38,778 bases of DNA from Cyanobacteria bacterium SW_9_44_58 (lineage in GTDB: Bacteria; Cyanobacteriota; Cyanobacteriia; Cyanobacteriales; Rubidibacteraceae), in assembly GCA_003021905.1 (NCBI GenBank), contig PXPI01000118.1, positions 1-38,778 of the forward strand, in the 5' to 3' direction. The stretch's first letter is position 1, and each line of letters opens with the position of its first letter. Below are positions 1-38,778 of the stretch, one piece after another. Made by a program: the position numbers and the translations under genes. Below the pieces are notes generated by a model. That model was not told the origin of the DNA, made no database searches, and was given only the letters and a program-made list of their open reading frames with translations.

Positions 1-96
1 GTCATTTTAATAGCGAATCGTTGCATCTATTTCAAGTTTGACCCTTGTTATCAACGATCGCGCCTCTTCTTTATATTTTCTTTAGGAACAGTCTCT
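1..96. repeat. Left copy of a 96-bp terminal inverted repeat
   Basis: Bases 1-96 are the exact reverse complement of 38683-38778; identity stops at base 97. Read outward from the window, both copies begin with AGAGACTGTTCC, so both ends look like junctions with the same dispersed element lying outside the window. I read this as a contig broken in a repeated insertion sequence. No coding region is visible in the 96 bp itself. Confidence 0.95.
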
Positions 97-205
97 GAAC
101 AACAGGGGAATAACTGGGTTTGATCAAGAAAAAATCTGATTCAAAAATAGCAATCCAGTGCTACGACTGTTGGTCAATTCCTATCTGACATATTCTGAAG
201 TTGGC

Positions 206-1048
206 TTACCGAACTTTTTGTTCAACCCGTCCATTGGCATAGGTTGTAGAGGTTTTTGGCTGAGGTTTCTCGCCATAAGTGGAATAGAACAGAAAACCGA
301 TAAAGAAAGCCCCGCCAATCACATTGCCAATCGTTACGGGCAAAAAATTCCAGAAGACCATCTCTGTTCCAGAAATGGGAGCTCCTAACATCATACCGGT
401 TAAAATGAAGAACATATTGACAACAATATGCTCCATGCCGAGGGCAACAAAGGTCATAATAGGCAGCCAACACGTTAATACCTTACCAGGAACAGATTGA
501 CTAACAATTCCTAGCATTACTCCTAGGCAAACCAATAAATTACAGATAATCCCGCGTACAATCATCAGCAGAAACCCGCTAGCCCCCATTTCACTCACAC
601 CAACAGTTCGAGTTTCTGCAATCGACATAATTTTTTGGGCAACTGCATTCGGCTCAATTGTAAACGCATCGGTCAAGGAAAAACTCATGGCAAGTCCGGC
701 AACCAGGCAACCTAAAAAATTGCCCAGATAAACCCAAAGCCAGTTTCTAATAATTAGTCTCCATCGAGTTAGGCCTGATAATTTAGCTGTTGCCATCAAA
801 GCAAAGTTGCCGGTAACAAGTTCCAATCCAAACAGAATAATAAGAACAAATGCCCAAGGAAAAATAAGCGCAGCAACAATGGGGAGTCCAGTTTGAGTTG
901 CAACTGTCATGGCGAGACTAGTTGCAATCCCCAATAGAAGTCCTGAATAAAATCCCCGAATCAAAAGATTTTTGACCGAAAGGCGAGTCTTAAACTCCCC
1001 TGCTTGAGCCATTTTTGAAATGACTTCAGTTGGCGATGTATAATCCAT
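206..1048 (-). CDS. Formate/nitrite transporter (FNT) family channel
   Basis: This 280-residue protein is predicted to be a pentameric inner-membrane channel for a small monovalent anion such as nitrite or formate. About six hydrophobic segments are visible. The FNT pore signature GLELVTGNFA lies at residues 74-83 and the conserved pore histidine is H207 in the GMEHIVVNMF segment; length is normal for FocA/NirC proteins. The ATG is preceded by a GGGGG-rich ribosome site. It lies 145 bp downstream of cyanase on the same strand, which suggests a role in nitrogen acquisition, possibly moving nitrite or cyanate. That substrate is inferred from context and not shown by sequence. Cotranscription with cyanase is likely but uncertain, because a hairpin lies between the genes. 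Confidence 0.9.
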   Translation of the reverse strand: MDYTSPTEVISKMAQAGEFKTRLSVKNLLIRGFYSGLLLGIATSLAMTVATQTGLPIVAALIFPWAFVLIILFGLELVTGNFALMATAKLSGLTRWRLIIRNWLWVYLGNFLGCLVAGLAMSFSLTDAFTIEPNAVAQKIMSIAETRTVGVSEMGASGFLLMIVRGIICNLLVCLGVMLGIVSQSVPGKVLTCWLPIMTFVALGMEHIVVNMFFILTGMMLGAPISGTEMVFWNFLPVTIGNVIGGAFFIGFLFYSTYGEKPQPKTSTTYANGRVEQKVR

Positions 1049-1167
1049 ATCTATAATCCCCCTTTAATTTGTGTTGACTAAATCCAATCCTCTGGCATAC
1101 TCTTAGGTACTAATCCGGCAAAATTTTCTGAGAGTGTGCCTTTTTGTAAACTTAGAAAATTGGTTTC

Positions 1168-1202
1168 AAATGGTGAGACTGTTGAGGATCCATTCACCAT
1201 TT
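1168..1202 (-). terminator. Hairpin at the 3' end of cynS (possible attenuator or terminator)
   Basis: A 9-bp perfect inverted repeat, AAATGGTGA (1168-1176) with TCACCATTT (1194-1202), overlaps the cynS stop codon. On the minus strand only three T residues follow, so it is a weak terminator at best. It may reduce read-through into the FNT gene or stabilise the cynS mRNA end. Confidence 0.35.
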
Positions 1203-1640
1203 TTTATAAGGTAGAAACTTACCTTCCATAATCATTTTGACGCGATCGCCTTTGGGATCTTCCACTTTTTCCACATCAAACGTAAAATCAATGGCACTCA
1301 TAATGCCATCTCCAAATTTTTCGTGAACCACACTTTTGACAGGCATGCCATACACTTGCATAATTTCATAGAAGCGATACAGTAGCGGATCAGTGGGAAT
1401 CTGAGGATCTAAAGAGCCTTTTACAGGAGGGTCTGTTAAATGTTCGGCCAACTCAGATCCTAATCCTAAAGCCGAAAGAATTTTTTTAGCCTCTTCCTCA
1501 TCGGCACTGGCTTGACGATAAATGACTGCTGCAATCCAAACTTCATCACGTCCCACTGCTTTTTCCAGGTCAGCAAATGTCATGCCTTTATCTTTTTTAG
1601 CAGTCAAAAGCTTACTGGTAATTTCAGGAAATTCTTTCAT
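1194..1640 (-). CDS. cynS: Cyanate hydratase (cyanase)
   Basis: Cyanase converts cyanate and bicarbonate into carbon dioxide and carbamate, which decays to ammonia, so cyanate becomes a nitrogen source. The 148-residue protein has the normal length for the decameric cytosolic enzyme. The family's catalytic triad Arg, Glu, Ser is present at R89, E92 and S115, in the segments [11 protein letters not shown] and IMSAIDF. The N-terminal third is the helical domain seen in the family. The ATG is preceded by GAGG. An excellent NtcA-type promoter lies about 70 bp upstream, so induction under nitrogen limitation is expected. The FNT channel follows downstream on the same strand; no cynABD-type ABC transporter is in the window. 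Confidence 0.97.
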
Positions 1641-1708
1641 TAGATACCTCTTTGCGTTTTATTTTTTGGGCTAGTTTGTATGTTTTTGTGTTTCTAAATA
1701 CACTTATT

Positions 1709-1751
1709 AAGCTAACTTAACTTTTTTAAGTTTTACTGTATAACTGACTAC
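1709..1751 (-). promoter_or_regulatory. NtcA-activated class II promoter of cynS
   Basis: On the minus strand, GTAGTCAGTTATAC (1751-1738) is a perfect GTA-N8-TAC NtcA box. It is followed by 23 bases and then TAGCTT (1714-1709), which fits the -10 form TA-N3-T. The known consensus for NtcA-activated cyanobacterial promoters is GTA-N8-TAC, 20-24 bases, TA-N3-T. The -10 lies about 70 bp upstream of the cynS ATG. Binding is inferred from sequence only. Confidence 0.85.
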
Positions 1752-1864
1752 GATTTTGGCAAATTGTGTATTTAAAGATGACTCACAAAGGATTAAGGAA
1801 ATTACCATACCACTTGGTTAACCCAACTAAATAGAAAATCCTGTCTTAACAAAATAATTGCTTT

Positions 1865-2017
1865 TCAGAACCATCTGGAAAACAGCCAGAAGCAACTATA
1901 AAAAGTAATATCAATAACAATAGCAAGGATAACTAATTTGATAATGCCAACATCAATTTGGATTTTATTCTTGCTTGATTGATCAAAATTTTGCATTGAT
2001 TGGTCAATGTTCTGCAT
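1865..2017 (-). CDS. Small single-span membrane protein, 50 residues, unknown
   Basis: An ORF of 50 codons starts at ATG 2017 and ends at TGA 1865. The N-terminus is polar and holds an imperfect repeat (QNIDQS then QNFDQS). One hydrophobic segment follows, from about residue 24 to 48 (GIIKLVILAIVIDITFY and onward), ending in SRWF. AGG lies about 8 bases before the ATG. It is on the same strand as cynS and ends about 115 bp upstream of the NtcA box, so it is probably a separate unit. I recognise no family. A plausible transmembrane helix and a clean start favour a real gene, but chance is possible in this AT-rich stretch. Confidence 0.45.
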   Translation of the reverse strand: MQNIDQSMQNFDQSSKNKIQIDVGIIKLVILAIVIDITFYSCFWLFSRWF

Positions 2018-2185
2018 ATTTTAAACCTAATTCAACATCCTATCTAAATGATAAAAAATAATGAATGCAAAATTAAGTATAAAAATCAACAAAAAATATT
2101 AATTAAATATTAATTTTATCAAAATTATTTTGATGATTCGATTAGATACTTTCTGTTTATTTTATCTCATTGTTAGTGTCAAAAT

Positions 2186-2229
2186 GTAACTTAAGATACA
2201 AATAAAAAGTATCTAGTGCAGTTACTGCA
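2186..2229. promoter_or_regulatory. Nested dyad symmetry in the upstream region of the small ORF and pyrC
   Basis: GTAACT (2186-2191) pairs with AGTTAC (2220-2225), and inside it AGATAC (2194-2199) pairs with GTATCT (2209-2214) around an A-rich loop. Overlapping the right arm is a perfect 13-base palindrome, TGCAGTTACTGCA (2217-2229). It lies about 190 bp before the ATG at 2418. It could be an operator or an RNA stem; no regulator is recognised. The rest of 2018-2417 is AT-rich, with no other gene visible. Confidence 0.35.
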
Positions 2230-2417
2230 TCAAATTTTTGCAAATAAGACAGAAAAGCTACTTTAAACTTATATAAAGTCGCTTCGGGATGAGAACTTTT
2301 GCCGAAAGTGATAGGATAGCAATTTTTTTAATGTAAAAATTTAAGAAGTTGGCGAAAAGCGAGGTTACATATAATATGGGTGAACGTTTTTTCTGAGAGG
2401 AAATAAGGATTAAGGAG

Positions 2418-2603
2418 ATGGAACTTGGTAAACTTAACGCAATGGTGGAACGGGCTTTAGTCGATGGAGAACTCTCTCGCCGTGAACGAGATGAGATAAT
2501 GGAGGCAATCTACTCCAAGAAACCAATTACACGAGAGGAGTGTGAATTAATGCGGGTGTTACAACGAAAAATATGGACAGCGGAGATCAAAATCCAAGAT
2601 TAA
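2418..2603 (+). CDS. Small conserved-type cyanobacterial protein upstream of pyrC
   Basis: This 61-residue, highly charged, helical protein has no membrane segment or signal peptide. It starts at ATG 2418, immediately after AAGGAG, an unusually close Shine-Dalgarno. It contains VERALVDGELSRRERDEI followed by a second, similar helix-turn (REECELMRVLQRKIW). It overlaps the start of the dihydroorotase-like gene by 31 bp, so translational coupling is likely. Short proteins of this look are common hypothetical proteins in cyanobacteria, from memory. Function is unknown. Confidence 0.75.
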   Translation: MELGKLNAMVERALVDGELSRRERDEIMEAIYSKKPITREECELMRVLQRKIWTAEIKIQD

Positions 2604-3859
2604 CCCAACTTCTGCAACAAGTACGTGTTTTAGATCCAGTCTCGGAAACAGAACAAATTGCCGATGTCTTGATTGAAAATAACCAAATTCGTGAAATTGC
2701 TCCTCACATTAGCGATTATCCCCCTCACACTCAAATTAAAGAGACACAGGGGTTAATTTTTGCCCCAGGATTAGTGGATCTCTACAGCCATAGCGGTGAA
2801 CCGGGCTTTGAAGACAGAGAAACTCTCGTTTCCCTAGGAAAAGCAGCACTAGCTGGGGGATTTACCCGAGTCGGCATTCTTCCCGATACCGAACCGCCAT
2901 TAGATACCCCAAGCGATTTGCAATGGTTCAAAACCGTTGCCTCTCCTGAAACCCCTCAGTTTTATCTGTGGGGTTGTTTAACGTTAGGGGGCAAGGGAGA
3001 CAGCATGACGGAATTGGGAGAATTAGCCCAGGCTGGGATTATTGGGTTTAGCGATGGGGTCCCCTTGGCCGATTTAGGATTGCTGCGGCGCGTGTTGGAG
3101 TATGTGCAACCCTTGGAAAAACCCGTTGCGTTATCGGTACACGATCGCGCCCTAGGTCGCCATGGGGTAATGCGGGAAGGCAAACTCTCCTTGCGAACGG
3201 GTTTACCCGGGGAACCCGCTTGTGCTGAAACCAGCGCCCTGGCCGCAATTTTGGAAGTAGCGGCATGTACAGAAACTCCTGTTCATATCATGCGCGTTTC
3301 CACTGCCCGCAGTGTGGCCTTAATTGCCGATGCCAAAGCTAGAGGCGTTCCCGTGACTGCCAGTACGACTTGGATGCATTTGCTGTTGAATACCACAGCA
3401 ATGACAACCTATAATCCCAATTTGAATATTCATCCCCCCCTCGGCGATCGCGCTGACCAAAGAGCCCTGATTGAAGGGGTTAAATCAGGTGTTATTGATG
3501 CCATTGCGGTTGATCATACCCCCTATACCTATGAAGAAAAAACCGTGGCCTTTGCCGAAGCCCCGCCTGGGGTAATTGGGTTGGAATTGGCATTGCCCCT
3601 ATTATGGCAAACCTTTGTAGAAACCGGAGAATGGACGGCTTTAGAATTGTGGAATGCGCTGAGTGCATCGCCCCAGCGTTGTCTCCAGCAACCCCCCTTG
3701 CGCTGTGCTATCGGCGAACCCACAGAGGCCATTTTATTTGATCCCAAAACCGCTTGGACTGTCTCCCAAAATCATCTAAAATCTCTGAGTGCCAATACCC
3801 CTTGGTTCGGGAAACAATTAACCGGTCAAGTGGTAGCAACCTTCCTGAATGACCGATAA
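2573..3859 (+). CDS. pyrC: Dihydroorotase-like amidohydrolase (class I, PyrC-related)
   Basis: The family cyclises carbamoyl-aspartate to dihydroorotate in pyrimidine synthesis. This 428-residue protein has the amidohydrolase layout: an N-terminal beta part, the GLVDLYSHSGEPG segment at residues 66-78, and a late IAVDHTPY segment that keeps the catalytic Asp. Key metal ligands differ from the family. The usual His-x-His after GLVD is Y71-S-H73, and the usual HxxHVST motif reads HIMRVST, so a second ligand His is Arg. It may be a non-catalytic or altered dihydroorotase, like the structural PyrC' partners of aspartate transcarbamoylase, or it may bind metal differently. It starts inside the preceding small ORF. 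The family call is firm; activity is uncertain. Confidence 0.85.
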   Translation: MDSGDQNPRLTQLLQQVRVLDPVSETEQIADVLIENNQIREIAPHISDYPPHTQIKETQGLIFAPGLVDLYSHSGEPGFEDRETLVSLGKAALAGGFTRVGILPDTEPPLDTPSDLQWFKTVASPETPQFYLWGCLTLGGKGDSMTELGELAQAGIIGFSDGVPLADLGLLRRVLEYVQPLEKPVALSVHDRALGRHGVMREGKLSLRTGLPGEPACAETSALAAILEVAACTETPVHIMRVSTARSVALIADAKARGVPVTASTTWMHLLLNTTAMTTYNPNLNIHPPLGDRADQRALIEGVKSGVIDAIAVDHTPYTYEEKTVAFAEAPPGVIGLELALPLLWQTFVETGEWTALELWNALSASPQRCLQQPPLRCAIGEPTEAILFDPKTAWTVSQNHLKSLSANTPWFGKQLTGQVVATFLNDR

Positions 3860-3869
3860 TTATTTCATT

Positions 3870-3890
3870 AGGGTATCAAGCACCCTCTTT
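3870..3890 (+). terminator. Weak terminator-like hairpin after pyrC
   Basis: AGGGT (3870-3874) pairs with ACCCT (3882-3886) around a 7-base loop and is followed by CTTTT. It lies 10 bases after the pyrC stop. The stem is short, so efficiency is doubtful. Confidence 0.35.
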
Positions 3891-3924
3891 TAGGAGGTAG
3901 CGTGAAATTTCATGTTAGAATTTA

Positions 3925-4155
3925 TTGCGAGGTGCGAAAATCCTCATTAAAAACGTTAGCTCTTTAGCGAGAGTACTAGTAAAACCAATTAAATATTCAA
4001 TTGATGCTGTATCGTGGGGCGCACGAGAACAGGGTAATCTGCGCTTGTGGGAGACTCCTCCCTCTGGGGATGAAAGAACGAGATTCTGGATTCTTAAAGG
4101 AGGGTCGATGAACCAAGAATCCCCTGACTCCTAGAAGGCGGAGCGTCAAGCAAAG
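3925..4155 (+). pseudogene. Relic of an IS605-type tnpB 3' end
   Basis: An open frame from 3925 to 4134 ends in a segment (WETPPSGDE, then GGSMNQESPDS) that resembles the tail coded at the 3' end of the decayed TnpB gene near 32.3 kb, where the matching frame gives GETPASVDEG and GVDEP. The DNA also shares the order 'GGGAGACTC, CCTCTG, GATGAA, GTCGATGAACCAA' and a right-end-like GCGTCAAG at about 4144-4151. I therefore read it as the C-terminal and guide-RNA (omega RNA) part of a lost TnpB element, not a functional gene. It separates pyrC from lepB. The left boundary is not visible. Confidence 0.5.
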
Positions 4156-4169
4156 CAATCAAAAGTATA

Positions 4170-4721
4170 GTGGAAATCTTTCGTTCAATTTGGAAACCAA
4201 TTTGGGAAAATCTCAAAGCGATCGCGATCGCGCTGCTAATCGCCTTTTTCATCCGAGCTTTTATTGCCGAACCCCGGTATATTCCCTCGGATTCTATGTT
4301 ACCCACCTTAGAAATCGGCGATCGCATTGTGGTGGAAAAAGTGTCTTATTATTTCCACTCTCCTAATCCCAAAGATATTGTTGTTTTTAAGCCCCCCAAT
4401 TTATTGCAAAATTTTGGCTATGATGCGGATCAAGCCTTTATTAAACGCGTCATTGCCGATTCCCAACAAACCATTGATGTTCGCAATGGGGAAGTTTATA
4501 TTAATGGTGAAAAAATTCGGGAACCTTATATTAAAGAACCTCCCAATTATGAATTATCTGCCACTACCGTTCCTGAAAAGAAACTCTTTGTTTTAGGAGA
4601 TAACCGAAACAATAGCAATGACTCTCATGTTTGGGGATTTTTACCGGAAAAACAAGTCATTGGCCGCGCTGCATTTCGGTTTTGGCCTCCGGATCGCATC
4701 GGACTGATTAAAGACAATTGA
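4170..4721 (+). CDS. lepB: Signal peptidase I
   Basis: Signal peptidase I removes signal peptides from exported proteins at the outer face of the cytoplasmic or thylakoid membrane. The 183-residue protein has one N-terminal membrane segment (about residues 15-32), catalytic S42 in the IPSDSMLPTL box, the general-base lysine K92 in AFIKRVIA, and the GDNRNNSNDSHVWG box near the C-terminus. Length is normal for the short bacterial type. The start used is GTG 4170, and no good ribosome site is visible. The TnpB relic ends about 15 bp upstream, so the native 5' region may have been altered. A secreted COP23 protein follows. Confidence 0.93.
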   Translation: MEIFRSIWKPIWENLKAIAIALLIAFFIRAFIAEPRYIPSDSMLPTLEIGDRIVVEKVSYYFHSPNPKDIVVFKPPNLLQNFGYDADQAFIKRVIADSQQTIDVRNGEVYINGEKIREPYIKEPPNYELSATTVPEKKLFVLGDNRNNSNDSHVWGFLPEKQVIGRAAFRFWPPDRIGLIKDN

Positions 4722-4820
4722 ACAAAAGCTTGCTAAGGCAGTGACACCGAATTAACTGTCCGTGGGGGAGTTTAGGAACTATTAACCTCAAAATCAAGAC
4801 ATAATATTTTGTAGTTGTTT

Positions 4821-5657
4821 ATGGATTCAGCGAAAAGTATTATGTTACGCTCTTTGACTTATAGTTTATCGGCATTTGCTGTAGTAATGGGCAGTTGGCA
4901 TTCCCCAGTTAATGCCAACCCCTTATCATCACTGCCCTGGAACATTAACCAAGAAAACGATCGCAGTACCCTAGTTGCTCAGGAAAATGTTCCCGAAATT
5001 ACCGTTGATACAGTTCCTGCAGATGGAAATGGAACTGATTCCTCCGGACAATCCGATGTGGTTGTGGATGAAAACGCCTCTAATACAAATCCCACTCCCA
5101 GCGCCAATGGCCGTCGGTTTACTTGTGAACAAAACAACGGGCAGTATACGGTCATGTATAATCCGCAAAATCAATCCAATCGAAGTTATCCTTGGGCCAT
5201 TCCGCAGCAAATGGGGGGAGACTGGTCGGCGCAAAAACGCTGTGAAGCCATTAGTCAACGCTTAGAAAGCTATCGTCCTGATGGTTTATTAGAATTGCAA
5301 ACTAGTGTGAAAAACGGGGAAAATATTGTTTGCGCCACCACCAAAGCTAATTCCCGTTGCCGCATTGTATTTACCGTTCCCCACGGCCAAGATCCGGTTA
5401 CAACGCGCGATCGCGTCTTTGAAAACCTTGCCCAAGCCAATCAAGGGCAACAAACACAAGGGGTAACCACCTTTACTAATCGTTCCGGTTTACGGGAGTT
5501 GCTGGGAGGAGGTAGATCCGCTTCTCGCCAAAAGGATGAGAGTATTAATCTTCGTCCTTTCCTCGCCCCTTCTGATGGCGGCACGGGAACTCAACTCCGT
5601 TCCAACGGTTCTTCTTCTTCTGGTTCTTCTGGTCTCAACCCTGATTGGTTCCGTTAA
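4821..5657 (+). CDS. Secreted COP23-domain protein
   Basis: A signal peptide is visible (SLTYSLSAFAVVMGS followed by an Ala-rich cleavage area near VNANP). After a low-complexity linker rich in Asp, Asn and Ser, the COP23 domain runs from about residue 95 to 210, with conserved cysteines in RRFTCEQNNGQ, QKRCEAI and NIVCATT. The tail is Gly- and Ser-rich (GSSSSGSSG). COP23 is named for the circadian oscillating protein of 23 kDa in Cyanothece; its biochemical role is not known. I chose ATG 4821 (278 residues); an in-frame TTG at 4815 and an ATG at 4839 are alternatives. Confidence 0.85.
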   Translation: MDSAKSIMLRSLTYSLSAFAVVMGSWHSPVNANPLSSLPWNINQENDRSTLVAQENVPEITVDTVPADGNGTDSSGQSDVVVDENASNTNPTPSANGRRFTCEQNNGQYTVMYNPQNQSNRSYPWAIPQQMGGDWSAQKRCEAISQRLESYRPDGLLELQTSVKNGENIVCATTKANSRCRIVFTVPHGQDPVTTRDRVFENLAQANQGQQTQGVTTFTNRSGLRELLGGGRSASRQKDESINLRPFLAPSDGGTGTQLRSNGSSSSGSSGLNPDWFR

Positions 5658-5870
5658 ACTCCCCTTCAGCGAGGACATCTCTCTTTAAGAGTAGAGAATT
5701 TCGGGAATGCCCTCCCGAGATTCAAAAGGGAGGATATCTTCCCCCTCTTTATTTCCCTGCTTAAGCGAACCAGCGTTTTCTTGCAACTGTAAGTATTGAC
5801 CGGTTCCCCGCCCTAATGTGCTATTTTTAGGGCATTATCTACTGTATTTTAAATGTAATCGAGAACAGGA

Positions 5871-6848
5871 ATGGCTTACGAAAAAGAAGTTGAAGTTGGC
5901 GTAGAAGCGGTACTCAGTGCTGCCAAATTATGTCAATCGGTGCGGGCGAATATTCCCGATAGTATCGAAAAAGAAGACCGTTCTCCAGTGACGATCGCGG
6001 ATTTTGGATCTCAGGCGGTTATTTGCCGCGCTTTAGCCCAAGCCTTTCCCAACGATCCGGTTGTGGGGGAAGAAGATGCCGCCGCCCTGCGTTCTTCCAA
6101 GATGTCGGAACAGTTAACCCAGGTAACAGAATATGTGAAGCAACAAATTCCTTCTGTCAGTACCGATGATGTAACGCAGTGGATTGATCACGGAAATGGG
6201 GAAGCCAGTGGCCGATTTTGGACTTTAGATCCCATTGATGGGACTAAAGGCTTTTTAAGAGGGGATCAGTACGCGATCGCGCTTGCTTTATTGGAAGAAG
6301 GGGACGTGAAAGTTGCGATTTTAGGCTGTCCGGCGCTTTCTCTCGATTTAGCCCCGCCATTGGATGAACAGGGATTGTTATTTATTGCCGTGCGCGGTGA
6401 AGGAACTCGGGTTCGTTCCCTAAGTAAAGATGATTATAATGCTGTTCGGGTCGCTGCCCCCGATGATGACGAACATCTGCGCTTTGTCGAGAGTGTGGAA
6501 GCTGCCCACGGCGATCAAAGTCTGCAAAACGCGATCGCGAAGAAAGCCGGAATTAAAAGCGATTCCCTGCGCATGGATAGTCAAGCCAAATATGGGGCAG
6601 TAGCTTCTGGGGCAGCCGCCCTTTATTTAAGATTGCCTTCTCCCAAAAAACCCGATTATCGAGAAAACATCTGGGATCATGCAGCTGGCGTGATTGTTGT
6701 GGAAGAAGCTGGGGGGCGTACCAGTGATATGTATGGCAAACCCCTTGACTTTTCAGTTGGGGAAAAACTCTTCCAAAACCAGGGCGTTGTCGTGAGTAAT
6801 GGGTCGCTTCATGAAGCGGTTTTGGCTGCTTTGAATGAGCCTTCTTGA
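5871..6848 (+). CDS. 3'(2'),5'-bisphosphate nucleotidase (HAL2/CysQ-type)
   Basis: This enzyme removes the 3'-phosphate from PAP, the toxic by-product of sulfate assimilation and sulfotransfer; relatives act on inositol phosphates. The 325-residue protein shows the Li-sensitive phosphatase metal motifs: VVGEED at 64-69, DPIDGTKGF at 120-128, and WDHAAGVIVVEEAGG in the C-terminal third. The length and the insert between the first two motifs fit the HAL2 type better than inositol monophosphatase. The ATG follows GAACAGGA. It stands alone on the plus strand, 117 bp before the dynamin-like gene. The substrate is inferred from the family. Confidence 0.88.
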   Translation: MAYEKEVEVGVEAVLSAAKLCQSVRANIPDSIEKEDRSPVTIADFGSQAVICRALAQAFPNDPVVGEEDAAALRSSKMSEQLTQVTEYVKQQIPSVSTDDVTQWIDHGNGEASGRFWTLDPIDGTKGFLRGDQYAIALALLEEGDVKVAILGCPALSLDLAPPLDEQGLLFIAVRGEGTRVRSLSKDDYNAVRVAAPDDDEHLRFVESVEAAHGDQSLQNAIAKKAGIKSDSLRMDSQAKYGAVASGAAALYLRLPSPKKPDYRENIWDHAAGVIVVEEAGGRTSDMYGKPLDFSVGEKLFQNQGVVVSNGSLHEAVLAALNEPS

Positions 6849-6965
6849 GAGGAATGGGATTGATCATGTTGCAACTCGGTTGACATCTTTTTGTGTCATT
6901 TGATCGACGTTTCTGCCAAGAGTACGGTATCAGTTAAGTTAGAATGTTTAGATCAATATAAATTA

Positions 6966-9350
6966 ATGACACAACTCTCTCAAAACGGCTCACAGTTATC
7001 GGATCAGGTCAATACAATTTTAAACTTGTTGCGACAAGAAACAGAGCTTAATCCGACACTGAATCCTTCCGATGTTGAAGCTGATTTAAAGAAAGTCATT
7101 GCCCCGAAATTTTATATCGTGTTTGCGGGTGCCTTTAGTGCCGGGAAGTCCATGTTAATCAATGCCCTATTGCGACGAGAACTATTATATACTGCAGAAG
7201 GACACGCCACTGGCACTGAATGTTCCATTGAGTACGCCGAAGCAGATGAAGAACAAGTAATTATCACATTTCTCTCGCAAACGGAGATTCTAGAACAAAC
7301 TGAGGTTCTTTGTTCTCGTTTGCAGTTAGATCCCCTGACCGATCTTGATGATACAGATGCGATTCAATCTTTGCAACAAGCCTGTCGCAATATCATCGAG
7401 CAAGAAGGGGGAGAAGGACGTTCCGATCGCGCTAAACAAGCCAAAGCCCTATCTTTATTATTAGCAGGATATCAAAAAAATCAAGAACGCATTGGGGTCA
7501 AGGAAAATAACACCTATTCCATGGGAGAGTTTAATTTTTACAACCTAACAGAAGCAGCCAGTTATGCCCGTCGCGGCAGTAATAGTGCTGTTTTAAAACG
7601 GTTGGATTATTATTGCCATCATCCGTTATTAGCTGATGGGAATGTCATCATCGATACTCCTGGAATTGATGCACCAGTAGAACGCGACCGCGCCCTAACT
7701 TACGAAAAAATTAAAGACCCTGATACCTCTGCTATTGTCTGTGTTTTGAAACCGGCATCGGCAGGAGAAATGACAACAGAAGAAACCGAACTTTTAGAGT
7801 TAATTCAAAATAATCCTGGGGTGCGCGATCGGGTTTTTTATGTGTTTAATCGGATTGACGAAACTTGGTATAATGGGCAATTGCGCCAACGGTTAGAACA
7901 ATTGATTTCTGAACAATTTTGGGACAGCGATCGCGTTTATCAAACCAGTGCTTTGTTAGGTTTTTATGGGAGTCAAATTTAACAAACCAGTGAGCGCGAT
8001 CGATTTGGTTTAGACTCCATTTTCTCAGAAGGAGTGAGAACGTTAGGTGGCGAAGAAGACACCCCGCAATTTGTTAGCGAATTCAACAATTATTGTGCCA
8101 ATTCCGGGAAGCTATCCAATACAAGTTTCCGGGTTTCCCTACACAGTTATGAAACCCCAAATCAAAACTATGTTCGCATTTTAAGTGAATGGGGAAACTC
8201 CTTAATCAACCAACTTATACAAGATAGCGGCATCGAAGATTTCAGCACAGCAATTACCCGCTACTTAACCGAAGAAAAACGCCCCCAACTTTTTATTACC
8301 CTTGCTAAAGACTTAGAAGAAATTTGCATTCCATTAGCCGAACATTGGCAAGCGGTTTATCGCGACTTAATGAGTCAACCCCAAGAAATTGAGTCGATGA
8401 AAACGCAGGAATTGCAACAACTGAATCAGCAATTAAAACAAGTGGGGGAAGAATTTCAAACGCACCTTTCCCAAGAAGTGAATCAAGTGATTGTGAATGG
8501 CGACAATGCTTTTGAAGCAGACTTTAATCAGTTACAAGCGAGAATGGTGACTCGTCTGGATGAATTATTGCAAACCTTTTCCGTACGTGATGCCTATAGC
8601 CGCGCTACACAGACACATCCTAATAATTCCACAGCACCACTGATTGCTGTCTTGGTAGAGGCGTTGTATTATTTGGCTAATGAGTTGGAAAAAGTGTTAG
8701 AAGAAAGTGCAACCTTAATCATCGAGAACTACTTTCAACAATTGCAGGAAAAACTGCGTCATCAAGATTATTATCGTCGGCTTTATCGGTTGCTGGGAGA
8801 TGACAGCGGCATTGAAAACCAACTGGAAACCGTCAAAAATACCTTAATCATTGCCATGAAAAACGCAGCGCATACAGAATGCGATCGCTACGTGCGAGAA
8901 AGTCCTCGTTTTTATGATGAAGGAACATTTTCCATTTATCAATTCCGCCAAACCCTACAACAAACCTCTCAAAGTTATGATGCTGAAAGTATGGTTAAAG
9001 CGGAACCTTCCATTCGTCAATTATTAAAGCTAGACTTTGAACCCAAAGTTGATCAAACCATTCGCAGCAATTTCCGCCAAATCATCAACAATAGTTTGAA
9101 AAAGAATCTCTTACCGATGGCAAATCAACAAGCAGAAGCCATCTTAAAGCAATATGAAAAAGCCCGCAGCAATTTAGAACAAACTTTGGAACAAGAAGCA
9201 GAAGCACGCCTTGCAAAAAATCAACAGTTACAATCAGAAACAGTGGAAAAAGTGAATCAGTATAATGAGGCAGTGCAGGGGATTAATTGCTGTTTACAAC
9301 AATTAGAGTTGTATGAACATCAGCTAAACGAAATTAACTTACCGCAATAA
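6966..9350 (+). pseudogene. Dynamin-like GTPase, split by an in-frame TAA stop
   Basis: Bacterial dynamin-like proteins are large GTPases that remodel membranes; some have been linked to stress or phage tolerance. Counting from ATG 6966, the P-loop GAFSAGKS is at 55-62, the G2 region is ATGTECSIEY, G3 is IIDTPGID and G4 is VFNRID. The second half is a long helical stalk with coiled coils. A single TAA at 7980-7982 interrupts the frame just after the GTPase domain (GFYGSQI, stop, QTSERDRFGLD). Reading continues in the same frame to 9350, so a full protein would have about 794 residues. CAA to TAA is the simplest cause. A GTG at 8034 could restart the stalk part. A TTG at 6891 could extend the N-terminus, but I prefer the ATG. 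It is likely a recent pseudogene or a two-part gene. Confidence 0.85.
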
Positions 9351-9360
9351 TTAAATCATC

Positions 9361-9386
9361 CTAGGGTGGGTCACTTGCCCACCTTA
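9361..9386. repeat. Hairpin between the dynamin-like gene and the KGK array
   Basis: AGGGTGGG (9363-9370) faces CCCACCTT (9378-9385) around a short loop. GGTGGG/CCCACC stems of this kind are common dispersed palindromes in cyanobacterial intergenic regions. It lies 13 bp after the dynamin-like stop and could act as a terminator or mRNA-end structure, but no T-run follows. Confidence 0.5.
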
Positions 9387-9430
9387 GATTGGAATTTCAT
9401 GGCTAAAAAACACTAACTGAGGAAATTATT

Positions 9431-9736
9431 ATGAATGACTATAACTTTCTTGATAACAAAAATGTCGTATATTTTCAGTCTGATCGGTTTGATTTTGACC
9501 AAACGATGAAGATAGAACAAATTAAACAAAAAATTACCCAATGGATTACTCAGTACTTTAAGGGTGGTAGACAAATATTTCCTTATTTTATTGATAATTG
9601 TGAGGTTTTGCAACAAGATAGTAAGGGTTGGAAAAAGGGAAAAATTAGGATCTGTTTTGAGTTTATTCCCAATGAAGAGGAAACAGCAGAAAAAGAAACT
9701 AAATCTAATCAGGGAACGCTAGACGTAATTGATTGA
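9431..9736 (+). CDS. KGK-domain protein, first of four tandem paralogues
   Basis: This 101-residue soluble protein opens with an acidic beta segment (NVVYFQSDRF) and has a helical middle. The core reads NCEVLQQDSKGWKKGKIRI, with the KGK motif at about 69-71 and the conserved Cys at 57. The KGK domain is a small cyanobacterial family of unknown function. It is the most divergent of the four: the C-terminal ESPLDDVR tail seen in the others is replaced by GTLDVID. The ATG follows GAGG. It heads a tight plus-strand run of five genes ending in an HNH nuclease. Confidence 0.8.
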   Translation: MNDYNFLDNKNVVYFQSDRFDFDQTMKIEQIKQKITQWITQYFKGGRQIFPYFIDNCEVLQQDSKGWKKGKIRICFEFIPNEEETAEKETKSNQGTLDVID

Positions 9737-9750
9737 AGGAGGTTCTACTA

Positions 9751-10140
9751 ATGGAAGAACAGGAACAGTATAGAAAAATTGAATGGGAAGAAGATGATGT
9801 AATTGCATTCTCTCAAGCGGACATAAAAAATTCTGGTTTTATTTTGGAAAGTTTAGAAGAATCAATTCAATATGATCGTTGGGGACAAAATTTAACTCAG
9901 AATCTTTCTAGCAATTTAAATATTGATGGTAGAAAAATTGTACCAGGTAACGGTAACAATTCTGATCGTTTTACTCAATGGTTTGACGAAGGAATAGATT
10001 GTAAAATAATGCGAGCTTATGATGCTAAAGGTTGGCGTAACGGCAAAATTCGCGTCAAACTCAACATTGAATTTGAACTTTGGGAAGAAAAGGAAGATGA
10101 ATCAGAGTCTCCCTTAGATAATTTTCGAGAAAATCAATAA
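9751..10140 (+). CDS. KGK-domain protein, second paralogue
   Basis: The protein has 129 residues from ATG 9751, chosen because AAGGAGG lies just upstream; an in-frame TTG at 9733 would overlap the previous gene. It shows the same plan as its neighbours: EDDVIAF near the start, a conserved Cys at 84 (IDCKIM), and KGWRNGKIRV at 93-102 with the KGK motif changed to NGK. The tail is ESPLDNF. A Gly- and Asn-rich insert at about 55-72 makes it the longest member. It is not recognised beyond the KGK family. Confidence 0.78.
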   Translation: MEEQEQYRKIEWEEDDVIAFSQADIKNSGFILESLEESIQYDRWGQNLTQNLSSNLNIDGRKIVPGNGNNSDRFTQWFDEGIDCKIMRAYDAKGWRNGKIRVKLNIEFELWEEKEDESESPLDNFRENQ

Positions 10141-10155
10141 TAGAAGGCACTTAAA

Positions 10156-10491
10156 ATGAATAACAATCCAGAAAAATTAAATGGCGATGAAGTTATTGCA
10201 ACATATTACGAGGACGAACAGAATTTAATTCCACACAAAACTTTTAAAGCGGAGCAGTTTTTAGAAGCAGTAAGAGAAGTTTTATTCACTACAAGAAAAG
10301 AAAGAGAATTACTAACTCGTTATGAATGGGGAAGTGAAGGAATCGCTTGTGAAGTACTATCTCCTAATAAAAATTGGCGTCAAGGTAAAGTAAGAGTTAA
10401 AGTAGAGCTTGAGTTTTTACCCGATGAAGCTGAAAAGCCTTACCATAATACTGAATCTCCTTTAGATGATGTAAGAAACGGTAGTAGTTAA
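10156..10491 (+). CDS. KGK-domain protein, third paralogue
   Basis: This 111-residue protein carries GDEVIATYYEDEQ at the N-terminus, a helical middle, conserved Cys 65 (IACEVL), and NWRQGKVRV at 73-81, where the motif reads QGK. The tail is ESPLDDVR. It lies 15 bp after the second paralogue and 21 bp before the fourth, so one transcript is likely. The middle region varies most between paralogues, while the Cys, W-x-x-GK and tail segments are held constant. Confidence 0.78.
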   Translation: MNNNPEKLNGDEVIATYYEDEQNLIPHKTFKAEQFLEAVREVLFTTRKERELLTRYEWGSEGIACEVLSPNKNWRQGKVRVKVELEFLPDEAEKPYHNTESPLDDVRNGSS

Positions 10492-10512
10492 TAAGCTAAC
10501 TATAAATTAAAA

Positions 10513-10824
10513 ATGAGTCACGATTCCAAAAAATTGAAGCAAGATGATGTTGTTTTCTTTGAAGACGAAAATCAAACATTGTTCACAAAAACATTTAAAG
10601 TTAGTGATTTTTATGATTGGCTATGTCGAATTTTTTATGATTCTATTGTGGGTAGCAAAGAAAAAAAAGAAAATTTTGTTGGAGAAGGAACCGATTGCCA
10701 TATTTTACAACCGGGTCAAAATTGGAAAAAGGGAAAAATTCGGATCGCGATCGAGTTTATCCCTGATGAAAGCGAATCACCATTAGATGATGTTCGTCAA
10801 GACAACAGCAATCATGAAGAATAA
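10513..10824 (+). CDS. KGK-domain protein, fourth paralogue
   Basis: This 103-residue protein has QDDVVFFEDENQTLFTKTFK near the N-terminus, closely matching the third paralogue. The conserved Cys is 62 (TDCHIL), NWKKGKIRIAIEFIPDE lies at 70-86 with an intact KGK, and the tail is ESPLDDVR. It overlaps the HNH gene by 11 bp, which suggests translational coupling. The ribosome site is weak (A-rich leader), as for the third copy. Confidence 0.8.
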   Translation: MSHDSKKLKQDDVVFFEDENQTLFTKTFKVSDFYDWLCRIFYDSIVGSKEKKENFVGEGTDCHILQPGQNWKKGKIRIAIEFIPDESESPLDDVRQDNSNHEE

Positions 10825-11074
10825 GTATGTCCAAAAAGCGCGATCGCGCATTCCAATTCCCCCAGAAGTAAAAAACCATGTCTTTCAACGCAACAACTAT
10901 CAATGTCAAAGTTGCGGAAAAACAAAACAGGAAACGGCGTTAGAGATTGACCATATTATTCCTATTGCCAGTGGCGGTTCCAACGATATTAGTAATCTAC
11001 AAACGTTGTGTCGTACTTGCAATAAACGGAAAAAACATCATTTCGATCCACGCTTTCGTCGTCACTTTGATTAA
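10814..11074 (+). CDS. HNH endonuclease, small McrA-like
   Basis: The 86-residue protein starts at ATG 10814 inside the end of the fourth KGK gene. A basic N-terminus is followed by a compact HNH domain: C31 and C34 (CQSC), the DH pair D46-H47 in EIDHIIP, N61, then C66, C69 and N70 (LCRTCN). The four cysteines would bind a structural zinc, and D46/H47/N61/N70 fit the beta-beta-alpha metal site. It is little more than the nuclease domain, so target choice may depend on partners. Such proteins act in defence, mobile DNA or host functions; the role here is inferred from the array only. A more upstream in-frame ATG at 10787 is less likely. Confidence 0.88.
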   Translation: MKNKYVQKARSRIPIPPEVKNHVFQRNNYQCQSCGKTKQETALEIDHIIPIASGGSNDISNLQTLCRTCNKRKKHHFDPRFRRHFD

Positions 11075-11612
11075 CCCATAGACCTTACTGTTTCTGAGTT
11101 GCTTGAAAAGTTGATGCCAATGGTTATTTTTTCTTTTTTTTGTGGAAACCTAGAACAATCAACAAAGCTAAAACCGGCTTTCATGACTGTTTCTATTAAT
11201 TGCTAGAAATGAGCATAATGAATCTCAGTTAACTTTAATACAAACCATCGATCTCTTTAGCAATATTGAGAATGTTTTTTATGATAAAGATATTATATGA
11301 AATTGATTAATTCATACTACACATGAGGAATCTCTTCTCCTTGTCTCCTTTTCCCCTTGTCTCCCACCTTTGGCCAAGCAATCTGTAGCAAAAATTTAGA
11401 TATTTCATATTAGATCCGTTATTTTTTCAGAACTCTCCTAACTAGAAAATGATTATTCATAATAACAATTGAATCCAATTCAATCCAGTAAAAACTTAGG
11501 AAAGCGTCTTGAATTCTTCCTAGACTCTCCTTGCCAAAAGAGGCGTACGATGGCAATCAACACTTCTCAGGATAGAAATTAAGCGGGGTCAAAATTTGTT
11601 AAGTTGTATCGT
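11075..11612. other. 538-bp intergenic region after the HNH gene
   Basis: No convincing gene is seen. Just after the HNH stop, a short open stretch reads PIDLTVSELLEKLMP and could be a gene remnant. A pyrimidine-rich direct repeat (CCTTGTCTCC twice, about 11340-11366) resembles dispersed cyanobacterial pyrimidine tracts. The promoter of the downstream ABC exporter must lie near the 3' end. Confidence 0.5.
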
Positions 11613-13352
11613 ATGGCACAATCACGTTTGCAAAAACTCATTTCTTATTTGCGCCCCCACCGAAAACGAATGCTGATGGGCATTGGGGCTTTATTAGCTG
11701 TTAATTTGCTAAGCGCCTATATCCCAATTTTGATTCGGGATAGCGTTGACAACTCTTTTGAAAGCAATCGCTTTTGGTATTACGTTGTTGGAATTATTGT
11801 CCTGGCCTCAATCATGTGGGGAATTCGGATGCTCTCTCGCATCTGGATTTTTGGCGTCGGGCGTCGGGTAGAATACGACCTCAAACAAAATATTTTTGAG
11901 CATTTACTGCGCCTGGAACCAGCTTATTTTGCCCTCAATACTTCAGGGGATCTCATTAACCGGGCAACCAGCGATGTCGATAATATTCGCCGTTTGGTAG
12001 GATTTGCGGTGCTGAGTGTAGTGAATACGGTGTTTGCCTATGCCATTACGTTGCCGTTTATGTTTTCCATCGATGTTAAGTTAACCTTACTCGCGATCGC
12101 GCCCTATCCTTTCATTTTAATAACGGTGCAGCTGTGCAGTAAAAATCTTGGCCGCCAACAGCAGGAAGTGCAAGAAAATCTTTCTGATCTCAGCGATTTG
12201 ATTCAAGAAGATATGAGCGGCATGTCGCTGATTAAAATTTATGCCCAAGAGGAGAACGAACGAGCTATCTTTCGGGATAAAAATCAAACGTTGTTGCGAT
12301 CCAATCTGAAACTTGCCCGCACTCGCAACCTTTTATTCCCGATTATTGAAGCCTTTGCTGCCTTGAGTTTACTCCTTTTATTGGGAATTGGTTCTAGGGG
12401 ATTGAGTGCCGACAATGTTACCAATGGGGATTTTGTTGCTTTGATTATTTATGCCCAACGGCTTGTTTTCCCCATTACTCTTCTTGGATTTACAATTACT
12501 GCCTACCAACGGGGCGCTATTAGTGTCGATCGCGTGGAAGCCATTTTTAGGTCAAAACCGAAAATTCAAGACCATTCCCAGGCCATCTCCCTTCCTGGGG
12601 AAACCGTTAAAGGATATCTCGAAGCACGAGGACTCACTTATACCTATCCTGGTTCCGAGGAGCCTGCCCTCAATAATGTCAACTTTAGCATTGAACCCGG
12701 AGAATTAGTAGCAGTGGTGGGATCGATTGGGTCGGGAAAATCCACTTTGGCAAATGTCATTCCCCGTTTACTAGATGTTCCTGAAGGACAGATGTTTTTA
12801 GACGGGCATGATATTACTAAGATTAAGTTATCGGATTTACGGGGCGCGATCGCGTATGTTCCCCAAGATAGCTTTTTATTCAGCACCACTGTTGCCAACA
12901 ACATTGCTTATGGCGATCCCTATGCTGATTACTCAGTTATTGAATCCTCAGCGAAAGGATCGCAAATTCACCCGGAAATTATGAATTTTCCCAACCAATA
13001 TGAGACGATTGTGGGAGAACGGGGCATTACCCTTTCCGGGGGACAACGTCAGCGCACTTCCCTTGCTAGGGCGTTATTGGTGGATACACCCGTGTTAATT
13101 CTCGATGATGCGCTTTCTAGTGTGGATAATCGCACGGCAACGGAAATTTTAAGCAATTTGTCGGCAGGCGTTGAGGGCAAAACAGTAATTTTTATTACCC
13201 ATCAACTCTCCGCCGCTGCCAAAGCGGATCGCTTATTCGTGATGGATCAAGGCAAAATTGTCCAAATCGGAACTCATGAGGAGTTACTGCAGCAGGAAGG
13301 TTTATATCGCTCGTTGTGGCAACAACATCAACTGGAAGAAGCGTTGCAATAA
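11613..13352 (+). CDS. ABC exporter, MsbA/multidrug type (fused membrane and ATPase domains)
   Basis: This 579-residue half-transporter would form a homodimer that exports lipids or drugs using ATP. Six membrane segments occupy roughly residues 1-310. The nucleotide-binding domain then shows Walker A GSIGSGKST (about 369), the ABC signature LSGGQRQR (about 474), Walker B VLILDDALSSVD (about 494) and the H-loop ITHQLS (about 529). All catalytic residues are present. The start is ATG 11613; a TTG at 11604 is possible. The substrate cannot be told from sequence. A membrane glycosyltransferase follows 136 bp downstream on the same strand. Confidence 0.92.
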   Translation: MAQSRLQKLISYLRPHRKRMLMGIGALLAVNLLSAYIPILIRDSVDNSFESNRFWYYVVGIIVLASIMWGIRMLSRIWIFGVGRRVEYDLKQNIFEHLLRLEPAYFALNTSGDLINRATSDVDNIRRLVGFAVLSVVNTVFAYAITLPFMFSIDVKLTLLAIAPYPFILITVQLCSKNLGRQQQEVQENLSDLSDLIQEDMSGMSLIKIYAQEENERAIFRDKNQTLLRSNLKLARTRNLLFPIIEAFAALSLLLLLGIGSRGLSADNVTNGDFVALIIYAQRLVFPITLLGFTITAYQRGAISVDRVEAIFRSKPKIQDHSQAISLPGETVKGYLEARGLTYTYPGSEEPALNNVNFSIEPGELVAVVGSIGSGKSTLANVIPRLLDVPEGQMFLDGHDITKIKLSDLRGAIAYVPQDSFLFSTTVANNIAYGDPYADYSVIESSAKGSQIHPEIMNFPNQYETIVGERGITLSGGQRQRTSLARALLVDTPVLILDDALSSVDNRTATEILSNLSAGVEGKTVIFITHQLSAAAKADRLFVMDQGKIVQIGTHEELLQQEGLYRSLWQQHQLEEALQ

Positions 13353-13488
13353 TTCAATAATCCTCCTTAAACCTTAATTATTAATAATTACTATGATGTT
13401 TTCAGTTTGAAAATTATTAAGCGATATTGGATAAGGGAAAAAAGGAGGAAGTTTTATTGCTATCAAAATAAACTAATATTATCAATTT

Positions 13489-15966
13489 ATGCAGGAGAAA
13501 ACATCAAGGCTTAATCGCACCTCTATTTCCATTCTAATTATCATTGGGATTTGGTTAGCCGGTGTTATTGTCGATCGCGCTTGGTTTGTTCTCGATAATA
13601 GTGTTCCGGCATGGGATCAAGCCGATTATTTAAATGGGGCAATGAATTATTGGCGTGCCCTCCAAAATCCAGAGTGGTTCAATGGGAATTGGTGGCACCA
13701 ATTGTGGTTATTATCATCAAAAATTCCCCCTGGCACTTATATTTTAACCGCACCTTTTTTGCAAGTTTTTGGAACCAATGCTGATGCAGCTACTGCGATT
13801 TTAAGTGTTTTTAGTGCTGTTTTACTTTTCTCAATTTATGGGTTAGGGGTACAATTATTTAATCCCAAAGTAGGGATCATTGCTGCGGGTTTCTGTCAGA
13901 TTTTACCAGGGTTATATCGCTATCGTACTGAATTTGTTTTAGATTATCCGGTAACAGCAATTGTCGCTTTAAATTTCTTTTGTTTAACACTATGGAAACA
14001 ATCGGCTTGCGATGTCAATAACCCCTCTCGTCGCAGTTGGTTATGGACAATTCTTACGGGAATTGCTTTCGGCGTCGCGTTAATGATTAAACAAACCGTT
14101 GTTTTATTTCTCCTTTTGCCCATTTTACTGTTAATCGGAATAACAATTCGGCAACGGAAGTGGCAAAATATTGTTCAAATCTTGTTAGGATTTCTTACAT
14201 CATTATTGATATTTTTTCCTTGGTATTGTACCAACTGGCTGCTGATTTTAACCTCTGGAAAACGGGTAACGGTTGATTCGGCAATTGCAGAAGGAGATCC
14301 GGCTTTAACGACAATTGATGCTTGGCTTTACTATGGAAAAATTCTTCCTTATTTATTATCTTGGCCGTTATTAATTATTCCCATTGTTGGCTGTTTAATT
14401 TATGGAACTCAATGGCTAGCCAAACAGAATCGCTTTAATGAAGAAGAAGGAAAAACCATTTGTTGGTTGAGTGTTTTTCTAGTTGGCAGCTATCTCCTCA
14501 ATTCTTTAAATTTGAATAAAGATGCCCGCTATATTTTACCTTTATTGCCGATTCTTTCATTAATCCTAGCCCAAGGTTTACTGTTATGGCAACGCAAGTG
14601 GCAACCTTATATTCTAGCAAGCAGTTTGGGATTAGGAATTATTTTAATGACCTTAAATTTGTTTCCCTTAAAAGGAGAGATAATTGCGCAATTTTTTAGT
14701 CCTAAGATGCAACATCATCCTGTAATGAGAAACGATTATCCTCATGAAGACGTAATTGCTGAAATCGTTGACACTTCCCCCTATTTAAGAACAACATTAG
14801 GCGTTCTCCCTTCTACGCCAACCATTAATCAACATAACTTTTCCTTTTATGGGGCAAAAGCCAATTTTCAAGTCTATGGGCGGCAAGTGGGAGTAAAAGA
14901 AAGCAATATTAAACAAGATACGCGATCGCTGTCTTGGTTTCTCACAAAAACAGGAAAACAAGGATCAGTTCCGAATGCGCAACAGTTGATTACCCAACGA
15001 GTGGAAAATCATGATCAATTTCGTGTCAAAAATCAGTGGCCATTACCGGACAAAAGTTTTCTTAAACTGCATCGCCGTCAAAATGAAACGGTTAATGTTT
15101 CCACCATTAGCAATCAACCTTCAAACATTCAATTAACAAATTTAGAACTTCCCAAAACGATTCCCCCCGGTGTTTCCATTCCGGTTCATTATACTTGGGA
15201 GGGATCTTGGGAAGAACTGCAACAAGGGGTAGTGCTTTTAACCTGGCAGGGAGAAAACGATTTTTGGCTGCATGATCATGGCATTGCCATGGGGCGTTTA
15301 ACTACCAATTTACCGACTAACAGCGGGTTTCAAGTGAAAGAAAATACAGCCATGTTCCCCCCTCCCAATACTGCTGAAGGCAACTATACGCTTCAGGCAA
15401 GATATATTAATCGAGAAACAGGAGAAAGTTATCCCATTGCCGCCCCTTCCCTCTCAGTGACAGTGGATGCGACAGCCGCTTCTCCCGATGCGCCGGAATT
15501 GGATTTAGTTACACAATTGCGTCGCGCTGCGGTGAAACTGCCTCAAGGAGAAGATGCTTTAGAGGGCATTTTTGCCGAAATTGGACAAATTAATCAATAC
15601 GATCCCATCCAAGATTATTTAAAACAAGCAGAAACCGCCTTAAAATACCGTTTACAGCATCAAGAAACTCGGTTAGACTGGTTATATTCCCTTGCCCTTT
15701 CCGAGGTGTTACAGCGTGATGTTGAAGGCGCGATCGCGCAGTTTAAAGAAATTGCTCAACTTGATTTTCAAAATCCCTATGCCTATGCTTATCTTGCCTT
15801 TGTCTATCTCTACAGCTGGCAACCCTCCTCAGCAGAAGCCGTTTTAAATACGGCACTGAATCTTAATCCCAACCTGGACATTCTACATACCTTGGATGGT
15901 GTCGCAGCCCTAATGCAAGGTCATCTCATTCAAGCCTATCAACAATTGATCCAAAACCAGAATTGA
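13489..15966 (+). CDS. GT39/ArnT-type membrane glycosyltransferase with C-terminal TPR region
   Basis: The 825-residue protein has an N-terminal block of about 10-12 membrane helices (residues 10-400). An Asp-bearing first outer loop (VPAWDQADYLNG) and a later EFVLDYP segment are as in polyprenyl-sugar-dependent glycosyltransferases of the GT39/GT83 clan. Next come a soluble beta-rich domain (about 400-665) and helical TPR-like repeats (about 700-825, for example ALSEVLQRDVEGAIAQFKEI). It likely moves a sugar from a lipid carrier to a lipid or protein outside the membrane. The acceptor is unknown. It may be cotranscribed with the ABC exporter. Confidence 0.85.
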   Translation: MQEKTSRLNRTSISILIIIGIWLAGVIVDRAWFVLDNSVPAWDQADYLNGAMNYWRALQNPEWFNGNWWHQLWLLSSKIPPGTYILTAPFLQVFGTNADAATAILSVFSAVLLFSIYGLGVQLFNPKVGIIAAGFCQILPGLYRYRTEFVLDYPVTAIVALNFFCLTLWKQSACDVNNPSRRSWLWTILTGIAFGVALMIKQTVVLFLLLPILLLIGITIRQRKWQNIVQILLGFLTSLLIFFPWYCTNWLLILTSGKRVTVDSAIAEGDPALTTIDAWLYYGKILPYLLSWPLLIIPIVGCLIYGTQWLAKQNRFNEEEGKTICWLSVFLVGSYLLNSLNLNKDARYILPLLPILSLILAQGLLLWQRKWQPYILASSLGLGIILMTLNLFPLKGEIIAQFFSPKMQHHPVMRNDYPHEDVIAEIVDTSPYLRTTLGVLPSTPTINQHNFSFYGAKANFQVYGRQVGVKESNIKQDTRSLSWFLTKTGKQGSVPNAQQLITQRVENHDQFRVKNQWPLPDKSFLKLHRRQNETVNVSTISNQPSNIQLTNLELPKTIPPGVSIPVHYTWEGSWEELQQGVVLLTWQGENDFWLHDHGIAMGRLTTNLPTNSGFQVKENTAMFPPPNTAEGNYTLQARYINRETGESYPIAAPSLSVTVDATAASPDAPELDLVTQLRRAAVKLPQGEDALEGIFAEIGQINQYDPIQDYLKQAETALKYRLQHQETRLDWLYSLALSEVLQRDVEGAIAQFKEIAQLDFQNPYAYAYLAFVYLYSWQPSSAEAVLNTALNLNPNLDILHTLDGVAALMQGHLIQAYQQLIQNQN

Positions 15967-16012
15967 CAATTCCAGCACATCAAAAATAAAGTAAACGTAT
16001 TCTATAAAAAAA

Positions 16013-16540
16013 ATGTCCGATCTTTACGTTTCTTGGCCAAAATACCATCAAACCATTGAACAACTGGCAATTCACATCGATCAATCGGGTTGGAAGTTTA
16101 ATCAAATTGTGTGTATTGCTAAAGGAGGATTGCGCGTCGGAGACATTCTTTCTCGAATCTTTGAACAGCCACTGGCCATTCTTTCCGCTTCTTCCTATGG
16201 TGGCAAAAACAATCAAACCCGAGGAGAAATTCAACTCTCCCAATGTCTTTCCATGACTACGTCTCAGTTAGGAAATCAAGTGTTGTTAGTGGATGATTTG
16301 GTGGATTCGGGAACTAGCTTAAAAGCGAGTTTAGAGTGGTTAAAACAACATTATCGGCATAACATGACAGACATTCGCACTGCTGTGCTTTGGTGGAAAC
16401 AATGTTCTGTCATGATCCCCGATTACTATGTTCATTATCTGGAAAACAATCCTTGGATCCACCAGCCGTTTGAAAACTATGAACGGATGAGTATTGCCCA
16501 ATTAAGGACCTCGGACCCTCTTTCAGCCAATCCCACTTAA
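16013..16540 (+). CDS. Purine-type phosphoribosyltransferase
   Basis: The 175-residue protein belongs to the type I phosphoribosyltransferases, which join a base to PRPP in salvage. The PRPP-binding motif LLVDDLVDSGTS is at 91-102, and an upstream IVCIAKGGLRVGD loop (32-44) fits the PPi-binding site. Overall it resembles xanthine/guanine or hypoxanthine phosphoribosyltransferases of the Gpt type. A regulatory role, as in some cyanobacterial relatives, cannot be excluded. It starts at ATG 16013 after an A-rich leader and lies 46 bp after the glycosyltransferase. Confidence 0.85.
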   Translation: MSDLYVSWPKYHQTIEQLAIHIDQSGWKFNQIVCIAKGGLRVGDILSRIFEQPLAILSASSYGGKNNQTRGEIQLSQCLSMTTSQLGNQVLLVDDLVDSGTSLKASLEWLKQHYRHNMTDIRTAVLWWKQCSVMIPDYYVHYLENNPWIHQPFENYERMSIAQLRTSDPLSANPT

Positions 16541-16602
16541 GATCAAAAGATTCCCAATGTTGCAGTTGGGTTTCCGAGTGTGCAGCTGAGGGCCCATTAA
16601 AT

Positions 16603-16797
16603 CTAGCAATAATTAACCTTTTCTCGCTGGCGATCAACTTCTCTCATTACTTCTAGCGCCTGATTCCATTTATAAAGCCGTTCTTCCCTATCACGCTTTA
16701 GTTCGTGGATCAAGGAATTCAGTTCTTTTTTAGCAAATGCTTGATAGTGATTTGTTATGCTTAACATTGTTTTATGGGAAGGAATATTAACTGTCAA
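16603..16797 (-). CDS. Possible small helical protein, 64 residues
   Basis: This open frame runs from TTG 16797, with a possible internal ATG at residue 11, to TAA 16603. The product is hydrophilic and helical (HELKRDREERLYKWNQAL), with no membrane segment. I recognise no family. It lies in a 420-bp gap on the strand opposite the phosphoribosyltransferase. The non-ATG start and weak ribosome site keep confidence low. Confidence 0.3.
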   Translation of the reverse strand: MTVNIPSHKTMLSITNHYQAFAKKELNSLIHELKRDREERLYKWNQALEVMREVDRQREKVNYC

Positions 16798-16855
16798 GGT
16801 ACCTCTAACTTATCGAGATTTACTAGCAGTGAAATCCCATAAAACTAATGAAAAA

Positions 16856-16954
16856 CTAATCAATTTCTAATATTTTTTTAACTAGCCTTGCCGATGGCGC
16901 CCATAGAAAAGAGGCGACAATACCGCAGTATGCCGCCGTTGCGATTATTGCCAA
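16856..16954 (-). CDS. Possible 32-residue membrane peptide downstream of the FKBP gene
   Basis: Five bases after the FKBP stop, a TTG at 16954 opens a 32-codon frame: MAIIATAAYCGIVASFLW, then a basic segment ending in VKKILEID. One membrane helix followed by positive charge is typical of small photosynthetic or stress peptides, but the TTG start is weak and the reading may be chance. Confidence 0.25.
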   Translation of the reverse strand: MAIIATAAYCGIVASFLWAPSARLVKKILEID

Positions 16955-16959
16955 ATAGA

Positions 16960-17400
16960 CTATTCCGCCACTTTGACGAGTTCAATATCAAACGTCAAAT
17001 TTTGTCCTGCTAGCGGATGATTGGCATCCAGCGTTACTTTAGAATCGGCAACTTCTGTTACCACCACTGGAATTTGTTGACCACTGGGGTGCTGAACTTG
17101 TAACTGTTGACCCGTTTCTACCTCAATATCCTCAGGAATCTGTTCCCGGTCCACTTCTAACACCATTTCCTGACGATGGGGACCATAGGCTTCTTCTGAG
17201 GGGATTTCTGCCGTTTTTGACTCTCCTTCCGTCATGCCAATTACGGCTTGTTCAAACCCAGGAATAATTTGACCTTCCCCAATAGAAAATTCTAAAGGTT
17301 CACGGCCCTCCGAGGAATCAAATACAGTGCCATCTGCTAATTTTCCAGTGTAGTGAACTTGAACGGTATTGCCCGATTGAGCTTGTTGTGCTTCTACCAT
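16960..17400 (-). CDS. FKBP-type peptidyl-prolyl isomerase (SlyD-like)
   Basis: The 146-residue protein speeds proline isomerisation and acts as a folding helper. ATG 17400 is chosen because AAGGAG precedes it; the frame stays open further upstream but would run into rpsU. The FKBP core is visible (VQVHYTGKLADGTVFDSS, then GQIIPGFEQAVIGMTEGE). An IF-type insert follows (AYGPHRQEMVLEVDREQIP to GQQIPVVVTEV), and the strand LTFDIELVKV closes the fold, as in SlyD. The His-rich metal-binding tail of E. coli SlyD is absent. It is 22 bp downstream of rpsU, so probably in one operon and linked to translation. Confidence 0.93.
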   Translation of the reverse strand: MVEAQQAQSGNTVQVHYTGKLADGTVFDSSEGREPLEFSIGEGQIIPGFEQAVIGMTEGESKTAEIPSEEAYGPHRQEMVLEVDREQIPEDIEVETGQQLQVQHPSGQQIPVVVTEVADSKVTLDANHPLAGQNLTFDIELVKVAE

Positions 17401-17422
17401 ATTACTCCTTAGTAATAGAATT

Positions 17423-17623
17423 CTACTTTTTATTTCTACGATTCCGAAATCGACGACGCTCTCGGTGTCGACTGATTTCTTTACGTTTACGCTTTTCAGC
17501 AGGGGTTTCAAAATGCCGATTTTTCTTCATATCGGCAAAGATTCCCGCTTGAGAAACTTTACGTTTAAAGCGACGTAAGGCTGACTCTATCTGTTCATTA
17601 TTATTGAGAACTACTTTGGTCAT
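17423..17623 (-). CDS. rpsU: 30S ribosomal protein S21
   Basis: This 66-residue, very basic protein has the S21 signature: [15 protein letters not shown], then [18 protein letters not shown]. It binds the 30S platform near the anti-Shine-Dalgarno region. Length is normal. It lies 22 bp upstream of the FKBP gene on the same strand. The 329-bp gap upstream is unusually long and may hold a regulated leader. Confidence 0.95.
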
Positions 17624-17952
17624 CCAATTTTTTACCTAATTTGAAGATTTGAGAGAACGATCGCGCTTAACCAAGACGACAGTCAAAGCATTCGTTTCTA
17701 TTTAGTGGCTCTATCACCCGCATTAAGGGTTTTTTTGGATCGCGGTTCCCATGTTGACAAAGCCAAAAACGCCGCTTTTTCTTGATTAAGGGCTTTTTTG
17801 GTTTTTAGTGGAGTTGGTTTAACCCTCCTAGGTTCGGTTCTCCCACACCTACTTCCCTGGTTAATCAATGCTTATTCTGCTGTTTATGCTAACACACTGC
17901 TGAGAGTGGCAAACAGCGTTGAGCATGATTCCAACTCCCTAGCTTAAACACT
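17624..17952. other. 329-bp intergenic region upstream of rpsU
   Basis: No gene is seen. ATTAAGGGTTTTTTTGG and ATTAAGGGCTTTTTTGG are two near-identical 17-base direct repeats, about 80 bp apart (near 17722 and 17803). Their T-runs read on the plus strand; on the minus strand they are A-rich segments in the likely rpsU leader or promoter. I see no tRNA or clear riboswitch. Confidence 0.5.
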
Positions 17953-18804
17953 TTAGGGAAACTTTGACAAAATTTTTTCCAAAATCGCCACCACTTGATC
18001 GGGTTGTTCCACCATCGACATATGGCCGCAGTTGGGAATTTCAATCACATTTTGTCCTCGACATTGAAATAGGGAATGGAAACTCGCCAGATGTCCCACA
18101 TACTTGGGTTCCATAATCATATCCTTTTCCCCGGCGATAAAATAGACAGGTTGCTTTAAGTTAGAGACAAGTTGCGGGAGACGATGCACTTCTGCTTCGG
18201 TGGTTGAAGCTAACAAAGACCCCACAGCAGCCATCGCATCTGCTTTGACAAAATCAATGACCCGCTGGCGCCCCCAATATCGAGGCAAAGGCTTGGCCAC
18301 CATCGCCCGACTAAAAATGACATCCATCAAAGGAACATAGGGCAGCCATTGGGGGCGATACTTAATTAATTGTTGTCCTGCTTGGCGAAAGCGATCAAAT
18401 TCTTCTTTGAGATAAATGCCGCCCCCAGCATTCAGGCAAATCACGCCCTTGACTCGTTCTGAACAAAATTTCGCCCCCCAAAGGGCGATACTGCCTCCCA
18501 GGGAATGACCCACTAACCAAGCCTGTTGAATATTGAGTTGTTCCAACAAGGCTTTGAGATCCTCGGCATAGCTGCTTAAACTATACTCCGTTTCCTGAGA
18601 GTCAATGGCTTGTGAGTCGCCAAATCCTCGCAAATCGTAGCAAAGACAAGGATAATGCGTTGAGAGTTTTTCCACTACCGGTTGCCAGTACTGACGACTC
18701 AGTAACCAACCGTGAATTAAAACCAGAACCGGCATCGTTGTTTGATATGCCGAAGGCAGAAAATCGTAGGCATGAGTTGCACCAGAAATATCAATTGAGG
18801 GCAT
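17953..18804 (-). CDS. Alpha/beta-fold hydrolase
   Basis: The start is placed at ATG 18804 (283 residues), because the upstream in-frame extension to 18921 lacks homology-like features. LVLIHGW gives the oxyanion region, the nucleophile is S101 in VGHSLGGS, an acid is likely the Asp in AGEKDMIM, and H261 in NCGHMSMVEQP completes the triad. No membrane segment is clear. Such enzymes cleave esters, C-C bonds or halides; the substrate is unknown. It is convergent with nothing close, and its promoter lies toward the GNAT gene. Confidence 0.88.
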   Translation of the reverse strand: MPSIDISGATHAYDFLPSAYQTTMPVLVLIHGWLLSRQYWQPVVEKLSTHYPCLCYDLRGFGDSQAIDSQETEYSLSSYAEDLKALLEQLNIQQAWLVGHSLGGSIALWGAKFCSERVKGVICLNAGGGIYLKEEFDRFRQAGQQLIKYRPQWLPYVPLMDVIFSRAMVAKPLPRYWGRQRVIDFVKADAMAAVGSLLASTTEAEVHRLPQLVSNLKQPVYFIAGEKDMIMEPKYVGHLASFHSLFQCRGQNVIEIPNCGHMSMVEQPDQVVAILEKILSKFP

Positions 18805-19094
18805 AGTTGCTGATGTCAGTGGTAACCAAAGGCTGCCGCAGGCTTCTTTTATTTCCGAAGCCATGATCTGCGACTCGGAGTATAAAACTGGTGAGCCAAG
18901 GCGCGAAAAGGCAAGCAACACTCTAGTTAATTTATTTTAACTTAGTTGGGATTTGGGCTTATGTTCCTTACTCAGTTGGGAAACAATGGGATATGTTATT
19001 CTTTTTTTAAAGGGCTTTATTTCATAAGGCTCACTCTCTACTTGTAAGATTTGTACCCGATTAAAAAATACTTAATAAGCGACTCGCAGACCGC

Positions 19095-19622
19095 ATGGCA
19101 TTTTGGAAAAGTTTATTTAGCAATAGCGCAAACGCGATCGCGCCTTCATCAAACAATCCATCAGAGGAAGAGACTTTGCTAAAAACGGGTGAGAGGCAAC
19201 AAGATACCAAAATTCTTTTTAGTACAACCCGCTCGATTGATCTCTATGAACTAGAGGAACTATGCGATGCTGTTGGTTGGTCCCGCCGCCCCCTTCGGAA
19301 AGTTCGGAAGGCAATGCAGCATAGTTTTTTAGTAGTATCCATGTGGGAAGAAAGAGGCGCTAGCAGACGCTTGATTGGCTTTGCAAGGGCCACTTCCGAT
19401 CATGCGTTTAATGCCACAATTTGGGATGTGGTTATTCACCCGAAATTTCAAAAGCAAGGACTTGGTAAAGCACTCATGAATTACATAATTAAACGCTTGC
19501 GCCAAGAAGATATTAGCAATATCACCCTCTTTGCCGATGCGGACGTGGTTGACTTTTATAACCGCTTAGGGTTTGTCCCTGACCCGGAAGGGATTAAAGG
19601 AATGTTCTGGTATCCGGAATAA
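19095..19622 (+). CDS. GNAT N-acetyltransferase, Ycf52-like
   Basis: The 175-residue protein has a poorly conserved N-terminus (1-40) and then a GNAT fold. The segments [19 protein letters not shown] and the acetyl-CoA loop [10 protein letters not shown] (about 119-128), then [15 protein letters not shown], closely match the Ycf52/plastid GNAT group found in cyanobacteria and algal plastids. Relatives in plants acetylate chloroplast proteins. A protein substrate here is inferred. HIP1 lies inside the coding region near codon 15. ATG 19095 lacks a clear ribosome site. Confidence 0.88.
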
Positions 19623-19701
19623 ACTGGGATTTGAGAAAAAAGTCGCTTTTTAGGTAAAAAAACTACTCAATGAAGCATCAATTGTGTTATTATTTTAACT
19701 A

Positions 19702-19775
19702 CGGGATGTAGCGCAGTTTGGTAGCGCGCCTGCTTTGGGAGCAGGATGTCGTAGGTTCAAATCCTGCCATCCCGA
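19702..19775 (+). tRNA. tRNA-Pro (TGG anticodon)
   Basis: All arms fold: acceptor CGGGATG with CATCCCG, D stem GCGC/GCGC, anticodon stem CCTGC/GCAGG with loop TTTGGGA (anticodon TGG), and T stem GTAGG/CCTGC with loop TTCAAAT. CCA is not encoded. It lies about 80 bp after the GNAT gene. Confidence 0.97.
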
Positions 19776-19799
19776 TCTGTTCTGTTATTTGGAAAGGAC

Positions 19800-19825
19800 T
19801 AACAGCCCTTTGGACTGTGCTGTTA
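19800..19825 (-). terminator. Hairpin at the end of the DUF2993 gene
   Basis: TAACAGC (19800-19806) pairs with GCTGTTA (19819-19825). On the minus strand the stem includes the DUF2993 stop codon and is followed by a weakly T-rich stretch. It may serve as a terminator between DUF2993 and the convergent tRNA-Pro. Confidence 0.4.
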
Positions 19826-20614
19826 TCCAGCGCGAGGAACATGGTCAATTTGGGCATAACCGCTAAACACTAACGTTTTGCCTTCGGTTTGGAGACGATT
19901 GATACGCATCTTGACGCCGTCGAGATTGAAGCGATCTAAATCAATCATATTATTCAAAATATCGCTTAGTACCTCGGTGAGCTTTTTACTGGCGGCGCGA
20001 TGTTGCTCGGGAATATTATCCGCTTGAAATTGCACATTTTTGAATAGAAGTCGGCGCCGCCGTTCCACTCCAAGTGTACAAGTGAGACTAACCGGAATGA
20101 TGCCTGCTTTCCCTAAATCAGCATTGGCATCCAGCTGCACTTGGTTGTGGGGCAGTAAGGTAAGACTAATTTCTGTAAAGGAAACGGGTTGACCCCCAGA
20201 AAGTTCAGTTAAGGTAAAGGCAGTCAAATTCTCCAAATGTTTTCTCACTAGTTGAGCTTGGAACGCTGTATTAATATCTTCTTCGAGGAGTTTGACCTGG
20301 GCGATGGCTTGAGTGGACTGTTTGAGCTTAATTGAGCCTTTGAGGGCCGAACTGAAGTCAATGGCAACGGCATCGGTCTCAAACCACATTTCCTCAGTGC
20401 GAAACGCTTTGCGAATCACTAATCCTTTCCCGCTCATGTTGAAGCTATCAATACTCCCCTGCAATAACTTGCTAGAGGGGTGACAGCTTACCTTAACCTC
20501 TAGATCGTCACACTGACTAAATAGGTGGCGAAGAGTATTACTCGCAACGCTGTTGAGAAGATTTTCTCCCCAATCACTACCCTTATTTTGAAAACCAGCT
20601 AAGCCACCAATCAT
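19823..20614 (-). CDS. DUF2993 (LmeA-like) lipid-binding family protein
   Basis: The 263-residue protein matches the DUF2993 family, whose members (for example mycobacterial LmeA) bind phospholipids in a tubular beta fold. Visible family features include LEVKVSCHPSSKLLQGSIDS near residues 37-57, a long series of amphipathic strands, and the C-terminal FNLDGVKMRINRLQ segment. No signal peptide is evident, so it may sit at the inner membrane face. GGAGG lies just before the ATG. It is monocistronic. Confidence 0.85.
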   Translation of the reverse strand: MIGGLAGFQNKGSDWGENLLNSVASNTLRHLFSQCDDLEVKVSCHPSSKLLQGSIDSFNMSGKGLVIRKAFRTEEMWFETDAVAIDFSSALKGSIKLKQSTQAIAQVKLLEEDINTAFQAQLVRKHLENLTAFTLTELSGGQPVSFTEISLTLLPHNQVQLDANADLGKAGIIPVSLTCTLGVERRRRLLFKNVQFQADNIPEQHRAASKKLTEVLSDILNNMIDLDRFNLDGVKMRINRLQTEGKTLVFSGYAQIDHVPRAG

Positions 20615-21077
20615 AAAAACCTCCGTTAAGAAAACTGAAATGCACAGAAACGACTAAGAACATCTGTACAACATAGGAAAGGAAAAAGTGTCTCCTTGTG
20701 CGTTCTGTCCTATCTATGGAACAGTTTGTTTAATGGGAACTCTGTCAAACCCGGTCTTTAGCGCTAACTGCTAAGCAAGTTCAATCTTGGTTTAACTGTC
20801 ACAGTCCTTTCTGTTGTAACAAAATATTAAGCATACGACAATTAAAAACAGGGGAAATGTCGATAAACCCCATAAATGAGTAGCATGAGACTTTCCAATA
20901 GGGTTGATGGAACAGTAGAAACAAAGCCGCCGGAAGCGGTGAGAAGTTTTAAGAGTCATTACAGCTAAGATCGAGAATGGCTCCCAATTATGGTATTTCT
21001 AAAAAAGAAGGCTAGGATAGATTGCTTAACTTAGCTTTGCGTCACGTTTTTCATGAATTGGGAGGAGAGTTTTACAG
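20615..21077. other. 463-bp divergent intergenic region
   Basis: This region separates DUF2993 (minus) and the Usp gene (plus), so it must carry both promoters. GGAGG at about 21061 serves the Usp gene, and TAGGATAG near 21013 could be its -10. I see no RNA gene or repeat beyond a small GC-rich hairpin near 20927-20941 (GCCGCCGGAAGCGG). Confidence 0.5.
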
Positions 21078-21932
21078 ATGCTCAATAAAATTTTGCTGGC
21101 AGACTCGGGAACCGGTCACTCCGAGGAAATGTTGCAGTACTTGCTGGAGTTGCCATCACTGAAAAATGCTTCGATTACGCTGCTTCACGTGGTACCTTCG
21201 CAAGTGACCAGCGAAGCCATGACGGAAAAATGGGAAGAAGCGGGAAAAGTTGTTGCTGGCGCCATTCAACGGATGCACCTTGACCCGACTCAAGTTTCGA
21301 CAATGTTGCGTCAGGGAGATCCAAAAACAACGGTTTGCGAGGTAGCTGAGGAAATCGAAACCGACTTGATTATTATGGGCTCGCGGGGGCTAAAACGTTT
21401 AGAGTCCATTCTGGAAAACTCAGTGAGTCAATATGTGTTTCAATTATCCACCCGCCCCATGTTGTTGGTTAAAGATGACATTTATGTCACCCGCTTAAAA
21501 CGGATTATGGTGGCAGTGGATCAATCTCAGGATGCGCAATATTGTTTAGAGTTGGCCCTATTCCTCTTAAAAGATATTCCTTCCGGTCAATTATTCCTGG
21601 TGCAAGTGGATCCTTCAATGGAAGAAGGAGAAGTATTATCCGGACAAGAAGCGGAAAATACAGCTGTCCTGGCACCGGCAGTAGAACAGGCGAAAAAACA
21701 AGGCGTTAATTATCGAGGGATTGTGGCAGGCGGCAAATCGGGTCCCACTCTTTGCGAATTGGCTGATGAAAATAAAGTGGATTTATTGATGTTGGGATCT
21801 CCGGACAGGCGGCCTACGATTGCTAAAAGTTTACCGGATTTAGATCGGCTGCTAGGGGCCTCTTTATCGGATTATGTGCGAGTTTATGCCAACTGTCCTG
21901 TGTTATTGGGACGAAGAACAGCCGAACAATAA
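21078..21932 (+). CDS. Tandem universal stress protein (two Usp domains)
   Basis: The 284-residue protein has two Usp folds, about 1-135 and 140-282. Domain 1 starts KILLADSG and ends with IIMGSRGLKRLESILENSVS, fitting the ATP-binding G-x2-G-x9-G(S/T) type loosely. Domain 2 starts RIMVAVDQSQD and ends with LMLGSPDRRPT and GASLSDYV. Usp proteins respond to starvation and redox stress, often by nucleotide binding. Spacing in domain 2 deviates, so ATP binding there is doubtful. A strong GGAGGAGAG ribosome site precedes the ATG. It is monocistronic. Confidence 0.9.
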   Translation: MLNKILLADSGTGHSEEMLQYLLELPSLKNASITLLHVVPSQVTSEAMTEKWEEAGKVVAGAIQRMHLDPTQVSTMLRQGDPKTTVCEVAEEIETDLIIMGSRGLKRLESILENSVSQYVFQLSTRPMLLVKDDIYVTRLKRIMVAVDQSQDAQYCLELALFLLKDIPSGQLFLVQVDPSMEEGEVLSGQEAENTAVLAPAVEQAKKQGVNYRGIVAGGKSGPTLCELADENKVDLLMLGSPDRRPTIAKSLPDLDRLLGASLSDYVRVYANCPVLLGRRTAEQ

Positions 21933-21970
21933 TTAAGGCGGGAAGCCGTAACTTTGATTGGGATATGGTG

Positions 21971-22606
21971 TTATTTTTCTAGAATAATTAATCTTCCTTG
22001 AATCTCAGCCTTAGCAAATCCGTATTCGTTTTGAATCCATTTTATCGTTTCGGGATGATAGAAAAAAACATGAGTAAAATCATCATGATAGGACCAATTT
22101 TTAAAGTTAGTTTCATTCCGAAATAACTCAGTCATACAATACAGTTTGCCACCAGGGTTTAATAGGGAGTAAAGGCGGTTAAACTCTTGATAAGGCTCAT
22201 GAAAATGCTCAATCACCTCGCAACAAACAATATAATCATAGGTGCGGTCTAGAACGTCTGGATCGTTCTAAAAAAATGGGTCGTATTGTGCAAGACAATA
22301 GTCCTTTTGACTTAAAAGATAACGAATGACAGGACCTGTACCACAGCCAAAATCGAGTCCTCGATCTTGAGGAGAACACTCTGCTAATACCTGATTGACG
22401 ATGGGAGAAACAAATTTTTGATATCGAACATCTTTGACATCATTATTATGAGTTTCATAGCGAGCTTTTTCTGCTTTTTTTGTGGGAAAGTATTTGGGCG
22501 ATAAAGAAACTCCCCGACATTGTTCGCAGATAAAATAATCTCCATGTCTTCCTTGAAATAATAGTTGGGTGTTTCCTTGACAAAGATTGCATTTAATTGT
22601 TCCCAT
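21971..22606 (-). pseudogene. Class I SAM-dependent methyltransferase, split by an in-frame TAG
   Basis: Read from ATG 22606, the protein has an N-terminal zinc-finger-like part (CNLCQGN, then CEQCRG), the SAM motif I LDFGCGTGP, and then a TAG at 22268-22270. The same frame continues (NDPDVLDRTYDYIVCCEVIEH, shortened) to the post-I acidic motif and the C-terminal strand, ending at 21971. Without the stop it would have 211 residues, so the rest is intact and CAG to TAG is the simple cause. Reinitiation at 22216 would leave the SAM motif behind. It is likely a recent pseudogene. The substrate is unknown; the Cys-pair type often acts on sugars or lipids. Confidence 0.85.
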
Positions 22607-22607
22607 G

Positions 22608-22659
22608 ATTAACTTACTAATTACTAATTTAGTATTAACTTACTAATTACTAATTTAGT
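22608..22659. repeat. Perfect 26-bp tandem duplication
   Basis: Two adjacent exact copies of a 26-bp AT-rich unit beginning ATTAACTTACTAATTACT (22608-22633 and 22634-22659) lie directly upstream of the broken methyltransferase start. TTACTAA-type subrepeats inside the unit suggest slippage. The duplication may have changed that gene's promoter spacing. Confidence 0.9.
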
Positions 22660-22761
22660 GAATCATGTTTTCAGTCAACGGGTTCTGGTTGAATTTTATT
22701 CGCTCTCAACCTAGAACCTTGGCACTCGCTGACATGTTATCGTGCCATCGTAACGAGACGT

Positions 22762-23364
22762 TTATTGCCGAGGGCGTAAGCGTCCAAAATGCTCTTCTCC
22801 TTGTTTAGAGGGAACTGAGTGTTTAATGGGATCTAACTGGATAATATCAAATTGAGGCGTAAATAACTCTCTAATTTCTGAAGGCTGGATGCCATAAGGG
22901 GGACCGCCCTCCCGTCGATGGGTAAAAAAGATCGCGAGGAGTTCTCCTGTGGATTTAAGCAAGGTATGCACTAAGTTGATATAGGCCGTTCGTTTTTCTG
23001 GGGAAAGAGCACAAAAACAGGTGTGCTCAACTACATAATCGAAATAATGAGAATAGGTTTGGGGAAAGCGGAAAATATCCTCTTGTAGAAATTGAACGGA
23101 AAGGTTCGCCTGTTGGGCTAAGTCTGTGGCAGCCGCGATCGCGCTCGGGGCAAAATCAACCCCAATCACCTCATGTCCGGCTTGGGCAAATAATAAGGCA
23201 TCATACCCCCGACCGCAACCCAAAACTGCTGTTTTTCCCGGTGATGGCGCCCTGTCTGATTGCAGCAAGTTGACAAAGGCAGGGGCTGCTTTCCCAATAT
23301 CCCAGCGCGTGGTTCCTTCCTGATAGCGAGTTTCCCAAAAATCAGAGCTTAGGGGGGTATTCAT
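22762..23364 (-). CDS. Thiopurine/halide-type SAM methyltransferase (TPMT family)
   Basis: The 200-residue protein starts at ATG 23364; a TTG seven codons upstream is less likely. It has the TPMT-family entry WETRYQEGTTRWDIGKAAP, SAM motif I AVLGCGRGYDA, the acidic VIGVDFAPSA motif, and a C-terminal HSVPSKQGEEHFGRLR. Members methylate thiols, selenium or halide compounds, so a detoxification or volatile-halide role is possible but not provable here. It is followed on the same strand by the broken methyltransferase; the two are not similar in motifs. Confidence 0.88.
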   Translation of the reverse strand: MNTPLSSDFWETRYQEGTTRWDIGKAAPAFVNLLQSDRAPSPGKTAVLGCGRGYDALLFAQAGHEVIGVDFAPSAIAAATDLAQQANLSVQFLQEDIFRFPQTYSHYFDYVVEHTCFCALSPEKRTAYINLVHTLLKSTGELLAIFFTHRREGGPPYGIQPSEIRELFTPQFDIIQLDPIKHSVPSKQGEEHFGRLRPRQ

Positions 23365-23472
23365 GGTCAGTCTCTGAAGTCCCAACGTACGGCAGATGCT
23401 ATTTTACCCGCTAGTAAATAGGGTGAAACTAAACCAACGACAGAATATTTTGATCGTCGGGAGGAGTTTAAT

Positions 23473-24012
23473 ATGAAACGGGCTGTCATTATTGTTGACA
23501 ACGGCTTTGAAGATACTGAATTTGCTTATCCCTTTTATCGCCTCCAAGAAGCAGGATTTACAGTCGATGTGGCGACCAAAGGGCAAGTTGACACGAAAGG
23601 CAAGCATGGGGTTGCTGCCAATGCCACTGTTGATGCTAAAACCATTAAAGAAGGGGACTATGATTTGGCCATTGTCCCAAAAGGCCGAGAATCTCCCGAT
23701 CGCGTTCGTCAAATTGTCAATGTTCAGCAATTTCTCAATGAATTTGATCAAAAAGGAAAAGTTATTGCCAGCACTTGTCATGGCCCTTGGGTGCTGATTT
23801 CGGCCAAAGTGGTGGCTGGCCGCGATGTTACCGCTTATCCCGGCTGTAAAGATGATTTGGTCAATGCCGGTGCTAACTTTAAAGAAGATGCCGTTGTCGT
23901 GGATCGCAATTTAGTTACCGCAACCCACTATCGGGACAATGCAGCGTGGATGAAAGCGACCCTAACCCAGTATGAAACGTTAAATCAGCCGGCAACGGCA
24001 AGTGCGGTTTAA
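23473..24012 (+). CDS. DJ-1/PfpI family protein (protease I or glyoxalase III-like)
   Basis: The 179-residue protein has the DJ-1/PfpI fold: KRAVIIVDNGFEDTE at the start with the family's acidic residue, PKGRESPDRVR in the middle, and the nucleophile elbow STCHGPW with C102 followed by H103. PfpI-type proteins act as deglycases, glyoxalases or peptidases under stress. GGGAGGAG precedes the ATG. A good rho-independent terminator follows, so it is monocistronic. The precise activity is unknown. Confidence 0.92.
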   Translation: MKRAVIIVDNGFEDTEFAYPFYRLQEAGFTVDVATKGQVDTKGKHGVAANATVDAKTIKEGDYDLAIVPKGRESPDRVRQIVNVQQFLNEFDQKGKVIASTCHGPWVLISAKVVAGRDVTAYPGCKDDLVNAGANFKEDAVVVDRNLVTATHYRDNAAWMKATLTQYETLNQPATASAV

Positions 24013-24059
24013 ACCTTCATCCCTCGCCCCAACTTAAAATTCTAAATTAACTATAGCTT

Positions 24060-24087
24060 GGGGAATTGAAATTATTCCCCATTTTTT
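24060..24087 (+). terminator. Rho-independent terminator of the PfpI-like gene
   Basis: GGGGAAT (24060-24066) pairs with ATTCCCC (24074-24080) around a 7-base loop and is followed by ATTTTTT. It lies about 50 bp after the stop codon at 24012 and before pgsA. Confidence 0.82.
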
Positions 24088-24120
24088 AGGATTGAGGGGC
24101 ATCATCACTACATTTTCCCT

Positions 24121-24660
24121 ATGGTTAATCTTCCCACCCAAATTACGCTCTCTCGTTTGTTGGGAATTCCCTTTATTTTTTATTTTCTCGCGCAATCCTC
24201 GCCATCATCCCACTGGATAGGATTAGCGGTTTTCTTGCTGGTAGCTGCTACAGACTGGTTAGATGGCTATTTAGCCCGGAAATGGGATCAAGTAACGGAT
24301 TTAGGAAAATTTCTTGATCCGTTAGTCGATAAGCTATTGATTTTTGCACCGCTTTTGGTATTAGTTGAATGGGGAACAGTTCCTGCTTGGGGCGTTTTCT
24401 TGATGTTAGGACGAGAGCTCGTGATCGCGGGATGGCGGGTGAATCCGAATTTCGTTGGTCAAGACGTGCCCGGGGCAAATACACTGGGAAAAGTAAAAAC
24501 CGTATTACAGATTGTTGCTATTACCGCATTAATTGCGCCCATTGATAACAATAATTGGCTATATTTTTCCCAGTGGTTATTTTGGCTGGCTGTTCTCCTC
24601 ACACTAATTTCTGGAATCATTTATCTAATTGCTCCTTTTTGGCCTCACAATACTGAATAA
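24121..24660 (+). CDS. pgsA: CDP-diacylglycerol-glycerol-3-phosphate 3-phosphatidyltransferase
   Basis: PgsA makes phosphatidylglycerol phosphate, the precursor of phosphatidylglycerol, an essential lipid of thylakoids. The CDP-alcohol phosphotransferase signature D-G-x2-A-R-x8-G-x3-D-x3-D is complete, from about residue 48 (DGYLARKW) to the second Asp of LDPLVDK. About five membrane segments are visible in 179 residues. It is followed by plsY, another phospholipid enzyme, 93 bp downstream, which supports the assignment. The start codon is ATG 24121. Confidence 0.93.
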   Translation: MVNLPTQITLSRLLGIPFIFYFLAQSSPSSHWIGLAVFLLVAATDWLDGYLARKWDQVTDLGKFLDPLVDKLLIFAPLLVLVEWGTVPAWGVFLMLGRELVIAGWRVNPNFVGQDVPGANTLGKVKTVLQIVAITALIAPIDNNNWLYFSQWLFWLAVLLTLISGIIYLIAPFWPHNTE

Positions 24661-24753
24661 CTGTGATAAAAGGAGTAAAAGGTTTGTGAAACAGAAAAAG
24701 AGTTATTTGTTGCAACTAAAAATCATGTTGGATTGAAGTGGAGAGAGAGTAAA

Positions 24754-25401
24754 ATGTCTGATTTATTTTTAATTAACGGTGCATTCCTTTTTATCGCTTA
24801 TTTACTGGGGTCAATTCCCACCGGTTTTCTTGTCGGTTATTGGTTGGAAAATATTGATATCCGAAACTATGGATCTAGTTCTACTGGGGCAACCAATGTA
24901 TTGCGCGTTTTAGGAACTAAAGTTGCTGTTGCTGTGTTGGCAGTTGATTTACTCAAAGGCGCGATCGCGGTTGGTCTTGTCAAAGTTGCTGTTGCTGAAT
25001 TGCCCAGTCTTGCCGTCTCTCAACATTGGGCAGCTTGGTTGGCAGTGTTCAGTGCTTTAGCGGCGGTATTCGGTCATAGTAAGTCCATCTGGTTGGGATT
25101 TAGCGGGGGCAAGTCCGTCGCCACCAGTTTAGGGGCGCTATTGATGATGACGCTGAATGTGGCACTAGCGGGTGTTGCCGTTTTCGGGGTTACCTTGGCC
25201 GCCTCGCGCATGGTTTCTTTAAGTTCCTTAATGAGCGCGATCGCGATCAATATCTTGATGATTGCCTTTGGAGAACCAGTGCCCTACATCATCTTTGCCG
25301 TCTGCGCCGCGCTTTACGTGTTCTGGCGGCATCGCAACAATGTGGAACGCATTTTAGCGGGAACTGAACCGAAAATCGGCCAAAAAGTGTCTCATGAGTA
25401 A
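24754..25401 (+). CDS. plsY: Acyl-phosphate glycerol-3-phosphate acyltransferase
   Basis: PlsY makes lysophosphatidic acid from acyl-phosphate and glycerol-3-phosphate in the membrane. ATG 24754 (215 residues) follows GGAGAGAG at the right distance. The three PlsY motifs are present: GSIPTGF near the start, NYGSSSTGATNVLR, and FGHSKSIWLGFSGGKSVAT. Multiple membrane helices fill the rest. Its stop overlaps the DCC-family gene by 8 bp, so the two are coupled. Together with pgsA it forms a phosphatidylglycerol-synthesis cluster. Confidence 0.95.
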   Translation: MSDLFLINGAFLFIAYLLGSIPTGFLVGYWLENIDIRNYGSSSTGATNVLRVLGTKVAVAVLAVDLLKGAIAVGLVKVAVAELPSLAVSQHWAAWLAVFSALAAVFGHSKSIWLGFSGGKSVATSLGALLMMTLNVALAGVAVFGVTLAASRMVSLSSLMSAIAINILMIAFGEPVPYIIFAVCAALYVFWRHRNNVERILAGTEPKIGQKVSHE

Positions 25402-25813
25402 CTATCACGTTATCTACGATGGTAACTGCAATCTCTGTGTCTCCCTGGTTCAACAAATGGAAAAACTGGATCAGGGAGCACAGTTTGATTATATTCCCAT
25501 GCAAGATCAACAAACTTTAAATCGCTTTGGCATCAGCGAACAAGACTGTGAAATGGGAATGATTTTAATTGAGACAGCGAATCCAGAAACCCGTTGGCAA
25601 GGGAGTGAGGCGGCTGAAGAAATTGCCCGGCAACTTCCCTTTGCCGAAGGATTAGTTGCTTTATACCGACAACTCCCTGGGTTAAAATTTCTGGGCGATC
25701 AAGCCTACGAACAAGTTCGCGACAACCGCTATCAATGGTTTGGGAAACGAGAACAGACCTATTATTCTCCCTACCCTATTGGCTGTAATGCAGAAAAAAC
25801 GGCAAATTCATAA
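25394..25813 (+). CDS. DCC-family thiol-disulfide oxidoreductase-like protein (DUF393)
   Basis: The 139-residue protein begins HVIYDGNCNLC, the DGxCxxC signature at residues 9-15 (D9, C12, C15), as in the DCC/DUF393 family with a thioredoxin-like fold. The rest of the family pattern is visible (an ARQLPFAEGL segment, then YEQVRDNRYQWFGKRE). It overlaps plsY by 8 bp and is likely cotranscribed. A redox role at or near membranes is inferred from the family and position; no substrate is known. Confidence 0.9.
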   Translation: MSNYHVIYDGNCNLCVSLVQQMEKLDQGAQFDYIPMQDQQTLNRFGISEQDCEMGMILIETANPETRWQGSEAAEEIARQLPFAEGLVALYRQLPGLKFLGDQAYEQVRDNRYQWFGKREQTYYSPYPIGCNAEKTANS

Positions 25814-25869
25814 CAGTTTCCGAGATTATACTTGGTTAACATACTGACGCTTGATGATATTAAGTTCTT

Positions 25870-26778
25870 ATGGTTCATCACTGGCTACCAGCATCTGTTA
25901 ACTATTTATCGGAACCGAATTCGATTCAATTTGCCCAAGCAATCCAGTACCAAGTAATTGAGAGTTCCTTAGAAGCAGAATCGCTCCTCACTGCCTATAC
26001 TTGTCAGGGAAAAGGAGATCCGCCCCTGGTACTCCTTCATGGATTTGACAGTTCCCAATTAGAGTTTCGTTTCTTATTGCCCTATCTGACTCCCTATCGA
26101 GAAACTTGGACGATTGATCTGCTTGGTTTTGGGTTTAGTCCCCATCCTGGCAATCTATCCATCAAGCCCTTGCATATTAAAACAGCTTTGTATGAATTTT
26201 GGAAAACAATGATAGCTCGCCCTATCGTGCTAGTCGGCGCATCAATGGGAGGAGCAGCCGCAATGGATTTTGCCTTGACTTATCCCGATGTCGCGGCAAA
26301 ACTGGTGTTGATTGACAGCACTGGCTACACGAATGCGCCTGATTTTGTCCAATTTCTGATTCCACCGCTGGATCAAATGGGAGTCATGTATCTGCGCTGG
26401 CGAAAACTGGGCGCGATCAAATTCAGTCAACTTTTGGGAGTCAATTCCCATTGGCTGGATTTATTGTATTGTGCCACTTTGCATCAGAAAATGCCGGGAT
26501 GGAAGAAGGGGATTCTGGAATTTAATCAGAGTGGGGGCTATCGTTTTTTACCGTCTTACATTCCAAGGATTCAACTACCGACACTAATTCTGTGGGGGGA
26601 ACAGGATGACATGCTAGGAACCGCAGATGCGCATCAGTTTGCTGAGTCGATTGTTGGCTCTCAATTAGTATGGATTGCAAATGCCGGCCATGCCCCCCAT
26701 ATTGAACAACCGCAAGCAACAGCGGAACACATCGGTTCCTTCCTCTCTTCACCCTCTTATCCGCCAACGAAGTCATGA
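25870..26778 (+). CDS. Alpha/beta-fold hydrolase
   Basis: The 302-residue protein has an N-terminal extension of about 50 residues before the hydrolase core. LVLLHGFDSS marks the oxyanion turn, S125 is in VGASMGGAA, an acid is in WGEQDDML, and the histidine is in NAGHAPHIEQP. It resembles cofactor-free esterases and lipases in the MhpC/BphD style. The substrate is not known. It lies 56 bp after the DCC gene and may belong to that operon. Confidence 0.87.
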   Translation: MVHHWLPASVNYLSEPNSIQFAQAIQYQVIESSLEAESLLTAYTCQGKGDPPLVLLHGFDSSQLEFRFLLPYLTPYRETWTIDLLGFGFSPHPGNLSIKPLHIKTALYEFWKTMIARPIVLVGASMGGAAAMDFALTYPDVAAKLVLIDSTGYTNAPDFVQFLIPPLDQMGVMYLRWRKLGAIKFSQLLGVNSHWLDLLYCATLHQKMPGWKKGILEFNQSGGYRFLPSYIPRIQLPTLILWGEQDDMLGTADAHQFAESIVGSQLVWIANAGHAPHIEQPQATAEHIGSFLSSPSYPPTKS

Positions 26779-26789
26779 TTGGATTACTT

Positions 26790-27140
26790 CTAGTTTTGCT
26801 GATTGGGTTCAAGCAAGCTCACCAGATGGCCGTCTGGAGTCCGCATCGCCGCCACTTTGCCAAATGAAGGTTCACGAATGGGACCTTCTAAGGTGGCACC
26901 TAAAGATTCTAAAGCATTCACGCTTTTTTGGACATCTTCCACCTGAAAGCTGAGAATGGGGGAACTCCCGCCTGTGGCACCGTCTGCAGCATGGAGCGCG
27001 ATGGTGGTTCCATTAGCATCTAACTCAGCCCAGGCAGGGCGGTTTATCTTAAGAGGCAAACCTAAGCCTTCCGAATAAAACTTAGCGGAAGCTTCAACAT
27101 CATTCACCATTAACATTACGTGCTTGAAGGTTGCACTCAT
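26790..27140 (-). CDS. VOC (glyoxalase/bleomycin-resistance) superfamily protein
   Basis: The 116-residue protein is a two-module VOC fold: FKHVMLMVNDVEASAKFY, then ILSFQVEDVQKSVNALE, ending in TPDGHLVSLLE. Likely metal-site residues are a His near the N-terminus and the terminal Glu. It faces the hydrolase gene, with only 11 bp between the stops. Members can act as lyases or sequester toxins; function cannot be assigned further. Confidence 0.88.
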   Translation of the reverse strand: MSATFKHVMLMVNDVEASAKFYSEGLGLPLKINRPAWAELDANGTTIALHAADGATGGSSPILSFQVEDVQKSVNALESLGATLEGPIREPSFGKVAAMRTPDGHLVSLLEPNQQN

Positions 27141-27256
27141 GAACTTTCTCCAGGTTACGAATTACACCAGTGATATCCTAGCGATTATTATTCCTTAATA
27201 TCATGGGGCTTACATAAGTCTCTGTAGGGTGTTCAAGGTTAAGGAAAGATGAATTT

Positions 27257-28075
27257 ATGCAACCAAATCAAACTTTGCAACTGCCAGAACCAATTATGTT
27301 CTCTGAGGAGGGGTCCTTTGCTCAATTCACCTTTTTTAATCGGTTTCCCGCTATTATCCAACAAGCAATTCGTAATAATAACTTTCGGACAGAGGTTGTT
27401 AGCAACTTAGAAAACTTATCACATGAGCTCAATCAAGGAACAATTTGAGAACTCAATGATCAAGGGTCAGATATACCGGCTTGGAATGAACTTTTAAAGC
27501 CTTACCTTGGCAAACGCTGGATTGAGTTGCCTTTTTTCTTGGGTGAGGTTTATTTTTATCGACGGATTGTTGAAGCCATTGGCTATTTTGAATCCTCTCT
27601 AGAAGAACGAGTTGATCCTTATACCGTACCAAAGCAAGACAGTTTACAAAAGGTTTTAGAAGCGGAAAAGCAACCCCTTCATAAGCTGGAAGCCAATGCC
27701 AGAGACACCCTAATCGAATTGCTATATGGTTCATTATGGGGAAATCGAGAAGATCTCAGCCAGTTATTTCATTCGCAGCCCGAATCCGATGAAATGACAA
27801 ACCTGGAAGCACGGCTCAGCAAACTAGATTTAGCAATTTTCAAAGGAGATGCTAACTATCGCCGTCTCGTTGGGGATTTACATTGGAATCATGCGACACC
27901 TTTTGACAGCATTGTTTCCTACTTCCCTTCACCGTTAGTGGCGCTGCGAACCTTGAAATCAGAACTGATGGTGGGATTGCAACCAGGACAAAGAGACAAT
28001 CTGCAAAACCAAGATCCAAATTGGTTAACCAATGCTCGGTGGGGGATTGTTCAATCTTTTTGGATAATTTGCTAA
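27257..28075 (+). pseudogene. DUF89 (ARMT1-type damage-control phosphatase), doubly damaged
   Basis: The frame from ATG 27257 carries the DUF89 start (LPEPIMFSEEGSFAQFTFFN) and a TGA at 27446-27448. It then continues in the same frame with WIELPFFLGEVYFYRRIVEA and LYGSLWGNREDLS, then AIFKGDANYRRLVGD, and ends near WLTNARWGIVQ. DUF89 enzymes dephosphorylate damaged sugar phosphates. The usual middle segment with the metal-binding DNxGxEL motif is missing: the sequence jumps from GNREDLS to FKGDANYRRL within about 35 residues, whereas family members have over 100 between them. It has about 272 codons against roughly 390 usual. Nonsense plus deletion make it a clear pseudogene. Confidence 0.82.
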
Positions 28076-28101
28076 GTGTTGCTTTAATTATGTAAGAATG
28101 G

Positions 28102-28117
28102 GAGCGCGATCGCGCTC
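28102..28117. other. Extended HIP1 palindrome
   Basis: GAGCGCGATCGCGCTC is a 16-bp perfect palindrome centred on HIP1, in the gap between the DUF89 remnant and tRNA-Gly. HIP1 octamers (GCGATCGC) occur more than 20 times in the window, mostly inside genes. This extended intergenic copy could form a hairpin; no T-run follows. Confidence 0.7.
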
Positions 28118-28162
28118 AATATATTTTAATTGCGCAATATACCAAAGGAGAGAAACTTAAAA

Positions 28163-28234
28163 AGCGGGTGATGGGATTCGAACCCACGGCATTCACCTTG
28201 GCAAGGTGACGCTCTACCGCTGAGCTACACCCGC
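28163..28234 (-). tRNA. tRNA-Gly (GCC anticodon)
   Basis: Reading the minus strand, the acceptor GCGGGTG pairs with CACCCGC, the anticodon stem TCACC/GGTGA encloses loop TTGCCAA (anticodon GCC), and the T loop is TTCGAAT. The discriminator is T, as usual for glycine tRNA. CCA is not encoded. Confidence 0.97.
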
Positions 28235-28287
28235 GTGGAAATCAATTACTTTAATAGTATTCCACACGCGATCGCGCTTTGTCAAGT

Positions 28288-28471
28288 GTGACATACTCCC
28301 CAACTAATCCTTCGATGTAGTTGGGGCTTCTCACCAACTCCAGCTTTTGCTTCGGATACTCGATGAGCTTTATTTTACTTCTCCCGGATGCCCCTCGGTC
28401 GAAGGTTTTGCTGAGAATCCTACGACTACAATTTTAATTGTAGTCGTAGGATTCTCAGCCCTCTTGCTAAA
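28288..28471 (-). mobile_element. IS605-derived non-autonomous element, copy 1
   Basis: This element of about 184 bp has no ORF. Its low-coordinate end reads, on the minus strand, GGGGAGTATGTCA, the same right end as the TnpB element at 32253. A 122-bp block (28288-28409) matches 37627-37748 with only two mismatches. The other end holds a 50-bp near-perfect palindrome (28410-28459, two 24-base arms around TT) and the tail GCCCTCTTGCTAAA shared with copy 2. It could be a remnant carrying the TnpB guide-RNA region. It lies 6 bp after the LOG gene stop and may act as its terminator. Confidence 0.85.
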
Positions 28472-28477
28472 GAAAAA

Positions 28478-29551
28478 TTATTTCCGTTCCGGATGAGTAG
28501 CCACAGGCGGCGGCACTGGAATCGAAAATTGATTAATTGTACGAATCAATTTATACAACCGTCCTAAATCTCGTTGGTTAAAATGAAATACCAAACGGGG
28601 AAGCGATTCCGTACCATCGCCATTTTCCTGATGGAGAGGGGGACTTTTCTCAATCTGTCCGCCCACTAAAATATCGCTAAAAGCTTGATTCAACCAGGCT
28701 ACCTGTGCATCCGAGGGTTCCCCATTCAACCGCATGACTAACAAATCGCCCACATACCGGCTAGAGTGGTAAATCCGATAGAAGTTATTGATGGCTTTAC
28801 AAGCTATCTCTAGATTATCGGTGATGGTATAAATACAATCATCATCCGGACTGACCAACCCATCTTTAATCAAATGTCTCTTAATGTAACTATCCCACTC
28901 CTTCCAGTAATTGCCCCCCGGTTTATCAATCAAAACCAGCGGAATGGGAGGTTGTTTTCCCGTTTGACACAAGGTTAAACATTCAAAGGCTTCGTCTTGG
29001 GTGCCATATCCGCCAGGAAAAAGCGCGATCGCGTCGCTTTCTCTCAGGAAAAACAATTTCCGGGTAAAGAAATACTTAAAGCCAATGAGCTTTTCATCAT
29101 TCCGGATATAGGGATTAGCCCCCTGTTCAAAGGGCAATTGAATATTTAAGCCAAAGGAATTGCCCAACCCAGCCCCTTCATTGCCGGCTTCCATAATTCC
29201 GCCTCCAGCACCTGTCATCACCATAAATCCTTGTTGGGCTAGACACTGGGAAAACGCTTTGGCCAAGGCATATTCTTCTGTTTCATAAGAAATTCGAGCT
29301 GAGCCAAAGACGGTAACTTTACGGGTATGACGATAGGGCTGAAAAACGTTAAATCCTTTTTCTAAATCTTGCAGCGTTTTGGTAATAATTTTCCAGTCTG
29401 CTGTAGCAATATCTTCTTGAGCAAGACGAGTTAAAACTTGAACCGCTCGTTGAATCCAACTTCCCTTTTCTGTATTGGGAAGCGTATTCATTAATTCTCT
29501 AAGTTCGTTAGCCAAAGAATCGGGGCTACCTGTTTGCGGGGATACATCCAT
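28478..29551 (-). CDS. LOG-family (Rossmann-fold, lysine-decarboxylase-like) protein
   Basis: The 357-residue protein contains the LOG core: VTVFGSARIS at about 79-88, TGAGGGIMEAGNEGA at 113-127, and the PGGYGTQDE motif at 179-187. LOG enzymes release cytokinin bases or other nucleobases from nucleoside monophosphates; bacterial versions are widely called lysine decarboxylases in error. The extra N-terminal 75 residues and C-terminal 100 residues fit the long cyanobacterial type. The start is ATG 29551. It is convergent with nothing, and an IS605-derived element lies just past the stop. Confidence 0.88.
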   Translation of the reverse strand: MDVSPQTGSPDSLANELRELMNTLPNTEKGSWIQRAVQVLTRLAQEDIATADWKIITKTLQDLEKGFNVFQPYRHTRKVTVFGSARISYETEEYALAKAFSQCLAQQGFMVMTGAGGGIMEAGNEGAGLGNSFGLNIQLPFEQGANPYIRNDEKLIGFKYFFTRKLFFLRESDAIALFPGGYGTQDEAFECLTLCQTGKQPPIPLVLIDKPGGNYWKEWDSYIKRHLIKDGLVSPDDDCIYTITDNLEIACKAINNFYRIYHSSRYVGDLLVMRLNGEPSDAQVAWLNQAFSDILVGGQIEKSPPLHQENGDGTESLPRLVFHFNQRDLGRLYKLIRTINQFSIPVPPPVATHPERK

Positions 29552-29750
29552 ATGTCTATTTTAACTGATGATGTTAGTTCCCATTGCCCTAACGGAACAC
29601 CAGGATTGCAATTCAATTAGGGGAATCTTTGCTGACACAGCCAGTTGAATTCCCCTAAACCATTGAGATGAGTAGATAATTAAGGGATCACCCCATTCAT
29701 AGCGATGATATAAGTTTTTTGATAGTTTGAACTGACGTGGATGCAATGGA

Positions 29751-30074
29751 TTACAGATACTTTTCCAAGGTGTTTGCCAAAGTGGTTTTTGGAACGGCAC
29801 CGACGACCATATCCACGCGTTGACCATCTTTAAATATCATTAAAGTAGGGATACTGCGAATCCCATATTGGCTAGCAACATTCGGATTTTCATCCGTGTT
29901 TACTTTAACCACTTTGACTTGACCTTCATATTGTTCCGAGATTTCATCCACCACTGGCGCCACCATTCGGCAAGGACCGCACCAAGGCGCCCAAAAATCA
30001 ACGAGAACGGTCATATCGCTCTCTAAAACTTCCTGTTGGAAGCTGCTATCAGTGACTTCTGCTGTTGCTACCAT
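29751..30074 (-). CDS. trxA: Thioredoxin
   Basis: This 107-residue thioredoxin has the WCGPC redox centre at residues 31-35, after DFWAP, and the cis-Pro loop [13 protein letters not shown] near residue 75. It reduces Calvin-cycle and other target enzymes with electrons from thioredoxin reductase. Length and motifs match the canonical m-type. AAGGA lies before the ATG. The sRNA Yfr1 sits about 270 bp upstream on the same strand, its usual neighbourhood. Confidence 0.97.
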
Positions 30075-30345
30075 AAGTTATATCCTTATCTCAATCTGCT
30101 TTTTTTATCAACTGAGGTTGCACTGCAATCCTCATATGTATCTATTTTATCAGCTATCGCCGCATCCCTAGGACTAACCCTAGTCCTAACAAAGGTGTTT
30201 GAACTTTAACTGCATTTCGAGTCTTTAATATAACAAATTCTGTTTTAATTTCCTGTAAACTGATAAAATTATATGTAAATTTTCACTCCAAAGTTAAATC
30301 GTGTTTTTGAGCATTAGAATTATCCTGTCTGGATTAATTATTGGC

Positions 30346-30378
30346 AAAAAGAAAGCCGCCCGAACGCCGTTCGGACGG
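30346..30378 (-). terminator. Rho-independent terminator of Yfr1
   Basis: A 10-bp stem (30378-30369 with 30365-30356, one G-U pair) with a 3-base loop is followed on the minus strand by CTTTCTTTTT. This is the 3' hairpin of the sRNA. Confidence 0.88.
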
Positions 30379-30418
30379 AGTGTGGTGTGAGGAGTGAACG
30401 GAAACATTGTCTCCGCTA
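30346..30418 (-). ncRNA. yfr1: Yfr1 small RNA
   Basis: On the minus strand a 5' hairpin (CGGAGACAATGTTTCCG) is followed by the unpaired hallmark ACTCCTCACACCACACT. A 3' terminator hairpin, CCGTCCGAAC/GTTCGGGCGG with loop GGC, then leads into CTTTCTTTTT. This order and the CTCCTCACACC motif are the definition of Yfr1, a roughly 55-70 nt sRNA found across cyanobacteria that pairs with porin-type mRNAs in species where it was tested. Location upstream of trxA is also typical. A -10-like TACGAT lies 7 bases before the expected 5' end. The exact ends are estimates. Confidence 0.92.
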
Positions 30419-30587
30419 TTCCTATCGTAAGCCAAGACACGGGGATTTGCCGCCTTAATCCGCAAAATTTGCCAAAATCAATTAATATAGCACAAACTTG
30501 CTTAAAATTGCCAAAACTTAGCATTGGGGGCAATTAAACGCAAACAATTGCGCTTAGAGACAACAATAAGTCTCAATAAGGGGAGTT

Positions 30588-32255
30588 ATGCTGTTCCAGT
30601 TAGAGAAAGCAAAGAGTCGGAAAGGAATCATTATCGCCGCGATCGCGTTTTTCGCCATTACCCTAATTTTAATCCTCCACCGCCACTTTACCTTTTACTC
30701 TTCCTACGACCAAGGCATTTTCAACCAAGTTTTCTGGAATGGCGTTCACGGCAACTTTTTCCAGAGTTCTCTCTCTTCGCAACTGTCCACCAACGTGGTT
30801 CATGATAACGAAGTGCCCACCGTCTATTACCACCGTCTAGGACAGCATTTTACCCCAGCACTGTTGCTTTGGCTGCCCATTTACGCCCTTTTCCCCTATC
30901 CTGCAACGCTTTCTGTCTTACAAGTTCTCTTTGTGACCGCTGCCGGAGTTGTTCTCTATTTTCTAGCCAGAGAATACGTTGACAACACAGTCGCCACTTT
31001 CATCAGCGTTAGCTTTTACAGCGCCAATGCCATCGTTGCCCCTACCCTGGCCAATTTTCACGACATTAGCCAAATTCCGCTATTTGTGTTTACCCTTCTG
31101 TTGGCTATGGAGAAACGATGGTGGTGGTTATTTGTCCTCTTTAGCATCTTCATTTTGGCAGTGAGAGAAGATAGTGGGATTACGCTGTTTGGGGTGGGAG
31201 TGTACATGGTTCTCAGCCGTCGCTTCCCCCGTATCGGTTTAATTGTCTGTACCGTTAGTTTCAGCTATCTTCTCATCCTCACCAACGTCATTATGCCCCT
31301 CTTTTCCGAGGATATTTCGGAACGATTTATGATCGAGCGATTTGGGCAATATGTTGACAACGAGGAAGCCAGTACCTTGGAAGTCATTTGGGCAATGGTC
31401 ACCCAACCCTGGTTATTAGTGATGGAATTAGTCACGCCCGTTGGTCGTACCATTCGCTACTTGCTGGGGCATCTTCTGCCCTTTGCCTTTATTCCCGCAA
31501 TTGCCCCTGGGGCTTGCTTCATTGCCGGGTTTCCGCTGCTGAAACTTTTGTTGGGCAAAGGAATGTCAGTGCTTGCCATTACCATTCGTTATGCCATGGG
31601 CGTCGTTCCCGGTTTATGTTACGGCGCGATTTTATGGTGGGGAGGACAGGGCATTTTACGGTTTAATCAACCGGTAGAAAGTCTCAACCCTCGCCCTTTA
31701 TCTCAAGGCTTTCGTCGTTTTTGGCTGGTTTGTATCGGTTTAACCCTGTTCTTTACGCTGACATCGAATCCCAACCGTACGCTTTATTTTCTCATTCCCG
31801 ATTCCATTGATCCTTGGGTTTATGTCTCTTTACCTACCCAATGGGAACGTTCCGCCAATATGTATCGTTTAATGGATAAAATTCCTGATGAGGCTAGTGT
31901 CGCTGCTACAACCTACATTATTCCTCATTTATCCGGGCGACGGGAAATTATTCGCTTTCCAGCTTTAGAAATCCGAACTGATCAAAGAGAAGTGGAAAAC
32001 GTGGAATATATCATGGCCGATTTATGGCGGTTGCGTCGCTATCAAGTTGCCTTTGATCAAGATTTAGTACGATTGCGTGCCATGACAGACACCATTGAAG
32101 AAATAACCAATCGAGGCGAGTATGGGATTACTGATTTCATTGATGGCGTTATCCTGATGGAGAAAGGGGCAGAGAATAATCCCGAAGCGCTTAATCAGTG
32201 GTTAGATTTCAAGCAAGAAATTATCCCCATTATTAATCGAGACGAACCCATTTGA
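30588..32255 (+). CDS. DUF2079 multi-pass membrane protein
   Basis: The 555-residue protein has about ten membrane segments and the DUF2079 signature FYSSYDQGIFNQVFWNG near residues 36-52, then HRLGQHFTPALLLWLPIYAL. DUF2079 proteins are distant relatives of polyprenyl-linked glycosyltransferases; their reaction is unknown. The ATG follows AAGGGGAG. Its TGA at 32253-32255 is the first three bases of the IS605-type right end (TGACATAC), so the native C-terminus was probably cut or altered by that insertion. The loss appears small given the overall length. Confidence 0.88.
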   Translation: MLFQLEKAKSRKGIIIAAIAFFAITLILILHRHFTFYSSYDQGIFNQVFWNGVHGNFFQSSLSSQLSTNVVHDNEVPTVYYHRLGQHFTPALLLWLPIYALFPYPATLSVLQVLFVTAAGVVLYFLAREYVDNTVATFISVSFYSANAIVAPTLANFHDISQIPLFVFTLLLAMEKRWWWLFVLFSIFILAVREDSGITLFGVGVYMVLSRRFPRIGLIVCTVSFSYLLILTNVIMPLFSEDISERFMIERFGQYVDNEEASTLEVIWAMVTQPWLLVMELVTPVGRTIRYLLGHLLPFAFIPAIAPGACFIAGFPLLKLLLGKGMSVLAITIRYAMGVVPGLCYGAILWWGGQGILRFNQPVESLNPRPLSQGFRRFWLVCIGLTLFFTLTSNPNRTLYFLIPDSIDPWVYVSLPTQWERSANMYRLMDKIPDEASVAATTYIIPHLSGRREIIRFPALEIRTDQREVENVEYIMADLWRLRRYQVAFDQDLVRLRAMTDTIEEITNRGEYGITDFIDGVILMEKGAENNPEALNQWLDFKQEIIPIINRDEPI

Positions 32256-33425
32256 CATACTCCCCTGCCTGAAGGCAAGGGGATTCTCCAGACCTCACGG
32301 ATTCTGGATTATTGGTTCATCGACGCCGCTTGCTGAATCAGGTTTCCCTTCATCAACAGAGGCGGGAGTCTCCCCAGTCTTTCCCTCTTTCGAGGCAGTT
32401 TCCCAATGCCCACTGCTACGACTGCTTTTCCCCAAACCTGGCCATCGTAGTCAACAAAATCTGTGAATTGACTGCAAGCCGCATCAGAAATGGATTTAGC
32501 GAGATTGTGATTTCTAATTAAATTGGAAACGCTTAAATCTTCATACGCCACGACATCGTTAGATGCCACTAACGCCTGAGCTTGTTGAATTGCCCAGTCT
32601 CTACGCTGGCGCCCGACTTTAAGGTGCTGTTTCCCCAGTTGCTGACACGCTTTATAGTAGTTCGCTCCCTTGCGGTATTTTTTGCTGAGACGGCGCTGCA
32701 ACTTTTTCAGTCTATACTCAGACTTGAGGATAGGTGACTTGGTTATCGTTCTGGTCTTTAATGAAATACTTCAAACCCAAATCGATTCCAATTACTTGTC
32801 CGGTATAGGTTCCTTCCTCGCAGCGATCAGCATCTAGGCAGAATTGAGCATAATACCCATCAGCACGGCGAATCACTCTTACTCGGTTAATCTTGCTCCT
32901 GAGAATCTCCTCTCTTGCTTGACCGTTGCAAAATACAGAGAATGTCCCTGCCTTAAAGCCATCGGTGAAGGTGATCTGATAGCCATTTTCTGATAGTTTC
33001 CAACCGCTTGTTTTGTATTCCACTGAACGGTTACGTTTTTTGAACTTGGGATAGCCAACAGGTCTGGTTCCTTCTCGGCAGTTGTTATAAAAACGATTGA
33101 CCGCTTGCTAGGCACGGTCAGCGTGGGCTTGTCTTGCCATGCTGTTAAGTTTTTTCGCGAAATCAAATTCCCTTGCCAAACTCTTACACAGGGCTTGCAT
33201 TTTCGCCCTAGTGCATTTTTCGGTATCCATCCACAACCGCAAGCATTTGTTCCTGATGAATTGTCCGGTACGGATGGCTTCATCAAGTGCTCGGTATTGC
33301 TCAGGTACGCCGTATTTGAGTTTGGCTTCTCTAACTAGCATGACTTTAACTACTTAAACCTGACGATAGTTTACCATAAAATTAGTCAGGTAAAGTCCTC
33401 CTGAAAGATAGCGGAGCTTTAGTGA
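32253..33425 (-). mobile_element. IS605/IS1341-type element with decayed tnpB
   Basis: On the minus strand the element begins near 33420 with subterminal hairpins (CTCCGCTATCTTTCAGGAG near 33397-33415, then a CCTGACTAA-type stem near 33360-33393). It carries a broken tnpB and ends with a hairpin (CCTTGCCTTCAGGCAGGGG) and GAGTATGTCA at 32253. IS605-type elements use such hairpin ends and no terminal repeats. No tnpA is present, as in IS1341-type elements. The right end is shared with the small elements at 28288 and 37627. The left boundary is approximate. Confidence 0.85.
32309..33341 (-). pseudogene. tnpB: tnpB (RNA-guided nuclease family), inactivated
   Basis: From 33341 the frame gives a basic N-terminal domain (QYRALDEAIRTGQFIRNKC), stops at TAG 33108-33110, and continues in the same frame to the RuvC-I motif GIDLGLKYF. 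A stop and frame change follow near 32718, then QRRLSKKYRKG and the RuvC-II glutamate in VAYEDLSVSN. After GKAVVAV the expected zinc finger (two CxxC pairs) and the RuvC-III Asp are missing; the sequence moves directly into C-terminal tail DNA. TnpB cleaves DNA guided by an RNA from the element's 3' end. One nonsense, one frameshift and one deletion make this copy dead. Confidence 0.9.
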
Positions 33426-33523
33426 GCAGCTTTCAACCCAAAGACAAGCGGTAAATTAAACAAGGATTGAGCAATTCATTTTAATTATCTCAATTGTATG
33501 CATCATCAACATAGGAGTTAAAA

Positions 33524-33802
33524 ATGGCAAAAGGATTTGATAGCAACAGTAATAAGAAACATATTCCCACCACAGAAAACCGGGAAGCCGAAGACCAGCT
33601 TAGTAAAGCGAGCGCCAGAATCACTTTAGAAATTGCCCAAGCCATTGAAGATGGCAAAATTGCAGAAGAGAAAGCCCAATCTCTGATTGTTAATGGTCAG
33701 TATCATGAATTATATGACCTTGTCGGTCTTCATGAGAGAGAAGAGTTGGAAGATTTTGAAAAAGTTATGGAAACTATTAAACGATATGGCCTTCGATGGT
33801 AA
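33524..33802 (+). CDS. Small hydrophilic protein of unknown function, 92 residues
   Basis: The protein is charged and mainly helical. It has a polar N-terminus (KGFDSNSNKKHIPTTENRE), then helices ITLEIAQAIEDGKIAEEKAQ and EREELEDFEKVMETI. There is no membrane segment or recognised domain. AGGAGT lies just before the ATG, and a hairpin terminator follows, so it is a complete transcription unit. I do not recognise a family. Confidence 0.72.
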   Translation: MAKGFDSNSNKKHIPTTENREAEDQLSKASARITLEIAQAIEDGKIAEEKAQSLIVNGQYHELYDLVGLHEREELEDFEKVMETIKRYGLRW

Positions 33803-33857
33803 ATAGAAGTTACTAGATTTGTAGGAACAATTGCAATAGAAACTGGGGTTGAAAAAT

Positions 33858-33889
33858 AAAAACCGCCCCACTATCAGAGGCGATTTTTT
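33858..33889. terminator. Terminator hairpin between the small ORF and pgi (convergent)
   Basis: CGCC (33864-33867) pairs with GGCG (33879-33882), extended by AAA/TTT across one mismatch, and is followed by a run of six to seven T. On the opposite strand an A-rich stretch gives a U-rich tail too, so it may act in both directions. Confidence 0.7.
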
Positions 33890-33913
33890 AGTTGAACAAC
33901 TCATGAAACATTA

Positions 33914-35503
33914 TTAATGTTGCCAGGAAATTTTTAAGCTGCTGGGTTCTCCCCAATTTCCTTCTACTTTGATGCCGCGTCCATTAGCATGGAGATGACG
34001 AATAATTTTATAAATAGCTTCTACTTTTTCCGGGGCATTCACTTTTTCAGCAATTTGAGATAGGGAAAGGGGAGCGGATTCTGCTTGCAACAGGGCAACC
34101 ACTTGCCGTTGCAACTCTAAGATGGAAGCGGCTGCTTTCTTCCCGGCTTCCACACCCGGTTGATGATAGGCATTGATATTGACGAGAGAGGCGTATAAAC
34201 CCACAGCGCGATCGTATAATGCAATTAAAGCACCAACAATACGCGGGGTTACCTCATCAACGGTAATGGTAATCGAGTCGCGATAATTATCGTATAGTGC
34301 TAAGCGGGTACCTTGCAGCAATCCCGACAGAAAATCTCCTGAGGTTGCCCCTTCTTCCACTTCTGGAGAGTCTCCCTCACGGTCTTTTAGGACTTCAATG
34401 AAGGTGGCGAAAAAGTTGGGAACCCCTTCTCGCAACTGCTGCACATATGCATGTTGGTCTGTGGTTCCTTTGTTCCCATAAACGGCAATTCCCTGATAAA
34501 CCGTATTGCCGTCCAAGTCTTTTTCTTTGCCTAACGACTCCATCACCAACTGTTGTAAATAACGGGAAAACAGACTTAGGCTATCCTTGTAAGGAAGAAC
34601 CACCATATCTTTTTCTCCCTTGCCATTGCCGGCAGCATACCAAGATAAACTTAGCAATGCCGCGGGATTTTCCTTTAAAGTTGTTTTCCGAGTCAGGTCG
34701 TCCATGGTTTTGGCACCTTCTAAAATAACATCAATATCAATGCTTTGTAACGCTGCTGGCACTAACCCCACTGCCGACATTTCTGAGGTTCGGCCTCCCA
34801 CCCAATCATGCATAGGAAATGTTGTAATCCAGCCTTCGGTTTTGGCCATTTGTTCCAGTTTCGACCCTTTCCCAGTAATGGCAACGGCATGAGACCCAAA
34901 ATCTAAGTTTTGCACTTGGTAAGCCTTTTTGATTTCCACCATGCCGTTACGAGTTTCAGGGGTTCCCCCAGACTTAGAAATGACTAAAACTAAACTGGTT
35001 GATAAACGATCGCGCAGTTGTTCTAATAGACGATCAATGCCTGCGGGATCTGTATTATCAATAAAGTGAAGATTCAACGGGGCATCTAAAGGCGCTAAGG
35101 CTTGCGAGACAAACTGCGGTCCCAATGCTGACCCGCCAATGCCAATAGAAATCACATCAGTAAAACGGGTTTCTCGCGGGGGATGAATATACCCGCTATG
35201 AACCTGGGCGGCAAAGGCTTTAATGCGTTCTAAGGTGTCAGTAATTTCTGCTTTTAATTCTGCATTTGGGGCGAGATCCGGATTGCGCAACCAATAGTGG
35301 CCGACCATTCGGTCTTCATCAGGATTGGCAATTGCCCCTGCTTCTAAATCGGCCATATCCTGGAAAGCCTTTTGAAACTTCGGTTGCATTTGCTGAACAA
35401 ACTCATCTGAGAAACGCATCCGGCTAATATCTAGATAAAAGTTTAAGTCTGGATCATAATATAGCCAGTCTTGATAGCGTTGCCATAGTGGGGCTTTATC
35501 CAT
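33914..35503 (-). CDS. pgi: Glucose-6-phosphate isomerase
   Basis: Pgi interconverts glucose-6-phosphate and fructose-6-phosphate in sugar metabolism. ATG 35503 (529 residues) follows AAGAGG; a further in-frame start nine codons upstream is less likely. The sugar-phosphate isomerase motifs are present: [17 protein letters not shown] near 118-134, [14 protein letters not shown] near 178, the catalytic Glu region [13 protein letters not shown], and the C-terminal [18 protein letters not shown] with the catalytic Lys. It lies downstream of rnhB on the same strand. A ROK glucokinase, which supplies glucose-6-phosphate, is on the other side of rnhB. Confidence 0.97.
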
Positions 35504-35595
35504 AATTCCTCTTCTCAATTGTTCTCTCACAATGGCTAGTTTAACTGTTACTTCTCGCGAAGTTGAAGAAAATCCGGAAAAGGGTTGCTTTTCAG

Positions 35596-36213
35596 TTACC
35601 GATTAACCCGACAAGGGCGAAAAGAAAGCCGATGTTGAGGAGAAGGACCATATTTTTCCAATGCTATCCGATGAGCCGCAGTACCATATCCTTTATTGGC
35701 AGCCAAGTGATACTCAGGATACTGGTTTGCCCAAAGACTGACAATCAAGTCATCGCGCCAAACCTTAGCAATAATGCTGGCAGCGGCAATGAGGCGCGAT
35801 CGCGCATCCCCTTGTCTTAAATTGATTTGGGTAATACTGAGATCAGGCAGGCTAAACCGACCATCCACAAAACAGAGACTCGGCGGCGGCTCTAATTTAT
35901 CAACAGCCCGTTTCATCCCCAATAAAGAGGCTTGCAAAATATTGATTTCGTCAATTTCCTTAGCTTTAGCGTAACCAATGCGCCAATCCGCCGCAATCAT
36001 TTTAATTTCTTCCGCCAACTCTCGGCGTCGTTTCGGAGAGAGTTTTTTGCTATTTTTGGCGGCGATTTCATTCAACTGCGATAACTCGGAAATTGATATC
36101 GCCACTGTTGCCGCGACCACTGGGCCAAATAATGCCCCTCTTCCTACCTCATCTACGCCTGCCACAAGGATAGCAGGAGGCATTTTGCTCAGTGTCTGTT
36201 CTTCGATACTCAT
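35596..36213 (-). CDS. rnhB: Ribonuclease HII
   Basis: RNase HII removes ribonucleotides and primer RNA from DNA. The 205-residue protein has the catalytic D21-E22 in [14 protein letters not shown], a later Asp in CFVDGRF, and the [13 protein letters not shown] segment that carries the fourth acidic residue. Length and order are normal. It is transcribed away from the glucokinase gene, with only 45 bp between the starts, and toward pgi, 92 bp downstream. Confidence 0.95.
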
Positions 36214-36258
36214 GCCGGAATGCGATAATGATCAGTTGTTGAGGGTTAATTATTTATT

Positions 36259-37170
36259 GTGCAACAACCAACAGTTCTTGGCATCGATTTAGGGGGAACT
36301 GCCATAAAAGTAGGGCAGTTTCTAGTAGATGGCACTTGTATTAATTATCTGACTGTTCCGACACCGCAACCGCCTCATTGGGAAGATGTGGTTGAACGAA
36401 TTAGCACGGCGGTGCAACAACTGGATCCTGAAAAAAGAAGTTGCGCGATCGGGATTGGAACCCCAGGGCCTACCGATGCTAGCGGCCGTATTGCCCTTCT
36501 TGCCATCAATCTCCCCGGATGGCGCAATGTTCCCCTTGCTGACTTGTTAGAAGCCAAACTTAAACTTCCTGCCATTGTTGGCAATGATGCCAACTGTGCC
36601 GGATTAGGAGAATCATGGCTCGGTGCTGGAGCTCATGTCAACAATCTTATTCTCTTAACCTTGGGAACAGGTGTGGGTGGGGCAATCATCCTGAATAATG
36701 AACTATTTACCGGTCCTTATGGCGCAGCTGGAGAATTAGGATTAATCACCCTTAATCCCCAAGGCGATCCCTGTAATAGCGGCAATCATGGCTCTCTGGA
36801 ACAACATTTATGTGTGCAAGCCATCCAACGGCAAACTCAGAAAACCCCAACCGAATTAGCAGAATTAGCCCAAGCCGGAGACAAAAGCGCTCTTGCTTTT
36901 TGGGAAAAATATGGACAAGACTTAGGGGCTGGGTTAGCCAGTTTAATTTATGTTCTTACCCCCGAAGCCATTATTATTGGTGGGGGAATCAGTGCCAGTG
37001 CAGAATTTTTCCTTCCCGCAACTTGGCAAGAAATTGAAAAGCGAGTGGTGATGAACTCCCGAATGAAGCTGCAGCTTTTAACCGCAGAACTGGGAAACCA
37101 AGCCGGTATGGTTGGCGCTGCAAAATTGGCTTGGGAGAAAATGCGAACAAGAAATTCTCATCAGAATTAA
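36259..37170 (+). CDS. ROK-family glucokinase
   Basis: This 303-residue ROK kinase likely phosphorylates glucose with ATP. The phosphate loop is GIDLGGTAIK (8-17), the catalytic Asp is D110 in VGNDANCAG, and GTGVGGAI marks the nucleotide region. The ROK zinc motif, normally CxCGxxGCxE, here reads CNSGNHGSLE, so only one of three cysteines remains; many cyanobacterial members show similar loss, from memory. The start is GTG 36259. It diverges from rnhB by 45 bp. pgi nearby uses its product. Sugar specificity is inferred. Confidence 0.88.
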   Translation: MQQPTVLGIDLGGTAIKVGQFLVDGTCINYLTVPTPQPPHWEDVVERISTAVQQLDPEKRSCAIGIGTPGPTDASGRIALLAINLPGWRNVPLADLLEAKLKLPAIVGNDANCAGLGESWLGAGAHVNNLILLTLGTGVGGAIILNNELFTGPYGAAGELGLITLNPQGDPCNSGNHGSLEQHLCVQAIQRQTQKTPTELAELAQAGDKSALAFWEKYGQDLGAGLASLIYVLTPEAIIIGGGISASAEFFLPATWQEIEKRVVMNSRMKLQLLTAELGNQAGMVGAAKLAWEKMRTRNSHQN

Positions 37171-37186
37171 TTTTCACCCACCTACA

Positions 37187-37633
37187 TTATTGCCAAAGTT
37201 CTTTCAAGGGCCCACTTTCTCCATAGATAGGATCTTTTGGCGGCAGGGCAACTGCTTCGATGTTTTTCTTGGCTTGCTCGCGTTCTTCGGGCTTGGCAAC
37301 CTTTGTATCTAGCGGTTGCTTGGGTGGATAGGCACCAACGACGCTAAAGTCAGGAGAGGAGTTGACTCGCTTGTGGGCTACCCCTGCTGGAATAACGACT
37401 GCATCCCCGGCTTGAATTTCTTGAGTAATGCCGGATTCGCCCCCAAACTGAATGGTCGCGGAACCACCGTAACATCCCAGGACTTCGTGAGCTTGGCTAT
37501 GGTAGTGATGATAGGGAAAAACGCCGTTTCGCCAGGAATTTCGCCAGACATTTTTCTCAAACAGTTGCTCGAACTGCGAAGCGAGCTCGGAATTGGCGAC
37601 AGAGACATCGATCGCGCTCGGATACAGTGACAT
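37187..37633 (-). pseudogene. Cupin, N-terminus cut by an IS605-derived insertion
   Basis: The product is a single-domain cupin with the metal motif PYHHYHSQAHEVLG and IPAGVAHKRVN, ending KDPIYGESGPLKELW, like small cyanobacterial cupins of unknown function. The frame starts at ATG 37633, and this ATG lies inside the right end (GTATGTCA) of the small element at 37627-37818. Relatives carry about 15-20 more N-terminal residues before LYPSAID, and these are not found beyond the element. The fold core seems whole (148 residues), so a product from the element-supplied start is possible; otherwise it is a pseudogene. Confidence 0.75.
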
Positions 37634-37818
37634 ACTTCCCAACTAATCCTTCGATGTAGTCGGGGCTTCTCACCAACTCCAGCTTTTGCTTCGGATACTC
37701 GATGAGCTTTATTTTACTTCTCCCGGATGCCCCTCGGTCGAAGGTTTTCAGAAAATTAATGATTCATCTACGACTAAATTAAAATTGTAGTCGTAGGATT
37801 CTCAGCCCTCTTGCTAAA
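37627..37818 (-). mobile_element. IS605-derived non-autonomous element, copy 2
   Basis: Over the first 122 bp it is nearly identical to the element at 28288, and it shares the distal segment (TGTAGTCGTAGGATTCTCAG, then CCCTCTTGCTAAA). The middle differs: the long palindrome of copy 1 is degraded here (CAGAAAATTAATGATTCATC replaces the left arm). It separates the truncated cupin from a broken MBL-fold gene, so insertion or later deletion removed the 5' ends of both. Confidence 0.87.
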
Positions 37819-38443
37819 ACTTAAATCGGGTCCCCTTAGTAATGCAATGAAATCATTGTTACGGATAAAAAGACAATTTACCGATTTAGCTCCAAATGAA
37901 ATACCTTCTTTTCCCGGCATAACTTGGAGTTTATATTGTAATGCATACCGAAAATTTAGTGAAAGTAATAATCTTAGTTTAGTTACTTTTCTAAAATTAA
38001 AAGAAACAACTTTTATCATCCCAAGTGACTTAGAAAAAGCTGGTTGGGAAGAGCTTCTTAAAAATTATATAACATTTCCCAGTCAGGTGAGGTACAGAAA
38101 AATAGGTACAAAAACGCCCTAAAGCTTAAACGGTGTACTCCATGAGTTCAATAATTGCTATAGTTTCCAACAAGAATTAAGAAAAGTCGATTATTTTATA
38201 GCTTCACATCATGGTCGAGAGAATGGATACTGCAAACAAGTTTTTGATTACTGTAATCCTAAAGCAATTATCATGTCTGATGGACCTAAACAATATAACA
38301 CTCAGGAAACTACAGGTATATATGCAAAACATGCTTCAGGTATCACATATCAAGGTAAAAAACGCTATGTATTAACAACTCGAACAGACGGAGCTATTTG
38401 TTGGGAAACGAATAGATTTGGAATAGCTAATTTAAAGCAATAA
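37819..38443 (+). pseudogene. MBL-fold (ComEC/Rec2-like) hydrolase, 5'-truncated and interrupted
   Basis: The frame enters from the IS605-derived element with no native start. It reads NNLSLVTFLKLKETTFIIPS, then DLEKAGWEELLKN, then about 33 odd codons containing TAA at 38120-38122. The same frame resumes with SFQQELRKVDYFIASHHGRE and ends at TAA 38441. The HHGRE segment with DLEKAGWE is typical of ComEC-like metallo-beta-lactamase proteins, often found in defence islands. In relatives LLKN and FQQEL are adjacent, as far as I recall, so about 100 bp seem inserted. The N-terminal HxHxDH region is missing. Confidence 0.75.
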
Positions 38444-38486
38444 CCATGTTATCAAACTGGAAGTTTCCAACGTTTGTTATTTTCTT

Positions 38487-38600
38487 CTAAAGGAGAGTTA
38501 TCTGGATATCTAAAGCATTTTGAATTAATTTTTCATCTGTCATGCTTTCAAGTCTTTTCCAGTTTGTTTGATTTCTGGCAATTGCATCTTCACAAGTCAT
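38487..38600 (-). pseudogene. Fragment of a small antitoxin-like protein
   Basis: The 37-codon frame from ATG 38600 reads NWKRLESMTDEKLIQNALD, the helix common in BrnA-like and related antitoxins. It then loses frame; a +1 shift at about 38502 gives YPDNSPLEENNKRWKLPV, which looks like the true C-terminus. No toxin gene is next to it inside the window. It is a probable relic of a toxin-antitoxin pair, with low certainty on the family. Confidence 0.45.
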
Positions 38601-38682
38601 TGATTCTTCGTCTTTACGATATTATTTTATGACAAAATTTGATTTAAATCTAAAGTAAAATTAGGCAATATATTTTCCCCTG

Positions 38683-38778
38683 AGAGACTGTTCCTAAAGA
38701 AAATATAAAGAAGAGGCGCGATCGTTGATAACAAGGGTCAAACTTGAAATAGATGCAACGATTCGCTATTAAAATGAC
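38683..38778. repeat. Right copy of the 96-bp terminal inverted repeat
   Basis: This is the exact reverse complement of bases 1-96. The unique sequence ends at 38682, and the repeat begins AGAGACTGTTCCTAAAG. The T/A-rich sequence inward contains no gene beyond the antitoxin-like fragment. Confidence 0.95.

Follow-up and report, generated by a model that had tools for sequence, protein, structure and literature searches.

A conserved cyanobacterial operon of a SynDLP-type dynamin, usually KGK-domain proteins, and a small HNH-family protein

Introduction

What is a row of small KGK-domain genes doing between a dynamin and a gene of the HNH nuclease family, and is such an arrangement a peculiarity of one genome or a conserved unit? 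The question is raised by a contig of Cyanobacteria bacterium SW_9_44_58 (GenBank assembly GCA_003021905.1, contig PXPI01000118.1), of which the whole 38,778 nucleotides were analysed and are hereafter called the window. An initial, sequence-only reading of this DNA had proposed that four divergent KGK paralogues are sensor, specificity or immunity subunits controlling one nuclease, in what might be an undescribed conflict or membrane-stress system.

Published work, cited throughout from the portions of each text that were available, supplies part of the setting. A KGK clade of cyanobacterial dynamins has been defined by the presence of a downstream KGK gene (PMC5827413), and SynDLP is assigned to that clade (PMC10104851). 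SynDLP binds thylakoid lipids, is expressed and is seemingly not essential under standard growth; its structure is solved, its cellular task is left open, and its authors anticipate that accessory proteins hold it back (PMC10104851). Of the suggested undescribed system, linkage of dynamin and KGK is already in print (PMC5827413), and the part that stands is the link to HNH, a term with no occurrence in the main texts of PMC5827413 and PMC10104851. No description of a dynamin-KGK-HNH link was found in a literature search that stopped short of subscription journals and supplements. What the window shares with the published KGK-clade dynamins is an orthologous dynamin followed by KGK genes; the array, its divergence and a common C-terminal tail are described here, and not in the available text of PMC5827413 or PMC10104851. 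The window carries one copy of a conserved cyanobacterial operon, made up of a SynDLP-type dynamin, usually KGK genes (0-7) and one small HNH gene, which suggests that a membrane-shaping dynamin is tied to a nuclease-family protein in many species.

The locus in SW_9_44_58

Re-examination of the window upheld the arrangement as first read: four tandem KGK ORFs, separated by 14, 15 and 21 bp, are followed on the same strand by an HNH ORF of 86 residues, which the last KGK gene overlaps by 11 bp (Table 1). Read by eye, the KGK proteins share a single conserved cysteine and a W-x-x-G-K motif, and an ESPLD[DN] tail is present in three of the four and missing from KGK 1; the KGK-HNH stretch is also AT-rich, as described (GC 0.339 vs 0.427 for the window). 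All four ORFs pass the curated cut-off of PF08872, KGK 1 covering just the C-terminal part of that model, and the genome yielded no KGK match beyond these four. The HNH ORF, for which a longer start at 10787 is possible, passes the cut-offs of PF14279 and PF01844 and keeps the D-H, N and zinc cysteine positions. A match of KGK 1 to ABC-3C CTD11 (E 0.0065) fell below the cut-off and was disregarded.

Table 1. Features of the dynamin-KGK-HNH locus, in window coordinates
Feature	Position	Strand	Evidence
Dynamin GTPase half, N-terminal part of SynDLP-type protein	6966..7982	+	Dynamin_N E 1.7e-17; closed by in-frame TAA
In-frame TAA cutting the dynamin gene in two	7980..7982	+	read from sequence; no stop there in G150 copy
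Dynamin stalk half, C-terminal, same frame past the stop	7983..9350	+	ORF from GTG 8034; 7zw6 residues 361-786, E 1e-165; 83% identity to intact G150 copy
KGK 1, 101 aa, without SPLD tail	9431..9736	+	PF08872 E 6e-9; reciprocal best match KGK 1 of G150, 52% identical
KGK 2, 129 aa	9751..10140	+	PF08872 E 3.2e-18; reciprocal best match KGK 3 of G150, 65% identical
KGK 3, 111 aa	10156..10491	+	PF08872 E 1.2e-16; reciprocal best match KGK 4 of G150, 47% identical
KGK 4, 103 aa	10513..10824	+	PF08872 E 3.8e-13; reciprocal best match KGK 5 of G150, 39% identical
KGK 2 C-terminal tail SPLDNFR	10108..10128	+	read from sequence
KGK 3 C-terminal tail SPLDDVR	10456..10476	+	read from sequence
KGK 4 C-terminal tail SPLDDVR	10777..10797	+	read from sequence
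HNH protein, small stand-alone, 86 aa	10814..11074	+	PF14279 E 1.3e-23; PF01844 E 3.6e-17

The array had also been placed behind a dynamin-like GTPase, which is right in that a dynamin gene lies upstream, with a KGK gene directly after it; that gene, however, is not an intact ORF, being interrupted by an in-frame TAA. Along both its GTPase and its stalk it is an orthologue of SynDLP (Slr0869, PDB 7zw6), at E 5e-132 for the GTPase half and 1e-165 for the stalk half, and since the alignment of the GTPase half (7zw6 residues 4-339) begins at query residue 29, translation probably starts at the ATG at 6966. The dynamin of G150, a genome of the same genus, has no stop at the corresponding site, and because the stalk half is still 83% identical to that copy (dN/dS 0.06), the break would be either recent or a sequencing fault: the window dynamin is probably freshly broken or misread, and this copy of the operon may be failing. 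By descent it is a KGK-clade SynDLP, possibly non-working here. The stalk had no match in a plasmid collection and no confirmed relative among viral contigs. Synechocystis PCC 6803 itself was not encountered: among 50 genomes from G065's family, no orthologue beyond G065's own was more than 73% identical to the G065 protein.

Linkage across cyanobacteria

Across 242 genomes of the class, KGK matches occur in 106, the SynDLP stalk in 82 (three being weak or partial remnants, in G092, G130 and G226) and HNH relatives in all 242, with close relatives (at least 87 bits) in 62. The SynDLP sample comprised 80 places, the window included, taken from 86 stalk-match rows; the six rows excluded were G198:C21, G226, G130, G092, a weak second match in G191 and one of two fragments, the second, of a single G081 gene. 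G225:C55, where KGK and HNH genes lie on a contig with no dynamin, was left out of the counts. Detection of KGK and HNH genes at these loci used profiles made from the loci themselves.

Seventy-three SynDLP loci had at least 2.5 kb of sequence downstream, and there 40 held both KGK and HNH, 11 HNH only, 8 KGK only and 14 neither: HNH at 51/73, KGK at 48/73 and at least one of them at 59/73, with HNH found in 21 of the 23 genome families represented. Upstream of the dynamin, neither gene was detected at any of the 73 loci, and at the 65 loci with 2.5 kb on either side the counts were 44 downstream and 0 upstream for HNH, and 41 and 0 for KGK. Within ten genes, every HNH gene (51/51) and every KGK gene (123/123) lies on the dynamin strand. 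KGK and HNH are adjacent in 33 of the 51 HNH-bearing loci, with a median gap of 2 bp and an overlap in 15 of the 33; where HNH occurs without a detected KGK (11/73), the dynamin-HNH gap is 16-215 bp in seven cases. The gap before HNH also holds other genes on occasion, for example that of a TacA-type antitoxin.

Co-occurrence by genome points the same way. Counting genomes with both, the first only, the second only and neither, and ignoring relatedness throughout, close HNH and SynDLP gave 58/4/24/156 (that is, 58/62 genomes with close HNH vs 24/180 others; Fisher 2e-31), KGK and SynDLP 62/44/20/116 (8e-13), and KGK and HNH 46/60/16/120 (2e-8); the sampled species are related, so the true significance is lower than these p values imply. 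Dynamin and HNH also diverge in step, their pairwise distances being correlated (Mantel r 0.61, n=51, permutation p 2e-4). For a control we turned to 15 genomes picked for holding the cassette, with listings read by eye: none of their 19 other dynamins (matches at E<=3e-14) had an HNH_5 match over the cut-off within 10 kb, vs 15/15 for SynDLP, and one of the 19 (in G211) had a sub-cut-off HNH_5 match some 8 kb off. The sequence-only reading had named linkage beyond chance across cyanobacterial genomes as its own check, and in the sampled genomes KGK, HNH and SynDLP are indeed linked far above chance.

A second, named set was drawn from the best 80 of 280 stalk relatives in GTDB contigs. Of its 69 loci with at least 2.5 kb downstream, again among those best 80 of 280, 31 held both genes, 6 HNH only, 4 KGK only and 28 neither, and a single locus had an upstream match; many of the empty loci belonged to Nostoc and Microcystis. 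A full cassette is found, for instance, in Picosynechococcus PCC 7117, where the dynamin is accompanied by four KGK genes and HNH. The dynamin thus persists without KGK or HNH, and close HNH relatives without SynDLP are rare (4/62 genomes), which marks the dynamin as the constant part; we infer that HNH depends on the dynamin more than the dynamin on HNH.

The KGK proteins

From 0 to 7 KGK genes precede HNH; a tally of 8 at one locus includes a long KGK-matching ORF behind HNH. Between the window and G150 the stalk is 83% identical and HNH 74%, vs 52, 65, 47 and 39% for the KGK pairs, and a similar contrast between KGK and dynamin or HNH holds in the majority of the remaining 13 locus pairs. 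Individual KGK proteins depart from it: identities of 94-100% occur alongside others of 39-68%, and some KGK proteins match the dynamin in conservation. Simple Nei-Gojobori estimates over 14 locus pairs and 38 KGK comparisons gave dN/dS of 0.03-0.11 for the dynamin in the 12 of the 14 pairs where dS was finite; KGK values were mostly 0.06-0.4, the outliers being 0, 0.78 and 1.74. Positive selection on KGK was not detected in the 38 comparisons, dN/dS being below 1 except in one pair that has hardly any synonymous differences; since dS is saturated in many comparisons, the identity contrast is what is mainly relied on. The proposed pattern of conserved ends around a variable middle applies to the more divergent proteins, for of 18 pairs less than 70% identical, 13 had their least conserved stretch in the middle third and 13 their most conserved one in the last third; it does not extend to the full set of 38 pairs, where the figures are just 16 and 17.

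The order of KGK genes is conserved in the same-genus pairs compared. In multi-copy arrays, only 12 of 107 KGK proteins find their best match inside their own array, and 83 of the 107 are closer to a KGK outside their labelled genus group than to any array neighbour, so that the paralogues are mostly old, diverging types and not fresh copies. On these similarities, most KGK types predate the genera.

The C-terminus often reads SPLD[DE][IL]R after an acidic linker. Under a loose pattern, and with four ORFs of more than 300 aa excluded, the tail is present in 81 of 119 linked KGK proteins: 70/97 where HNH is present, 8/17 where it is absent and 3/5 at cut loci. Its DNA pattern had 17 matches in six whole genomes, 15 of them within KGK arrays, vs 7 for the reversed pattern, and the strict form was found in none of the non-KGK ORFs of dynamin loci. 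The tail is kept at loci without HNH (e.g. G231 and G050) and in some unlinked KGK proteins; its retention there means that it need not bind HNH, and that the dynamin or some third component may be its partner instead. AlphaFold models were obtained for KGK 2 (pLDDT 77.5, pTM 0.64) and for a KGK protein of G116 (pLDDT 85.2, pTM 0.54); both are predicted to share a hairpin, helices and two strands, and the G116 model would place a helix along the tail. Neither model had a PDB match at E<=0.001, nor did a viral structure search with that of G116 return any, and a second comparison of the KGK 2 model with 237 PDB chains returned nothing at Z 2.

KGK genes also have another home. At 8 of 20 unlinked loci examined, ccsB lies before and tilS after KGK, sometimes with genes between (the two were identified by TIGR03144 and TIGR02432 at one locus and by similarity at the rest), a setting that makes KGK a domain of wider use in cyanobacteria, and not part of one nuclease system. 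With KGK lacking HNH at 8/73 dynamin loci and HNH lacking a detected KGK at 11/73, the idea that KGK proteins are simply subunits controlling one nuclease is not supported as it stood. Long acidic extensions occur on two KGK proteins (441 and 336 aa).

The HNH protein

Across the 51 dynamin-linked copies, the window's included, conservation is 96% at the D-H, N and C-x-x-C-N positions; these we take to be the catalytic and zinc residues of the HNH fold. In a tree of weak resolution, nineteen unlinked copies fall among the 51 linked ones, with 12 label changes, at least four of which are forced by well-supported branches (3/500 shuffles gave a number as low), so that HNH genes seem to have moved into or out of the locus more than once. 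An unlinked HNH gene found in four genomes from a single genus overlaps the preceding gene by 4 bp, a neighbour that in the one case checked is of RibD type. The five best of 42 viral HNH relatives are at most 52% identical to the protein, and the highest value for any is 62% (over 21 residues).

Models of known systems were matched by the HNH stretch of the window protein, each in part. Closest was IscB at 1.7e-17; with 63.5 bits against a cut-off of 175, and 86 aa against a model of 314 positions, the match is to the HNH stretch alone, and the protein is not a full-length IscB-type RNA-guided nuclease. Partial matches were likewise obtained to a type II restriction enzyme model (4.7e-10), DpdF (3.5e-9), a type IV restriction model (3.6e-7), and Septu PtuB and Zorya ZorE (each about 1e-5). 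No partner genes of IscB, restriction, DpdF, Septu or Zorya systems were identified in the window.

Expression of the SynDLP region in Synechocystis

Transcripts of slr0868, slr0869, slr0870 and slr0871 have ratios of 6.3 to 16.1 in both lexA mutant/wild type comparisons (PMC4759255), the table columns being interpreted from the surrounding text, and slr0870 and slr0871 being known here by locus name alone. Their joint rise fits a single transcript. Salt-stress genes are also up in the lexA mutant and DNA-metabolism genes unchanged, and in the available text LexA binding is demonstrated for other promoters only (PMC4759255). As the choice of slr0868 for integration rested in part on how little its expression changed with specific conditions (PMC8272380), the operon is best called lexA-responsive, not stress-induced.

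Defence, membrane stress or neither

Bacillus subtilis DynA has a reported role against phage (PMC8844932), and DynA and LeoA/LeoBC have the dynamin family in common with the window protein. The GTPase half of the window dynamin matches PADLOC LeoA at 3.9e-12, along the start of the GTPase region only; KGK 2, KGK 3 and the stalk half had no PADLOC match. We know of no KGK or HNH partner in the DynA or LeoA/LeoBC systems. In all, PADLOC gave partial matches to the GTPase and HNH domains and no match to a known anti-phage system. A scan of flanking genes, run with no control set on 92 proteins (the window HNH and 91 neighbours picked from 172), brought up 28 PADLOC families at 1e-5, the majority represented by 1-4 proteins, among them PDC-S03, mad2/mad3/mad8, SduA, TIR and Pycsar models but also GlgB and subtilase. 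The same proteins hold 128 Pfam families, of which the 25 shown are mainly metabolic, transport or signalling. The suggestion of a conflict system is thus left with no direct support, the flanks forming no clear defence island in that uncontrolled scan.

In its boldest form, SynDLP and its relatives would do the membrane sensing for a cyanobacterial immune system that has so far gone unrecognised: where a membrane is breached, a lattice of dynamin would recruit swappable, fast-evolving KGK sensor-adaptors via their common SPLDDIR docking tail and release or target the HNH nuclease. Such a defence reading fits the fast divergence of KGK and the reported role of DynA (PMC8844932); we consider it unlikely. 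Our tentative choice, quite possibly correct, is membrane surveillance by a lexA-responsive operon whose KGK adaptors would couple dynamin assemblies to a nuclease. The dynamin would assemble where membranes are stressed or under attack; every KGK protein would act as an adaptor, its variable body meeting a changing partner and its tail docking on a shared component; the KGK set would restrain or target the dynamin, the HNH protein or both; and upon membrane alarm the HNH protein would cut nucleic acid, whether foreign or the cell's own. Interaction, nuclease activity and membrane triggering within this module are what we infer from sequence and gene order. For it speak gene order, co-orientation, co-occurrence, the correlated distances of dynamin and HNH, the control with other dynamins, KGK divergence, the common tail, the HNH residues and the joint rise in the lexA mutant. 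Against it stand the loci with neither gene (14/73, and 28/69 in the named set from the best 80 of 280), KGK genes in the ccsB-tilS setting, HNH copies away from the dynamin, tails kept at loci without HNH, KGK dN/dS below 1 in all but one comparison, KGK proteins as conserved as the dynamin, the sub-cut-off HNH_5 match near another dynamin in G211, and flanks with no clear defence island in the uncontrolled scan; the small condition-specific change of slr0868 (PMC8272380) and the unchanged DNA-metabolism genes of the lexA mutant (PMC4759255) argue against stress induction.

The chief rival is plain membrane-stress regulation: an operon for membrane stress or thylakoid repair with no role in conflict, in which the KGK proteins control how SynDLP assembles and turns over GTP, and HNH has a housekeeping role on nucleic acid that is needed in the same circumstances. 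It draws on the thylakoid lipid binding, non-essentiality and expected restrainers of SynDLP (PMC10104851), the rise of slr0868-0871 together with salt-stress genes (PMC4759255), the persistence of the dynamin without KGK or HNH and the mainly metabolic, transport and signalling families among the 25 shown of 128 near HNH; however, rapid divergence of many KGK proteins and big swings in copy number are unusual for housekeeping regulators, and membrane repair alone hardly explains a conserved nuclease-type protein. We regard this rival as rather unlikely. The presence of the HNH subfamily elsewhere (as in the 4 bp overlaps of one genus), the intermixing of linked and unlinked copies and the entry of other genes such as the TacA-type antitoxin into the gap would suit a selfish or homing-type nuclease that stands on its own and has taken up residence at the locus, with KGK genes as passengers and the dynamin as the sole working part. 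That would hardly produce a constant side, strand and order in 21 families, SynDLP in 58/62 HNH genomes or correlated divergence of dynamin and HNH, and it seems to us improbable. Least probable of all is a toxin-antitoxin or immunity pairing with KGK proteins as antitoxins restraining an HNH toxin: small proteins and overlaps in 15 of 33 adjacent pairs are in keeping with it, but toxin and antitoxin are not always together, HNH being without a detected KGK at 11/73 loci and KGK without HNH at 8/73, and up to seven KGK genes stand ahead of one HNH.

If the operon ends in a nuclease-type gene in most SynDLP-bearing families, the picture of SynDLP as a protein of thylakoid dynamics and repair is incomplete, and both SynDLP and the orphan KGK family, for which no structural relative was found, would gain a direct, testable partner. 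Under the membrane-surveillance reading, a dynamin tied to a nuclease would, if true, be a new way of coupling membrane damage to nucleic-acid cleavage. Regulation of the dynamin gene itself has further published layers: slr0869 is lowered in two triple sigma-factor mutants (PMC8875361), and an antisense RNA to it has been reported (PMC5306279).

Genes between SynDLP or KGK and HNH

The interval between the dynamin-like SynDLP gene and the small HNH gene can hold genes other than KGK: two loci carry a TacA1-type antitoxin gene (an identity checked in L153) with a partner of ~169 residues, a pair that is the sole occupant of the interval in L153 and that shares it with two KGK genes in L141. 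Related genomes have genes of ~191 and ~394 residues between KGK and HNH, of which the former is Uma2-like, with a PADLOC assignment of PDC-S03 in L108, and the latter, from family totals, DUF2252-like.

Coordinates of features by extracted locus (L) or sampled genome and contig (G:C)
Feature	Locus	Positions
Antitoxin gene and partner, SynDLP-HNH interval	L153	5474-6270
Antitoxin gene and partner, SynDLP-HNH interval	L141	6801-7594
~191-/~394-residue genes, KGK-HNH interval	L108	6583-8377
~191-/~394-residue genes, KGK-HNH interval	L099	6688-7875
~191-/~394-residue genes, KGK-HNH interval	L105	6260-6835
SynDLP stalk piece	G198:C21	31187-32053
SynDLP stalk piece	L172 (G198:C94)	
KGK with long acidic low-complexity extension	L255	2887-4212
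KGK with long acidic low-complexity extension	L256	2929-3939
ccsB-KGK-tilS	L255, L258, L259, L262, L264, L269, L272, L273	

Split SynDLP genes

An in-frame TAA at 7980-7982 splits the SynDLP orthologue of the window; because the remainder of the gene seems to be under constraint, this looks like either a recent loss or a sequencing fault. In genome G198 the SynDLP stalk is divided between two contigs, with three KGK genes 3' of the second piece and no HNH found after it.

KGK and HNH in other contexts

A second conserved KGK context, across four genome families (eight loci), lies between ccsB (cytochrome c biogenesis, 5') and tilS (tRNA lysidine synthetase, 3'), and the KGK protein ends in an SPL[DE]DLR tail in L258, L259 and L264. 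HNH has another recurrent home in one genus (L282, L283, L284, L285), where it overlaps the gene 5' of it by 4 bp, a RibD-type gene in L283, the sole locus checked.

The KGK domains of L255 and L256 bear a long acidic extension of low complexity, within which short motifs recur in L255. ORFs of >300 residues 3' of HNH also match KGK (L110, L111, L112, L113), overlapping the HNH ORF by 61 bp in L111-L113.
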